Assembly: GCA_002725995.1 (NCBI GenBank)
Contig: PBRQ01000037.1
Span: forward strand, 54,861 to 118,860
Direction: 5' to 3'
Length of the DNA stretch: 64,000 nt
Source: Gammaproteobacteria bacterium
GTDB lineage: Bacteria; Pseudomonadota; Gammaproteobacteria; Pseudomonadales; Azotimanducaceae
Numbering within the stretch: position 1 is the first letter of the stretch; every line of letters starts with the position of its first letter. The position numbers were made by a program, and so were the translations under genes. The notes below the pieces were generated by a model. The model saw only the letters and a list, made by a program, of their open reading frames with translations, did no database searches and had not been told where the DNA came from. Shown piece after piece: positions 1 through 64,000 of this stretch.

Positions 1-282
1 GGGGTCGCGATCGTTGCCGCCGTAAATAAAGGACTACCTGTCTATGAGTATGAAGCAAGGAAGGTCAAGCAGGCGGTGGTGGGAAGTGGCGCTGCGCGAA
101 AAGAGCAGGTTCAACACATGGTGAAGACACTCTTAAAGTTACCGGGTAAGCCGCAAGCGGACGCAGCGGATGCGCTGGCGATTGCCCTTTGCCATATCAA
201 CACGACACAGGGCTTGGAGCGCCTTGGCGAGGATAAGGAAGACAGGTTCAGCCGGAGTCGTCTGCAAAAGGTGGAAAAATGA
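1..282 (+). CDS. ruvC: Crossover junction endodeoxyribonuclease RuvC, C-terminal part (5' end outside window)
   Basis: Frame +1 is open from base 1 ([41 protein letters not shown]...[13 protein letters not shown]), the RuvC C-terminus, followed directly by ruvA. Confidence 0.93.
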
Positions 283-869
283 TCGGCAGGATTTCAGGGC
301 GCATCGTTGAAAAAGCCATGGACCTTGTGCTGATCGATGTATCTGGTGTTGCCTACGAAATAGAAATTCCCCATACAACCTATGATCGCCTGGATGAGAT
401 CAATGGCGATGTCACCCTGCATACCCACCTGGTTGTACGCCAGGATGCCCAACTCCTTTATGGCTTTTTTAGTCAAAGGGAAAGGGAGCTTTTCAGGCTG
501 CTGATTAAGATCAACAAGGTTGGCCCCAAGGTCGCGATAGCGATACTTTCGAGAATTGAAATTGAAGCCTTCATTCGTTGCGTTCAGGAGAAGGATATTA
601 AGACGTTGAATGCGATCCCGGGGGTTGGCAGGGTGATGGCAGAGCGGTTGATCGTGGAGATAGGTGACAAATTGACCCAGTGGGAGACTGAACTACCAGC
701 CGTGAACAGTGTCATTAAAGATGTGGTGGCGGATGCTGAATCTGCCCTTGTGGGGCTTGGCTTCAAACCTCAGGAGGCTGCCAGGGCCCTAGCGCAGATC
801 CAAGCGCCGGGAGATGAGGTAGAAACATTAATCAAACAGGCATTGAAGCTCTTAGGTGGGCCAGCGTGA
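279..869 (+). CDS. ruvA: Holliday junction branch migration protein RuvA
   Basis: [12 protein letters not shown]...[14 protein letters not shown]...[16 protein letters not shown] (HhH motifs); position between ruvC and ruvB. Confidence 0.97.
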
Positions 870-884
870 GACAGATAACAAGCA

Positions 885-1925
885 ATGATTGAATCCGATC
901 GACTGGTTACGGCTGAAACTGATGAAGTGGAAATTTCACAGGATTGGACGATCCGTCCGAAAACATTTTCTGAATATCGTGGCCAACCAGAAGTCAGTGA
1001 GCAGATGTCGATTTTTATCGAGGCGGCAAAAGGTAGAAGGGAACCCCTGGATCACACTTTAATATTTGGCCCCCCGGGGCTTGGTAAAACGACCCTGGCA
1101 CTCATCATCGCCAATGAAATGGGCGTACAGATTAAATCAACATCAGGTCCTGTTATTGAAAAGAAGGGTGATCTGGTGGCTGCGCTGACCAGCCTCGAGG
1201 AGGGCGATGTGCTCTTTATCGATGAAATTCACCGCTTAACACCTGCCGTTGAAGAAGTGCTCTATCCAGCAATGGAAGATAACCAGGTGGACCTTATTAT
1301 CGGGGAAGGGCCAGCGGCAAGATCTATAAAACTGGACCTGCCTTCTTTTACCCTTGTTGGAGCGACTACCAGGACCGGGTTAATAACATCCCCGTTACGC
1401 GACAGATTTGGGATTGTGCAGCGGCTGGAGTTTTACAGGGTTGAAGACCTGGCGGGAATCCTGGTTCGATCAGCGCGACTGATGGGCGTTCAGTGCGATC
1501 AGGCTGGTGCTCAGGAAATAGCGATACGATCCCGTGGTACGCCGCGAATAGCCAACCGTTTACTTCGACGGGTCAGAGATTTTGCGGAGGTAAAAGCAGA
1601 TGGCAGCATTAGCAGTGAAGTCGCTGATCAGGCGCTGAATATGCTGAATGTAGATGCCAATGGCTTTGATCATATGGACCGGCGACTGTTGATGGCGATG
1701 ATCAAAAAGTTCGATGGTGGTCCCGTGGGCGTTGACAGCCTTGCGGCTGCGGTGGGCGAGGAGCGCGATACGATAGAGGATGTATATGAACCGTTTCTCA
1801 TCCAGCAGGGTTTTGTCATGAGGACTCCCCGTGGCAGGGTTGCCACCAACAATGCTTATATGCACTTTGGATTGAAACCGCCGGAGAAAAATGGTTCTCC
1901 GGACCTGTTTGATGACGAGGCTTGA
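885..1925 (+). CDS. ruvB: Holliday junction ATP-dependent helicase RuvB
   Basis: [29 protein letters not shown] Walker A, FIDEIHRL Walker B. Confidence 0.98.
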
Positions 1926-1945
1926 AAACCTGATGGAGGAAAATA

Positions 1946-2626
1946 GTGAATGACCCGATTTCCATTGTAGACCTGGTTGTAGATGCCAGCGCTGTAGTTC
2001 AGGTGGTGATGGCTATCCTGATATTTGCCTCAATAGCCTCCTGGATAATGATATTCCAGCGGGGCTTTACGCTGGCCTCGATAAAGCGTGAAGCAATAGA
2101 GTTCGAGAACGAGTTCTGGTCTGGCAAAGATCTGCGGCAGATTTACCTGGACCTGGAGGCGCGGGAAGAAGAACCCATTGGCGTTGAAAACATCTTTAGC
2201 TCAGGGTTCAAGGAATTTACACGCTCAAGGCAGCACAAGGGCACTGACGCCGACCGAGTGATGCAGAATGTACATCGCGCCATGCGTGTGGCCGTGTCCC
2301 GAGAAGAGGAACGTCTTGAGACGCATTTGCCTTTCCTCGCGACGGTAGGTTCAACCAGCCCCTATATTGGTTTGTTCGGAACGGTATGGGGAATCATGAA
2401 CTCCTTCCGTGAGATTGCCACCGTAAACCAGCCTAGCCTGTCAGTGGTTGCGCCTGGAATATCGGAGGCCCTTGTTGCAACGGCGATTGGCCTGTTCGCG
2501 GCGATCCCTGCAGTAATTGCCTACAATCGCTATTCGGCGCAGGTGGAGGTGATAGTTAATCGCTTTGATGCCTTCACTGACGAGTTCAGCAGTATTCTGT
2601 ATCGCGCCGTACACAGCAAGGAATAG
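1946..2626 (+). CDS. tolQ: Tol-Pal system protein TolQ (GTG start)
   Basis: ExbB/TolQ membrane topology; LPFLATVGSTSPYIGLFGTVWGIMNSF motif; start of tolQRAB-pal operon. Confidence 0.95.
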   Translation: MNDPISIVDLVVDASAVVQVVMAILIFASIASWIMIFQRGFTLASIKREAIEFENEFWSGKDLRQIYLDLEAREEEPIGVENIFSSGFKEFTRSRQHKGTDADRVMQNVHRAMRVAVSREEERLETHLPFLATVGSTSPYIGLFGTVWGIMNSFREIATVNQPSLSVVAPGISEALVATAIGLFAAIPAVIAYNRYSAQVEVIVNRFDAFTDEFSSILYRAVHSKE

Positions 2627-2630
2627 TCCC

Positions 2631-3053
2631 GTGGCAAAAGCAAACAGGCGCAGACCCATGTCGGAAATCAATGTAGTGCCCTACATTGATGTCATGCTTG
2701 TTTTGCTGGTCATTTTCATGGTGACCGCACCGATGATGACGCAGGGCGTAAAGGTCGATTTACCCGAAGCGAACAGCGGTCCTCTCCAGATAAATGAGGA
2801 TGAAATTATGTTGGTGGTTTCTATGAAGGCAGATGGCACCTACTATATGAATGCTGGTGACAATGAGGAGTCTGTACCACTGTCTCTGATCGCAGAGCGC
2901 ACCAGCAAGATTATTACTGCTAACCCGGAGATCAAGGTTCTAGTGGAAGGGGACAAGAGCCTCAGCTATGGCGTTGTCGTTAACCTGATGAACGTATTGC
3001 AAACAGCGGGTGCGAAAACCGTTGGTCTTATCACCGAACCACCAAAACAATGA
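2631..3053 (+). CDS. tolR: Tol-Pal system protein TolR (probable GTG start at 2631; track ORF starts earlier)
   Basis: RRRPMSEINVVPYIDVMLVLLVIFMVTAPMM, the TolR/ExbD signature. Confidence 0.94.
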   Translation: MAKANRRRPMSEINVVPYIDVMLVLLVIFMVTAPMMTQGVKVDLPEANSGPLQINEDEIMLVVSMKADGTYYMNAGDNEESVPLSLIAERTSKIITANPEIKVLVEGDKSLSYGVVVNLMNVLQTAGAKTVGLITEPPKQ

Positions 3054-3814
3054 GCACTGGTCTGAGCTACGTTCTAGCTTCCATTCTTGCGTTTGGTTTT
3101 CATGCGTTTGTGGTTACCCTCCTGCTGTTGAACTGGGACAACAAGGATCTAGTTGAGTCATTACCGATCCAGCCTTACTACATTGAAGCGATAGTGGTTG
3201 AGGAAAACCCGCATACCGCAAAGAAAAAACGGGAACAGGCAAGGAAGGCCGCAGAAAAGAATAGAAAACGCATCGCCAGAGAAAGGGTGAATGAAAAGGC
3301 AAGGTTAAAGCAGACGGCTATTGAAAAAGCCAAAAAACAGAGCCTTGAGCAGCAGATCGCCGAACAGAAAAAGCGTGACGATGAACTTGCATCAATGGAA
3401 CTGAACAAGGCTGTAGATCGGGAAGTTGACCTTGCCGAGGATGAAAGGGTAAAGATGGAACAAAGCCTCACCTTGTCGATACTGGAAGAACAGAATTTTC
3501 GGCGAGCGGTCACAGATGATGAACAGGCGCTTGCTTATGTATCACAGATCCAACGCGACATTGTTCAAAACTGGTCAAGACCACCGAGTGCGAGGAATGG
3601 CATGCAGGCATTGCTCCGTGTCTACCTTGTGCCCACGGGTGAAATAGTCAATGTGGTCGTTGAAGAAACCAGTGGCAATGAAGCCTTCGATCGCTCCGCA
3701 TTGTTAGCTGTGCGCAAGACCCAAAGGTTCCAGGTGCCTGCTAAATCCAGGCAATTTGAGCGCAATTTCAGGGAATTCACGGTATTGTTCAGACCCGAAG
3801 ACCTGCGCCTTTAG
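3050..3814 (+). CDS. tolA: Tol-Pal system protein TolA
   Basis: N-terminal TM, K/A/E/R-rich helical domain, C-terminal TonB/TolA-like domain (LRVYLVPTGEIVNVVVEETSGNEAFDRSALLAV). Confidence 0.92.
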   Translation: MSTGLSYVLASILAFGFHAFVVTLLLLNWDNKDLVESLPIQPYYIEAIVVEENPHTAKKKREQARKAAEKNRKRIARERVNEKARLKQTAIEKAKKQSLEQQIAEQKKRDDELASMELNKAVDREVDLAEDERVKMEQSLTLSILEEQNFRRAVTDDEQALAYVSQIQRDIVQNWSRPPSARNGMQALLRVYLVPTGEIVNVVVEETSGNEAFDRSALLAVRKTQRFQVPAKSRQFERNFREFTVLFRPEDLRL

Positions 3815-3847
3815 TCAAATTGTATATTTAGGAAGTGTGACCAGAAA

Positions 3848-5176
3848 ATGAAACAAGTTTTACGATGCATCCTGATCATGTCCGCAGTATTGAGTTTTTC
3901 TGCCAAACCTGAATTGCGTATAGAGGTAACAAAAGGGGTAGACAATGCGGTTCGTGTGGCCGTAGTGCCGTTTGAATGGCACGGCAGGGGGAAAATTCAC
4001 CAGGAGATCGTTGAGATAGTTAATTCAGACCTGCGGCTTAGCGGTCGATTTTATGCTTTGCCCGTGGAGCAGATGTTGAGCCTGCCGCACAGGGTAAATG
4101 AAATCTTCTTCAGGGACTGGCGACTACTCAATATCGATTACCTTGTCATTGGCGGCCTTGAGTCGACCGGGCAGGGCCTTAGGCTGCATTTTGAGCTTAT
4201 CAATGTATTTAAGCAGTCCGTTGAAGCGAGCCTGACGATCGTCGGTGGTGAGCATGAATTACGTGATATGAGTCACTATGTCAGCGATGTCGTATTTGAG
4301 AAACTGACTGGCATTGAAGGCTCCTTTTCCACCCAGATAATGTACATCACCGCGACCGGATCAGATGACAAGCGATTGTTCAAATTAAATATAGCTGATG
4401 CGGATGGTCACAGGGTCGATACGGTTTTCGAGTCCAAGGAACCGCTGTTGTCCGCAACCTGGTCACCGGATGGAGAGAAGATTGCATATGTTTCCTTTGA
4501 AAGGGATAGTCGTCCGGCGATCTATATACATGAGTTAGCGACCGGTCGAAAACAGCAGATTACCGATTTTCCGGGTTTAAATAGCGCGCCCGCCTTCTCA
4601 CCCGATGGTGAGCAACTGGCGATGGTGCTATCAAAAGATGGGAATCCGGAAATCTATATCCTTGACCTTCAAACCCGGCGCTTGCGACGTATTACGCATC
4701 ACTATGGCATCGATACCGAACCCTCCTGGACCGCAGGTGGCAAGGCAATCATTTTTACTTCCAACCGGGGTGGTAAACCGCAGATTTACCAGATGCGGCT
4801 AGAGGACTTCCGCATTGAGCGCCTGACCTTTGAAGGCGACTACAATGCTAAGGCGAGCTTGCTGCCGGATGGAAGTGGTCTGGTTATGGTGCATCGCAGG
4901 AATGGTATTTTCCATATCAGTTATCTGGACCTGAAATATGGCAGGCTGACTGTATTGACTGAAACCAGCCTGGATGAGTCTCCAAGTGTCGCACCAAATG
5001 GCAGTATGTTGATCTATGCAACTCAGCTGCAAAACAAGGGTATCCTGGGGGCAGTTTCCATCGATGGTGGTGTAAAATTCAACCTGCCTTCAAGTGAAGG
5101 CGATGTACGCGAACCTGCCTGGTCACCCAAGAAGAGGCGGACATACGAACCCATTGCGGGTGATCCTGCGCCTTAA
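3848..5176 (+). CDS. tolB: Tol-Pal system beta-propeller protein TolB
   Basis: Repeated WSPDGEKIAYVSFE / FSPDGEQLAMV propeller motifs; operon position. Confidence 0.96.
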   Translation: MKQVLRCILIMSAVLSFSAKPELRIEVTKGVDNAVRVAVVPFEWHGRGKIHQEIVEIVNSDLRLSGRFYALPVEQMLSLPHRVNEIFFRDWRLLNIDYLVIGGLESTGQGLRLHFELINVFKQSVEASLTIVGGEHELRDMSHYVSDVVFEKLTGIEGSFSTQIMYITATGSDDKRLFKLNIADADGHRVDTVFESKEPLLSATWSPDGEKIAYVSFERDSRPAIYIHELATGRKQQITDFPGLNSAPAFSPDGEQLAMVLSKDGNPEIYILDLQTRRLRRITHHYGIDTEPSWTAGGKAIIFTSNRGGKPQIYQMRLEDFRIERLTFEGDYNAKASLLPDGSGLVMVHRRNGIFHISYLDLKYGRLTVLTETSLDESPSVAPNGSMLIYATQLQNKGILGAVSIDGGVKFNLPSSEGDVREPAWSPKKRRTYEPIAGDPAP

Positions 5177-5327
5177 AGGGCCATGAGATCACCTAAAAGG
5201 GGTACAAATTGATCTAGATACGTGAATTTGCCGTTTAGTTTGTGGTTTAATCTGGATCTAGACCTGATGAGTGTAAAAGTTACATGTACAGGCAGATATA
5301 TGGTGCTTTGAGCAATAGGAGCTAATC

Positions 5328-5888
5328 ATGGGAAAAACTAATATTCGTGGCTTGTTTGTTGTTGGCCTCACAGCCGTTTTACTGACTGGGTGCGCAAGTA
5401 ACGAGCCAGACGACGGGCCTGGGATTGATCCGCGTACGCAAGCTCCTTCCGGGGCGGCAGAGCCTGCGGAGAAAGCTAAACCGACACCGGAACCCGTCAA
5501 GCCGACGGTCGACCGGGGCAAGATCGTGGTTCCCCTAGATGAATTGGGCGGTAGTGAAACTTTGTCCGGTATTTTCCATTTTGACTTTGATCAGGCCATC
5601 GTAAAAAGAGCAGGCCATGCGGAATTGAATAAACACGCACAGGTGCTTTCAGCTAATGGCAGATTTAGGGTCAGGCTTGAGGGTCATGCCGACGAGCGAG
5701 GAACACGAGAATACAACCTGGCACTTGGTGAACGCCGTGCGAACGCCATCCGTGCATACCTGGTTGCTCAGGGTGTTTCCCGGTCTCAGGTTGAGGTCAT
5801 CAGCTATGGTGAAGAGAAGCCCGTAAATTCTGGTCACAGTGAGAGTTCCTGGGCGCAGAACAGGCGGGTAGAAGTCGTTTATCGATAG
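5328..5888 (+). CDS. pal: Peptidoglycan-associated lipoprotein Pal
   Basis: Lipobox LLTGC; OmpA-like domain [11 protein letters not shown]...[20 protein letters not shown]. Confidence 0.97.
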
Positions 5889-5937
5889 GAACGGTTATCG
5901 ATAAAATACGATTATTGACAAGGACTGTGGGCACTCC

Positions 5938-6816
5938 GTGATTGATATTCGCCCGTGGCATAGAACCAGTACGAGTGGTGCGTTTCAGCTGTTTCAAGCG
6001 GGTGGTGCACCTTTTTTGTGTCTGCTATCTTTTCTGACCCTAGTCTCGTTGCCCTTGCGTGCGGTGCAGGATGCGATCCAGGTCGAGTCTCTTTCTGAAG
6101 AAAGCTATTTTGAAAATACCACAGCAGGTGCAGCGGCGGTTTCTGAAACGATCCCTTACCAGGCACCGGTTGAAGAATTCACCGAGCCACCGGCGAGTGG
6201 TATAGAAGGACAATACCAGTTGCAGCTTCTGCAAAATGAGGTAATGGAATTGCGTGGCCTGGTTGAAGAGTTGAGCCACCAGATCGAAAGAATGCAAGCG
6301 ACACAAGAGGATCGGTACCTTGAGTTGGATGGACGATTTCAGGACCTTCGACAGGAAATGGGTACCGGCGGTAGCGGTTCCTTTGTTGGGAGCGGTTCCG
6401 GTATTAGCACCAGTGGGTCCGCAGGGCAGGATGAGAAAACGCTGTATGAAACAGCTCTGGAACTGATAAGAAACCGGCAATATGAACTGGCGATCACTCA
6501 ACTGCAGGCAGTGATAGCGCAGTACCCCGATGGGGAGTACGCACCAAACGCCTACTATTGGCTCGGTGAAGTTTATGCAGCCAAACCTGAGCCGGATTAC
6601 GATAACGCCAGAAAAACTTTAGCCCAGGTTATTACCTTTTTTCCAGGGCACCGCAAGGTTCCTGATGCGGTGTTCAAGTTAGGTAAGGTATACCACCTCA
6701 TTGGAGACTGTAGTCGTGCAACAGACCTCCTTAACGAGGTAATAGAACAACAAAAGGGCAAGTCGGTGGCTAAGCTCGCTGAAACCTACTTGAGGGACAA
6801 GGTTAGATGTGAGTAG
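5938..6816 (+). CDS. cpoB: Cell division coordinator CpoB / YbgF (GTG start)
   Basis: N-terminal coiled coil (LQLLQNEVMELRGLVEELSHQIERMQ), Gly/Ser linker, C-terminal TPRs; follows pal. Confidence 0.93.
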   Translation: MIDIRPWHRTSTSGAFQLFQAGGAPFLCLLSFLTLVSLPLRAVQDAIQVESLSEESYFENTTAGAAAVSETIPYQAPVEEFTEPPASGIEGQYQLQLLQNEVMELRGLVEELSHQIERMQATQEDRYLELDGRFQDLRQEMGTGGSGSFVGSGSGISTSGSAGQDEKTLYETALELIRNRQYELAITQLQAVIAQYPDGEYAPNAYYWLGEVYAAKPEPDYDNARKTLAQVITFFPGHRKVPDAVFKLGKVYHLIGDCSRATDLLNEVIEQQKGKSVAKLAETYLRDKVRCE

Positions 6817-6840
6817 ATGATCAGTCTCGCTGATTGAACC

Positions 6841-7488
6841 ATGGATACTAGCCTCCGGATCACCGAAATATTCTATTCCCTCCAGGGGGAATCCAGAACA
6901 AGTGGCATGCCCACTACCTTCATTCGCCTTACCGGTTGTCCCCTGCGCTGCCAATACTGTGATACGACCTATGCCTTCAGTGGCGGCGAACTGCTAACAA
7001 TTGAAGAAGTATTGCGTGCGGTAGATAAATTACCGGCGAGGCATGTAACTGTTACTGGCGGGGAACCTCTGGCACAAACTGCCTGTGTAGATTTGTTATC
7101 GATATTGTGTGACAAGGGTTATATGGTATCGCTGGAAACCAGTGGCGCGATAGACACGAGAGATGTTGATGCGCGTATATCGGTAGTTCTGGATATAAAA
7201 ACACCAGGGTCCAAGGAGGACTCGAGAAACCTATCCGTGAATATTGATCACCTCAAGTCCAATGATCAGGTCAAGTTTGTAATCTGTGATCGCCAGGATT
7301 ATGAATGGGCCAAATCAAAAGCAGTTGAGTACGATCTAGGCGGTAGAGTGTCAGATGTGTTTTTTTCCCCCAGTTGTGATCAACAGGATGCGGTTGAGCT
7401 TGCCGACTGGATACTAGCCGATGGTCTCCCGGTAAGGTTTCAAGTTCAGTTGCACAGAATTTTATGGGGGGACAAGGCAGGTGTCTGA
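6841..7488 (+). CDS. queE: 7-carboxy-7-deazaguanine synthase QueE
   Basis: [10 protein letters not shown]...[16 protein letters not shown] (radical SAM CX3CX2C); followed by queC. Confidence 0.95.
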
Positions 7489-8164
7489 GAACCGTGCAGT
7501 GGTATTACTCTCAGGCGGCCTCGATTCCGCTACCACGCTTGCTATTGCGGTAAGCCGGGGTTTTAGCTGTTATTGTCTGAGCTTCGATTACGGCCAGAGG
7601 CACAGGGCGGAAATTGAATATGCAAGGGTGCTGGCTGATCAGCTGGGAGCCAGGGAGCATCGGACTGCACGCCTGGATATCGGAGCACTGGGTGGATCTG
7701 CGTTAACTGACAGGGGCATAGATGTTCCCGTCACCGGGGAGGATGATGGCTCAGGGATACCCGTTACCTATGTTCCTGCCCGCAATACGGTCTTTCTCTC
7801 CTATGCCCTCGGGTGGGCAGAAGTCCTTGGCGCTTATGACATCTTCATCGGCGTGAACGCAGTGGACTACTCAGGCTATCCGGATTGCAGGCCTGAATTT
7901 ATCAAGGCGTTTGAAGCCGTGGCGAATCTCGCGACGAAGGCGGGTGTTGAAGGAAATCAAATTTCAATTCAGACACCCCTGATCGATCTAAAGAAAGAGG
8001 AGATCATTTTAAGAGGATTATCACTTGGCGTTGACTACTCGCAGACGGTTTCCTGCTATCAACTTGGAACGGATGGGAAAGCGTGCGGTAACTGTGATAG
8101 CTGCCGGATTCGAAAGACGGGATTTGCCAATGCCGACCTGCAGGACCCCACTCGATATATTTGA
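7481..8164 (+). CDS. queC: 7-cyano-7-deazaguanine synthase QueC
   Basis: [17 protein letters not shown]-loop; CX8CX2CX2C zinc motif near C-terminus. Confidence 0.97.
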
Positions 8165-8217
8165 CCGCTTTACCTATCATGGCCGATCTAAGGGCAAGTA
8201 TTCGGAGAACATGAGGT

Positions 8218-8910
8218 ATGGCGACAGTGTTGATTACGGGCGCAAATAAGGGTATCGGCCTCGAGCTGGTCAAAATTTATGCGGAGCAGGGGGACATGGT
8301 GGTTGCGTGCTGCCGAAACCCAGGTGGTGCAGAAGCGCTAAATCAATTTGCAGAGAACAACGGTGTGGATGTGCAACAGGTCCAGGTTGGGGACGGCGAT
8401 TCCGTCGCCTCCCTGGTTACACAGCTTGGTGATAAACCCGTTGATATTCTTATCAATAATGCTGGGACCGCTGGGCCGGCTTTTGATCAGCAGACCGCAT
8501 CCACCATGGACTTCGATGGCTGGCTGGAGACTTTCAATGTCAACACATTGGCACCAGTACGTGTTATGCAGGCGTTGCTCTGGAACCTGAAGTCAGCAGA
8601 GAATCCGAAAGTGGTGACAATCACCAGCCAGATGGGAGCACTATCCCTTGATATGACCTTTAGCTACGCATACTGCACATCGAAAGCCGCCCTCAATAAA
8701 TTCATGAGAATGGCAGCAATTGAGCTGGGCAAGGAAGGCATATCTGTCTGTGTTATTCACCCTGGTTGGGTTAAGACAGACATGGGTAGGCCAGATGCAG
8801 ACATTTCAGCCACAGAAAGTGCACAAGGTATTGCAAACGTGGTAGCCGGGTTAGATGCTAGTAACAATGGCAGTTTCTGGAAATGGAATGGTGAGATCCA
8901 CGACTGGTAG
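8218..8910 (+). CDS. Short-chain dehydrogenase/reductase
   Basis: TGANKGIG cofactor motif, NNAG, YCTSKAALNK active-site region. Confidence 0.9.
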   Translation: MATVLITGANKGIGLELVKIYAEQGDMVVACCRNPGGAEALNQFAENNGVDVQQVQVGDGDSVASLVTQLGDKPVDILINNAGTAGPAFDQQTASTMDFDGWLETFNVNTLAPVRVMQALLWNLKSAENPKVVTITSQMGALSLDMTFSYAYCTSKAALNKFMRMAAIELGKEGISVCVIHPGWVKTDMGRPDADISATESAQGIANVVAGLDASNNGSFWKWNGEIHDW

Positions 8911-9001
8911 TCTGCACTCCGTTCTCTCCATCGCGTGTCTGTATTCCCTCCGCAAAATAGGGGCATAATGAAGGCTCTCGATTCTTAACACGGTAATTCT
9001 C

Positions 9002-10797
9002 GTGACGGCAAATAACGATGAGCAGGCTGGCGCCCAGAAGTATGATGAGACTATCCACGCATTGGAGAAGCTCATTGATGTAGGTATCAGTCTTTCGTCT
9101 GATACGAATAGTGTTGCCCTGACCGAGCATATCTTCCTCGAAGCTAAGAAATATCGCTATGCTGATGGTGCGTCACTCTATATTTGTGCGGATGATAATA
9201 TGCTCGAGTTCATTTCCATGCGCACTGATTCCCTCGGCATTGCTGGAAGTGGCACGACCGGGACCGACATTCCTCTACCTCATGTGAGTCTCTACAATGC
9301 AGATGGAACACCAAATAACAGGCAGGTAGCGAGCTATTTAGCGCTTAATGATGAAATCATCAGTATCGCGGATCTCTATGAGGATGATCAGTTCGATTTT
9401 AATGCTACCAAGGGGTTCGACGCATAAACGGGTTATCGCACCCTGTCTTTTCTTACTATCCCTTTGAAGAACACCAGCCAGAATGTCATCGGTGTGCTGC
9501 AATTGCTCAATGCCCTTGACCCGGAGACCGGGGAAGTGACGTCCTTCTCGGAAGAGACGATTCCCTACATCAGGTCACTTGCATCTCAGGCAGCTGTTGC
9601 AATAGAAAAGCAGCAACTTATGGATAATCAGAAGGAGCTGCTCGATTCTTTTATAAGGCTTATCGGGATGGCGGTCGATGCCAAATCCCGTTATACCGGT
9701 GGGTATTGCCAGCGGGTGCCGGAGTTGGCAAAAATGTTGAGGCGAGCAGCCTGTGAACAAACTGCTGGTGTATATGGTGACTTCGATCTGGACGAAGAAC
9801 GTTGGTATGAGTTTCACCTGGCTGCCTGGTTACATGATTGTGGAAAGGTCACGACGCCGGAGTATGTGGTTGATAAGGCAACTAAACTTGAGACGATCAC
9901 TGATAGAATCCATGAGGTACGTGCTCGTTTCGAGATTATGAAGCGAGATGAAACAATAAAATACCTGGAGGCAGTTATCGAAGGGAAAGATGACCCGCTT
10001 CGTCTGAAAAAGCAATTGGACGAAAAGCACAGAAAAGTGGATGCTGACTCCGCATTCCTTGCGGAGTCCAATATTGGATCAGAGAGTATGTCTGATGATG
10101 GCGCGGCGCGGGTCATGGAGATCTCCGAGATTGAATGGTACCGCACCATGGATAATCGGTTGGGGTTTCCGAGGCTGAACTGGAAAGGAAGAGGCGGTAG
10201 CCTGTTCAGTCCTTACCAGCTAGAGAGAAGATCCTAATGGACCGTGTTGATCATCTTATTGAACATGACATTGAGCTACACGCCGCTAGTCCCGACAATA
10301 CCCATAGTTTCAAAGTAGAAGTGCCGAAATACAAGTATAACCAGGGAGAAATACACAACCCGTGCATTAGGTTTGACACGCCGAATAACGAAGAAAGGTT
10401 CAAGATCAACGACCATATTATGTAGACGATAGTTATGCTTGAAGAGCGGAATTTTTCGGTTGGCTTGCGGAATGTGCCCCTGTATGTAGGCGGGCATCAT
10501 GAAAGAGTTGATGGCAGAGGTTACCCAAAGGGCGTTTCTGTCATGGAAATGTCAGTCCCCGCAAAGATCATTGCGATCGCCGATATTTATGAGGCGCTCA
10601 CCGCGGCGGACAGACTATATAAAGCCACAAAAACGCAGCAGGAGGCCATCTCCATCATGGCTGATATGGCAGCTAAGGGGCATATCGACCAGAACCTGTT
10701 CAAGCTCTTTGTCTCTTCTGGTGTGTATCAGGAGTACGCTGATCAATACCTGCAGGACTTTCAGGCTAAAGCAATTGATGCGTCCCAATACCTCTAG
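9002..10797 (+). pseudogene. GAF / HD-GYP domain phosphodiesterase-type gene, disrupted
   Basis: Consecutive fragments align to one GAF-HD-GYP protein; HDCGK and HHERVDGRGYPKG motifs retained. Interrupted by in-frame TAA (9425-9427), probable -1 T in the 10166-10168 T run, TAG (10198-10200) and TAG (10423-10425). Confidence 0.85.
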
Positions 10798-10809
10798 CTA
10801 ATCTGGGTA

Positions 10810-11976
10810 TCAGAGCTCTTCAACTAACGAACATATTATGTCGCATATCTGATCAGCTTCGTCATCAGAAATTATGAGTGGTGGCAGGAGTCTGATGACT
10901 TTCTCAGAAGTGACATTAATCAGAAGGCCGCGTTCACGTGCCTTGCCAACCAGTCCTGCACAGTTCTTATCCAGTTCGATGCCAAGCATAAGTCCCTTGC
11001 CGCGAATATCCATGACGTTATTCCGCCCACCCAGGCGGTTTTTGAAGTTCTCCTGCATGCGATCGCCTAGTTCCCGGGCGCGGTCAGCGAGGCTATTACT
11101 TTTTATCTGATCAACCACAGTAAGGCCTACGGAACAGGACAATGGATTGCCGCCGAAGGTGGAGCCATGATTTCCTGGCTTGAAGACTTCGGCTGCCTCT
11201 CCCCGAGCGAGACAAACGCCAATTGGAAGACCATTCGCCAGTCCCTTAGCAGTGGTAACCAGGTCGGGTAAAATACCTGACTGCTGATAGCAGAAATAGG
11301 TTCCTGTTCGGGCATTCCCTGACTGTACTTCATCGAGAATCAGCAACCACTCGTTTTTGTCACAGACTTCACGTAGTTCCTTGAGGTAGTTGTCATCGGG
11401 TACTCGTACTCCAGCTTCCCCCTGAATCGGTTCTACCATCACGGCGACAATATTGTTGCTGTTAGTTGCGATCTGCCTGACCGCCTCGGCATCGTTGAAA
11501 GGTACGCGCACGAACCCATTAACCAGTGGTTCAAACCCGGCATGCACCTTTCGGCTGCCCGTGGCAGTCAGGGTGGCGAGAGTTCGTCCATGGAATGAGG
11601 CATCAGTTACGATAATGGTTGGATTCTCTATACCGCGATGCTTCCCATATAGGCGCGCCACCTTTATGGCGCATTCATTTGCCTCAGCCCCCGAGTTGCC
11701 AAAAAACATGTTGTCCATGCCCGAAAGATCGGCCAGTGCCGCTGCCAGTTGTTCCTGCGCTGGGATGCGGTACAGATTGGATGTATGCAACAGCTCCGCA
11801 CCCTGGTCAGCCAGGGTTTTAGTGACCTCAGGGTTTGCATGTCCAAGGGCGACAACACCTAAGCCAGACAAGGCATCCAGGTAGCGGTTTCCCTTTTCAT
11901 CAATTAGCCACGCTCCGTCACCCTTTACGAAGGCGACATCCTGACGACCGTAAGTCTGCATCAATGGGTCTTTCAT
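10810..11976 (-). CDS. argD: Acetylornithine aminotransferase (class III); start trimmed to MKDPLMQTYG
   Basis: GNRYLDALSGLGVVALGHANPEV, FFGNSGAEANECAIKVAR, LDEVQSGNARTG, STFGGNPL. Confidence 0.88.
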   Translation of the reverse strand: MKDPLMQTYGRQDVAFVKGDGAWLIDEKGNRYLDALSGLGVVALGHANPEVTKTLADQGAELLHTSNLYRIPAQEQLAAALADLSGMDNMFFGNSGAEANECAIKVARLYGKHRGIENPTIIVTDASFHGRTLATLTATGSRKVHAGFEPLVNGFVRVPFNDAEAVRQIATNSNNIVAVMVEPIQGEAGVRVPDDNYLKELREVCDKNEWLLILDEVQSGNARTGTYFCYQQSGILPDLVTTAKGLANGLPIGVCLARGEAAEVFKPGNHGSTFGGNPLSCSVGLTVVDQIKSNSLADRARELGDRMQENFKNRLGGRNNVMDIRGKGLMLGIELDKNCAGLVGKARERGLLINVTSEKVIRLLPPLIISDDEADQICDIICSLVEEL

Positions 11977-12064
11977 GCTTCTTTTCACCGGAAAAAGGGA
12001 GCGATGATAAACCAGTTTGGTTAAACTCGGTAGCCGATTTAACGATGCCTCGTAAACGCCATTT

Positions 12065-13603
12065 ATGTCCCCGATTGAACTTACCATCTTCATAAGCCGG
12101 GTTGAATCAATCTGCCAGGAGATGGGAGCCGTTCTGCGCCAGGCTGCATTTTCTCCAAATATCAAAGATCGGCTTGATTTTTCCTGTGCTCTGTTCAATG
12201 CATCAGGGGAACTCTTCGCGCAGGCTGCCCATATACCGGTTCATCTAGGAAGTATGGCGTACGCTATGCGGGATATCGTGACCGGCGTTGAGTGGCGGGC
12301 TGGAGATATCCTAGCGCTGAATGATCCGTTTCTGGGCGGCACTCACCTGCCGGATGTCACCCTCGTATCGCCGTTCTTCGTCGGAGGAAAATTGCTGGGG
12401 TTTGTCGCAAATCGTGCCCATCATGCGAATATTGGTGCCAGTAGCCCAGGCTCCATGCCCATTTCCACCAGGCTCGAAGAGGAAGGCCTGGTTATACCTC
12501 CGACGTTACTCGTTCAGGCGGGAACCCTTGTGGCATCGGAAATAGAAAAACTGGGTGGCCTACAGGGAGCAGACGTGATCGGGGATTTTGCTGCACAAAT
12601 GAGCGCTAACCGTGTTGGCGTCGAGCGTTTGTCAGATCTTGTCAAGAAAATGGGGTCTGCCAAGTTTGTCGATGGAGTCGATGAAATTAATGCCTATGGG
12701 GAGAGGCTGGCCAGGGCGGTATTAGCGACGATCCCTAAAGGCCGGTACGCCTATTCAGACCTGATGGACGATGATGGGTGTGGGACCGAAAATATTGTCA
12801 TCAAGGTAGCTGTTGTTGTTGAGGACAGTGGAATTACCGTCGATTTTGAGGGAACCTCTCGGCAGGTACAGGGCAATATCAACTGTCCCCTGTCCGTTGC
12901 TGCGGCAGCGGTGTTCTATTGTTTTAGGTGCCTTCTGCCGGAAAATACGCCTGCCTGCGCCGGGGTATTCAGTTTTATCAGCCTTCGGGTGCCGCTTGGG
13001 TCCCTGGTGAATGCAACACGGCCAGCTGCTACCGCAGCAGGAAATGTCGAGACTTCAATGCGAATAGTAGATGCAGTGTTGGGTGCCCTGTCATCTGCGA
13101 TACCCGATATCATCCCCGCCGCGAGTCAGGGAACCATGAACAATGTTGCTATGGGGAACCACGATCGTGTCCCCCCCTGGGACTACTACGAAACTATTGC
13201 TGGCGGGAGTGGTGCATCAATGGAAAGCCCGGGTGCCTCGGCCGTGCAAACCCATATGACGAATACCCTGAATACCCCTATTGAAAGTCTTGAGATGCAC
13301 TATCCGCTGCGCATTCGCAGCTACGCGTTGAGGCGCGGATCAGGGGGGAAGGGGCGTTGTGATGGTGGAGACGGGTTAGTTCGAGAGTTTGAATTTCTCG
13401 AGCCGGCGGAAGTGACTTTGATAACTGAACGTCGGACGACGGTACCCTGGCCGCTGGATCATGCTGCCCCTGGTGAGTCCGGCCTGAATTCGCTTGATGG
13501 TGAGCCGCTGCCCGGCAAATGCCAGTTGAAGGTCACGCCAGGGCAGGTGCTGAAGGTAGAAACACCAGGTGGCGGCGGTTTTGGTCGTGGCACCCCTTTG
13601 TAG
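12065..13603 (+). CDS. Hydantoinase B / oxoprolinase subunit B family protein (start uncertain)
   Basis: LNDPFLGGTHLPDVTLVSPFF, NRAHHANIGASSPGSMP, C-terminal TPGGGGFG; no HyuA neighbour. Confidence 0.9.
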   Translation: MSPIELTIFISRVESICQEMGAVLRQAAFSPNIKDRLDFSCALFNASGELFAQAAHIPVHLGSMAYAMRDIVTGVEWRAGDILALNDPFLGGTHLPDVTLVSPFFVGGKLLGFVANRAHHANIGASSPGSMPISTRLEEEGLVIPPTLLVQAGTLVASEIEKLGGLQGADVIGDFAAQMSANRVGVERLSDLVKKMGSAKFVDGVDEINAYGERLARAVLATIPKGRYAYSDLMDDDGCGTENIVIKVAVVVEDSGITVDFEGTSRQVQGNINCPLSVAAAAVFYCFRCLLPENTPACAGVFSFISLRVPLGSLVNATRPAATAAGNVETSMRIVDAVLGALSSAIPDIIPAASQGTMNNVAMGNHDRVPPWDYYETIAGGSGASMESPGASAVQTHMTNTLNTPIESLEMHYPLRIRSYALRRGSGGKGRCDGGDGLVREFEFLEPAEVTLITERRTTVPWPLDHAAPGESGLNSLDGEPLPGKCQLKVTPGQVLKVETPGGGGFGRGTPL

Positions 13604-13735
13604 GTCCAGGTGGACGTTGAATCACCCGTGTGCTGTATTTCCACTAGCACTTTCAGTCATGTAATCGAGAAAATTTCAGCAAAAGGCGTTACCATTGTCC
13701 GTTCTTTCTTTTAGTCATATTTGGACAATAATCTA

Positions 13736-14059
13736 ATGGATATCATGGAAACCATCAAAGAGCAGATTGAGAGCAATCCAATCCTCATCTATATGAAAGG
13801 GTCTCCGGACCAACCTCAGTGTGGATTTTCGGCAAAGTCGAGCCAGATTCTTATGTCGTATGGTGAGAGATTTTCATATATCGATATACTGGCCAATCCG
13901 GAAATTCGGGCAAATCTGCCAAAGCATTCCGACTGGCCGACCTTCCCTCAACTATTTATTGAAGGCGAGCTGGTTGGTGGCTGTGACATCATCACAGAGA
14001 TGTATGAGAGCGGAGAATTAGAGCCCATGATCAAGGGCGCCGCGGAAGATACTGCCTAA
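13736..14059 (+). CDS. grxD: Monothiol glutaredoxin Grx4 type
   Basis: PILIYMKGSPDQPQCGFSAKS (CGFS) and DWPTFPQLFIEGELVGGCDI. Confidence 0.95.
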   Translation: MDIMETIKEQIESNPILIYMKGSPDQPQCGFSAKSSQILMSYGERFSYIDILANPEIRANLPKHSDWPTFPQLFIEGELVGGCDIITEMYESGELEPMIKGAAEDTA

Positions 14060-14201
14060 CACTGGTTCTCACGAGTTACCCTGGCTAATTCCCGTTTTAT
14101 AATATTGAGCAGGTTGTTCCTTACCAAACAGCTATTTGTACAGGCTAGCGGTCTCTGTGTTTCGTGATTTTGGTTCAGAATACACAATTTACTAACAGTA
14201 G

Positions 14202-14816
14202 CTAGTTATTTAGCTGTCGCCACGTATTGACGATACTGCAAAATATTTCAACGGTCTTGTCACAATCGTAGCGGGCCGAATGTGCTTCTTCCGACTCAAA
14301 CTCGATACCGGCTGCGGCGCAGGCACGTGCCAGAACCGTTTGGCCATATGCGAGCCCACATAGGGTGGCCGTATCAAATGATGAGAATGGGTGGAATGGA
14401 TTGCGCTTGAGATTACAGCGCTCGGCGGCACGATTCATGAAACTCTGATCAAAAGAAGCGTTGTGGGCGACCATGATGGCGCGGTTGCAGCCCGTTCGTT
14501 TGATCTCTGTGCGGATGGCCCTGAAGATCTCGCCCAGGGCGTCTGACTCCGGCACGGCCATGCGCATCGGACTAAAGGGGTCTATCCCGGTAAATTCGAG
14601 AGAGGCTTGTTCCAGGTTTGCACCTTCGAAGGGTTCAACGTTGAAAAAAAAACGCTCTCCCGGAACCAGCAGACCTGAGTCATTCATGGTGATAATAACA
14701 GCAGCACATTCCAGTAAAGCGTCCGTCTCGCAGTTAAAACCGCTGGTTTCTAGATCCACGACAACTGGCAGGTAGCCGCGGAATCGATGGGCAATGGGTA
14801 GTTTGTCTGCGCTCAA
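14202..14816 (-). CDS. rnt: Ribonuclease T
   Basis: [50 protein letters not shown] (DEDDh). Confidence 0.95.
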
Positions 14817-15865
14817 TCTGTATCCTTATTGGTTATTGACCAGTGAACTTGCTCTCCGGCTCTTACGGGGATCAGCTCATCCGGACCGAATGATGTGGTT
14901 TGCGGAATATCCCAACCCTGTTCGCTCAGGGTAATTGTGTCGGTATTTCTTGGTAGCCCATAGAAGTCTGGTCCGTGGTGGCTTGCGAAAGTTTCTAGCA
15001 TTTCAAGCCTGCCGGCAGAATCAAATGCTTCTGCATAAAGTTCAATTGCAGCATGAGCAGTGTAGATTCCGGCCGCACAGCCACAGGCGTTTTCCTTTTT
15101 TCCGCGCGGGTGAGGCGCTGAGTCGGTACCAAGGAAAAATTTCTGATTGCTCGAAGTGGCAGCAGCCAGCAAGGCTTGCTGGTGCTCGCTTCGCTTGAGT
15201 AGGGGCAGGCAATAGTAAATGGGTTTTAGACCCTGGGCTAGGAGGTCGTTTCGGCTGAACAGAAGGTGGTGGGCGGTAATTGTTGCGCCAACAAGATCCG
15301 GTGTCTGCCGTACAAAGTCCACCGCTTCTTTGGTGGTAATGTGTTCGAATACAATTTTCAGTTCGGGGAATGTATTTACAATTGGTTGGAGCTGTTGCTC
15401 AATAAATACCGCCTCGCGATCAAAGATGTCGACTGCTTCATCTGTGGCCTCTCCGTGAATAGCCAGGGGCATACCGTGTTTCTGCATGGCTTCAAAAGTG
15501 GGATACAGGCTCTCAATTGATCTGATACCCCCTTCAGAGTTGGTGGTGGCTCCCGCAGGGTAGAGCTTGAAGGCCAGGATGAACTCAGATTTGGCAGCCT
15601 GTGCGATCGTGTCTTCGCTTGTATCGCTGGTGAGGAAAAGAGCCATCATCGGAAAAAAACAGGAATCGGCTGGAATTAGCGACATGATTTGATCCCTATA
15701 TGCTGCTACCTGATCCACATCGGAAATCGGTGGAACCAGGTTAGGCATTACGAGTGCGCGTCCGAAGTAGCGACTGATATCACGTACGGTCATGGGTAGA
15801 TAATCACCATCCCTCAGGTGAACGTGCCAGTCGTCTGGGCGGGTGATCGTCAGGGTGCGCATGAT
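14813..15865 (-). CDS. pyrC: Dihydroorotase (probable start at [20 protein letters not shown]; track ORF longer)
   Basis: [26 protein letters not shown]. Confidence 0.95.
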
Positions 15866-16033
15866 CAGCACTATAACATTTCTGGGTATTCGTTTTTCTA
15901 CGCACCTCCTTGCCGGCGCCGATAGGCTGGTGGTCACAATCTCTTGCTGTGCAGTAGTCTGCACAGGGCCAAAGATGTACTATAGCGCCCTTTATTTTTA
16001 TGCTCTAGGTACTAGGTAGAAGGGAAGCGGAAG

Positions 16034-17254
16034 ATGAGTGAAATCGACAAGGTGGTTTTGAGTTATTCCGGTGGGTTGGATACGTCTGTGATCCTAAAGT
16101 GGTTACAGGAGACCTATAACTGTGAGGTCGTGACCTATACTGCTGACCTGGGTCAAGAGGAGGAACTGGAATCTGCTCGAGAGAAGGCCGCTAGTATGGG
16201 TGTGAAGGAAATCTATATTGATGACGTGCGCGAAGAGTTTGTCCGAGATTTCGTATTCCCCATGTTTCGCTGTAACACCATCTATGAAGGCGAATATCTG
16301 TTGGGGACTAGCATCGCCCGGCCCTTGATCGCGAAGCGGCTGATTGATATTTCAAATGAAACCGGCGCCCAGGCAATCGCACATGGTGCGACGGGCAAGG
16401 GTAACGATCAGGTGAGGTTTGAAATGGGCGCCTATGCGTTGAGACCGGATATTCGTGTTATAGCGCCCTGGCGTGAGTGGGGTCTGAGCTCTCGTGAATC
16501 ATTGATGGCATTCTGTGAAAAGCATCAGATTAAGGTTGACCAGAAGCATGAGGGTGAAAAGTCTCCCTATTCCATGGATGCCAACCTGCTGCATATTTCT
16601 TATGAGGGTGGGATTCTGGAAGATCCAAATGCGGAGCCGGAAGAGTCCATGTGGCTCTGGACCGTGTCACCCGAGGCAGCGCCGGATAAAGTGACCTATG
16701 TTGAGTTGACCTATCAGGCTGGAGACGTTACTAAGGTTGATGGTATTGCCATGACTCCTGCTGAAGTGCTGGCGCACCTTAATAAGCTTGGTGGTGAAAA
16801 TGGCATCGGCAGGGTTGATATTGTTGAAAACAGATATGTTGGTATGAAGGCGCGTGGATGTTATGAAACACCTGGTGGCACGATACTGCTGAAGGGGCAT
16901 CGCGCTATCGAATCGATCACACTTGATCGTGAATTAGCCCACCTGAAAGACGAATTGATGCCACGTTATGCGAGCCTTGTTTACAATGGGTACTGGTGGT
17001 CGGCCGAGCGAAAAGCCATGCAGGCACTGATTGATGATTCGCAGCAATATGTTAATGGCACTGCCAGGCTGAAACTATACAAGGGTAGTGTCACAGTGGT
17101 AGGGCGTGAATCAACGAGTGATAGTCTGTACGACGGTGATGTGGTGACCTTTGAGGATGATGCGGGTGCCTATGATCAAAAAGATGCTGAGGGTTTTATC
17201 AAGCTGAACGCATTACGTTTGAAAATCGAAAGCAAGAAAGGCAGAAAGTTTTAG
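16034..17254 (+). CDS. argG: Argininosuccinate synthase
   Basis: [22 protein letters not shown]; full length 406 aa. Confidence 0.98.
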
Positions 17255-17259
17255 GTGGG

Positions 17260-17904
17260 TTAGTCTTCCAGGTCCGTCTTCTTGGATTTATACTCACACT
17301 GATCGTATACCACACACGCGCCACACCTGGGGCTGCGTGCGACACACACGTACCGGCCATGTAGGATCAGCCAGTGATGCGCGTCCTGAATAAATTCATC
17401 CGGAATAACCTTTAGCAGTTTCTGCTCCACCTGCAGTACGGTCTTTCCCGGCGCAAACCTGGTTCGATTGGATACTCGGTAAATATGTGTGTCCACTGCC
17501 ATGGTGGGCTCACCGAACGCGGTGTTCAGTACCACATTTGTTGTTTTTCTCCCCACGCCAGCGAGTTGTTCGAGTTCCTTTCGTGTCTGTGGTACCTCGG
17601 ACTGGTGCTGATCGATAAGCATTTTGCAGGTCCTGATGATATTGCGCGCCTTGGTATTGAACAAGCCGATTGTTTTGATGTATCGCTTTAAGTTGGTTTC
17701 ACCTAGTGCGTAAATGGACTCCGGCGTGTTGGCGACCGCATAAAGTTCCTTTGTTGCCTTATTTACACTCACATCAGTTGCTTGAGCGGAAAGAATCACA
17801 GCAATAAGAAGCTCAAATGTTGATTCGTATTGCAGTTCCGTCCTTGGTGTTGGATTTTCCTGCCGTAGCCTGCACAGGAACTGGTATCTTTTTTCAGTAT
17901 TCAT
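17260..17904 (-). CDS. nth: Endonuclease III
   Basis: LEQLAGVGRKTTNVVLNTAFG HhH, AVDTHIYRVSNR catalytic region, CX6CX2CX5C Fe-S cluster. Confidence 0.97.
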   Translation of the reverse strand: MNTEKRYQFLCRLRQENPTPRTELQYESTFELLIAVILSAQATDVSVNKATKELYAVANTPESIYALGETNLKRYIKTIGLFNTKARNIIRTCKMLIDQHQSEVPQTRKELEQLAGVGRKTTNVVLNTAFGEPTMAVDTHIYRVSNRTRFAPGKTVLQVEQKLLKVIPDEFIQDAHHWLILHGRYVCVARSPRCGACVVYDQCEYKSKKTDLED

Positions 17905-18006
17905 GGTGAAAACACCCTGTTCAAAATCAAGGTGTACAGTTGGGGTCGAGCAGTTGAGGGATTGGGCGTTGGTAAAACATGCCTGGCTGCCATCAATCAG
18001 ATATTC

Positions 18007-20022
18007 TCAGGTAACCTTCATGCCGGGCTCAGAACCATCATCGGGTTCCAGGAGGTAGATTTCCTTGCCCCCCGGCCCCGCCGCAAGGACCATGCCCTCT
18101 GACAGTCCAAATTTCATTTTACGGGCTTTTAGGTTGGCAACCATCACTGTCAACCTACCGATGAGGTCGTCTGGTTTATAGGCAGCCTTAATGCCAGCAA
18201 ATACTGTGCGCTGTCCTGTGCCAATATCCAATGTCAGTTTGAGCAACTTGTCAGCACCTTCTACATGTTCAGCATTCGTAATTCTGGCGACGCGCAGATC
18301 TACCTTGGCAAAATCATCAAACTCGATTTCACCAGCGATAGGGTCTGAATCCTCTATTGCTTCCTCGTTGTCTACAGCAGTGCTTTCGCGACCAGCCTCA
18401 ATCATGGCGGCTACGGTTTTCCCCTCGACGCGTACTATCAATGGTTTAAACCTGTTGATCTGGTGATTAAGTAAATTGATATCCAGGCTGTTCCAATGGA
18501 GGGGACTAATGTTTAGAAAGGTCTCCGTATTACTGGCTAAATCCGGCAATACTGGCTTCAAGTAGGTAATGATTATGCGGAACAGGTTTATACCGTCGGA
18601 GCAGATCTGCTGCACTAGGTCCCGGTTGCCGTCATCCTTAATCAGTGCCCAGGGTTTGTTTTCAGCGATAAACTGGTTCGCCTTATCCGCCATCGCCATG
18701 ATTTCGCGGATGGCCTTTCCATAGTCACCGTTTTCATAGTGGCTGGCGATGTCAAATTGTTGCCCGGCAAATTCATCAATCAGGTGATTGGAAGTCTGTG
18801 CCGCAAGTTTGCCGTCAAATTGCTTATTAATGAAACCGGCACAGCGGCTGGCAATATTGACGACCTTGCCCACCAGGTCTGAATTGACGCGTTGTATAAA
18901 ATCATCGAGGTTGATATCCAGATCATCTACGCTGCCGTTTAATTTAGCGGCGAAATAATAGCGGAGATACTCCGGCTGCAGAAAATCGAGGTAGGTCCGG
19001 GCATTGATAAAGGTACCGCGAGACTTGGACATCTTCTGCCCATCCACAGTGACAAAGCCATGGGCGTGAATCTTTGTTGGCGTCCTGAACCCTGAAGTGA
19101 TTAGCATCGCCGGCCAGAACAGGGCATGGAAGTTAATGATATCCTTGCCGATAAAGTGATGTACCTCGCACTCACTGTCTGAACTCCAAAAATCGTCAAA
19201 ATCGAGATTTTCGGTCTGGTCGCAGTGGTTTTGGAAGCTAGCCATATAGCCGATTGGTGCATCCAGCCAGACGTAGAAGAATTTATCGGGTTCACCGGGA
19301 ATTTCGAAGCCGAAATAGGGCGCGTCGCGGCTTATATCCCAGTCATGTAATCCGGCATCAAGCCACTCAGCTAGCTTGTTGGCAACCTGTTCCTGGAGAG
19401 TGCCGCTGCGAGTCCACTCCCGCAGGTAATCGGAGAAATTCGACAAGGAGAAGAAAAAGTGGGTGGACTCCTTCAGCACCGGTTTAGCACCGGAGATTTT
19501 GGAGATGGGGTTGATCAGGTCGGTGGCATCGTATGTTGCTCCACATGCCTCACAGTTATCACCATACTGACCTTCGGCCTTACATTTTGGACATGCGCCG
19601 ACAATGAACCTGTCTGCCAGAAATAGTTCCTTTTCAGGGTCAAAGAGCTGGTCGACGGATTTGACATTTATCTGGTCGGCTTCCTTCAGGCGGTTGTAGA
19701 TAAGCGACGAGTAGGACTGATTTTCCTCGGAGTGGGTGGAATAGTAGTTGTCGTGGCTTATCAGGAAGTCCTGAAAATCTAATTCATGTTCCGCCTGTAT
19801 TCTGGTTATGAACTCCTCGGGTGTAATCTTGAGTTCCTCGGCTTTAAGCATTGTGGCCGTGCCGTGAGTATCATCTGCGCACACATAAATGCACTGGTGG
19901 CCCTTCAGGCGCTGAAATCGAACCCAGATGTCAGTCTGAATATGTTCCATCAGGTGCCCGAGGTGGATGGAACCATTGGCATTTGGCAAGGCGCTTGTGA
20001 CCAGAATTCGACGTTTTGACAT
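18007..20022 (-). CDS. metG: Methionyl-tRNA synthetase
   Basis: [33 protein letters not shown]-terminal tRNA-binding domain. Confidence 0.98.
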
Positions 20023-20184
20023 GTGGAACTGCTTGTTGATTAGGGCGGGATTCAGGGGTGTTAAATATATAGAGGTAGCCGCCGGATTTCACCTGAAATA
20101 TGCTGGCAAAATGGAATAGAAGATTGACCGGGATCAACATACGTGTGAGGCTAGCGCGCTATTTGAAGTTGAGAGGGTTAAAAA

Positions 20185-21018
20185 ATTAGTCAGCCAGAGA
20201 ATGAAAAGTTCAGTCTGCCAGGCGTCAAACATGTCATCACTGTCGCATCAGGCAAGGGAGGCGTTGGAAAATCAACTGTTGCAGCAAATCTCGCACTTGC
20301 CCTGCTGGCCGAAGGTCATGCCTGCGGGCTTCTGGATGCAGATATATACGGTCCGAGTGTTGGGATAGTGATGGGCGTGGCCGAGGATACGAAACCGGAA
20401 ATTCAGGGTGAGATGTTGGTTCCTGTCACTGCCCATGGTTTGCAGTGCATGTCGATGAGTTTTCTTGCTTCCGATCGTACGCCGGCAGTTTGGCGTGGAC
20501 CCATGGCTGCGGGTGCATTGCAGCAGTTACTGACACAGACGATTTGGCAGGATATCGAATATCTGGTCGTGGACATGCCGCCGGGAACCGGTGATATTCA
20601 ACTAACACTTGCCCAGAGAGTGCCGATTGATGGGGCGATAGTGGTCACCACTCCCCAGGATATTGCTTTGCTTGATGCCCGAAAAGGAATTGAAATGTTC
20701 CGCAGGGTTGAAGTACCGGTTCTTGGCATCGTCGAAAATATGAGTACCCATATTTGTTCCAGTTGTGGTCATGAGGAAGCAATATTTGGTACCGATGGTG
20801 GAGAGAAGATTGCCAGGGAGTATGGTACGAAACTCTTGACCCAGCTGCCGCTATCGCTTTCGGTTCGAGAGCAGATCGATGCCGGAAAGCCAACCCTCGT
20901 CGCAGAGCCCGAAGCGGATGTGAGCCAGATGTTCAGGCATCTGGCGAGACAGGTTGTTGAGAGCATCACGGTATCTGGCGCTTCTGCCGGGCCAAGAATT
21001 ACTGTTGTAGACGACTAG
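20185..21018 (+). CDS. mrp: Iron-sulfur cluster carrier protein Mrp/ApbC (non-canonical start, probably ATT at 20185)
   Basis: In-frame upstream extension of the 20368 ORF: ISQPENEKFSLPGVKHVITVASGKGGVGKSTVAANLALALL; the Walker A lies before the first ATG. Followed by dcd. Confidence 0.88.
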   Translation: MSQPENEKFSLPGVKHVITVASGKGGVGKSTVAANLALALLAEGHACGLLDADIYGPSVGIVMGVAEDTKPEIQGEMLVPVTAHGLQCMSMSFLASDRTPAVWRGPMAAGALQQLLTQTIWQDIEYLVVDMPPGTGDIQLTLAQRVPIDGAIVVTTPQDIALLDARKGIEMFRRVEVPVLGIVENMSTHICSSCGHEEAIFGTDGGEKIAREYGTKLLTQLPLSLSVREQIDAGKPTLVAEPEADVSQMFRHLARQVVESITVSGASAGPRITVVDD

Positions 21019-21039
21019 TCGGGAAAGGAGTGAGAGCCA

Positions 21040-21606
21040 ATGTCAATTAAATCAGACCGGTGGATTCGGAAAATGTCGGAGCAGGAGCAGATGATTAGAC
21101 CATTTGAGCCTGGCCAGGTACGGGAATCTGATGGCAACCGGGTGATTTCATACGGTACCTCCAGCTATGGGTACGATGTTCGGTGTTCGGAAGATTTTAA
21201 GGTATTTACCAACGTTTTTTCCGCGACGGTGGACCCCAAAGCGTTTGACGAAAAAAGTTTCGTGGATGTAAAAGGCGATGTATGTGTTATTCCTCCGAAC
21301 TCATTTGCCCTCGCGCGTACCGTCGAGTATTTCAGGATACCGCGAAGTGTGCTGACAATTTGCCTGGGTAAATCTACCTACGCGCGCTGCGGCATTATCG
21401 TCAACGTGACGCCGCTAGAGCCCGAGTGGGAAGGACATGTCACGCTTGAGTTTTCCAATACCACGAATCTGCCTGCACGAATTTATGCCAACGAGGGCGT
21501 GGCTCAGATGCTCTTTTTCCAATCGGATGAAGTTTGTGAAACTTCCTATGCGGATCGGGGAGGCAAATACCAGGGCCAGACCGGGGTTACTTTGCCGAAG
21601 GCATGA
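21040..21606 (+). CDS. dcd: dCTP deaminase
   Basis: [12 protein letters not shown]...[38 protein letters not shown]. Confidence 0.97.
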
Positions 21607-21865
21607 ACTAGGTTGCTCAATCAATTATAGAAAAAGGACAAAAACTTACTAGCCTTAACCTTACGATCGAAAACCTCACCACCCCGATGATGTAGTAAGT
21701 TGTGGTGAATTCGCGAGCTGAATCAGTCTGCTAAATCATTCCTGATATTTACGATAGCCCCTTGCTGTACATCGGATTGAATGGCCTGGTATCTGATCTT
21801 ATGTGGTATTGGCCAACCAATCCTAACTACTGAATTTCTTCAAATTAGCATCAGGTCAAAGCTAG

Positions 21866-22579
21866 CTACTCAAGACCCTGGACCTGTTGACTGCCAAACT
21901 GGGCTTCCTTGAGCAGCAGCTCAAAGCCTTTACCATCCTTTTCTGTTTGTAGCAGGCGTATCAGCAGAAATTCGTAATCTGGTGCCAGCCAAAAAGTAGT
22001 GGATCTTCCTCCATTCTTTCGGATTCGGATAGCTTTCACCGTCTTGATTCTACCCACCGGTGTATCAATGAATTCTTCGCCTGTGATCTCGAAATTGTAG
22101 GTCTTGATTCGTCCGTTATCAGCTACCTGGTAGTTCAGGTCCGGCCAGGATTGCCCTTTCTTCAGCGCATGTTTAAGGTCCTCACGCATTCTGTATTGGT
22201 ACGAGAGCTTGTCCAGGATTCCCTTGGTTGCTTCTATTTCCCACTCACCCTGTTCGCTTACTACTTTCCCTGTCTGCCGGTCAAAAGTAAGCGTAGTATC
22301 CCGGTTTTTGCCTATTCCCGTTCGCTTATAGTCATACTCAAGTGGCAAAGGGTACTGATCGTGCAATTCAAAAATGCTCTTTTCAAACACGGAGACAAAA
22401 AATGATTGCGCCGTAGAAGAGAGCTGGTATTTGCCGTTCTCGATTCTTTTGAGCTCACGAATCCCCACTGCGCTCACCGGCAATCCCTTGTAGTCTGCCT
22501 TATACACTGCACGAAAAGGTATTGGCTCGGCCGCCAGCCGGACAGAATCCATGAGGCAAAGGAGAATTAAAGTGACCAT
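21866..22579 (-). CDS. DUF3108 domain-containing protein (start trimmed; approximate)
   Basis: Signal-like N-terminus then FRAVYKADYKGLPVSAVGIRELKRIENGKYQLSS...FWLAPDYEFLLIRL. Confidence 0.75.
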   Translation of the reverse strand: MVTLILLCLMDSVRLAAEPIPFRAVYKADYKGLPVSAVGIRELKRIENGKYQLSSTAQSFFVSVFEKSIFELHDQYPLPLEYDYKRTGIGKNRDTTLTFDRQTGKVVSEQGEWEIEATKGILDKLSYQYRMREDLKHALKKGQSWPDLNYQVADNGRIKTYNFEITGEEFIDTPVGRIKTVKAIRIRKNGGRSTTFWLAPDYEFLLIRLLQTEKDGKGFELLLKEAQFGSQQVQGLE

Positions 22580-22715
22580 TGAAGCTGTGCGTATGATAGT
22601 GAGTTTTTGTCCGAAAGATGAAACCGAGCAGGCTAGTTCTTGTAAATGGGCAGCCAGTCTATGACAATCCCATTTTTCCAGATATAGATTCTCGTATTTA
22701 AGCAATGTCTGCGTT

Positions 22716-23813
22716 TTGATCTCCACAAGAAGAAAGATAGCTGTTATTGGCAGAAGTTCCCCTGTTTTTCGCCTTTTTGTCTTTGTATTTCTCTGTTTTG
22801 AGGCTGAATTTGCCTGGTCTCTGCCAGTTGAAGACCTTTATATGGCAGAGGTGCTGGTGGTTAGCGAGGAAGAAAGGCAACTGGTACGTGGTGCGCGGGC
22901 GGGTTTGCTGCAGGTCCTTGTCAGGGTTTCTGGTGGCAGGGAAGTCGAAAACAGCAGCCTGATAGCCGCCTCTCTTCGAAAGCCAGAAGTCTACTACTAC
23001 CAATACAGTTATGAATCCACTGACAAGACCTTACAAATTGGTGATGAGGTAGTGCCAGCGCAACTGCTTCGAATACACTTTGAGCCGAGTGCGGTAGCAA
23101 AGCTGCTGCGTCGGGCCGGGTTCCCTGTTTGGGGGAGCAATCGTCCCGGCGTATTGCTATGGATTGCTCTCAGTGATGATGATGGGCGCCGAATCCTTTC
23201 CGGTGATGAAGTAAGTGAAATAACAAAAACATTACAGGATCAGGCACGGCTGCGTGGCTTACCCCTGCTGTTTCCGCTACTCGACCTGGAAGACTCCGCT
23301 TCGTTGTCCACTGCTGAGGTGTGGGGGGCATTTCTTGGCCGAATAGCTGATGCATCCGGACGTTACAATCTGGACTGCATACTCACGGGCAGGATTCAAA
23401 AGGATAGTGTTGGCCGCTGGAACGCCAACTGGTCATATCAAATAGACAAGGAGTGGCGAGTCACTGATTCGGTAACATTTGCTGAAGATAAAATGATTAG
23501 GTCGATCGTAGATAGGCTTGCGAATGAACTGGCTGAAAGGTATGCCATTGATTCATCACACAGCCACGTAACCATCAGAATTGAATCAATTGATAATCTA
23601 GAAGAGTATTCATCTGTCAGTAACTATCTAGAGTCCCTTGGGCCGGTGTTGGACAGTTCTGTGGTTCAGGTCGAGGGGGATGAAATTGAGTTCAAGCTTG
23701 ATACCGAAGGGCAGAATGAACAATTGATAGAGCTAATCCAGCTTGATGAAAAGATGGTTTTGCTGAGTGCCGATGAAGAAATGGAATTGCTTCATTATCG
23801 GTGGGTGAACTGA
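22716..23813 (+). CDS. DUF2066 domain-containing protein (start uncertain)
   Basis: MAEVLVVSEEERQLVRGARAGLLQVLVRVSG...; upstream of a CDP-alcohol phosphatidyltransferase/perM/hda run. Confidence 0.75.
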   Translation: MISTRRKIAVIGRSSPVFRLFVFVFLCFEAEFAWSLPVEDLYMAEVLVVSEEERQLVRGARAGLLQVLVRVSGGREVENSSLIAASLRKPEVYYYQYSYESTDKTLQIGDEVVPAQLLRIHFEPSAVAKLLRRAGFPVWGSNRPGVLLWIALSDDDGRRILSGDEVSEITKTLQDQARLRGLPLLFPLLDLEDSASLSTAEVWGAFLGRIADASGRYNLDCILTGRIQKDSVGRWNANWSYQIDKEWRVTDSVTFAEDKMIRSIVDRLANELAERYAIDSSHSHVTIRIESIDNLEEYSSVSNYLESLGPVLDSSVVQVEGDEIEFKLDTEGQNEQLIELIQLDEKMVLLSADEEMELLHYRWVN

Positions 23814-24394
23814 TCGTGAAATATATCGCGAACCCTCCCAATGCCATATCCATTTTTAGACTAATTGTCGTGTTGCCTATAGCCTTTGGCATCACTGGAG
23901 GCGAGTTTGCCATCAGCTTTGCGATTTTTGTTGTCGCAGCCATATCTGATGGTTTGGATGGTTTTCTTGCTAGGAGGTTTGGCTGGGAGACTGCTTTTGG
24001 CAAGGTCATAGATCCGGTGGCGGATAAACTCCTACTGTTGGTTACTACCATTACCCTTGCTCTTTCCGGGCACTTTCCAGTGATGGTTATGCTTTTGATG
24101 GTGGCAAAAGATCTTGCGGTTGTCTTGGGTGTGCTGGTCTATACGGCATTAGCCGGGTTTCCGGAGTTACGCCCGATTGCCGTCGGTAAGGTCACGACGG
24201 TTTTGCAACTGGTGCTAATTGGTTATGTCTTGCTGACACTGGCTGTAGAAATACCCCTCAACCATTTAGTCACGCCAGTATTGATCTGGATTGTTGTTGT
24301 CACCACGATACTTGATGGCTGCGGCTACCTCTGGTTGTGGACTGGTAAACTGGTACGGGATCCGCGCTGGCTTGCCGGGGAGGCAAACGCATGA
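23801..24394 (+). CDS. CDP-alcohol phosphatidyltransferase family protein
   Basis: DGLDGFLARRFGWETAFGKVIDPVADK (DG..AR...G..D...D). Confidence 0.9.
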   Translation: MGELIVKYIANPPNAISIFRLIVVLPIAFGITGGEFAISFAIFVVAAISDGLDGFLARRFGWETAFGKVIDPVADKLLLLVTTITLALSGHFPVMVMLLMVAKDLAVVLGVLVYTALAGFPELRPIAVGKVTTVLQLVLIGYVLLTLAVEIPLNHLVTPVLIWIVVVTTILDGCGYLWLWTGKLVRDPRWLAGEANA

Positions 24395-25440
24395 GCACGC
24401 TTGAGAAGACGTTTGCCCTGCTATTGCTGGTTGCAGCCCTGTTTGCAATCTATCTGCTACAGCCAATTTTGATGCCGTTCCTGGTTGGAATTGCGTTGGC
24501 GTATCTTGGAGACCCCATAGTCGATCGGCTTGAGACGTACGGTTTAAGCAGGGTCATTGGTGTTCTCATTGTATTTCTGGTTTTTCTGATGGTATTCGCC
24601 GGCGCTTTACTGATAGTGATGCCCATACTTGTTCGTGAAACCGGTGCCTTGATTCGGGATATACCCGCCTTCATTGCCTGGCTTCAGCAGACTATAAGTC
24701 CATATGTTGTTGATGCCTTCGATGTCGATCCATTTGACTTTAACATGGACTCCCTGAAGAAAAGGATCACCTCAGACTGGCAGGAAACTGGTGGTATTGT
24801 CGGTCAGATACTATCCAAAGTAACAGCTTCGGGCGTTGCATTGCTGGCCACGATAGCCAACCTCGCACTTACCCTAGTCGTCGCCTTCTATATGCTCCGG
24901 GACTGGGACAAAGTCATGCTTCGAATTGGGGAAATGATTCCGCGTGACCTTGTCGACAGGGTGGTAGGCCTGTTGACTGAATGCGATGAAGTCCTCAGCG
25001 CATTTCTTCGTGGACAGATGCTGATAATGATCCTGCTCGGTTGTATCTATGCCATGGGTTTGACCCTGGTTGGATTGAAACTCGCCTTCCTTATAGGAAT
25101 GGTGGCCGGGCTCGCAAGTATCGTTCCCTACCTTGGGTTTTTCATTGGCATTATTGCAGCCTCACTGGCGGCTTTGTTTCAGTTTCAGGATGCGATTCAT
25201 TTGCTTTATGTAGGGGTTACCTTTGGATTTGGGCAAATGATTGAAGGTATGGTTCTGACGCCTTGGCTGGTGGGTGACAGAATTGGATTGCATCCTGTGG
25301 CCGTAATTTTTGCCGTATTGGCGGGCGGGCAGCTATTTGGATTTATTGGTGTGCTCCTTGCCCTTCCCGTGGCTGCTGTGGTTATGGTTTTTGTTCGTCA
25401 CCTGCACCTCAGCTATATCAACAGTGAGTACTATGAATAA
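24391..25440 (+). CDS. perM: AI-2E family transporter / PerM-like permease
   Basis: Multiple TM helices, AI-2E family organisation; precedes hda. Confidence 0.85.
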   Translation: MSTLEKTFALLLLVAALFAIYLLQPILMPFLVGIALAYLGDPIVDRLETYGLSRVIGVLIVFLVFLMVFAGALLIVMPILVRETGALIRDIPAFIAWLQQTISPYVVDAFDVDPFDFNMDSLKKRITSDWQETGGIVGQILSKVTASGVALLATIANLALTLVVAFYMLRDWDKVMLRIGEMIPRDLVDRVVGLLTECDEVLSAFLRGQMLIMILLGCIYAMGLTLVGLKLAFLIGMVAGLASIVPYLGFFIGIIAASLAALFQFQDAIHLLYVGVTFGFGQMIEGMVLTPWLVGDRIGLHPVAVIFAVLAGGQLFGFIGVLLALPVAAVVMVFVRHLHLSYINSEYYE

Positions 25441-26092
25441 CCAGCTTGCCTTGAACATCGGCTTGCGGGATGAAGCAACCTTTTCGAATTTCATCGGCCG
25501 TGCCGGGGCGAAGATCCAGAGGAATGAGCGAATATCATACCTGTGGGGTCTCACCGGCAGTGGCAAATCACATCTGCTGCAGGCCATGTGTCACCATGTG
25601 AATCAAAGGGATCAGGTCTCAATTTATCTTCAGGGTCTTGCCAGTTATTCACCAAAGATATTGCACTCCCTGGAATCCATATCACTTATCTGTCTTGATG
25701 ATATTGATGAGGTGGTGGGGAATGAAGACTGGGAACTTGAACTTTTCCATCTAATTAACTCGGTCAAGGATGGAAGCGCCCGGCTGATAGTTTCAGCACC
25801 AGTGCCTTCAGCCAAGTTGAATGTCCGACTTCCGGATCTGACATCAAGGTTGCGCGCAGCGGTTGCGGTAGAGACAGATGTGCTTGATGACCAGGAGAAG
25901 CTCAGGGTACTAGAGCGAAGGGCTGCCAGCCGCGGCTTTGCACTAAATGAAGAAATAGCAAAATTTATTCTTGATCGCTCTCCCCGTGATATGCACCACT
26001 TGATCGAGTTGTTGGGAAAGCTGGAGGTGGAGACCTTGCGGCAACAAAAGAAGCTGACCATACCCTTCGTTAAAAAGACGCTTCAGCTATAG
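25433..26092 (+). CDS. hda: DnaA regulatory inactivator Hda
   Basis: MNNQLALNIGLRDEATFSNF...YLWGLTGSGKSHLLQAMCH, LICLDDIDEV; start overlaps perM stop. Confidence 0.92.
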   Translation: MNNQLALNIGLRDEATFSNFIGRAGAKIQRNERISYLWGLTGSGKSHLLQAMCHHVNQRDQVSIYLQGLASYSPKILHSLESISLICLDDIDEVVGNEDWELELFHLINSVKDGSARLIVSAPVPSAKLNVRLPDLTSRLRAAVAVETDVLDDQEKLRVLERRAASRGFALNEEIAKFILDRSPRDMHHLIELLGKLEVETLRQQKKLTIPFVKKTLQL

Positions 26093-26095
26093 CGA

Positions 26096-27184
26096 ATGAA
26101 GATATTGTTTACAGGTGGTGGTACGGCGGGTCATGTAACGCCGAACGTCGCGCTTATTGAGAAATTTCAGCAGGCCAACTGGGACTGCATCTATGTTGGT
26201 TCAACCAGGGGTATTGAAAGAGAGATAGTTGCAGGTCTGAATATCCCTTACTATGCGATTGCCTCAGGAAAACTGAGGCGTTATTTTGACTGGAAAAATT
26301 TCGTTGACCCTATTTTTATTCTATGGGGAATGCTACAAAGCCTCTTGATTTGTCTTCAGGAGCGCCCTGGATGCGTCTTTTCGAAGGGTGGATTTGTGGC
26401 TGTGCCGGTTGTTTTTGCAGCCTGGGTTTGCCGAATTCCGGTGGTCTGTCATGAATCGGACGTGACCCCAGGGCTGGCGAACAGGCTCTGTTTTCCGTTT
26501 GCCAGGAGGATATGCCTCAATTTTGAGGAAACCAGACGATACTTGCCAGACGGCACTGAGGCGGCAGGGAAGGCAACGGTTACAGGTACCCCCATCAGGA
26601 AGTCATTGCGTGAAGGGAGTGCCGAGCGGGGTAAAGCGTTCCTAGGAATTAGCAGCGGCGAGACCATTGTTCTGGTTTTTGGTGGTAGTCTGGGTGCTGC
26701 TGCAATAAACCAGCAGGTGAGAAATGCAATGACTTCCCTGCTGAACAAATACGTCATAGTGCATGTCGTTGGTGCCGGCAACATTGACGAATCCCGTTCC
26801 TCGAATCGACGATATATTCAAAAAGAATTTTTATTGGATGAGTTTGGGGATGTGCTGGCGGCTGCAGACCTTGTTATTGCCAGGGCGGGTGCAAACACAA
26901 TTTATGAACTCCTGGCGATGCGAAAACCACATATTCTGATCCCCTTGTCTGCCAGGGCCAGCCGTGGAGATCAGTTGCAAAATGCACGTGCTTTCACGGA
27001 GGCGGGGTATAGCAGAATGATTGAAGAGGAAAATCTTGGCGATGAACTGTTTTTTAAGGAAATTGACAGTGTGTATAGGGGGCGGGCAGGTATTGTCAGT
27101 CGTCTGGAGGAATTTGAGGTCAAGGATAGTGTTTCGATGATCAATGACATGGTAAGAGGAATTGTCCGGGGGAAATTGCCATGA
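26096..27184 (+). CDS. MurG-type UDP-GlcNAc transferase, resembling the second-type MurG found in Firmicutes
   Basis: MKILFTGGGTAGHVTPNVALIEKF...YYAIASGKLRRYFDWKNFVDP...FVFSKGGFVAVPV; not in a mur/dcw cluster. Confidence 0.82.
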   Translation: MKILFTGGGTAGHVTPNVALIEKFQQANWDCIYVGSTRGIEREIVAGLNIPYYAIASGKLRRYFDWKNFVDPIFILWGMLQSLLICLQERPGCVFSKGGFVAVPVVFAAWVCRIPVVCHESDVTPGLANRLCFPFARRICLNFEETRRYLPDGTEAAGKATVTGTPIRKSLREGSAERGKAFLGISSGETIVLVFGGSLGAAAINQQVRNAMTSLLNKYVIVHVVGAGNIDESRSSNRRYIQKEFLLDEFGDVLAAADLVIARAGANTIYELLAMRKPHILIPLSARASRGDQLQNARAFTEAGYSRMIEEENLGDELFFKEIDSVYRGRAGIVSRLEEFEVKDSVSMINDMVRGIVRGKLP

Positions 27185-28605
27185 TCACACACCTGCTGAT
27201 ATTGATTGCAGCCGTTTCGATATTGGATGTTGCTGCAGATGAGAAAGATGAAGTATTAGGTTACCTGGATCGCCAAGGATTTGAAAATGCTGAACTGGCC
27301 GGGAAGATATGGGATTACGCGGAACTGGGTTATCTGGAAACTCAGAGCTCAGCCCTGCTGCAATCAAAACTGGTTGAGGCCGGGTTTGAGGTAACCAGGG
27401 GTGTTGCTGGGTTACCGACTGCTTTTATGGCCAGCTTTGGTGAGGGAGAGCCGGTGGTTGGTATTCTTGCTGAATTTGATGCGTTGCCGGGAATTTCCCA
27501 GTCGACATCCCCCGTCAGGGACATTCTTGAGGGTCAGCCAAATGGGCACGCCTGTGGGCACCACCTGTTTGGTACTGGTTCGGTGGCAGCGGCTCTTGCG
27601 CTAAAGCACTGGATGGAAGTCGAGAATGTCAAAGGTACGGTCAGGCTTTATGGCACGCCCGCTGAAGAGGGAGGTTCCGGAAAGGTTTACATGGTTCGCG
27701 CGGGTTTGTTCAAGGATGTCGATACCGTCCTGCACTGGCATCCGTCAAATAGAAATGCAGCCAATCCAGCGACCAGCCTCGCGAACAAATCTACACGTTT
27801 CAGCTTCAAGGGAGTTTCATCTCATGCTGCTGCTGCTCCGGAGCGGGGCCGTTCCGCTTTGGATGCGGTCGAGGTGATGAACTATATGATCAACATGATG
27901 CGTGAGCATGTCCCGCAGGAAACCAGGATTCACTATGTGATAACCAAAGGCGGGGAGGCACCAAATGTCGTGCCTGACCTGGCAGAGGTTTATTACTATG
28001 TTCGTCATCCAGATGCTCGAGAACTGTTGCAAATCTGGGACAGGGTAATGACCGTGGCCGAGGCGGCCGCGATGGGGACAGGGACCCAGGTCGAAGCCGA
28101 GACCATGCATGGGAATCATTCACTGCTGCCTAACGAGTCGCTGGCTCAGGTGATGTATAAGAATTTGGAGCGCGTCGGTGGTTATTCCTACAGTGAAGAA
28201 GAGCAGGTATTTGCGCAGACCATCAATCAATCCTTTGGTCTGGAGGAAAGTTATCTTGGTATGGAATCGAAGGTGTTGCCCTTTGAAATGGTGCACGGGA
28301 AGGGGTCGACTGATGTCGGCGATGTAAGCTGGGTAGTTCCCACGACGGGGCTCAGAACAGCGACCTGGGTACCTGGTACAACGGCGCACAGTTGGCAGGC
28401 CATTGCTGCGGGTGGAACATCCATTGGTTTCAAAGGCATGCAAGTCGCCGCTAAAACGCTGGCACTGACGGCAATGGATCTGTTTCGAAATATGGAACTT
28501 ATCGATATGGCAAAGAAAGAACTGTTGGAAAGACGTGGTAAGGACTTTCAGTACAAGGCGCTGCTGGGCGATAGGGAACCGCCGCTTGATTATAGATTGC
28601 CCTGA
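27181..28605 (+). CDS. M20-family amidohydrolase, AbgB/p-aminobenzoyl-glutamate hydrolase-like, with N-terminal signal-like segment
   Basis: GILAEFDALPGISQ, GHACGHHLFGTGSVAAALALK, GTPAEEGGSGKV; ATGA overlap with upstream gene. Confidence 0.88.
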   Translation: MITHLLILIAAVSILDVAADEKDEVLGYLDRQGFENAELAGKIWDYAELGYLETQSSALLQSKLVEAGFEVTRGVAGLPTAFMASFGEGEPVVGILAEFDALPGISQSTSPVRDILEGQPNGHACGHHLFGTGSVAAALALKHWMEVENVKGTVRLYGTPAEEGGSGKVYMVRAGLFKDVDTVLHWHPSNRNAANPATSLANKSTRFSFKGVSSHAAAAPERGRSALDAVEVMNYMINMMREHVPQETRIHYVITKGGEAPNVVPDLAEVYYYVRHPDARELLQIWDRVMTVAEAAAMGTGTQVEAETMHGNHSLLPNESLAQVMYKNLERVGGYSYSEEEQVFAQTINQSFGLEESYLGMESKVLPFEMVHGKGSTDVGDVSWVVPTTGLRTATWVPGTTAHSWQAIAAGGTSIGFKGMQVAAKTLALTAMDLFRNMELIDMAKKELLERRGKDFQYKALLGDREPPLDYRLP

Positions 28606-28629
28606 TGAGAAAACTCTCCCATTAGTCCA

Positions 28630-28771
28630 GAAAACAAGAATGGGTTCACTTCCCTCCGCTGGCTCCGGGTCCTCCGACTTCCCTCGCTTTCTCGCAAGCC
28701 CCTATTGGGTCTTGCTCCTCCCTCGGCGGTTCGCTTTAACTGCTGCGGTAAGAGAACCCATTCATGTTTTC
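28630..28771 (+). repeat. Hairpin-ended repeat element, copy A
   Basis: Arms GAAAACAAGAATGGGTTC (28630-28647) and GAACCCATTCATGTTTTC (28754-28771), inverted with one mismatch; core homologous to the reverse complement of copy B. Confidence 0.8.
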
Positions 28772-29000
28772 TTCAGCGTGGGTCGAAAGGAAGACCATAT
28801 TAATTTGAGGGATCACGACCAGGAACTTCCGTGTGGCAAACTTGAAATCGATCCATTGGATGCTGCTCCTCAAACATCCAACATGGGATGTGGCTACGAA
28901 TGGATACTTTGCTGAGGTCTCCCCCTTAGCAAAGGACGACTTCATATTGTGTTCTGGAAGAGGGTACACAACCGAAGTAGCGCTGATTAGGTGGGCAGAC

Positions 29001-29150
29001 AGATAATACTGATAGGTTCCTTTCACCGTAGCTCTAAAAGTGCAGCACCGAGCAATGAGCAAGACCCACAGGGGCGTGGGAAGATGCTAGGGCAGGCCAG
29101 CCCGGAGGGCCGCAAGCCAGCGGAGGAGAGAGAACCTATCAGTATTATCT
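29001..29150 (-). repeat. Hairpin-ended repeat element, copy B (inverted relative to A)
   Basis: Perfect 19-bp inverted arms AGATAATACTGATAGGTTC / GAACCTATCAGTATTATCT; core shares CCTCCGCTGGCT and GCCCCTNTGGGTCTTGCTC blocks with copy A; AGAC on both flanks. Confidence 0.82.
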
Positions 29151-29270
29151 AGACACCTCTGATGTGAGGCGATTTTGAATGCCGATTGGTCTGTAGTCGG
29201 ACCTATTTCATCTTCTTTCGAGCCGTTTGTTTCATGGTTGTGGAAAAATCAGTTGTCATTCTCTGTTCTG

Positions 29271-29292
29271 GTGTTATAGTAAAGTATAGCAC
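29271..29292. promoter_or_regulatory. Candidate GntR-family operator upstream of the GntR-ABC operon
   Basis: GTGTTATA-gtaaag-TATAGCAC, near-perfect 8-bp inverted repeat, 34 bp upstream of the regulator ATG. Confidence 0.55.
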
Positions 29293-29326
29293 TAAATGAC
29301 CAGTACACTGAATACGGCTATCTATC

Positions 29327-29686
29327 ATGGAAATTAACTGGAACGAAAGGGATCCCATCTATCGCCAACTGCACGACCGGTTGGTGGAGATGATATTAGA
29401 AGGCACCTATCGCAATGGAGACTCACTACCATCGGTTCGTCAGATCTCTGCGGACCATCGCATTAACCCCATTACCATTTCCAAGGCCTTTCAACTGCTG
29501 GTGGACGAAGGGGTAGTTGAAAAGAAAAGGGGGCTCGGTATGTATGTGATGATGGGTGCCACGGAAAAACTGGCACAGGATGAGAAAAGGCTATTTCTAA
29601 TGGAGGAATGGCCGCGGTTGGTTGGGAAGATAGCGCGACTGGGTTTGTCGGTTGAAGAATTGTTGGAAGAAGGGAGTGTGAAATGA
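29327..29686 (+). CDS. GntR-family transcriptional regulator, YtrA-like
   Basis: DPIYRQLHDRLVEMILEGTYRNGDSLPSVRQISADHRINPITISKAFQLL wHTH; short C-terminus; next to ABC genes. Confidence 0.92.
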   Translation: MEINWNERDPIYRQLHDRLVEMILEGTYRNGDSLPSVRQISADHRINPITISKAFQLLVDEGVVEKKRGLGMYVMMGATEKLAQDEKRLFLMEEWPRLVGKIARLGLSVEELLEEGSVK

Positions 29687-30534
29687 CTGCTGTTGTCAGT
29701 GCGAGGGGGTTATCCAAGCGTTACGGTGATTTTCAAGCCCTACGTGATGTGACCTTCAATATTGAGCCGGGTTCTATCGTTGGTTTGATTGGCCCTAATG
29801 GTGCCGGTAAAACTACCACGCTTAAGTCCTTGCTCGGACTCACCCGGTTTGATGGAGAACTTGAAGTCCTGGGCATGGACCCAAGGCGGAGTCGCCATGA
29901 GCTTATGAAGCGGGTTTGTTTTATTGCCGATGTGGGTGTGCTGCCGCGATGGTTGAAAGTTAAGCATGCAATTGACTATATCGAAGGCGTCCACGATGGG
30001 TTTAATCGTGATAAGGCTGAGAGTTTGCTATTGAAAACCAAAATATCTCATTCACAGAAAGTGAGGCAATTGTCGAAGGGAATGGTTACTCAATTACACC
30101 TTGCCCTGGTGATGGCTATTGAGGTTGATCTTCTGGTCCTGGATGAGCCCACGCTAGGTCTCGATATCCTCTATCGCAAATCATTCTATGAGCGTCTCCT
30201 GAATGACTACTTTGATCACAGTACCAGCATCGTGATCAGTACTCACCAGGTTGAGGAAATTGAATCCCTGCTTACTCACCTGATATTTATCGATGAGGGG
30301 GAGATCGTTCTTAGCTGTTCTATGGAGGAGCTTCCTGGCTTGTACAGCGAGGTATTGGTTGGACCGGATAATATTGAACAGGCGTTGAAGCATTCTCCGA
30401 TTCATAGTCGTGAAATCCTCGGCAAGCGAAGCATGATTTTTGAAGATGTTTCGACCGACACGCTGGGTAATTTCGGCGAGGTTCATACACCGAGTGTGGC
30501 AGATTTATTCGTTGCCAAGATGCAAAAGGGATAA
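29683..30534 (+). CDS. ABC transporter ATP-binding protein
   Basis: GLIGPNGAGKTTTLKSLLGL, LSKGMVTQLHLALVMA, LLVLDEPTLGLD. Confidence 0.95.
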   Translation: MTAVVSARGLSKRYGDFQALRDVTFNIEPGSIVGLIGPNGAGKTTTLKSLLGLTRFDGELEVLGMDPRRSRHELMKRVCFIADVGVLPRWLKVKHAIDYIEGVHDGFNRDKAESLLLKTKISHSQKVRQLSKGMVTQLHLALVMAIEVDLLVLDEPTLGLDILYRKSFYERLLNDYFDHSTSIVISTHQVEEIESLLTHLIFIDEGEIVLSCSMEELPGLYSEVLVGPDNIEQALKHSPIHSREILGKRSMIFEDVSTDTLGNFGEVHTPSVADLFVAKMQKG

Positions 30535-30538
30535 GACC

Positions 30539-31468
30539 ATGAAACAATTTCCAATCCTATTGAAGAGAGAATTCTGGGAAAACCGCAATACCTTCATCGT
30601 GCTGCCACGTGTGACGGCCGGTTTCATGATCTTGCTGATGGCAGGTGTATATTTTGCCGTTGATGTCGTGGGTATCAAGGCCCATATTCAAATCGGTGGT
30701 GATGAACATTCCCAAGAAATGGTTTCAGATCCAGCGGGGGTAAATGAAGCTTTTGGCTTCCTGTTTTCAAGGCTCGCAAGTTTGCCCTCAGATGTACGGG
30801 AGCATACCGTTTATCAGATTCTCCATGGGTTAGCGGGACCGTTGCTGGCGATACTCTGGGTAGTCGTGGTTTTCTACCTGATTGGATCACTCTATGAGGA
30901 CAGAAAAGACCGCAGTATCCTTTTCTGGAAATCAATGCCCGTGTCAGACACAAACACTGTGCTGTCGAAGCTGGTATCTGGCCTGATTGTGGTGCCTGTG
31001 GTCTATATGGTTTGTGTGCTCTGTGTCCAGGTAGTGTTTCTGACAATCAGTTCACTTGCGGCATTCGGCCAGGAGGCTTCTATATGGGAAGTACTATGGG
31101 AGCCTGCAAATCTTCTGAGCAGTTGGTTTACACTGATCGCCCATTTGCTATTCCAGGTCATCTGGAGCCTGCCGCTTTATGGGTGGATAATTTTAGTCTC
31201 CGCGTGGGTCGGCAGTGTTCCCCTGGCATGGATTATAGGAGGCCCTGTTGTTTTTGCCGTACTTGAACGAGTCATATCGGGTGATACAAGGGCCTCGGAA
31301 TGGTTCACTGACCACATCTCACCGGTCGCTTTCGCGCAGAAACAAGAACTGCAAATAGCAGATCTGTTGCCTATGTTGATGTCGGCGGACACCTTGGCGG
31401 GCCTGTTGGTTGGAAGTTCTTTTATCGCCGCTGCCGTCTGGCTGCGAAGTAGAGGTGATGAAATCTAG
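30539..31468 (+). CDS. ABC-2 type transporter permease (start MKQFPILLKREFWENRN)
   Basis: Multiple TM helices; LLKREFWENRNTFIVLP N-terminus; SLYEDRKDRSILFWKSMPVSD loop typical of ABC-2 permeases. Confidence 0.87.
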   Translation: MKQFPILLKREFWENRNTFIVLPRVTAGFMILLMAGVYFAVDVVGIKAHIQIGGDEHSQEMVSDPAGVNEAFGFLFSRLASLPSDVREHTVYQILHGLAGPLLAILWVVVVFYLIGSLYEDRKDRSILFWKSMPVSDTNTVLSKLVSGLIVVPVVYMVCVLCVQVVFLTISSLAAFGQEASIWEVLWEPANLLSSWFTLIAHLLFQVIWSLPLYGWIILVSAWVGSVPLAWIIGGPVVFAVLERVISGDTRASEWFTDHISPVAFAQKQELQIADLLPMLMSADTLAGLLVGSSFIAAAVWLRSRGDEI

Positions 31469-31532
31469 CTTGTTATTTGCCGGGGCTTTTTGGCGGCAGT
31501 GCTTGCATTGAGGATGCCGGCTTGATCTGATA

Positions 31533-33122
31533 ATGAATTGGGTCCCCCTCTCTTGGTGGGTTTTACGGTTCGATGAAAAGGGTTGCAAGCTATTGAATAC
31601 TACACGGGGCGGCATTGCCTGTGGCCATCCAAAGGTGGCTGAAGCGGCCGAGGAGGTATTTCAAAAAGGCGGCAATGCATTTGATGCCATTGTTGCAGCC
31701 CAATTATCCGCATGTGTCGTCGAACCGGTTCTGGCATCCCTCGGAGGTGGTGGCTATTTGCTCGCATGTCCGGCAAGCCAGCGACCTCAGATCTATGACT
31801 TCTTTGTCCAGACACCCATAAATAAGCATCAAAACAAGGTCGATTTCTATCCGGTCGATGCTGATTTTGGCGATGTTACCCAGGAATTTCATATAGGTAC
31901 CGGCAGTGCTGCGACGCCGGGAATGGTCAAGGGGGTTTTTGCTATTTATGAGAATCTGTGCAGCCTGCCCCTGGCTGAATTGGCCAGCCCCGCAATACGG
32001 CAGGCCCGCCATGGAGCGACCGTTACTGAGATGCAAGCCTACCTTTTTGATGTGGTATCCCCTATCTATCGGGCTACCGAATCAGCACGAAAATCATTTG
32101 TCGGTATCATCGGTAATTTACCACGGGAGGGGGAGCTATTCAGGCGTCCAGAGTTGGCGGATACGATAGAGGGGCTGGTGCAGGAGGGAGAGCGATTTTT
32201 CTATGTTGGTGAAGTTGCCAGAAGTATTGGCGAGGTGTGCGGCAACGGTGGCTACCTCACTCAGGATGACCTTGATGCCTATGAGGTTGTTCTCAGGGAT
32301 CCTTTAGCCTTCGAATATCGATCCGCGGGGCTACTGACCAACCCACCACCGACGTTCGGTGGTCTATTAGTCGCTTTTGCACTACATTTGATGGAAGCCG
32401 TTCAGATTGCTGATTTAACCGGGGGCTCTCATCTAGGCATATTGACCAAAGCAATGATGCTTACGCAGAAGGCCAGGCTGGATGCACTCGATAGTGGCAG
32501 GTTTGATGCCGGGAACCTTCTCAACACAAGTTATCTCAGGCGATATCAGCAGGAGATAAAGGATGAGTTTGCATGCACTCGTGGCACCACGCATATCAGT
32601 ACCGCTGACTCAAAGGGCAATATCGCTGCCATGACCCTGTCAAATGGCGAAGGCTGTGGGGCTATGGTTGAGGGCAGTGGATTCATGTTGAATAACATGT
32701 TGGGTGAGGAGGATATCAACCCTGGAGGGGTTGGCCGCTGGCAGCCCAACAGGAGGATGGCATCCATGATGGCGCCAACGGTTCTTACCATGGACGACAA
32801 GAAGTTCAGTCTGGGTTCCGGCGGGTCGAACCGGATTCGCAGTGCAATTTTGCAGGTGGTCAGCAATATCGTTGACTTGGATATGGACATGGTGCAGGCG
32901 GTAAATAGCCCGCGTATTCATGTTGAAGGCGGGGAGTTGAATATTGAGAAGGGGTTTCCAGAATCGGTGTTGGCTGAGCTCGAAAAGCAAGTTGACAGGA
33001 TAGTAAGCTGGCAAGGCTCCAATCTCTTTTTCGGGGGTGTGCATGCGGTCGAGTTATCTGGAAATGGTATTCGTGCCAGTGGTGATGCAAGGCGGGGCGG
33101 TATCGGTCTCATTGTTCGGTAG
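31533..33122 (+). CDS. Gamma-glutamyltransferase (Ntn-hydrolase) family protein
   Basis: GGNAFDAIVAAQLSACVVEPVLASLGGGGYLL, catalytic-Thr region TRGTTHISTADSKGN, SLGSGGSNRIRSAILQVVSN. Confidence 0.87.
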   Translation: MNWVPLSWWVLRFDEKGCKLLNTTRGGIACGHPKVAEAAEEVFQKGGNAFDAIVAAQLSACVVEPVLASLGGGGYLLACPASQRPQIYDFFVQTPINKHQNKVDFYPVDADFGDVTQEFHIGTGSAATPGMVKGVFAIYENLCSLPLAELASPAIRQARHGATVTEMQAYLFDVVSPIYRATESARKSFVGIIGNLPREGELFRRPELADTIEGLVQEGERFFYVGEVARSIGEVCGNGGYLTQDDLDAYEVVLRDPLAFEYRSAGLLTNPPPTFGGLLVAFALHLMEAVQIADLTGGSHLGILTKAMMLTQKARLDALDSGRFDAGNLLNTSYLRRYQQEIKDEFACTRGTTHISTADSKGNIAAMTLSNGEGCGAMVEGSGFMLNNMLGEEDINPGGVGRWQPNRRMASMMAPTVLTMDDKKFSLGSGGSNRIRSAILQVVSNIVDLDMDMVQAVNSPRIHVEGGELNIEKGFPESVLAELEKQVDRIVSWQGSNLFFGGVHAVELSGNGIRASGDARRGGIGLIVR

Positions 33123-33255
33123 TGTAGTTCGGTAGACTAGTGCGCTAGCGTGAGTATGAGTATGACTATTGTTAATGTCTAACGTGAGCGAAAAACCGAG
33201 ATAATTTTCTGACACCGTGTAGAATTGGCACCCTTTAAAACCAACTGGACCTGGA

Positions 33256-34431
33256 ATGCACAAGATTCGCACACTTAACGCCATAGCTGAAAAAGGATTA
33301 GAGAAGTTTTCTCGAAAGGAATATGAGATAGGCTCGGAAATACCAGATCCGGATGCGATTCTCGTAAGAAGTCAAAAATTAACTGATGATGATGTCACAC
33401 CGGCCCTACGTGCAGTTGGTCGAGCGGGCGCCGGTGTCAATAATATTCCCGTTTCGAGCTACACAGACAAGGGTATTGTTGTATTCAATACGCCTGGTGC
33501 CAACGCCAATGCGGTGAAAGAACTGGTAATGTCAGGTTTGTTGTTGTCCTGTCGAGGAATCATTCCGGGTATAGAATATGTTAATGGTCTTCAGGATCAC
33601 CAGGACAAGGGTGAATTAAACAAACTGGTTGAAGCCGGTAAGAAGAAATACAAGGGTACTGAACTTAAAGGTAAGACCCTGGGCGTTCTTGGCCTGGGGG
33701 CGATTGGATCCATGGTTGCCGAAATGGCGATACAGATGGGAATGGAGGTGCTTGGTTATGACCCCGCATTGTCGGTTGACGCTGCCTGGAGAATCTCTCG
33801 CCGGGTAAAGAAAATGGGAAACATGCAGGCGCTGTTTTCTCGCTCTGACATTGTCACACTTCACGTGCCGGCTCTTGACTCCACTCGCGGCATGATCAAC
33901 GCCGAGGCATTGAGCTATTTCAAGGATGGAACGGTGCTGTTGAATTTTGCCAGGGGCGAGTTGGTTGAAGCAGAAGACACTTTGACGGCCCTGGATAGTG
34001 GAAAACTGTCACAATATATCAATGACTTTCCCGTTCCTGGCCTTATCGGTAAACCCGGTGTGATATCCATACCCCACCTGGGCGCAAGTACAGATGAAGC
34101 CGAAGAGAACTGTGCCGTGATGGTTGCCGATCAGGTAATCGATTTCCTTGAGAATGGCAATATCAGAAATTCCGTAAACTTTCCGAGCCTGGTGATGGAT
34201 CGCAATGGTGAGGGATATCGGCTGGCGTTCGCAAACAAGAATGTGCCCAGGATATTAGGCTCGGTTCTGTCTATTCTGGCCGATCGCAACATCAACGTGA
34301 TTGATATGCTCAACAAGAGTCGTGAAGATGTCGCTTACAATATCATCGATATTGAAAGCGAGCCTACCGATGACCTGCTGCAGGACATTCTCAACATCGA
34401 CGGGGTTATCAATGCCCAGGTATTCGACTAG
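33256..34431 (+). CDS. serA: D-3-phosphoglycerate dehydrogenase
   Basis: VGRAGAGVNNIPV, LGVLGLGAIGSMVAEMA, IPHLGASTDEAEENCA, C-terminal ACT-like domain. Confidence 0.9.
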   Translation: MHKIRTLNAIAEKGLEKFSRKEYEIGSEIPDPDAILVRSQKLTDDDVTPALRAVGRAGAGVNNIPVSSYTDKGIVVFNTPGANANAVKELVMSGLLLSCRGIIPGIEYVNGLQDHQDKGELNKLVEAGKKKYKGTELKGKTLGVLGLGAIGSMVAEMAIQMGMEVLGYDPALSVDAAWRISRRVKKMGNMQALFSRSDIVTLHVPALDSTRGMINAEALSYFKDGTVLLNFARGELVEAEDTLTALDSGKLSQYINDFPVPGLIGKPGVISIPHLGASTDEAEENCAVMVADQVIDFLENGNIRNSVNFPSLVMDRNGEGYRLAFANKNVPRILGSVLSILADRNINVIDMLNKSREDVAYNIIDIESEPTDDLLQDILNIDGVINAQVFD

Positions 34432-34459
34432 ACCCAGAATTATAAACAGCCCTGGCCCC

Positions 34460-36184
34460 TCATGAGTTTTGTGGGCCAGCTTTGCGCGAGTCTCTGAGTT
34501 GAAACCTATCAACTGCCAACATAGCTTGTTGGGCCTGGTTAAGCACAGTTGGCTCATCGCAGATCAGGTTTGCGATATGTTCTCCACAAAGCCTCGAGTG
34601 GGTCCCGCCGTGTGAACCGAATCCTGTGCACAGGTATAGCCTTTGGTGATCAGGAACCAGGCCAAGCAGTGGCAGGCGATCCCGGGTAGCGGCTCGAATC
34701 CCGACATAGACTGCGATGGCTTCGGGCGATGTGCCTGGCAGGAGATTCCTCAGGGAGTCCAGCAATGAAAGGGTCTCTGAACTTCTGGGCTCCAGGTCTA
34801 TGCTGTTATGCTCGAATGTGCTGCCTACGGTCACCAACTGGTCGCTCGCAGGTATTACGTTTAGATCTCCAGCCATAAGGTCGGACATTTGTTTGTTCAA
34901 CCTAACTTTCAGCGCTTGTCCGCGGACTGGAATCAAGGGAGTATCGATGAGGGCTGACGAACGAATGCCGGCAGCGATAACCAGGTGATCAACCTGTGTA
35001 ATAAGGTTTGATTCATCATCCAAGACCTGCCATTGGTTCTCACTGAAATTGATGCTCCGGACTTTCGTCTGGTGGAAATTTTCTTCCACTTCCACAGCTG
35101 TGGACAGCCAGCCTGATTGAAGAAAGTGAATTTCCTTCTGATCCTTGCAGCTTATAAACCCATCTGGGAACTGTTTCGCTATTCGTAACATTCTATTCTG
35201 GCGCACCGAATTTGTTGAATGCCAGCGCAGAGTCCCTCGGTGAAAAAGCGGGTTTTGATGTTGCGTGTAGGCACTGGCAGTTAATGAGAATTGATATTGC
35301 TTTTCCCTGTGCGCACCTAACTGTGGATAGACGGTTAATTGCGGGATACTTGATGCTGCATTTGGATCCTGGTAGCTGATTAGCTCGGCGTCTACATTTC
35401 GCCTTTTTAACGCTTCAACGCAGCCCATTCCCGCCACACCAGAACCAATGACCGCGGCAGTCTGTCCAGTCACTCTGGTGGCTTCCCAGCGACCTCGTTT
35501 GCGGCCAACCAGCATTTCCGCCTTTGAGCCAAACCCCATGGCTTTGCTGATCTCAAAACCTGCGTTTTCCAGGTCCTTTCTGACCTTTCCTGCAACAGTG
35601 TAGGTGCTCAGTGTTGCACCGGGTTTGCTTTGGGCATGTATTCGGCCAAAAACCCTTGGGTTCCAAAGGTCAGTATTCTTAGCGGGGTTGAACCCGTCGA
35701 GATACCAGGCGTCAACCTTCGCGCTGAGGTTACCTAGTGCAGAAATAGCATCGTCAAAAATCAGTAACAGCCTGATATTATTTTCGAACCACAAAACAAA
35801 GCTGGTTCTGAATGGGAGGGGGTAGTGTTCCAGCAACCAGTCAGAATGCTCTACATCGACTATTTCGTAATGGTGCAATAGGTCTGATGGGCTGACTGGA
35901 GAGTTTTCGATAGCGATGTAGTTGAGTACCCCCTTAGGCTTCAACTTTTTCCAGCGGCTCGCCGTTAACAGGAAGTTGTTCCCGAATCCGAATCCTGTTT
36001 CAACAATTGTAAATTGTGATGCGTTCCTGCCTCTCTTCTCAAGCCCATGCTGATCGACAAAGACATGCGCTTTTTCACCGGCTGGGTTGCCTCTGCTCCA
36101 ATAGATGTCCTCGTGATGCCTGCAATAGGGGGTCTGTTGCTGCCAGTCAATTTCCGCATAATCAAGAAGATAGCTGCTACCCAC
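34460..36184 (-). CDS. mnmC: Bifunctional tRNA 5-methylaminomethyl-2-thiouridine biosynthesis protein MnmC
   Basis: VETGFGFGNNFLLTA, DAWYLDGFNPAKNTDLW, AAVIGSGVAGMGCVEAL, TRDRLPLLG, GFGSHGGTHSRLCGE. Confidence 0.92.
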   Translation of the reverse strand: MGSSYLLDYAEIDWQQQTPYCRHHEDIYWSRGNPAGEKAHVFVDQHGLEKRGRNASQFTIVETGFGFGNNFLLTASRWKKLKPKGVLNYIAIENSPVSPSDLLHHYEIVDVEHSDWLLEHYPLPFRTSFVLWFENNIRLLLIFDDAISALGNLSAKVDAWYLDGFNPAKNTDLWNPRVFGRIHAQSKPGATLSTYTVAGKVRKDLENAGFEISKAMGFGSKAEMLVGRKRGRWEATRVTGQTAAVIGSGVAGMGCVEALKRRNVDAELISYQDPNAASSIPQLTVYPQLGAHREKQYQFSLTASAYTQHQNPLFHRGTLRWHSTNSVRQNRMLRIAKQFPDGFISCKDQKEIHFLQSGWLSTAVEVEENFHQTKVRSINFSENQWQVLDDESNLITQVDHLVIAAGIRSSALIDTPLIPVRGQALKVRLNKQMSDLMAGDLNVIPASDQLVTVGSTFEHNSIDLEPRSSETLSLLDSLRNLLPGTSPEAIAVYVGIRAATRDRLPLLGLVPDHQRLYLCTGFGSHGGTHSRLCGEHIANLICDEPTVLNQAQQAMLAVDRFQLRDSRKAGPQNS

Positions 36185-36218
36185 GATTTACTTCCGGTAT
36201 CTCGCGACCAGAGATCTG

Positions 36219-36578
36219 TCAGCCGCCACTTAGCTTCACCTGGTAGCCCATTGCCTGTAGTTCCTGTTTCAATTGGTCCCGCTTGTCACCCTGAATAATG
36301 ATAGTGCTGCCGTTGATTGAACCGCCAACACCACATTTGGATTTGAGTTTTTTGGCAAAAAGCTTGAGCTCAGATGCTGCTAAAGGCAGGCCAGTAACCA
36401 GTACTACTGGTTTTCCATTCCTTCCTTTTACCTGCCTTTGTAGCCTCACAATACCGTCCGTTACGGGTGCGTTATCATCACTGCATCGGTATTTGGCGAG
36501 TTTCCTGCCACAGACGCCACAGAGGTTGCCTCCGTCCGTTGAATAGACAAGCTTTGAGTCTTCCTTCTTATTTCTCAT
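36219..36578 (-). CDS. yciH: SUI1-family translation initiation factor-like protein YciH
   Basis: DGIVRLQRQVKGRNGKPVVLVTGLPL...LKSKCGVGGSINGSTIIIQGDKRDQL. Confidence 0.92.
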   Translation of the reverse strand: MRNKKEDSKLVYSTDGGNLCGVCGRKLAKYRCSDDNAPVTDGIVRLQRQVKGRNGKPVVLVTGLPLAASELKLFAKKLKSKCGVGGSINGSTIIIQGDKRDQLKQELQAMGYQVKLSGG

Positions 36579-36610
36579 GAGGCGAGTCGGAAGTAAGTAG
36601 GGTGGAAGCC

Positions 36611-37036
36611 CTATCCATCGCTATAGAGATAAACGCCCAGTCCATCACCCTGCGTCGCGGTTTTGCAAAAGTGTACGAGTTGAAACAGGAAGTCACTTAG
36701 ATCCTCACCGTCCAACTCCAGTGCTTCAATAGGTTCGCATTCAAGCCAAAGGCCAACGAGTTCTTCGATGTCATCTTCGTCCCTATCTGCAAGTTGTCGG
36801 GTCAGTGATGAATCCAGGAGGTGAATATTTGGACCGTCTTCTGTCAGCTGTTGCATCATCGGTTCTAGCTGCATAGCGTCATCAAGAAAAACCCCGGTTA
36901 ACAGGCTGTATAACTGTGCTCTGGCTTCGACATGAATACCGAGGGTATTCATACATGGAAAGAGGTCTACAGGATTTTCGTCAGCAGTTACTTCTTCGAT
37001 TCGGCTTGGGTGGCCAATCATGAATAATTCAGCCAC
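36611..37036 (-). CDS. Hypothetical acidic protein, 141 aa
   Basis: Uninterrupted 141-aa ORF between yciH and csd genes on the same strand; no recognised family. Confidence 0.6.
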   Translation of the reverse strand: MAELFMIGHPSRIEEVTADENPVDLFPCMNTLGIHVEARAQLYSLLTGVFLDDAMQLEPMMQQLTEDGPNIHLLDSSLTRQLADRDEDDIEELVGLWLECEPIEALELDGEDLSDFLFQLVHFCKTATQGDGLGVYLYSDG

Positions 37037-37039
37037 GGG

Positions 37040-37453
37040 CTAAATTGTAGATACCTGATCTGCCTGTAAGCCCTTGTCACCCGGTATAACGACAAACCTG
37101 ACGCGTTGGCCGTCAGACAATGAGCGGCGCCCATCGCCATCAATGTTTCTGAAATGAACGAATACATCATCTCCCTGGTCACGGGTGATAAACCCATAGC
37201 CCTTCTTGAAGTTAAACCATTTAACGGTGCCGTCCTCCTCATCGGTTGATTCTGAACTGGTTGACGCAGTAATGGATGAGGAGCTATTGACAAAGCCTGC
37301 AGCGAAAACAGCGACGATGATAATGAATAATTCTGCAATACGGGTAGTGGAATCGGGGACTCGTATTACGTGTTCCTGAACTAAACCGATGGCGATGAAT
37401 GCAAAAGCGCCAATCAGGATGGACAAAATAGTGTTCTTAAGAATTGGTGTCAT
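37040..37453 (-). CDS. Membrane-anchored cold-shock domain protein
   Basis: Two N-terminal hydrophobic segments then [30 protein letters not shown] (CSD). Confidence 0.87.
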
Positions 37454-37578
37454 ATTGATAAGTACTATGTAATGGGTGAAATTGGAGTAATCAATCATAC
37501 TGGCTCAGACCAGTGTCTCCAATCTTTTCTTTTTGTATTCAAAGAGTTAGTGTCAGGGCGCTTACTACCCTTTGAGGC

Positions 37579-38349
37579 TCAGGGGAACTGGTCCAGAATT
37601 TCACGATATTTTTTCACTGCAGTTCCAAGCCCCATCCACAGCGCATCAGTAATGATCGCGTGGCCAATAGATACCTCAGCCAAAGCAGACACTGCGGTGC
37701 AGAAGGTTGAAAGGTTGTTCAGGTTCAAGTCATGCCCGGCATTAATGCCAAGGGCGAGGTTTTCAGCGAGCTCACCGCATCTAGCAAAGGGAGCAAGTAC
37801 CTGTTCCTGCGCCTTGCTCGAAAAACTATCTGCGTAGGGTCCGGTGTAGAATTCAATTCTGTTTACACCCAGAAATGCAGCCAATTCAATTTGCTTCTCT
37901 ATCGGGTCAATGAACAGGCTGACCCTGATGTTTTGCTGCTGCAGTTCCTCAACCCTGGGGTTGAGCTGGTTGGACTCACCGGACAGGTTCCAGCCATGGT
38001 CTGATGTGAGCTGATATGGGTCGTCTGGTACCAGCGTACATTGATCGGGGCAGACCTCCTGAACCAGTTCCATAAATCCCGGATAACCATTGTCTTCAGG
38101 TCCCGCATAGGGGTTGCCCTCGATGTTGAATTCGATATCCTGGTATACCTTTCTGGTCAACAGTTCAGCCAGGTCATAGACATCTGATGGGCGAATATGA
38201 CGCATGTCGGGCCTGGGGTGCACCGTTATTCCCTGCGCACCACTTTCGATACAGGTAATTGCAGCTTCGGTGACACTCGGGATCGTCGTATCCCGTGAAT
38301 TGCGAATGAGGGCTACCTTGTTCAGGTTAACGCTGAGTTTTACCGACAT
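37579..38349 (-). CDS. pdxJ: Pyridoxine 5'-phosphate synthase (start trimmed to MSVKLSVNLNKVALIRNSR)
   Basis: LSVNLNKVALIRNSR, GAQGITVHPRPDMRHI, NAGHDLNLNNL. Confidence 0.95.
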   Translation of the reverse strand: MSVKLSVNLNKVALIRNSRDTTIPSVTEAAITCIESGAQGITVHPRPDMRHIRPSDVYDLAELLTRKVYQDIEFNIEGNPYAGPEDNGYPGFMELVQEVCPDQCTLVPDDPYQLTSDHGWNLSGESNQLNPRVEELQQQNIRVSLFIDPIEKQIELAAFLGVNRIEFYTGPYADSFSSKAQEQVLAPFARCGELAENLALGINAGHDLNLNNLSTFCTAVSALAEVSIGHAIITDALWMGLGTAVKKYREILDQFP

Positions 38350-38996
38350 CAGGACCAGCCACCGCTGCCGTGCTTGTGGTAGATGCGCCTTGAAAGCCAG
38401 AAGCCGACTAAGAGGCCGATCAAAATGGTGCCTGCGCCTCGCAGGAACCATTGCTGGTCAGTACTACTCTGTAATTCCTGGTTTGCTACCGACACCGCAT
38501 CCATTTGCTCGACCAGTTTAGTTTGCTCGTCTCGAAGCTGCTTATTCTCCTCATCGATGGCGATTACATTGGCTGCCAGTTGGGTGAGGTTAGTGAGTTC
38601 CTCTGTCAGGATGTCATTTTTGGTTTGCAATGTTTCATTTGAATCCGACAATTCAATCTGTTTTGTTTCAATGTCCTGTTGGATGAGCAATTTTTTCTGG
38701 TAACTGGCCTCCAAATCTAACAACCGGCCTTCGGTTTGCTTCAGCCGGACTCGCGCAATGGGTTCGTCCACCAGATATTGCGACTGGATCCAGCCCTCGA
38801 GGCCGCCGCTTTCCATCTTCACTTGCGTGTATCCACTGTCATCGTTTGTTTGTATACGCTCGAGTGCTGTGCCACTGCGTATTCCCCGGTGAAGAATGCG
38901 GTGCTCGGCCGATTGGCCGCCGCGGAGGGGAACATAAATAGTATCCCGAACATAAACGGTATCCGCCGCCAGGGAATGAGCGAGGCCAAGAATCAA
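38349..38996 (-). CDS. SH3-domain protein with coiled coil and C-terminal TM anchor (TIGR04211-like)
   Basis: Signal-like N-terminus, SH3b (YVRDTIYVPLRGGQS...), coiled coil, C-terminal ILIGLLVGFWLSRRIYH. Confidence 0.82.
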   Translation of the reverse strand: MILGLAHSLAADTVYVRDTIYVPLRGGQSAEHRILHRGIRSGTALERIQTNDDSGYTQVKMESGGLEGWIQSQYLVDEPIARVRLKQTEGRLLDLEASYQKKLLIQQDIETKQIELSDSNETLQTKNDILTEELTNLTQLAANVIAIDEENKQLRDEQTKLVEQMDAVSVANQELQSSTDQQWFLRGAGTILIGLLVGFWLSRRIYHKHGSGGWS

Positions 38997-39016
38997 AAGA
39001 GTGATGCTGAAATATT

Positions 39017-39316
39017 TCAGGGGAGCACCTTTTTGAAGGGTTTCACGACAACATCGGCATAGACACCGGCTTCCACATAGGGATCATGGTCAGCCCAGCT
39101 TTGAGCGTCATTCTGGGAGCTGAATTCAGCAACCACCAGGCTACCGCTGAAACTGGACGCCTGCGGGTCGTCACTATCGATCATCGGGTGCGGTCCTGCC
39201 AGGATGAGCCTGCCCTCACTCTTGAGGGCTTCCAGCCGCTGCAGGTGTTTTGGACGCGCCTGCTGGCGAAGTGGCGTCGAGTTTTTGATATCTGTACTTA
39301 TGATTGCATACAACAT
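39017..39316 (-). CDS. yciI: YciI family protein
   Basis: MLYAIISTDIKNSTPLRQQARPKHLQRLEALKSEGRLILAGPHP...WADHDPYVEAGVY. Confidence 0.9.
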   Translation of the reverse strand: MLYAIISTDIKNSTPLRQQARPKHLQRLEALKSEGRLILAGPHPMIDSDDPQASSFSGSLVVAEFSSQNDAQSWADHDPYVEAGVYADVVVKPFKKVLP

Positions 39317-39319
39317 TTA

Positions 39320-39883
39320 CTATTCAGCCTCGGGGACCGGTGGGGGATCATCCTGGATGTAGCCGCCCTTAATGAGGTAGACCATGGTGACTATCATATA
39401 GATAAGGCTGATGGCGATACCACCTACGAGTTTATAGGTGACCCAAAAATCGAGGCTGAAATTGTAGGCGATGACCAGATTCAGGCCGCCAGCCAGGAAG
39501 AACCCGAGGGACCAGCCCAGCGCCAGGTTGCGCCAAACCAGGTCGGGCAAAGTCAGCTGCTCAGACAGCATTTTCTTGATGAGATTGTCGCCGGAGATGA
39601 GTTGACTCATCAGTAAGGCCACACAAAACAGCCAATTGACGATAGTAGGCTTCCACTGGATGAATTCCTGGTTACGAAACGCCAGGGTTGCTCCACCGAA
39701 CAACATGGCTACCCAGAAGATTACAGTGGTCTTCTTTTCAACTTTACGGAAACGGATAAACTCATAGGCGACCTGAAAGCAGATGCCGGCCATGAGTACA
39801 CCGGTACTGATATAAATATCCCGTGTGGTGAAATACACCACCACAAACAAAAGAACGGGTATGAATTCAATGAATTGTTTCAT
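39320..39883 (-). CDS. yciB: Inner membrane septation protein YciB/IspZ
   Basis: FIEFIPVLLFVVVYFTTRDIY, multi-TM; next to yciI. Confidence 0.92.
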   Translation of the reverse strand: MKQFIEFIPVLLFVVVYFTTRDIYISTGVLMAGICFQVAYEFIRFRKVEKKTTVIFWVAMLFGGATLAFRNQEFIQWKPTIVNWLFCVALLMSQLISGDNLIKKMLSEQLTLPDLVWRNLALGWSLGFFLAGGLNLVIAYNFSLDFWVTYKLVGGIAISLIYMIVTMVYLIKGGYIQDDPPPVPEAE

Positions 39884-40162
39884 CGGCTCGTTTCACTGGA
39901 AATAGAGCGCCTGATGATAATGCATTTTTGAATGCTAGACATATTGATTTGAAATCAGTTTTGTTGGTGGAAAGTTCGGTTTTCCCATGCCCCCGCGGTA
40001 AATCAAGAAGATGCGGTAGATCGTGAATAAGATCGTGAATTGGGTCGTGAACAGGTTACAGAGAGGGAAAGCCTTGAAGCCACAGGTCAGGGTTGCCCAG
40101 ATGGCAGTAGAATTCGGAGACGAATCAGCTAAAATAGACACCTTTTTGGTCTGTGGCCTTCA

Positions 40163-40786
40163 ATGAGCCAGTTCTTCAGAATTCACCCGGAAAATCCGCA
40201 ACTTCGATTGATCAATCAGGCAACCGAAATAGTGAAGGCGGGTGGTGTCATCGCCTACCCGACGGACTCAGCGTATGCCCTCGGCTGTCATATTGGTGAT
40301 AAACGCGCGCTACAGAGAATCCGCCAGATAAGACGTTTGGACGAACGCCACGCCTTTACACTGGTCTGCCGTGATCTGTCCGACCTTGGTACATACGCGA
40401 AGGTAAACAACAGTGCCTACAGGCTGATCAAGGCGGCGACCCCTGGACCCTATACCTTCATCCTTCCTGCAACCAGGGAAGTTCCAAGGCGGCTGGTACA
40501 TGCGAAGCGGAAAACCATAGGCCTTCGAGTGCCGGAAAATTCGATCTGTGACGCGCTACTGTCCTCCATGGGGGAACCCTTGATGAGTAGCACGCTGATA
40601 TTGCCAGGCGCTGACTACCCCATGACCGATCCCCTGGAAATTCGGGACCAGTTGGAGCATCAACTGGACCTGGTTATTGATGGTGGCTTTTGCGGCATGG
40701 AACCGACCACCGTGGTCAACTTGGAGGATGGCTATCCGGTTATTGCGAGGGCGGGTCGTGGTGATCCGGATTTGTTTGCTGCCTGA
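40163..40786 (+). CDS. yciO: Sua5/YciO/YrdC-family protein (YciO-like)
   Basis: AGGVIAYPTDSAYALGCHIGDKRAL...PGPYTFILPATREVPRRL; precedes trpS. Confidence 0.92.
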   Translation: MSQFFRIHPENPQLRLINQATEIVKAGGVIAYPTDSAYALGCHIGDKRALQRIRQIRRLDERHAFTLVCRDLSDLGTYAKVNNSAYRLIKAATPGPYTFILPATREVPRRLVHAKRKTIGLRVPENSICDALLSSMGEPLMSSTLILPGADYPMTDPLEIRDQLEHQLDLVIDGGFCGMEPTTVVNLEDGYPVIARAGRGDPDLFAA

Positions 40787-40935
40787 TGGTGACTCAACAG
40801 AGACATCAGCATTCCCGGCGAGTATAATCGTCAGCAAAACCGTCTTGGTTATATGAGAAACAAGTCTTCTTCCAATTCCTTGTTATTTTTGTTGATCACT
40901 TCGATCATGTTTTCTGAAAAGCAATGGGTATCTAA

Positions 40936-42150
40936 TTGAGTCTTATTGAAGCGCAAAAAAGGGTGTTGTCTGGAATGCGCCCCACCGGGCGGCTGCACCT
41001 GGGCCAATACCGTGGTGTTCTCAAAAACTGGATTCGCTTGCAGCATGAATATGACTGCATGTTCTTCGTCGCAGACTGGCATGCGCTGACAACCCACTAT
41101 GAAGAGTCGGAAGTCATCGAAGACAGTGTCTGGCAAATGGTGATTGACTGGCTGGCATCTGGCGTTAACCCTGGTTCAGCAACCCTGTTTATCCAGTCCC
41201 GCGTACCGGAACACGCGGAGCTGCACCTGCTGCTCTCCATGATTACGCCACTGAGCTGGGTAGAGCGCGTACCATCCTACAAGGACCTGATGGCCAATTC
41301 CAATGACCGTGACCTGGCGACCTATGGCTTTCTTGGGTATCCGGTACTGCAAAGCGCGGACATCCTCATTTATCAGGCTGGCAACGTCCCGGTTGGGGCT
41401 GACCAGGTGCCGCACGTCGAAATGACCAGGGAAATAGCCCGCAGGTTTAACCATATCTATGGCAAAACCCCCGGATTTGAGGATTTGGCAAAGGAGGCAA
41501 TAAAAAAGCTGGGCCGCAAGAATGCCAAAATATACAAGTCTCTGCGCCGAGACTATTTGGAGCAGGGTAACAGGGAAGCGTTGGAAGAGGCCCAGGCGAT
41601 AATATCTGAGCAGCAGAATGTGTCCCTCGGTGATCGGGACCGCCTGTTTGGTTATCTAGAAGGTGGCGGCAAGGTAATTTTACCCGAGCCAGAATCACTA
41701 TTAACTGAAGTGTCCGTTATGCCAGGACTGGACGGCAAGAAGATGTCGAAATCCTATGGCAACACCATTGCTTTGCGAGAAGATCCAGAATCTGTTGAGA
41801 AGAAAATAAGGATCATGACCACTGATCCGGCAAGGGTAAAACGTGATGATCCTGGAGACCCTACGATATGTCCTGTATTCGAGCTGCACAAAATCTACTC
41901 CGATGATGAAACAAGGAACTGGGTGCGGGAAGGTTGTACCACCGCCGGAATTGGCTGTGTTGATTGCAAGAAGCCCGTGGTCGAAAAGGTGCTGGAGGAA
42001 CTTCAGCCCATCCGTGAGCGTGCAAGGCAATATGAGGAGAATCCGGACCTGGTTAAAAGTATCGTTGCTGAAGGGTGTGAACGGGCGAGAACGATAGCCA
42101 GGTCAACTCTGGAGGAAGTAAGATCGGCCATGGGGCTGGACTATAGGTAA
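40936..42150 (+). CDS. trpS: Tryptophanyl-tRNA synthetase
   Basis: VLSGMRPTGRLHLGQYRGVL, GLDGKKMSKSYGNTI. Confidence 0.97.
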   Translation: MSLIEAQKRVLSGMRPTGRLHLGQYRGVLKNWIRLQHEYDCMFFVADWHALTTHYEESEVIEDSVWQMVIDWLASGVNPGSATLFIQSRVPEHAELHLLLSMITPLSWVERVPSYKDLMANSNDRDLATYGFLGYPVLQSADILIYQAGNVPVGADQVPHVEMTREIARRFNHIYGKTPGFEDLAKEAIKKLGRKNAKIYKSLRRDYLEQGNREALEEAQAIISEQQNVSLGDRDRLFGYLEGGGKVILPEPESLLTEVSVMPGLDGKKMSKSYGNTIALREDPESVEKKIRIMTTDPARVKRDDPGDPTICPVFELHKIYSDDETRNWVREGCTTAGIGCVDCKKPVVEKVLEELQPIRERARQYEENPDLVKSIVAEGCERARTIARSTLEEVRSAMGLDYR

Positions 42151-42214
42151 GAGATAAAGCCAGAGTAAGAGATAAAGCTAGATAGAAGGTAAAGCCAGAC
42201 AAAAAGGTAAAGCA
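42147..42214 (+). repeat. Short degenerate tandem repeat between trpS and scpA
   Basis: GTAAGAGATAAAGCCAGA / GTAAGAGATAAAGCTAGA / TAGAAGGTAAAGCCAGA / CAAAAAGGTAAAGCA. Confidence 0.85.
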
Positions 42215-43081
42215 ATGGAAGAGCCAATCAAAGAAGCGGAAAGAGACGCCGGGGCAAAACAGAGTGAAATGCCATTTGCGGTCGTTGATGGCACACCCAT
42301 GACCCAGATTCCGCTGGATTTATATATTCCCCCGGATGCCCTCGAAGTGATCCTGGAAGCTTTTGAGGGGCCACTTGACCTTCTTTTATACCTGATAAGG
42401 CGTCAGAACCTCGATATCCTTGAAATTGAGGTTGCAGAAATTACGCGTCAATACATGGAATATATAGATCTTATGTCGGATATTCAGTTTGAGCTGGCAG
42501 CAGAATATCTGGTTATGGCCGCGGTATTGGCTGAGGTAAAGTCAAGGATGCTGCTGCCACGGCTAGTGGAAGGTGTGGAAGATGAAGAGGATCCGAGAGC
42601 GGAGTTGATTCGCCGTCTGCAGGAATATGAGAGATTCAAGACCGCTGCAATGGATATAAACGAATTGCCCAGAATGAATCGTGATTACTGGGTAGCCGGC
42701 GCTGATGCACCGGTGATGAATCAGGAAAAGCCCTTGCCTGAAGTTCAGTTGCAGGAAATGCTGGTTGTATTGGCGCAGGTTTTGAAAAGAGCGGAGAGTT
42801 ATTCCAGTCACCACGTGCAGCTTGAACCGTTGTCGACCAGGGAGCGAATGTCTCAGATCCTCGGAAAAGTTTCTGCATCCGGTGATCAGTTTGTTCCCTT
42901 CATTGCCTTGTTCGATCTAGAGGAAGGCAGGACGGGACTTATAGTGACCTTCATCGCCATGATGGAGCTGATCAAGGAATCTCTGATTGAAATTGTACAG
43001 GCAGACCCCTTCGCGCCGATTCATGTTAAGGCTCGGTCAGCAAGTTCGGATGCCACTATAAAATATGAAGATGAAGACTAA
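42215..43081 (+). CDS. scpA: Segregation and condensation protein A
   Basis: EAFEGPLDLLLYLIRRQNLDILEIEVAEITRQYMEYI. Confidence 0.96.
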   Translation: MEEPIKEAERDAGAKQSEMPFAVVDGTPMTQIPLDLYIPPDALEVILEAFEGPLDLLLYLIRRQNLDILEIEVAEITRQYMEYIDLMSDIQFELAAEYLVMAAVLAEVKSRMLLPRLVEGVEDEEDPRAELIRRLQEYERFKTAAMDINELPRMNRDYWVAGADAPVMNQEKPLPEVQLQEMLVVLAQVLKRAESYSSHHVQLEPLSTRERMSQILGKVSASGDQFVPFIALFDLEEGRTGLIVTFIAMMELIKESLIEIVQADPFAPIHVKARSASSDATIKYEDED

Positions 43082-44004
43082 TGACTGAGTTGAAGCAAAT
43101 TGTTGAAGGCGCAATCATGGCTGCAGACCAGCCCCTGAGCATTGATCAAATGATTTCGCTGTTTGACAAAGACCAACCGGCGCGAGCGGATGTTAAGGAA
43201 GTATTGAGCGAGATCGAATCGGATTGCGAAGGCCGGGGTTTCCAGTTGAAAGAAGTTGCTTCTGGATACCGTTTCCAGGTACGTCGGGAGTATGCGGAGT
43301 GGGTTGGCCGTCTCTGGGAAGAAAGGCCTCCAAGGTATTCACGTGCACTACTGGAAACACTGGCATTAATCGCCTACAAACAGCCCATTACTCGTGGCGA
43401 TATTGAAGACATTCGCGGTGTTGCCGTATCTACGAACATTATGCGCTCCCTGCTTGAAAGAGAGTGGGTGAGAGTCGTGGGCCATCGGGACGTGCCCGGT
43501 CGTCCAGCCATCTACGCAACGACCAAAACCTTCCTGGACTATTTTGACCTCGATAGTCTTGAGGCCTTACCAACCCTGTCAGAGATTAAAGACCTCACCC
43601 AGGGGACTGAAGAACTTGACCTGGAAGGTGGTATTGTTGAGGCTCGAACCCTTGAACTTGGTATAGATGACCTCGGTGAGACCAGCGGTATTGAAGATTC
43701 TGACTTGGATAAGGTCACAGAGCAGGTAAATGCCATTCAGGACAACATACGAAACCTGTTTGATCAAGATGGGGAAGATGATGAAGACGGGGAAGATGAT
43801 GAGGCTGATGAAGATTCATCACTGGATATCCAGACGCTGGTAAGCACTGTCCCTGACCAAATATTGGACGCTGCCTTTGCCGGCGACTCACCAAATAGTG
43901 ATGTCCCCGACGACAATGGTTCGCCGGACAATGTCTCGCCAGACGATGAAGCGCTTAGGGATTCCGGTGAATCACCTGCTGCTGATACCGATCTGGAATC
44001 CTAG
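43081..44004 (+). CDS. scpB: Segregation and condensation protein B, with acidic repetitive C-terminal tail
   Basis: LLETLALIAYKQPITRGDIEDIRGVAVSTNIMRSLLEREWVRVVGHRDVPGRPAIYATT. Confidence 0.96.
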   Translation: MTELKQIVEGAIMAADQPLSIDQMISLFDKDQPARADVKEVLSEIESDCEGRGFQLKEVASGYRFQVRREYAEWVGRLWEERPPRYSRALLETLALIAYKQPITRGDIEDIRGVAVSTNIMRSLLEREWVRVVGHRDVPGRPAIYATTKTFLDYFDLDSLEALPTLSEIKDLTQGTEELDLEGGIVEARTLELGIDDLGETSGIEDSDLDKVTEQVNAIQDNIRNLFDQDGEDDEDGEDDEADEDSSLDIQTLVSTVPDQILDAAFAGDSPNSDVPDDNGSPDNVSPDDEALRDSGESPAADTDLES

Positions 44005-44048
44005 ACCGGCTTAGCAGTCCCTCCTTTAATGAGAAGCCGTAGCTAGAT

Positions 44049-44828
44049 ATGCCCAAGCCTCCTCCGACACATGCCCAGTCCAATAAACTGCAGAAAGTGC
44101 TCGCCAGTCATGGCCTAGGCAGCAGGCGCGTTATGGAACAGTGGATCGTCGCCGGGCGGGTAAGGGTAAATGGCAAAACAGCGACTCAAGGCGATCGTGT
44201 TACAGTTGAAGATCGAATTGTCGTTGATGGTCGAGTACTTAGCCAGAAAGAGGTAAAGCACCGGGTTTTGTTGTACAACAAGCCTACCGGTGAAATCTGT
44301 TCCCGGGATGACCCTGAGGGGCGACCATCGGTGTTCAAGAATTTACCCAGAATCAAGAATCAGCGCTGGGTTGCTGTCGGTCGTCTGGATTTCAATACTA
44401 GCGGACTGCTGCTGCTTACGACGGATGGCGACCTGGCAAATCGCCTGATGCATCCATCTTCCAATATCGAGCGTGAATATGCGGTTCGTGTGCTTGGTGA
44501 TGTCACGGATGAAAAGCTAAAGCATATGAAAGAAGGCGTGCTGCTTGAAGATGGTGTGGCTTCCTTCAGTGATATCCGGAAAGGTGAGGGAGAAGGCAGC
44601 GCCAATCAGTGGTACTACGTTGTCTTGATGGAGGGCCGCAACAGGGAAGTCCGTAGACTCTGGGAGTCCCAGGAATTGACGGTCAGCCGGCTGAAAAGAG
44701 TCCGTTTTGGCGGCCTTTTTATTCCATCCGCGATCAAGGCAGGCCATTACAGGGAGCTGAATTTCACGGAATCCAAAGAGCTCTATCGCATGTCTACTGA
44801 ATTTGCCAGTTCCAAAGAGAAGTCCTGA
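44049..44828 (+). CDS. rluB: 23S rRNA pseudouridine synthase RluB
   Basis: S4-like N-terminus (LQKVLASHGLGSRRVMEQWIVAGRVRVNGK), VGRLDFNTSGLLLLTTDGDLANRLMHPS, EGRNREVRRLW. Confidence 0.95.
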   Translation: MPKPPPTHAQSNKLQKVLASHGLGSRRVMEQWIVAGRVRVNGKTATQGDRVTVEDRIVVDGRVLSQKEVKHRVLLYNKPTGEICSRDDPEGRPSVFKNLPRIKNQRWVAVGRLDFNTSGLLLLTTDGDLANRLMHPSSNIEREYAVRVLGDVTDEKLKHMKEGVLLEDGVASFSDIRKGEGEGSANQWYYVVLMEGRNREVRRLWESQELTVSRLKRVRFGGLFIPSAIKAGHYRELNFTESKELYRMSTEFASSKEKS

Positions 44829-45554
44829 TCAACTGGTTGCATGAACCAGGTAATTTACGTCCACATTCCCGGACAGGCGAAAGGTTCCCATAAAGGGGTT
44901 GTAGGTCATGCCCGTGATGTCCATCAGACTAAGGTCATGTTGCCGAAGCCAGGCAGATATCTCAGAAGGTTTGAGGAACTTGGCGAAGTCATGGGTGCCT
45001 TGCGGTAAGAGCTTCAACAGATATTCTGCGCCGACGACTGCAAACAGGTAGGATCTGGGGTTGCGGTTGATGGTGGACAGGAAAAGGTGACCGCCGGGCT
45101 TTAGCAGCTTTTTGCAAGCACTGATGACGGAGCAGGGGTCCGGTACATGTTCCAGCATTTCGAGGCAGGTTATGACATCGAATCGCTCGATATCAGAATC
45201 TGCAATCTCCTCAATGGTGGATTGTTGATAGTCGATACTTAAATTTGATTCATGGAGATGGAGTTTGGCGACACTCAACGGTGTCTCTCCCATGTCGATA
45301 CCAGTCACATGGGCCCCCAGGTCTGCCATTGACTCGGACAGGATTCCGCCCCCACAGCCAACATCCAGTACGCGCTTGTCCGACAAGTCAACACGGTCAG
45401 TAATATAGGAAAGTCGCAGCGGATTTATATCGTGAAGCGTTTTGAAGTCACTTTCCTTATCCCACCATTTTCGTGCGATCTCTTCAAACTTGGCGATTTC
45501 CCTTGCGTCGACATTAGCCGTGTTTGCAGGCTGCTTGTCCGATCCAGTGCTACT
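44829..45554 (-). CDS. ubiG: Ubiquinone biosynthesis O-methyltransferase (start trimmed)
   Basis: VLDVGCGGGILSESMADLGAHVTGID, EMLEHVPDP. Confidence 0.95.
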   Translation of the reverse strand, partial: SSTGSDKQPANTANVDAREIAKFEEIARKWWDKESDFKTLHDINPLRLSYITDRVDLSDKRVLDVGCGGGILSESMADLGAHVTGIDMGETPLSVAKLHLHESNLSIDYQQSTIEEIADSDIERFDVITCLEMLEHVPDPCSVISACKKLLKPGGHLFLSTINRNPRSYLFAVVGAEYLLKLLPQGTHDFAKFLKPSEISAWLRQHDLSLMDITGMTYNPFMGTFRLSGNVDVNYLVHATS

Positions 45555-46879
45555 CATGAGACCTTCTCGATTTTCTGGCGCCACTCTTCGACTACTGCCC
45601 TGAGTCTTGGTTCATCTAACTGGGTCAATTGATTGTTGGCGTAAAGTAACTCCCCGCCAATCCAGGTATGACTTACTTGGTGTCCGCTGGTCGTATAGAT
45701 GAGTTGCGAAACGGGGTGATGGATGGGCTGAAAATTAATCCCGGACAGGTCTACTGCAATGATATCTGCCTGTTTGCCCTTTTGCAGGCTGCCGATTTTA
45801 CTGTCGAGCCCAAGCAGCCTGGCGCCGTTTATCGTCGCCATGGAGAGAGCCTCGAAGGCATTGACGCTAGTTGCATCAGCGCTAACCGCCTTTGAAAGCA
45901 GTGCTGCTGACCGGGTCTCCTCCAGCATGTCCAGGTTATTGTTGCTGGCAGCGCCATCAGTACCAACTGCTACATTGACGCCATTTTTCTTCAGCATTTC
46001 TATGGGGCAAAACCCACTGGCAAGTTTCATATTGGATTCAGGACAGTGGGCGAGGTGAACGCCCTTGTCCGCCAACAGTTCAAAGTCCTGTTCTATCAGT
46101 TGAGTCATATGAACGGTTTGCAGTGATTCTGATATCAGCCCAAGCTCATGCATTCGTTGAATAGGTCTCTTGCCGGTTTTAGCAACCGCACCCTCGACTT
46201 CATCCAGTGTTTCGTGAAGGTGGAGGTGCACGGGCAAGCTCAGCGCTTCAGTATGTATTCGAACCTGTTCGAGTGCCTTGTCAGTAACTGTGTAGGGCGA
46301 GTGGGGTGCGAAAGCGGTCGAAATGAGATCGTTATCCTTGATGCTGTCACCGAATTCAAGTCCCTTTTGAATATGCTGACCTTCGTTCTCAGCCCAGGCA
46401 TTGGGAAATTGAATGATTGGTGTTGCGACCTGACCGCGAAACTTGTTTTCAGTAAAGGCTTCAGCAACCGCTTCAGGGAAAAAATAGGTATCTGCTGCGC
46501 AGGTGGTGCCGGTGCTTATCATTTCCGCGACGGCTAACGTCGAGCCATCTTTAACGAAATCGTAATCAACCAGTTTCATTTCTACCGGCCAGATATGGTT
46601 GCTCAGCCAGTCCATCAATTCTCGATCATCCGCATATCCGCGTAGCAGTGACATGGCTGCATGGCCATGGGTATTCACCAATCCTGCGGTCAACATGTGC
46701 TGCGGGAGATCAACTGCAGTAGCATTTGGGTATTGCTCTTTCGCCAAGGTAACCGGCAATAGATCCTTGATGATGCTTTCCTTGATCACCAGGGCGTGAT
46801 TTTTAAGCACCAAGCCCTCGGGGACAACAGGTACGATCCAGCGTGCAGTGATCAGGAATTCACTGGTGGAGGAGGCCAT
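45554..46879 (-). CDS. mtaD: 5-methylthioadenosine/S-adenosylhomocysteine deaminase-type amidohydrolase
   Basis: GLVNTHGHAAMSLLRGYADD, HLHETLDEV, HCPESNMKLASG, VGTDGAASNNNLDM. Confidence 0.9.
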   Translation of the reverse strand: MASSTSEFLITARWIVPVVPEGLVLKNHALVIKESIIKDLLPVTLAKEQYPNATAVDLPQHMLTAGLVNTHGHAAMSLLRGYADDRELMDWLSNHIWPVEMKLVDYDFVKDGSTLAVAEMISTGTTCAADTYFFPEAVAEAFTENKFRGQVATPIIQFPNAWAENEGQHIQKGLEFGDSIKDNDLISTAFAPHSPYTVTDKALEQVRIHTEALSLPVHLHLHETLDEVEGAVAKTGKRPIQRMHELGLISESLQTVHMTQLIEQDFELLADKGVHLAHCPESNMKLASGFCPIEMLKKNGVNVAVGTDGAASNNNLDMLEETRSAALLSKAVSADATSVNAFEALSMATINGARLLGLDSKIGSLQKGKQADIIAVDLSGINFQPIHHPVSQLIYTTSGHQVSHTWIGGELLYANNQLTQLDEPRLRAVVEEWRQKIEKVS

Positions 46880-47210
46880 ACAACTACCGTAGGTTGCGAA
46901 AATGAGATGGCAGTATACCGCAGGAACCTGCCGTGAGATTTATTGATTCCAAGACGAATTTTGATGTTCTCTGACCGGTTGCGACCTGGTCACGTCACGT
47001 CTTTCGAGAGCGAATAAATAATAGTGTAATATCAATAACTTATAGCAGCACCATTGGGCAAAAAGATGCGTGTTTATGTGGGCTTGAATCACTATAACGT
47101 GGTATAATTTCTACCTTGCTTGAAACTCCCAATTACCATTTTTCTTTATGCATACTGGCACGAGCCCAGATTGCACCCGGGGGGCGCCTGCGTAACTGAA
47201 GTAGCGATAC

Positions 47211-49811
47211 ATGTCCGATTTTGACAGTCATATAACTACCATCAATATTGAAGATGAATTGCGTCAGTCGTATCTTGACTACGCAATGAGCGTCATCGTC
47301 GGCCGAGCTCTGCCGGATGTTCGCGATGGTCTGAAGCCCGTGCATCGAAGGGTGTTGTTCGCAATGAATGATCTGAACAATGCCTTCAACCGTCCATACA
47401 TGAAGTCCGCGAGGATTGTTGGTGATGTCATCGGTAAGTATCACCCCCATGGTGACAATGCGGCCTACCATACTATCGTGCGCATGGCGCAGAATTTTAG
47501 TATGCGCTACACGCTTGTTGATGGTCAGGGAAATTTTGGCTCTCTGGATGGCGATAATGCTGCAGCTATGCGATACACCGAAATCCGCATGCAGAAGATC
47601 GCCCATGAGTTGCTGGCTGATCTCGACAAGGAGACGGTAGACTTCGTTGATAACTATGACGGCACTATTCAGATGCCTGAAGTATTGCCGTCGCGGGTCC
47701 CCAATCTGCTGGTCAATGGATCAAGTGGTATCGCTGTTGGCATGGCGACAAATATACCGCCACATAATCTGACCGAAGTTGTCAACGCCTGTCTCGCTCT
47801 GATTGATAATCCTGACCTGGATGTCGATGGGTTGATGGAGTATGTGCAGGGCCCTGATTTTCCAACCGCGGCGATCATCAACGGTCGTGGCGGCATCGTA
47901 CAGGCATACAGGACGGGTCGAGGTCGTATAAAGGTCCGTGCCCGGTGTGATATCGAAGAGAACGAAAAAAACGGCAAACAGACGATCATCATCAAAGAAA
48001 TTCCTTACCAGGTGAATCGTGCCAGGCTCCTCGAAAAAATTGCCGAACTGGTGAAAGACAAGAAAATTGAGGGGATCACGGAGTTGCGTGATGAATCTGC
48101 TACCGATACGAGAATAGTGATCGAACTCAGGCGTGGTGAGGTGGGCGATGTTGTACTCAACAACCTTTATGCCCAGACCCAGTTACAGAACGTGTTCGGC
48201 ATCAACATTGTTGCCCTAGTAGAAAATGAGCCCAAGATCCTCAACCTGAAGCAGGTGCTTGAGCACTTTGTTTTGCACCGTCGGCGCGTGGTTACCCGTC
48301 GCACCGTTTACCTGCTAAAGAAGGCGAGGGCAAGGGGACATGTTCTGGAAGGGCTCGCCGTCGCCCTATCGAATATTGATCCGGTAATAGCGCTTATCAA
48401 GAATTCGGCCAATGCCCAGGAAGCCCGGGAAAGGCTGGTCGCTGAACCCTGGAAATCTGAAAACGTCAGTCAGATGCTGGAAAAGGCGGGGCCGGATGCA
48501 GCGAAACCGGAAGAACTGGATGCCAAGTATGGCCTGAAAGATGACGGCAACTACTATCTTTCCCCGGAGCAGGCTCAGGCGATCCTGGAGATGCGACTGA
48601 ATCGTCTCACCGGGCTCGAACAGGGGAAGCTACTCGAAGAGTACAGGGAGATCATAGACACCATCAGTGAATTGCTGGAAATACTCAATGACCCGGCCCG
48701 ACTGATGCAGATTATTCGGGAAGAGTTAATAGAAATTCGTAACGAGTATGGGGATGAGCGCCTGACGGAGATCATAGAATCCCAGGAAGATCTGACCATG
48801 GAAGACTTGATCTCCGAGCAGGATATGGTGGTCACCCTGTCAAATGGAGGCTATGCCAAGACCCAGCCGATTGATACCTACCAGGCTCAGAGACGTGGCG
48901 GGCGTGGCAAGATGGCGAGCAGTGTCAAGGAGGAAGACTACATTGAGCGTCTTATGGTGGCCAACACTCACGATACGATTTTGTGTTTCACCAATGTCGG
49001 CAAGGTCTATTGGTTGCGTGTATTCCAGATTCCGCCCGCCAGCAGGACGGCCCGCGGCCGGCCCGTCGTCAATATACTTCCTCTTGGTGAGGAGGAACGA
49101 ATAACGGCCATGTTGCCCATACATGAATACCGGGATGACCAGTTCATATTCATGGCAACTTCAAATGGTACCGTCAAGAAAACATCCCTCATGGATTTTT
49201 CAAGGCAGCGAAGCACAGGTCTGATCGCGATTGAACTGGAAGAGGGCAATACACTGGTTGGCGTTTCGGTCACCGATGGTTCCAAGGATGTGATGCTGTT
49301 TGGCAGCGGTGGAAAAGTTATCCGCTTTAAGGAGTCTGATGTTCGTGCCATGGGCAGAACAGCCCGCGGTGTCCGGGGGATCAAACTGAAGACGGGTGAA
49401 AAAGTCATTTCTCTGATTATTCCAGAAACAGATGGCCAGCTATTGATCGCGAGTCACAATGGTTATGGTAAGCGCAGTCAAGTCGAGGATTTTTCGGTTA
49501 TTGGCCGTGGCGGGCAGGGAGTCATTGGTTTGAAACTCTCTGCAAGAAACGGTGACATGGTTGGCGCTACCCAGGTATTTCCGGGTGATGAAGTGTTTCT
49601 TATCAGTGATCAGGGCACACTGGTCAGGACTAGAATTGATGAAGTTTCGCTGCTGGGGAGGAATACCCAGGGCGTTCGGCTTATTAATCTTGCCGGTGGT
49701 GAGCACCTGGTTGGATTGGCGCGGGTCCAGGAACCAGAGAACAGTAGTGATATAGTTGATGATGAGGCTATTGCTGACGGGACTATTAGTGACGAGACTC
49801 CCGACAATTAG
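47211..49811 (+). CDS. gyrA: DNA gyrase subunit A
   Basis: Full-length 866 aa; [28 protein letters not shown]; catalytic AAAMRYTE; GyrA-box QRRGGRGK. Confidence 0.98.
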
Positions 49812-49819
49812 GAAAACTA

Positions 49820-50072
49820 ACGAAGGGTTGCAATGCGACAATCGTGTTAGATCCAGAAAACAATCACTTTGAAGGAAGGGGTGCCCGGCCGAGGGGCCGC
49901 CTAGGACACCTGCTCGATGTCTAAAGACGGACAAGAACTAGCTAGATCCTGTCCATAAGTAGAAAAAATTGACAACGGGTTACAACACAACGACAGTGTT
50001 AGATCTACAAAACAATCACTTAGAAAGGAACTAGCCCGCTCGATGTCTAATAACGCACAGGAACTAGCCAAA
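49820..50072 (+). repeat. Two-copy direct duplication (period 126 bp at the aligned start codons) of the pheA leader and first codons
   Basis: GTGTTAGATCCAGAAAACAATCACTTTGAAGGAA...CTCGATGTCTAAAGACGGACAAGAACTAGCTAGA versus GTGTTAGATCTACAAAACAATCACTTAGAAAGGAA...CTCGATGTCTAATAACGCACAGGAACTAGCCAAA. Confidence 0.88.
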
Positions 50073-51140
50073 CTTCGCCAGCGGATCGATCAACTGGACG
50101 AAGAAATCTTGAAATGCCTGAATGAGCGTGCCGAGTGTGCTGTGCAGGTGGCAGACGTTAAGAAGCTCGATTCTGAAGGTGTTGACCCCGTGTATTATAG
50201 ACCGGAGCGTGAAGCGCAGGTATTGCGTCGAATGACGGAGCTCAGTGAAGGTCCCCTGAGTAGCGAAAAGATTACCCAAGTGTACAGGCAGATTATGTCA
50301 GCGTGCCTCGCTCTGGAAAAGCCCCTGGAAGTTGCATATCTTGGCCCCGAAGGTACCTTCACCCAACTGGCAACATTGAAACAGTTTGGTGATTCCGTTG
50401 TCGGTTTGCCCATGGTCACAGTGGATGATGTGTTCAGGGAGGTCGCTTCGGAAAACTGCAACTATGGCGTGGTGCCGGTTGAGAATTCGTCTGAGGGTGT
50501 CATCAGCCACACACTGGATAACTTCCTTAGTTCCTCGCTGCAAATATGCGGTGAAGTTGAATTGCGGGTGCACCACCATCTTATGATCGCTCAGGACACG
50601 GATGAAACAAGGATCGAACGGATCTATTCCCATCAGCAAACGCTTGGGCAATGCAGGGGCTGGCTTGACAGTCACTACCCGGATACGCCGAATATAACGA
50701 CCACCAGTAACGCTGAAGCGGCACGAAAATTACTGGAAGAAAAGGGCGCGGCTGCCATTGCCGGGGAAATCGCGGCTGAAATCTATGGTTTACGCATTTT
50801 GTCCAAGAAGATTGAAGATCAGTCGGACAACACCACGCGTTTCTTAGTGGTAGGTCGGGATGATGTTGGGGTCAGCGGCAGCGACAAGACATCTATAATG
50901 GTATCGACTCATAACCAGCCAGGGGCCCTGTTTAAATTACTCGAGCCCTTTGACCGACATGATGTTTCGTTAACCTCCATTGAAACCAGGCCCTCCAAGA
51001 CCGGTATGTGGTCCTATGTCTTTTTCATTGATTTTGAAGGACACCGGGAAGACCAGGTGGTCAAGACAGTGTTGGATGAAATTGATAAGGATGCGCTCGA
51101 AGTCAAGATGCTTGGCAGCTACCCGCGGACCTTATCTTGA
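50043..51140 (+). CDS. pheA: Bifunctional chorismate mutase/prephenate dehydratase
   Basis: LAKLRQRIDQLDEEILKCLNERAECA; AYLGPEGTFTQLA; ESRPS-like IETRPSKTGMWSYVFFIDFEGH. Confidence 0.97.
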   Translation: MSNNAQELAKLRQRIDQLDEEILKCLNERAECAVQVADVKKLDSEGVDPVYYRPEREAQVLRRMTELSEGPLSSEKITQVYRQIMSACLALEKPLEVAYLGPEGTFTQLATLKQFGDSVVGLPMVTVDDVFREVASENCNYGVVPVENSSEGVISHTLDNFLSSSLQICGEVELRVHHHLMIAQDTDETRIERIYSHQQTLGQCRGWLDSHYPDTPNITTTSNAEAARKLLEEKGAAAIAGEIAAEIYGLRILSKKIEDQSDNTTRFLVVGRDDVGVSGSDKTSIMVSTHNQPGALFKLLEPFDRHDVSLTSIETRPSKTGMWSYVFFIDFEGHREDQVVKTVLDEIDKDALEVKMLGSYPRTLS

Positions 51141-51275
51141 TAAAAAGTCTTGATAAACGGTGCTTGATGCGCAGTCTTGGCCAGCCGCCTTGATAAGTGG
51201 TCCTGATCAAAAGGACAGGGCAGCTAAGCTGTCGCTATGATCCCAAAAGAATAGTCAATTGAACTGATATAGGCT

Positions 51276-52376
51276 ATGTATATGGCAGATTTTATCAATC
51301 TTGCTTCTCCAGGCATAAGGGAACTGCAACCTTATATGCCGGGCAAACCCGTTGAAGAACTGGAGAGGGAACTGGGTCTGAGCAATGTCATCAAGCTTGC
51401 CAGCAATGAAAACCCACTAGGAGCGAGTCCAACTGTTCACTCAAGTATTCAGTCAGCGCTCAGCGAAGTCGCCCGTTATCCTGATGGCAGCGCCTATCTA
51501 CTGAAGAACAAGTTAAGTGAGTTCCTGGGGGTTGGTACTGAACAACTTACTATTGGCAATGGTTCCAATGATGTCCTGGAATTGCTGGCAAGAGTGTATT
51601 TGTCTGCGGATAACGAGTCGATAGTGTCACAACATTCCTTTGTTGTTTATCCGCTGGTAACCAGGGCTATCGGGGCGGGCTTGAAGGTAATTCCAGCGAA
51701 AAACCATTCTCAGGATCTTGGCGCAACCCTTGATGCTATTGGCGAAAAGACACGGATGGTATTTATTGCCAACCCCAACAACCCAACCGGCACATGGGTG
51801 CGCCAAAAGTTGTTGACTGAATTTCTTGATCAGGTTCGTGAGGATGTGCTGGTGGTGCTTGATGAAGCCTACTTCGAATACGTTGAGGAAGCGGAGTACC
51901 CGGATGGAATCTCATTGTGTAAGCACTATCCTAACCTGGTTGTGACCAGGACATTCTCCAAGGCCTATGGCCTTGCGGCGCTACGAATAGGGTACGCAGT
52001 GAGTAATCCGGATATTGCTGATTTGATGAATAGGGTTCGCCAGCCATTTAATGTTAATGCGATGTCGCTAGCCGCTGCACTCACTGCGCTTGATGATCAG
52101 GCCCACGTCAGGCGATCCGTAGAACTGAATAACAAAGGGCTTAGCTACCTTGGGCAGGAGTGTAAAAGGCTTGGTCTGGGCTATATCCCGTCGGTGGCAA
52201 ACTTCCTCACCATCAATTTTAGTCGTGATGCGATGCCCATATACGATAGTTTGCTGCACGAAGGCGTCATTGTCAGACCCATTGGCATATATGAATTGCC
52301 CAATCACCTGCGAGTGACGGTGGGGACAGAAGATGAAAACAGGCGACTTGTTGAAGCGCTGGAAAAAGTCCTATGA
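51276..52376 (+). CDS. hisC: Histidinol-phosphate aminotransferase
   Basis: KLASNENPLGASP, FIANPNNPTGTW, RTFSKAYGLAALRIGY. Confidence 0.96.
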   Translation: MYMADFINLASPGIRELQPYMPGKPVEELERELGLSNVIKLASNENPLGASPTVHSSIQSALSEVARYPDGSAYLLKNKLSEFLGVGTEQLTIGNGSNDVLELLARVYLSADNESIVSQHSFVVYPLVTRAIGAGLKVIPAKNHSQDLGATLDAIGEKTRMVFIANPNNPTGTWVRQKLLTEFLDQVREDVLVVLDEAYFEYVEEAEYPDGISLCKHYPNLVVTRTFSKAYGLAALRIGYAVSNPDIADLMNRVRQPFNVNAMSLAAALTALDDQAHVRRSVELNNKGLSYLGQECKRLGLGYIPSVANFLTINFSRDAMPIYDSLLHEGVIVRPIGIYELPNHLRVTVGTEDENRRLVEALEKVL

Positions 52377-53260
52377 GCGCAGCATTCGATAAAATATCCA
52401 TTGTCGGTTTGGGTCTGGTCGGTGCTTCAGTCGCTCTGGGATTAAAGAAAAGAGGATTCGTGGATCGAATATCTGCCTACGACACCGATGCGGAGTCATT
52501 GGAATTCGGTCTAAGTCGCTCGATAATTGATGAGAAAGCCACATCCATTGCGAATTGTGCAGAAGGGAGCGGCTTGCTGGTGCTCGCGGTACCAGTACGG
52601 TCTATTGCAGCATCCCTTGCCCAGCTGAAAGATGTCACTGCGATTATCACCGATGTTGGCAGCGTAAAGTCCCCTGTTTTGAAAGCAGGTGAGGAGATTT
52701 TTGGAGAATCGCCGGCAAACCTCGTGCCGGGTCACCCCATCGCCGGCTCAGAGCAACATGGAGTTGAAGCGGCCGATCCCAACCTGTTTGAAAATCACAA
52801 GGTTATCCTAACGCCAGCAGCCTCTACCGATGAGGGTGCCATTAATTCAGTGGAAGAAATGTGGCAGTGCCTCGGGGCAAGGGTAATTCGGATGTCTGCG
52901 GGGCATCACGATAGTGTATTTGCCCAGACGAGCCACTTACCTCACTTGCTGGCATATGCGCTGGTGGATACCCTTTCTGTCCAGGGGGATTCCCTGGAAA
53001 TATTTGAATATGCCGCTGGTGGTTTCAGGGACTTCTCCCGTATCGCAGCCTCAGATCCGGTAATGTGGCGGGATATTTTTGATGCCAATGGTGAGGAAGT
53101 GCTGGATATTATGGACAAGTATATGGATGAACTGACTGAGATTCGAACCCTGATCGCGGAAGGGAGAATGGGAGAACTGGAAGCGCTCTTCAAGCGGGCA
53201 AAGGTCGCAAGAGATCACTTTTCTTCCATTAACGTTCAGCCACGGAAAGCAAGTGATTAA
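52373..53260 (+). CDS. tyrA: Prephenate dehydrogenase, not fused to AroA
   Basis: ISIVGLGLVGASVALGLKKRG, TDVGSVKSPVL, PGHPIAGSEQHGVEAA. Confidence 0.95.
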   Translation: MSAAFDKISIVGLGLVGASVALGLKKRGFVDRISAYDTDAESLEFGLSRSIIDEKATSIANCAEGSGLLVLAVPVRSIAASLAQLKDVTAIITDVGSVKSPVLKAGEEIFGESPANLVPGHPIAGSEQHGVEAADPNLFENHKVILTPAASTDEGAINSVEEMWQCLGARVIRMSAGHHDSVFAQTSHLPHLLAYALVDTLSVQGDSLEIFEYAAGGFRDFSRIAASDPVMWRDIFDANGEEVLDIMDKYMDELTEIRTLIAEGRMGELEALFKRAKVARDHFSSINVQPRKASD

Positions 53261-53334
53261 GCGAGCCCGCTTCGAGTCATGCTTTCCTAAAGAGAGTCCT
53301 GGTGGGATTCCTTGTGAGATTTCTTGTGAGAGCA

Positions 53335-54057
53335 ATGGGAGAGACTGGGGTGGCTGAAGAAATACCGGTTATTGCCATCGATGGACCCGGTGGGTCAGGA
53401 AAAGGGGTGATCACCTATAAACTGGCGGCACATCTGGGGTTTCATATCCTGGATAGCGGTGCCCTCTACAGGATTATTGGCCTTGCGGCCCGAAATCACA
53501 GTGTTGAGCTTGATGGTGAGCCAGCTCTGGCGGAACTGGCAAGGACGCTGGACGTGCGTTTTGAGCCAACTCAAGATCCCGAAGCTCCCCTGCGAATTAT
53601 GCTTGAGGGCGCTGATGTTACCAAGGCATTGAGGACCGACGATGCAGCTCGTGATGCCTCACGGGTCGCGCCTCTGGCCAAGGTGCGCGAGAGCATAGGT
53701 GCGCTACAGCATTCTTTTAGGCAATTTCCGGGGCTGGTGGCTGACGGTCGGGATATGGGTACCGTCGTGTTTACTGATGCGGTGGTTAAAATCTATCTTA
53801 CTGCCAGTGCCGAGGCCAGGGCCGAAAGGCGCTATAACCAGTTGAAAGATAAGGATATTGGTGTTAATCTGCACGACCTTTTTGAGAGCATCCAGGCGAG
53901 GGATGAGCGGGATATGAAGCGAGCGGTTGCACCGCTTAAGCCTGCTCAAGATGCATATGTTATCGATAGTACCGCATTGGATATCGATCAGGTGTTTGCG
54001 CTGGTGCTTTCAGCAGTACAAGAAAAGCTGGCAGCAGTGAAAGATAAACTGGGTTGA
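53335..54057 (+). CDS. cmk: Cytidylate kinase (start approximate; GTG 53302 in track)
   Basis: IPVIAIDGPGGSGKGVITYKLAAHLGFHILDSGALYRI; VADGRDMGTVVF. Confidence 0.96.
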   Translation: MGETGVAEEIPVIAIDGPGGSGKGVITYKLAAHLGFHILDSGALYRIIGLAARNHSVELDGEPALAELARTLDVRFEPTQDPEAPLRIMLEGADVTKALRTDDAARDASRVAPLAKVRESIGALQHSFRQFPGLVADGRDMGTVVFTDAVVKIYLTASAEARAERRYNQLKDKDIGVNLHDLFESIQARDERDMKRAVAPLKPAQDAYVIDSTALDIDQVFALVLSAVQEKLAAVKDKLG

Positions 54058-54163
54058 TCCGGACTACCAACGATAAGAAGTTCCAGAATATACCTGAATA
54101 CTAATAGGACCCGCGCGGTTGGTGCGTGGTTAGAAACGGGGCCATCGGCCCAGGAAAATTTTA

Positions 54164-55846
54164 ATGAGCGAGAGTTTTGCGGAGTTATTTGAAGAAAGTT
54201 TAAAGACCATCGATATGAATTCCGGTTCCATTATCACCGGTGTCGTTGTAGATGTAGATAATGAATGGGTCACGGTTCATGCCGGGCTCAAATCTGAAGG
54301 GGTTATCCCAAGATCCCAATTCCTAAGTGACAGCGGCGTAATGGAAGTTGCGGTCGGCGATACGGTCCAGGTTTCAATGGACGCCGTCGATGATGGCTTT
54401 GGTGAAACACGTCTGTCCCGTGAAAAAGCTAAACGTGCCGAAGCCTGGCAAATGCTTGAGCATGTGTACGAAGAACAGGAAATCATAAAAGGAACCATCA
54501 GTGGTCGCGTTAAGGGCGGCTTCACCGTTGAAATCCGCGATGTGCGAGCATTCCTTCCTGGTTCCCTGGTCGATGTCAGACCCCTGAAAGAGAGCGAGCA
54601 GTTGGAAGGTCAGGAACTGGAATTCAAGGTGATCAAACTTGACCAGAAACGCAATAATGTTGTGGTATCAAGAAGGTCAGTTCTCGAGGAAGAAAACAGT
54701 GCAGAACGAGAGGCGCTGTTGGAGAGCCTACAGGAAGGTCAGGAAGTTAAGGGTATCGTCAAGAACCTTACTGACTATGGTGCATTCGTTGACCTCGGCG
54801 GTGTTGATGGTCTGCTGCATATTACTGACATGGCCTGGAAGCGAATCAAACACCCCAGCGAAATCGTCGCGGTTGGTGATGAGATTAATGTCAAGATTCT
54901 GAAATTTGATCGTGAGCGAAATCGTGTTTCCCTGGGTCTCAAACAATTGGGTGAAGATCCTTGGGTCGCTATTACAAACCGTTACCCCGAAAGCACCCGT
55001 ACCATGGCTAGGGTCACTAATCTGACTGACTATGGTTGTTTTGCGGAGCTTGAGGAAGGTGTAGAAGGACTGGTTCACGTATCTGAAATGGATTGGACCA
55101 ACCGCAATATTCACCCGTCGAAGGTTGTCCAGGTAGGTGATGAAGTTGAGGTCAAGGTACTGGATATTGATGAAGAGAGGCGTCGCATATCACTGGGTAT
55201 CAAACAGTGCATAGGCAATCCCTGGGAAGAGTTCGCATTGCAGCACAGCAAAAATGACCGCATCAAGGGCTATATTAAGTCCATCACCGATTTTGGAATA
55301 TTCATTGGTCTTGATGGCAATATTGATGGCCTGGTGCACCTGTCTGACATTTCCTGGAATGAACTAGGTGAGCAGGCAGTCAGGCGGTTTACTAAGGGAG
55401 ATGAGATCGAAACGGTCATTCTTTCTATTGATGCCGAGCGTGAGCGAATCTCTTTAGGCCTCAAGCAGCTCGAAGAAGACCCATTCTCTAATTACGTGGC
55501 GGTGAATGAGCGTGGTGCTATCGTCACCGGTAATGTGAAGGAAGTCGACGCCAAGCAGGCAACCCTTGTACTTGCCGATGAGGTCGAAGGGATACTTAAA
55601 GCTTCTGAGATCAGTATGGATCATGTCGAAGATGCCCGAAATGCAGTAGGTGTTGGCGACGATATTGAAGTGAAGATAATCAGTATTGATCGCAAAAACC
55701 GCGCACTGGGCGTATCCATCAGGGCCAAGGATCTGGCGGATGAGGAAACGGCAGTTAAGGAACACAGAGAGAAGGAAGTTGATGTTAACCCAACAACTAT
55801 TGGTGACCTGATTAAGCAGCAGATGGATGGTGGGTCCACCGAATAG
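54164..55846 (+). CDS. rpsA: 30S ribosomal protein S1
   Basis: Six S1 repeats (e.g., [30 protein letters not shown]); 560 aa; upstream of ihfB. Confidence 0.98.
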
Positions 55847-55857
55847 CGGTCTGATTT

Positions 55858-56157
55858 ATGACCAAATCGGAATTGATTGAGAAAATTGCTGAAGTCCAGA
55901 CCCAGTTGTCCGCTAAGGATGTGGAACTGGCGGTCAAGATGATGCTTGATCATATGGTTGACGTACTTGCTGCCGGCGAGCGGATCGAGATTCGTGGGTT
56001 TGGCAGCTTTTCTCTTCACTACCGTGCGGCAAGGCTCGGACGCAATCCAAAAACGGGTGAAAGGGTGGAGTTGGACGGGAAGTACGTTCCACACTTTAAA
56101 CCCGGCAAGGAATTAAGGGAGCGCGTGAATCTCGTCCTGCTTTCTAAAAAATCCTGA
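55858..56157 (+). CDS. ihfB: Integration host factor subunit beta
   Basis: [23 protein letters not shown]...[27 protein letters not shown]. Confidence 0.96.
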
Positions 56158-56283
56158 AGTACTTCTTTGGTTGCCGGGGAAGGGTTGCCAGGGAAACTGT
56201 TTTCTTAAACGGTCACGCCCTGCCCCCGGATCTAGTAGAATATCGATGCCGCTGACAGGACGCTAGAAGAGGATACCTCGCTT

Positions 56284-56589
56284 ATGACACTGCTCAAAAA
56301 GTGGCTGTTCAGACTCGTGTTGTTAGCCATATTTACGGTTGCTCTATTGCTGGCGTCTGATAACAGCACAGAAGTGCCGCTCACATTTCTTGATTATCAG
56401 ACCCCCGTGTGGCCAATCTCCTGGTGGATGCTCGCTGCCTTTGTAATTGGTGTTCTATTTGGGACCCTTCTCAATACCTGGTCGAATACCAAGTTGCTTC
56501 TTAGCGCAAGAAATGCGAAGAGACAGGCAATAAAGTCCGCTCAGGAATTGAATGACGAGGCCAGCTTACTTACTTCTGATCCGAATTAA
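56284..56589 (+). CDS. lapA: Lipopolysaccharide assembly protein LapA
   Basis: Two TM segments, ~100 aa, between ihfB and lapB. Confidence 0.9.
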   Translation: MTLLKKWLFRLVLLAIFTVALLLASDNSTEVPLTFLDYQTPVWPISWWMLAAFVIGVLFGTLLNTWSNTKLLLSARNAKRQAIKSAQELNDEASLLTSDPN

Positions 56590-56607
56590 GTATATTGTTG
56601 TCCTCCC

Positions 56608-57774
56608 ATGGAAACCTGGCTCCTCTATGTATTGATTGTCGCCGCTATCGGCTCTGGCTGGTGGCTCGGTCGCCGTGAAAGAAGCAAGAATACTGACTCC
56701 ATCGGTTCAAAATACTACCAGGGGCTAAATTTCCTGCTGAACGAGGAGCCGGACCGGGCGGTTGCCTCCTTTATCGATGATCTCGAAGTTAACCCTGAGA
56801 CCCTGGAAACTCACCTGGCACTGGGTGGACTTTTACGTAGAAGAGGTGAACTCGATAAAGCCGTGGTAGTTCACGAGAATATTCTAAATCGTGCGACCCT
56901 GGATAAAGAAAGCATGCAGCAGGTACAACTGGAGCTTGCGCGGGACTATTTGCTGGCGGGCCTGCTTGACAGGGCAGAGGAACTGTCTGTGGAGCTTGAG
57001 GGTGCCAGTTCGTCGGTTAAGAATGATAGCTACAAGATCACGTTAGAGATCTACGAACGCGAAAAAGAATGGGCCCAGGCCATTGAAGTCGCAAAACTCC
57101 TCGCCATTGGTGATCGTACGGAAAAATATGAAAAGGCAATTTCTCACTATTATTGTGAAATTGCAGAGGCCTATTTAGGGAAAAGCAATAATGAGGAAGC
57201 CCGCTCCGCGGTGAGTGAGGCTATCGGTCATGACGCCAACAACCCGAGGGCTTCACTGATACATGGTCAGGTCGATATCAAGGAACAACTGTTCGACGAT
57301 GCAATCAGAGTGCTGCAGAAAATCAGGGATCAGGATGCAGTCTATGTCCCGGAATCCCTGGAGGCCCTCGCAATTGCATACGAAGGAAGTAGTCAGCCAA
57401 GTGAAGAATTCCGTGCCTACTTGACCAGTTGCCTTGGAGTCACACCCTCCATATCCATAGTATTGACTATTGCTGCAAGTATCCGAGATGAACTGGGTGA
57501 TGAAGCTGTAGCGAAGTTTGTTGCCAATCATCTCAAGAAAAACCCAACGATTCGAGGCTTGACACAGCTCATTGATCTGCACATGGATAACACGGAAGGG
57601 ATCGCAAAAGAAAACCTGTCGATACTGCGCAGTTTTACCGAGGCACTGGTCGCTGACAAGCCAGCATACCGCTGCAATAACTGCGGCTTTGAAGGCAAGA
57701 AGATGCGCTGGCATTGTCCCAGCTGCAAAGACTGGTCAACTATAAGACCCATATTCGGCCTGGAAGGCGAGTAA
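56608..57774 (+). CDS. lapB: Lipopolysaccharide assembly protein LapB (TPR + rubredoxin-like C-terminus)
   Basis: TM + TPRs; C-terminal YRCNNCGFEGKKMRWHCPSCKDWSTIRP. Confidence 0.95.
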   Translation: METWLLYVLIVAAIGSGWWLGRRERSKNTDSIGSKYYQGLNFLLNEEPDRAVASFIDDLEVNPETLETHLALGGLLRRRGELDKAVVVHENILNRATLDKESMQQVQLELARDYLLAGLLDRAEELSVELEGASSSVKNDSYKITLEIYEREKEWAQAIEVAKLLAIGDRTEKYEKAISHYYCEIAEAYLGKSNNEEARSAVSEAIGHDANNPRASLIHGQVDIKEQLFDDAIRVLQKIRDQDAVYVPESLEALAIAYEGSSQPSEEFRAYLTSCLGVTPSISIVLTIAASIRDELGDEAVAKFVANHLKKNPTIRGLTQLIDLHMDNTEGIAKENLSILRSFTEALVADKPAYRCNNCGFEGKKMRWHCPSCKDWSTIRPIFGLEGE

Positions 57775-58125
57775 TCCCCGCTGGCTTATTTCGCCTTTTC
57801 TGATGAATTAGACGGTCATCCCGACCACATAAGCCCCCATCTCAACCAAACAAATCTGTCATCTCGCCTGTTCTGAGCAAGGCTGAAGGAACTGGAGGTC
57901 ACCTTGTGACCGAAGTGGAGAGATCTCTGTTTCATCAACTCTCTATTCCTTCGACAAAGTTGAATTCGTACGAGCGCTGATGGTGGTGCCTCACACCACC
58001 CTGGGATATTCGCTAATTCTCCTGACCTAACCTGGTGATAAGTTGATAACGCTTTTAAAGCAACGCTGAATGAAGCCATGCTGAACAAAGCAACACTGAA
58101 ATTTAATCTGGGAAAGGAGAATTAC

Positions 58126-58443
58126 ATGAAAGCTAGAAATCTATTCTTGTCTTACGTCGCTGTACTGGCGGTATGCTGGAGTAATGTACTGTTTGCAGAC
58201 AACGTTCTTGTAGACAACACTGATCAAGTTGAATCTGTGCAATCGGAAGTAATCGTCAACGTCAATCAGGCAGATGCGGAAACACTGGCATCTGTCTTGA
58301 CCGGCGCCGGCATCAGTCGTGCGCAAGCCATCATTGCTTATCGCAAGAAGAACGGTAAGTTCTTTTCAGCCGAGGAACTGTCAGCCGTTCGCGGTATCGG
58401 CAAGTCAACGATTGAAAAGAATGCAGGCAGGATCGTTGTATAA
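58126..58443 (+). CDS. ComEA-like helix-hairpin-helix secreted protein
   Basis: Signal peptide, VNVNQADAETLASVLTGAGISRAQAIIAYRKKNGKFFSAEELSAVRGIGKSTIEKN. Confidence 0.9.
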   Translation: MKARNLFLSYVAVLAVCWSNVLFADNVLVDNTDQVESVQSEVIVNVNQADAETLASVLTGAGISRAQAIIAYRKKNGKFFSAEELSAVRGIGKSTIEKNAGRIVV

Positions 58444-58453
58444 TGACCGTTTC

Positions 58454-58492
58454 AGGAAAGATAACGATAGCGTGATCTTTCCTGCTCCTTTA
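58454..58492 (+). terminator. Probable intrinsic terminator after the comEA-like gene
   Basis: AGGAAAGAT-aacgatagcgtg-ATCTTTCCT perfect 9-bp stem followed by gctcctttaaa. Confidence 0.55.
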
Positions 58493-58629
58493 AAAAGAAA
58501 ACGTCATAGGCCATAATCTGGTGGAACAGGTGGGTCTATTCTTAGTTTAAATCCTGACTCAGTTTTTAATGAAAATTAACAGGTATGCGGTTTTCTGAAA
58601 GTCTCAATCCATAGAAACCAACCCACACT

Positions 58630-61600
58630 ATGAGCTCTACCGTACATATTATTCTGGGAATGCATCGCAGTGGAACGAGCCTGGTCTCGCACCTGGTTCA
58701 TCGTCTGCTATCCATTGAATCTGACTCTCTGCTTGAATCTGGAAAGGACAATCCTCAGGGCTTCTGGGAAGATACAGAGGTCTTACAACTCAATATTAAT
58801 CTGCTCAGGAGTCTTGGCGTCGAATGGAATAGTCTGTCTCAATTTGATATTTCAGCGTCGGATCTAGACAATTTGCTGGGTGAATTTGGTAACGAAGCAT
58901 CAGCTATTCTAAAAAGAAAGTTACATGGGGCAGTGACTTGGTCGTTCAAGGATCCTAGGACAACACGATTCCTGGCCTTTTGGAAGAAAGTCCTTGAAAT
59001 AGACAACATTCAAGGGAAGTACATTTTTTGCAATAGGAACCCTCTAGCAGTAGCGCATTCACTCAAGGATCGAAATGGCTTTTCACTGGAATATGGGCTG
59101 ATTCTATATGGCTTATACGTTGAAACTGCAATTACGGAAATATTAGATGATGATCTGCTAGTCATTGACTATGAAACGATGATGGGCGGCTCCCTCGAGC
59201 CTCTATCAGAATTGGCAACATTTCTGGGAGTTTCGGCAAATTCTGATGAACTGCATAAACTATCCGAAAGTATTGTGGATGTAAGTTTAGACCACCACAA
59301 GCGTCACCGAAGAACAAACAATCTCCCAAAGGTGCCCTTCAGTTGGGCAGCGCTGCTTAGTGGCATGAGTAGCGGTGCCCTAACGAAGGCTGATGCTCAT
59401 TCACAAATACAGCGAATTAGCAAAGATGAAAGTACGACACGAGAGATCTTGTCATTAGCTGACAACTTCAGAATGTCTGGTGAGCTTAAAGGGCAGCAGC
59501 TTGAGACCACTACACAAAAGAATGAGAAGCTCGTTCGTGACAATGGTCAGTTAAGAGCAGATGTAATTTCATTGAAAGCAGGAGTGGATCTCCAGAATCA
59601 AAAGGTTGAAGAGCTGGAAGTAGATTTAGGCAAGGCAGCGAGCAAGGTTGAAGAGCTGGAAGTAGATTTAGGCAAGGCAGCGAGCTGGGAAGAAGAGCAA
59701 TCCCGGGTGATTGGGGATCTGAAAAAGCAGGAAATACGGCTAAATCAAAAGGTTGAAGAGCTGGAAGCAGATTTAGGCAAGGCAGCGAGCTGGGAAGAAG
59801 AGCAATCCCGGGTGATTGGGGATCTGAGAAAGCAGGAAATACGGCTAAGGGAAGATATTTCTAAGTTAACGCGTGACCTGAAAGTGGAGATATCCAGTTT
59901 AGAGGTTCAAGCCGCAAAAATAGCTAAGCTGGAGACATCTCTAGAGGATGCATCTAAGTGGAGTGAGAACAAGGAAAAGGATATTGCTGAGTTGGAAACA
60001 TCCTTAGAGAGTGCATTGAAATGGAATGAAAAGCAGAGAATAGATATTTCGGAACTAAACATGCAAATTGGAACGCTGTCAAAGAAACATGAAGATTCCG
60101 AGAGGAAGATAGCTAACCTTTCCAATAAAATTGATGAAAAGTCCGTTGAACTTGAAGAAACGCAAAGGGAAAATGAAAGTGAATTGCGTCGTGTCTGGGA
60201 AATAGCAGAACAACACAGGCTTGACTATCTCGAAGTGACATCGAGCCGCTCTTGGAAGTATACAGCACCGATAAGGTCGCTCCGCGCCGTCATCTTAAGG
60301 AGGCCAAGGGTCGGACCAGGTGCTATCAAACGATCAATTGTCTTTCTACTGGATTTGTTTCCAGATAAGTGGGAACTCACAAATAGGCTCGTGCGCTTAA
60401 AGCAAATTATGTCAGGTAAAGCGGTTGAGAGTGATTCGCTTGATACCAAGGAAGGGCACCTGGAAATCATCTCGAACAGGCAAAGCGCCAATTTGCTCCT
60501 CAGTATTGAGGATATTGCTACTTTTCCAGCAATTGATATTTCAGTGGTCAGCTATAACAATGGGAAGTTCATTCCGGCATTCATGGCTTCTCTGCTGTCT
60601 CAATCATACCCGACGGAACTGATTAATCTTGTTGTGGTAGACAACACTTCGACAGATGATACTTTATCTATCTGGAAGAAGTTCCACGATCAACATGTGG
60701 ACCAATTTCATAGTTTTGAGATTCTAGTAAGACCCAACCTCGGTTTTGGATGTGGACATCATGCTGGGTTTGGGCAGACTAGCTCGGAGTTTGTTCTTGT
60801 TAGCAATCTTGATATAGAGTTCACGGGGCAGGCCCTTCAAAAACTACTTTCCTTTGCAGTGCAGGACCAGGAAAGTACAGCACAGTGGGAGTTGCGCCAG
60901 CAACCCTATGAGCACCCCAAATTTTATGACCCCGTAACCTTGGAAACTGCCTGGTCGTCTGGCGCTTGTTTTTTAGTCAGACGATCAGCATATGAAGATA
61001 TTGGTGGCTTTGAGAAACGGATTTTTCTATATGGTGAAGATGTTGAGCTTTCATTTCGACTTCGCGATCGAGGCCACAAGGTAAAGTACGTACCAAGTGC
61101 AGTTGTGTATCACTACACCTACGAAGAGGAAAATGAGGTTAAGCCGCTACAATTTTATGGCAGTACCCTCGCAAATTCATTGCTAAGAATAAGGTACGGA
61201 AATATCGGAGATATTATGGGGATGATTCCAATGTATTCCGACTTATTTGCATCTCATGGCTTTCGCAGCGAAATAGGTAAAGGGCTGATAAAAAATAATA
61301 CTCTCAAGTTGGCAGCTCTATTCTTTCCATTTTTGGTGAGCAGAAAGCACAGTAATAGGAAATTTTCCTTTCGTGGATGGGACTATGAGATGTCGCGGGA
61401 AGGTGCGTTTTATACTTTGCCCACAAGTAATTCAGATAATTTTCCACTGGTCAGTATCATTATCAGAACATATGAGAATCGAGACTATTGGCTGCGGGAA
61501 GCATTGAATTCCGTATTGAATCAATCGTATCCCAATATTGAAGTCATCATTGTGGAGGATGGTTCAGATTCCCAGGTCGATTTTGTTGCTAAAATGCAGC

Positions 61601-62217
61601 ACCGTTATCCCACCAGGACTCTAGTATATGAATCCTTGCCGAAGAAAGGTCGATGTTACTCAGCCAATATTGCCCTGGAAATGGCTAAAGGAGAAATGGT
61701 TGGCTTCCTAGATGATGATGACCTGTTCTTTTCTGATCATGTTGAAACCTGTGTTGCTGAATTGGTGAACGACAATACTGTACACGCGGTTTATTGCTTA
61801 GCCTGGGAAGTGGAAACTAAACTACATGGAGAATCTTTAACGGAAGGGTATGAGGAGATCACCTACAGGAACAACGATATACTTGGACAGGAATTCAATA
61901 GAGAAGCTCTGAAGGCTAGAAACTGCTTTCCCATTCAGGCGGTTTTGTTTCGCCGGGAGCTTTATGAGAAGTATGGTGGTTTGAATATCGAATTGGATAA
62001 TCTTGAAGATTGGAATCTATGGATTCGGTATTCGGCTGAATATGACTTCAAACTTGTACCCAAAACAACATCAATATATCGAACCCCTTTTTCCAAGGAG
62101 GACCGGTTAAAACGTCAGGAGATTCTGGATGATTATCTGCCGCTCGCAATCTCAATAAACAGTAAGGACCTCCAGAGGATTGAGAATGACAAACCCAGCA
62201 GTAATTTTTCACTTTAG
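58630..62217 (+). CDS. Multidomain protein: sulfotransferase-like N-terminus, coiled coil, two GT2 glycosyltransferase domains
   Basis: HIILGMHRSGTSLVSHLVHRL (PAPS-binding-like motif); heptad-rich region; ISVVSYNNGKFIPAFMASLLSQSYPTELINLVVVDNTSTDDT; VSIIIRTYENRDYWLREALNSVLNQSYPNIEVIIVEDGSD...GFLDDDDLF. Confidence 0.88.
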   Translation: MSSTVHIILGMHRSGTSLVSHLVHRLLSIESDSLLESGKDNPQGFWEDTEVLQLNINLLRSLGVEWNSLSQFDISASDLDNLLGEFGNEASAILKRKLHGAVTWSFKDPRTTRFLAFWKKVLEIDNIQGKYIFCNRNPLAVAHSLKDRNGFSLEYGLILYGLYVETAITEILDDDLLVIDYETMMGGSLEPLSELATFLGVSANSDELHKLSESIVDVSLDHHKRHRRTNNLPKVPFSWAALLSGMSSGALTKADAHSQIQRISKDESTTREILSLADNFRMSGELKGQQLETTTQKNEKLVRDNGQLRADVISLKAGVDLQNQKVEELEVDLGKAASKVEELEVDLGKAASWEEEQSRVIGDLKKQEIRLNQKVEELEADLGKAASWEEEQSRVIGDLRKQEIRLREDISKLTRDLKVEISSLEVQAAKIAKLETSLEDASKWSENKEKDIAELETSLESALKWNEKQRIDISELNMQIGTLSKKHEDSERKIANLSNKIDEKSVELEETQRENESELRRVWEIAEQHRLDYLEVTSSRSWKYTAPIRSLRAVILRRPRVGPGAIKRSIVFLLDLFPDKWELTNRLVRLKQIMSGKAVESDSLDTKEGHLEIISNRQSANLLLSIEDIATFPAIDISVVSYNNGKFIPAFMASLLSQSYPTELINLVVVDNTSTDDTLSIWKKFHDQHVDQFHSFEILVRPNLGFGCGHHAGFGQTSSEFVLVSNLDIEFTGQALQKLLSFAVQDQESTAQWELRQQPYEHPKFYDPVTLETAWSSGACFLVRRSAYEDIGGFEKRIFLYGEDVELSFRLRDRGHKVKYVPSAVVYHYTYEEENEVKPLQFYGSTLANSLLRIRYGNIGDIMGMIPMYSDLFASHGFRSEIGKGLIKNNTLKLAALFFPFLVSRKHSNRKFSFRGWDYEMSREGAFYTLPTSNSDNFPLVSIIIRTYENRDYWLREALNSVLNQSYPNIEVIIVEDGSDSQVDFVAKMQHRYPTRTLVYESLPKKGRCYSANIALEMAKGEMVGFLDDDDLFFSDHVETCVAELVNDNTVHAVYCLAWEVETKLHGESLTEGYEEITYRNNDILGQEFNREALKARNCFPIQAVLFRRELYEKYGGLNIELDNLEDWNLWIRYSAEYDFKLVPKTTSIYRTPFSKEDRLKRQEILDDYLPLAISINSKDLQRIENDKPSSNFSL
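59602..59853 (+). repeat. In-frame coding tandem repeats in the coiled coil (42-bp and 105-bp units)
   Basis: KVEELEVDLGKAAS at 59602-59643 and 59644-59685; 105-bp units 59644-59748 and 59749-59853 nearly identical. Confidence 0.93.
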
Positions 62218-62292
62218 CCAGCCTGTCGAAGGTCTAAGACTCATAATGATTAATGAAATTCTTCAGCTCTGATTAGGTTCAAGCCTACAAAT

Positions 62293-64000
62293 ATGCGTAT
62301 GCTCAAAACTAGAAGCATTCGGAACCTGGGGTTTATCTTCAGGTATCAACGTTACGTTCCATCACTTCAGCAAAATATTTTCCAGTTTTTCGCTTCATGC
62401 CTTCAACATTACCCTACCGGAATCAGATCCTATATTTCTGACCTTGTTTTACAGCTGGCTTTTGAACTAAGAAACGACCCCATGATGTATGAAGCCTGGT
62501 ATATGCAACACAACCTTCGCCTAGAACAGTGTGCAAAAAGGATAGATTCAACGAATTTCACAGTGCCAGCAATCGTCATCTACCTTGACCTTTCACAACC
62601 AGAAGCATTGGCTAACTTAAGCGCCACCGTAAACTCGCTGGAACAGCAAATCTTGCATGTAGATCAATTGCTTATTCAGCTCTGTAACATCCCGCCAGAA
62701 ACTAATTTGAAATTGGTTCAGGACAGTATCCCTGCTACTCAAATCAAGAGCAGATGTTCAATCTATGATGAGCCAGGAGGGTGCTGGGCGGATTGTTCAA
62801 CTTCAGAATATGTTTTGTTTACCATCGCCGGGGTGAAGTTCCACTCCTCCGCTACGGTTTTTTTTACGAGGTCACTGGCGGAAAATCCTGACCTTGTTTA
62901 TAGCGACCATGGGTTGGCTCATCCCCAGACGAAACAGCTGGCTGCTATTCACTTTAAACCGGATTACTCAGCCAATTTGCTTTGCAGTACTGACTACATT
63001 GGCCACACTTTTGTATGTTCTAGGAGAATATTACAGGCCTTCGACAAGTCCTCGCTTCCCACGTATTGCGATATGCAACTTGCTGTTCGCCGTCATCCAG
63101 AAAAAGCTATTCATATAGCTAAGGTTTTATATATGGGGGGTGACTCAGCGCTTGATCCTGGTGTGCCCGACAGCATCAGGAAAAGTATCAAGGAAAGTAT
63201 CGACAGAGGTTCTCCACAAGTGGGGTTTGAGTTGCACCCCGTTGAGACTATAAATAGTTTCATGACTCATTATAGAAATATGGGGGCACAGCAAAGCGTC
63301 ACAATAGTAATACCGACCAAAGACAGGGTAGATCTGCTGGAGAAATGTATTGATAGCATTCACAAGGCCCCGACGGATGTACTCTTTGATATATGCATTG
63401 TCGACAATCAGTCCTCTGAATTAGCAACCAAACAATGGTTAGATGAGATCCAAAAGCAGTATGAACATGTCCATGTGATCAAGGCGGACTATCAGTTTAA
63501 CTGGGCCAGATTGAACAATGGTGCGATTTGCCAGTCCGAGGCGGATGTCCTGGTGTTTCTGAACAACGATATTGAAATAGTGTCGGATAATTGGCTGGAG
63601 CAGACCTGTGGCCAACTGATGCGAAAGGAAGTGGGTTTAGTCGGTGGCTTGCTAAAATACCCTGATGGAACTATCCAGCACGCGGGTACGGTTACTGGGG
63701 TTGGGGGTAAGGCAGATCATATTCATAGGTTCTTGAAGCCTGAAGATATTCCTCTCGCCTGTATTTGCAACCCACTCTATCAAAGGGAAGTAACGGCGGT
63801 AACCGGCGCCTTTATGGCCATCACCAGATCCAATTTTAATCGGATCGGTCCCTTCAACGAAGATTTCAAGGTGTGTGGGAGTGACATCGAATACTGTCTT
63901 CGGGTCAGGCAATCTGGCCTGTTAATACTGTTCGATCCAAGTTTGGAGATGGTTCATCATGAATCAATGACCCGGGCTCCAAAGGCTCCTGAGGGAGACA
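62293..64000 (+). CDS. Two-domain GT2-family glycosyltransferase, 3' truncated by window end (absent from ORF track)
   Basis: Frame open from ATG 62293 to window end: MRMLKTRSIRNLGFIFRYQRYVPS...VTIVIPTKDRVDLLEKCIDSI...VLVFLNNDIEIVSDNWLEQ...VTAVTGAFMAITRSNFNRIGPFNEDF. Confidence 0.87.
   Translation, partial: MRMLKTRSIRNLGFIFRYQRYVPSLQQNIFQFFASCLQHYPTGIRSYISDLVLQLAFELRNDPMMYEAWYMQHNLRLEQCAKRIDSTNFTVPAIVIYLDLSQPEALANLSATVNSLEQQILHVDQLLIQLCNIPPETNLKLVQDSIPATQIKSRCSIYDEPGGCWADCSTSEYVLFTIAGVKFHSSATVFFTRSLAENPDLVYSDHGLAHPQTKQLAAIHFKPDYSANLLCSTDYIGHTFVCSRRILQAFDKSSLPTYCDMQLAVRRHPEKAIHIAKVLYMGGDSALDPGVPDSIRKSIKESIDRGSPQVGFELHPVETINSFMTHYRNMGAQQSVTIVIPTKDRVDLLEKCIDSIHKAPTDVLFDICIVDNQSSELATKQWLDEIQKQYEHVHVIKADYQFNWARLNNGAICQSEADVLVFLNNDIEIVSDNWLEQTCGQLMRKEVGLVGGLLKYPDGTIQHAGTVTGVGGKADHIHRFLKPEDIPLACICNPLYQREVTAVTGAFMAITRSNFNRIGPFNEDFKVCGSDIEYCLRVRQSGLLILFDPSLEMVHHESMTRAPKAPEGD

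Follow-up and report, generated by a model that had tools for sequence, protein, structure and literature searches.

The question that this locus raises is whether a protein combining a sulfotransferase-like domain, a long coiled coil, and two glycosyltransferase domains acts as a molecular ruler for a surface polysaccharide, and whether its rod changes length by recombination between DNA repeats. In the window, by which we mean the whole 64,000-nucleotide stretch of DNA analyzed, an ORF scan identified one open frame of 1,195 amino acids at 58630 to 62217 on the plus strand. It encodes a sulfotransferase-like domain followed by a coiled coil of ~39 uninterrupted heptads and two GT2 domains, which is the order that an initial annotation had proposed from the DNA letters; the sulfotransferase call comes from fold and motifs, the Pfam match being subthreshold (Table 1). 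The AF2 model of the full-length protein, built with nine relatives, was poor (mean pLDDT of 52) and was used for helix content only. No close whole-protein relatives were found in the GTDB genomes searched.

Table 1. Features of the gene at 58630 to 62217 and its neighborhood (positions are those of the window)
Feature	Position	Strand	Basis
lapA, lapB, and comEA-like genes next to the polysaccharide locus	56284..58443	+	Gene order common to three other genomes of the genus
Whole gene, sulfotransferase-like/coiled-coil/GT2/GT2 protein	58630..62217	+	1,195 aa; domain matches, AF2
N-terminal P-loop sulfotransferase-like domain, residues 1-245, predicted terminator	58630..59364	+	AF2, fold match, Pfam
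5'-PSB P-loop LGMHRSGTS, residues 9-17	58654..58680	+	G10, G15, T16, and S17 invariant in 48 homologues
KDPR, residues 107-110, putative catalytic lysine	58948..58959	+	K107, P109, and R110 invariant in 48 homologues
RNPLAVAHS, residues 136-144, putative 3'-phosphate-binding Arg and Ser	59035..59061	+	R136 and S144 invariant in 48 homologues
Coiled-coil rod in a single heptad register, residues about 253-525	59386..60204	+	Register scan, Fourier analysis, AF2 helix
42-bp unit, copy 1 (2 heptads)	59602..59643	+	TRF
105-bp unit, copy 1 (5 heptads), opening with copy 2 of the 42-bp unit	59644..59748	+	TRF
105-bp unit, copy 2 (5 heptads)	59749..59853	+	TRF
Diverged 63-bp (3-heptad) pair	59917..60042	+	67% identical
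SRSWKYTAPIR motif, coil-polymerase junction	60244..60276	+	Motif search
GT2 domain 1, residues 631-860, predicted polymerase module	60520..61209	+	Domain search
GT2 domain 2, residues 942-1150, predicted polymerase module	61453..62079	+	PF00535/PF13641/PF10111
Next gene, GT2-like protein, cut by contig end	62293..64000	+	ORF scan, domain search

The coil is predicted to be continuous. A register scan placed roughly 39 heptads in one register, which extends beyond the repeats, and Fourier analysis of residues 267 to 508 gave a strong 3.5-residue peak that was reached by no shuffle. AF2 predicted, at low confidence, helix at residues 267 to 319 and 340 to 508, unbroken within the latter segment. 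Within this coil, TRF detected a 42-bp repeat (2.0 copies at 59602 to 59685, 100% match, the copies being identical) and a 105-bp repeat (2.0 copies at 59644 to 59848, 98% match). The two full 105-bp units differ at 5 of 105 positions, four of the five differences falling at codon position 1 or 2, and the frame is intact. A diverged 21-residue repeat (residues 430 to 450 and 451 to 471) retains 42 of 63 identical nucleotides. These results bear out the repeats of two, five, and three heptads noted in the initial annotation, as well as their constant phase within a single register, whereas its suggestion of a phase-variable ruler is not supported. On/off switching of a contingency locus requires units that are not multiples of 3; the 42- and 105-bp units are multiples of both 3 and 21, so that a change in copy number would alter the length of the protein and would not switch the gene on or off.

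We consider it very unlikely that the repeat number in the window is partly an artifact of short-read assembly. The host genome (G000; 3.24 Mb) is in 102 contigs and 87% complete, and a homologue in a genome of the same genus (G003) is cut off by a contig end within an 84-bp repeat that it carries, both of which would fit such an artifact. The 105-bp copies, however, differ from each other without loss of frame, and the whole-heptad array pattern also occurs in complete, finished plasmids.

A search with the N-terminal domain retrieved numerous sulfotransferase-coil(-GT) proteins from Gammaproteobacteria, from alphaproteobacterial plasmids, and from 80 named loci of several phyla; the architecture is widespread. 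We examined 131 homologous genes in two samplings, one of 51 proteins and one of 80 loci. Tandem arrays were present in 19 of the 51 proteins and in 18 of the 80 loci, giving 37 of 131 genes. The period is a multiple of 21 bp in 14 and 13 of these arrays, respectively, hence in 27 of the 37. Compared with the 1/7 expected for in-frame units, this corresponds to a binomial p of about 1e-15, a value computed over related genes that are not fully independent, at least one genome being in both sets. The about 870 other ORFs at the same loci yielded only about six true arrays; the remaining background arrays, most of them in antisense frames of the homologues themselves or in short sulfotransferase genes, were discounted. 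Most array periods that are not multiples of 21 bp are 33, 66, or 96 bp, which is compatible with hendecads.

Length differences were also seen between strains and between related proteins. Relative to Cereibacter (C.) sphaeroides 2.4.1, the coil of the plasmid-pB homologue is exactly 21 bp shorter in strain KD131 and exactly 42 bp longer in strain IL106, and the plasmid-pA homologue has one length in six strains. The comparison of A. brasilense strains revealed no length variation and is uninformative, because the four homologue genes are identical. The aligned coils of L036 and L039 are separated by eleven gaps, each of exactly 7 residues; since gap lengths between distant homologues depend on the alignment, we restrict ourselves here to close pairs and the L031/L036/L039 group. 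Whole-heptad change in rod length, as the initial annotation had envisaged, is thus seen across the family and between C. sphaeroides strains in the pB homologue, in a form other than phase variation.

The same pattern could have a purely mechanistic origin, since coil DNA is self-similar every 21 bp, and could arise without selection on glycan length, an explanation that is compatible with a ruler. Slippage between such similar heptads would stay in register and yield periods divisible by 21 bp, so that the proportion of 27 of 37 is no proof of selection, and the occurrence of hendecad (33 and 66 bp) and other periods, together with the single length of the pA homologue, agrees with this explanation. 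On the other hand, it accounts neither for the high variability in coil length found here, as coils are on average less variable in length than other regions (PMC5082667), nor for the association with ABC export described below. We regard a mechanism operating without selection as somewhat doubtful.

The N-terminal domain is probably a P-loop PAPS sulfotransferase-like enzyme, as judged from its motifs and predicted fold. Its AF2 model had a pLDDT of 90.6, and the best fold match in the PDB (E = 4e-6) was a PAP-bound tyrosylprotein sulfotransferase; P-loop kinases, PFKFB3 among them, ranked after the sulfotransferases, and methyltransferase or Kdo-transferase matches were absent from the domain and fold searches. 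The Pfam Sulfotransfer_3 score of 19.4 bits is below the curated cutoff of 27 bits, which some homologues pass (e.g., L106 at 30.9 bits). Besides the motif residues listed in Table 1, N41, G44, and E47 are likewise invariant in the 48 homologues, and we take the invariant residues as a whole (P-loop, N41/G44/E47, K107, P109, R110, R136, and S144) to be those expected for PAPS use. Indeed, R136 and S144 are spaced 8 residues apart, which is a PAPS signature, and the RSGTS P-loop is without the kinase lysine. The domain thus has the fold and PAPS-binding motifs of P-loop PAPS-dependent sulfotransferases (tyrosylprotein sulfotransferases and Sulfotransfer_3) while falling short of the Pfam cutoff, and it differs from the tyrosylprotein sulfotransferases in its divergence (17 to 22% identity) and in its fusion to a coil and glycosyltransferases.

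PAPS supply is the weakest link for sulfation in this organism. Neither an APS kinase nor a CysD/CysH-type gene was found in the 87% complete genome, and a PAPS-making gene may lie in the missing sequence. Three further genomes (G003, G253, and G441) are also without a real APS kinase, and all other sulfotransferase-coil genomes checked have one, in G040 at a distance of 93 bp from the sulfotransferase-coil gene. The host genome contains at least four other sulfotransferase-family genes, which makes PAPS use plausible there. The failure to find PAPS-making genes in these four genomes, the P-loop kinases among the fold matches, and the subthreshold Pfam score would all suit an N-terminal ruler terminator that is not a sulfotransferase. 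It could attach another cap, as a transferase or kinase-like enzyme of the P-loop type, or be an inactive domain. This is quite improbable given the P-loop devoid of a kinase lysine, the invariant Arg/Ser pair at the spacing of a PAPS 3'-phosphate site, the real APS kinase of nearly all other hosts, and the additional sulfotransferase genes of the window's own genome.

The chromosomal site is shared within the genus. The upstream order, with names assigned by homology, is presumably pheA-hisC-tyrA-cmk-rpsA-lapA-lapB-comEA, and a domain search found LapB and HHH domains upstream of the gene. The same order is followed directly by a sulfotransferase-coiled-coil gene in G002, G003, and G004, and other genera of the family mostly have different genes at this site. 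Between G003 and the window, LapB is 91% identical and the sulfotransferase domain about 34%. The window ends with its contig (C29), 1.8 kb past the gene, so that most of the locus is missing. In G002 and G004, a separate sulfotransferase-coil protein (472 and 535 aa, respectively) precedes an 888-aa glycosyltransferase gene; the occurrence of fused and split forms at one site parallels the fused (O7 and O12) and split (O3) systems of Klebsiella (PMC11231755).

Homologues of the gene are associated with genes for Wzm/Wzt-type ABC transporters. In the first set, a Wzt-type ATPase was encoded within about 10 kb in 20 of 47 loci, 17 of them with Wzm, compared with 1 of 20 (Wzt) and none (Wzm) of the control GT2 loci (Fisher p = 0.003); in the second set, Wzt was near the gene in 41 of 80 loci. 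Many Wzt genes directly adjoin the homologue, often at 0 to 34 bp, and many of the adjacent Wzt proteins are of CBM length, enough for a cap-reading domain, some being too short; PF14524 itself is adjacent to the homologue in G023, G089, G428, and G461. The window's genome has a single Wzm/Wzt_C pair, on another contig. A tie between the window protein and this Wzt by similarity was rejected, as only 1 of 30 Wzt genes of this type has a sulfotransferase alongside, and the pair is accordingly compatible evidence only.

A further shared feature lies between coil and polymerase, where SxSW(R/K)xTxP(L/I/V)R follows the coil in 16 of 48 homologues, including the window protein. The motif occurred in 2 of 2,010 other ORFs, both at short sulfotransferase loci. 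As a guess, it might dock the membrane or the polymerase.

Among known systems, WbdD of Escherichia coli O9a, to which the initial annotation likened the protein, and of Klebsiella pneumoniae O3 has its N-terminal chain terminator on the tip of a coiled coil, and the length of this coil determines that of the O-antigen (PMC3482155, PMC5082667); insertions or truncations in the coil move the modal chain length (PMC5082667). WbdD differs in being a methyltransferase plus kinase and in having its polymerase, WbdA, as a separate protein; G002 and G004 show this WbdD-like split layout, at the same chromosomal site as the window gene, but with a sulfotransferase-like domain. By analogy of architecture, a closer parallel than WbdD is K. 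pneumoniae O7 ORF6, from an ABC-transporter-dependent O-antigen system, which is likewise a single polypeptide made up of terminator, coiled coil, and a pair of GT2 polymerase modules and differs in its methyltransferase-kinase terminator, methylphosphate cap, and extra CBM-like fold (PMC11231755). The main text of that article contains no "sulf-" words. K. pneumoniae O12 WbbB also unites terminator, coil, and polymerase in a single protein (PMC11231755), with a GT99 beta-Kdo transferase as terminator and polymerase modules from other GT families.

A homologous sulfotransferase-like domain begins the 1,122-aa WbbB of Aeromonas salmonicida (L180:4047-7415), whose N-terminal domain the authors did not call a sulfotransferase (PMC4483657). 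This protein shares with ours the N-terminal domain, coil, and GT modules, and it has a Wzt neighbor and is required for O-antigen; it differs in its GT4 plus GT2 polymerase and in a shorter coil without tandem DNA arrays. In-frame deletion of wbbB or wzt abolished the O-antigen, and complementation restored it. This O-antigen migrates as a homogeneous band, and no sulfate is reported in its structure (PMC4483657). A single terminal sulfate might have escaped structural detection.

The caps named for ruler systems in the literature searched are methyl, methylphosphate, and Kdo, and sulfate is mentioned in neither PMC11231755 nor PMC9445017. No sulfate cap or sulfotransferase ruler was found in the literature searched, most subscription journals and key primary papers lying outside it, and the absence of such a cap from the literature as a whole is not established. 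The window protein has the layout of a polymerase-ruler-terminator system: its N-terminal domain, a predicted chain terminator, lies at the distal end of an extended coil, and polymerization would be provided by two GT2 modules (by a separate glycosyltransferase gene in G002 and G004). Since its terminator chemistry would be unlike that of WbdD, O12 WbbB, and O7 ORF6, it is a variant rather than a member of those subfamilies.

On balance, we favor the reading that the window protein is a terminator-ruler-polymerase like these three, with a sulfotransferase as terminator, and that its product is probably an O-antigen. The ruler analogy of the initial annotation is well supported by the architecture, the Wzm/Wzt association of homologues, and the whole-heptad changes in the family and between strains in one homologue; sulfate capping, chain-length control, and Wzm/Wzt export in this organism are inferred. 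The two C-terminal GT2 domains would extend the chain at the membrane, and the coil, roughly 40 nm long, would hold the N-terminal domain at a fixed distance. Once the growing nonreducing end reached that domain, it would be capped, probably with sulfate from PAPS, polymerization would stop, and the capped chain would leave through a Wzm/Wzt transporter. Recombination between near-identical whole-heptad repeats would make the rod longer or shorter with its register kept, and chain length could thereby evolve stepwise.

Alternatively, the sulfotransferase domain could decorate repeat units along the chain, the coil being a tether or oligomerization scaffold in which length variation is tolerated. 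Marine capsules that carry sulfate on the backbone and are exported by ABC transporters have been described (PMC11641403, PMC11766843), several adjacent Wzt proteins are below CBM length, and a tether would accept the same in-phase duplications. This explanation is fairly unlikely, however, as an unbroken register over ~39 heptads resembles a rigid rod rather than a tether, many directly adjacent Wzt proteins do have CBM length, and the repeat unit of A. salmonicida O-antigen is without reported sulfate (PMC4483657), which terminal sulfation could explain and backbone sulfation could not.

The known coiled-coil O-antigen rulers come from a few Enterobacteriaceae and use methyl, methylphosphate, or Kdo caps. 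We tentatively suggest, with more reserve than for the ruler itself, that sulfate is a widespread, undescribed chain-terminating export cap added by coil-tip sulfotransferases, and that these rulers evolve by whole-heptad recombination, tuning glycan length stepwise and heritably. If so, sulfate-capped rulers would be spread over many phyla, and one sulfate per chain would readily go unnoticed in standard structural analyses, which may have been the case for A. salmonicida. Exact-heptad differences between the natural coils of different strains would allow ruler evolution to be measured directly, as one heptad, about 1 nm, would predict a set shift in chain length. A rod that would grow and shrink in whole units, as predicted for the gene at 58630 to 62217, points to a ruler for surface-sugar length that is both heritable and adjustable.

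In one genome (G452), a 21-bp repeat of 8.8 copies lies within a short sulfotransferase-coil ORF, and the next ORF, which overlaps it, begins with SRSWRVTNPLR, so that the fused gene appears to be split at the repeat or at the junction. Relative to strain 2.4.1, the plasmid-pB sulfotransferase-coil genes of Cereibacter sphaeroides DSM 158 (L115) and 2.4.1 substr. H2 (L117) carry frame-breaking indels, for which sequencing error and inactivation are indistinguishable. In the window's source genome, the Wzt gene contains many ambiguous residues in its C-terminal part, as if bases were ambiguous or withheld at that place. Besides, two other short repeats were observed in the window.

Coordinates of repeats and genes
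Feature	Location	Remarks
18-bp tandem repeat	window 42147-42213	about 3 copies; intergenic, flanked by two ORFs
18-bp repeat	window 43761-43802	inside ORF 43081-44004; encodes acidic D/E-rich stretch
Site of the short sulfotransferase-coil ORF	L100:9800-12257	G452
Wzt gene	L104:9186-10577	G000:C16
Second sulfotransferase-like gene	L180:3202-3960	between wzt and wbbB
APS kinase gene	G040:C1, about 2687708-2688169	L036

Aeromonas salmonicida possesses a second sulfotransferase-like gene, which is conserved within the species (PMC4483657). In G040, an APS kinase gene and the sulfotransferase-coil gene share a strand and are only 93 bp apart; the kinase gene likely provides a dedicated PAPS supply.
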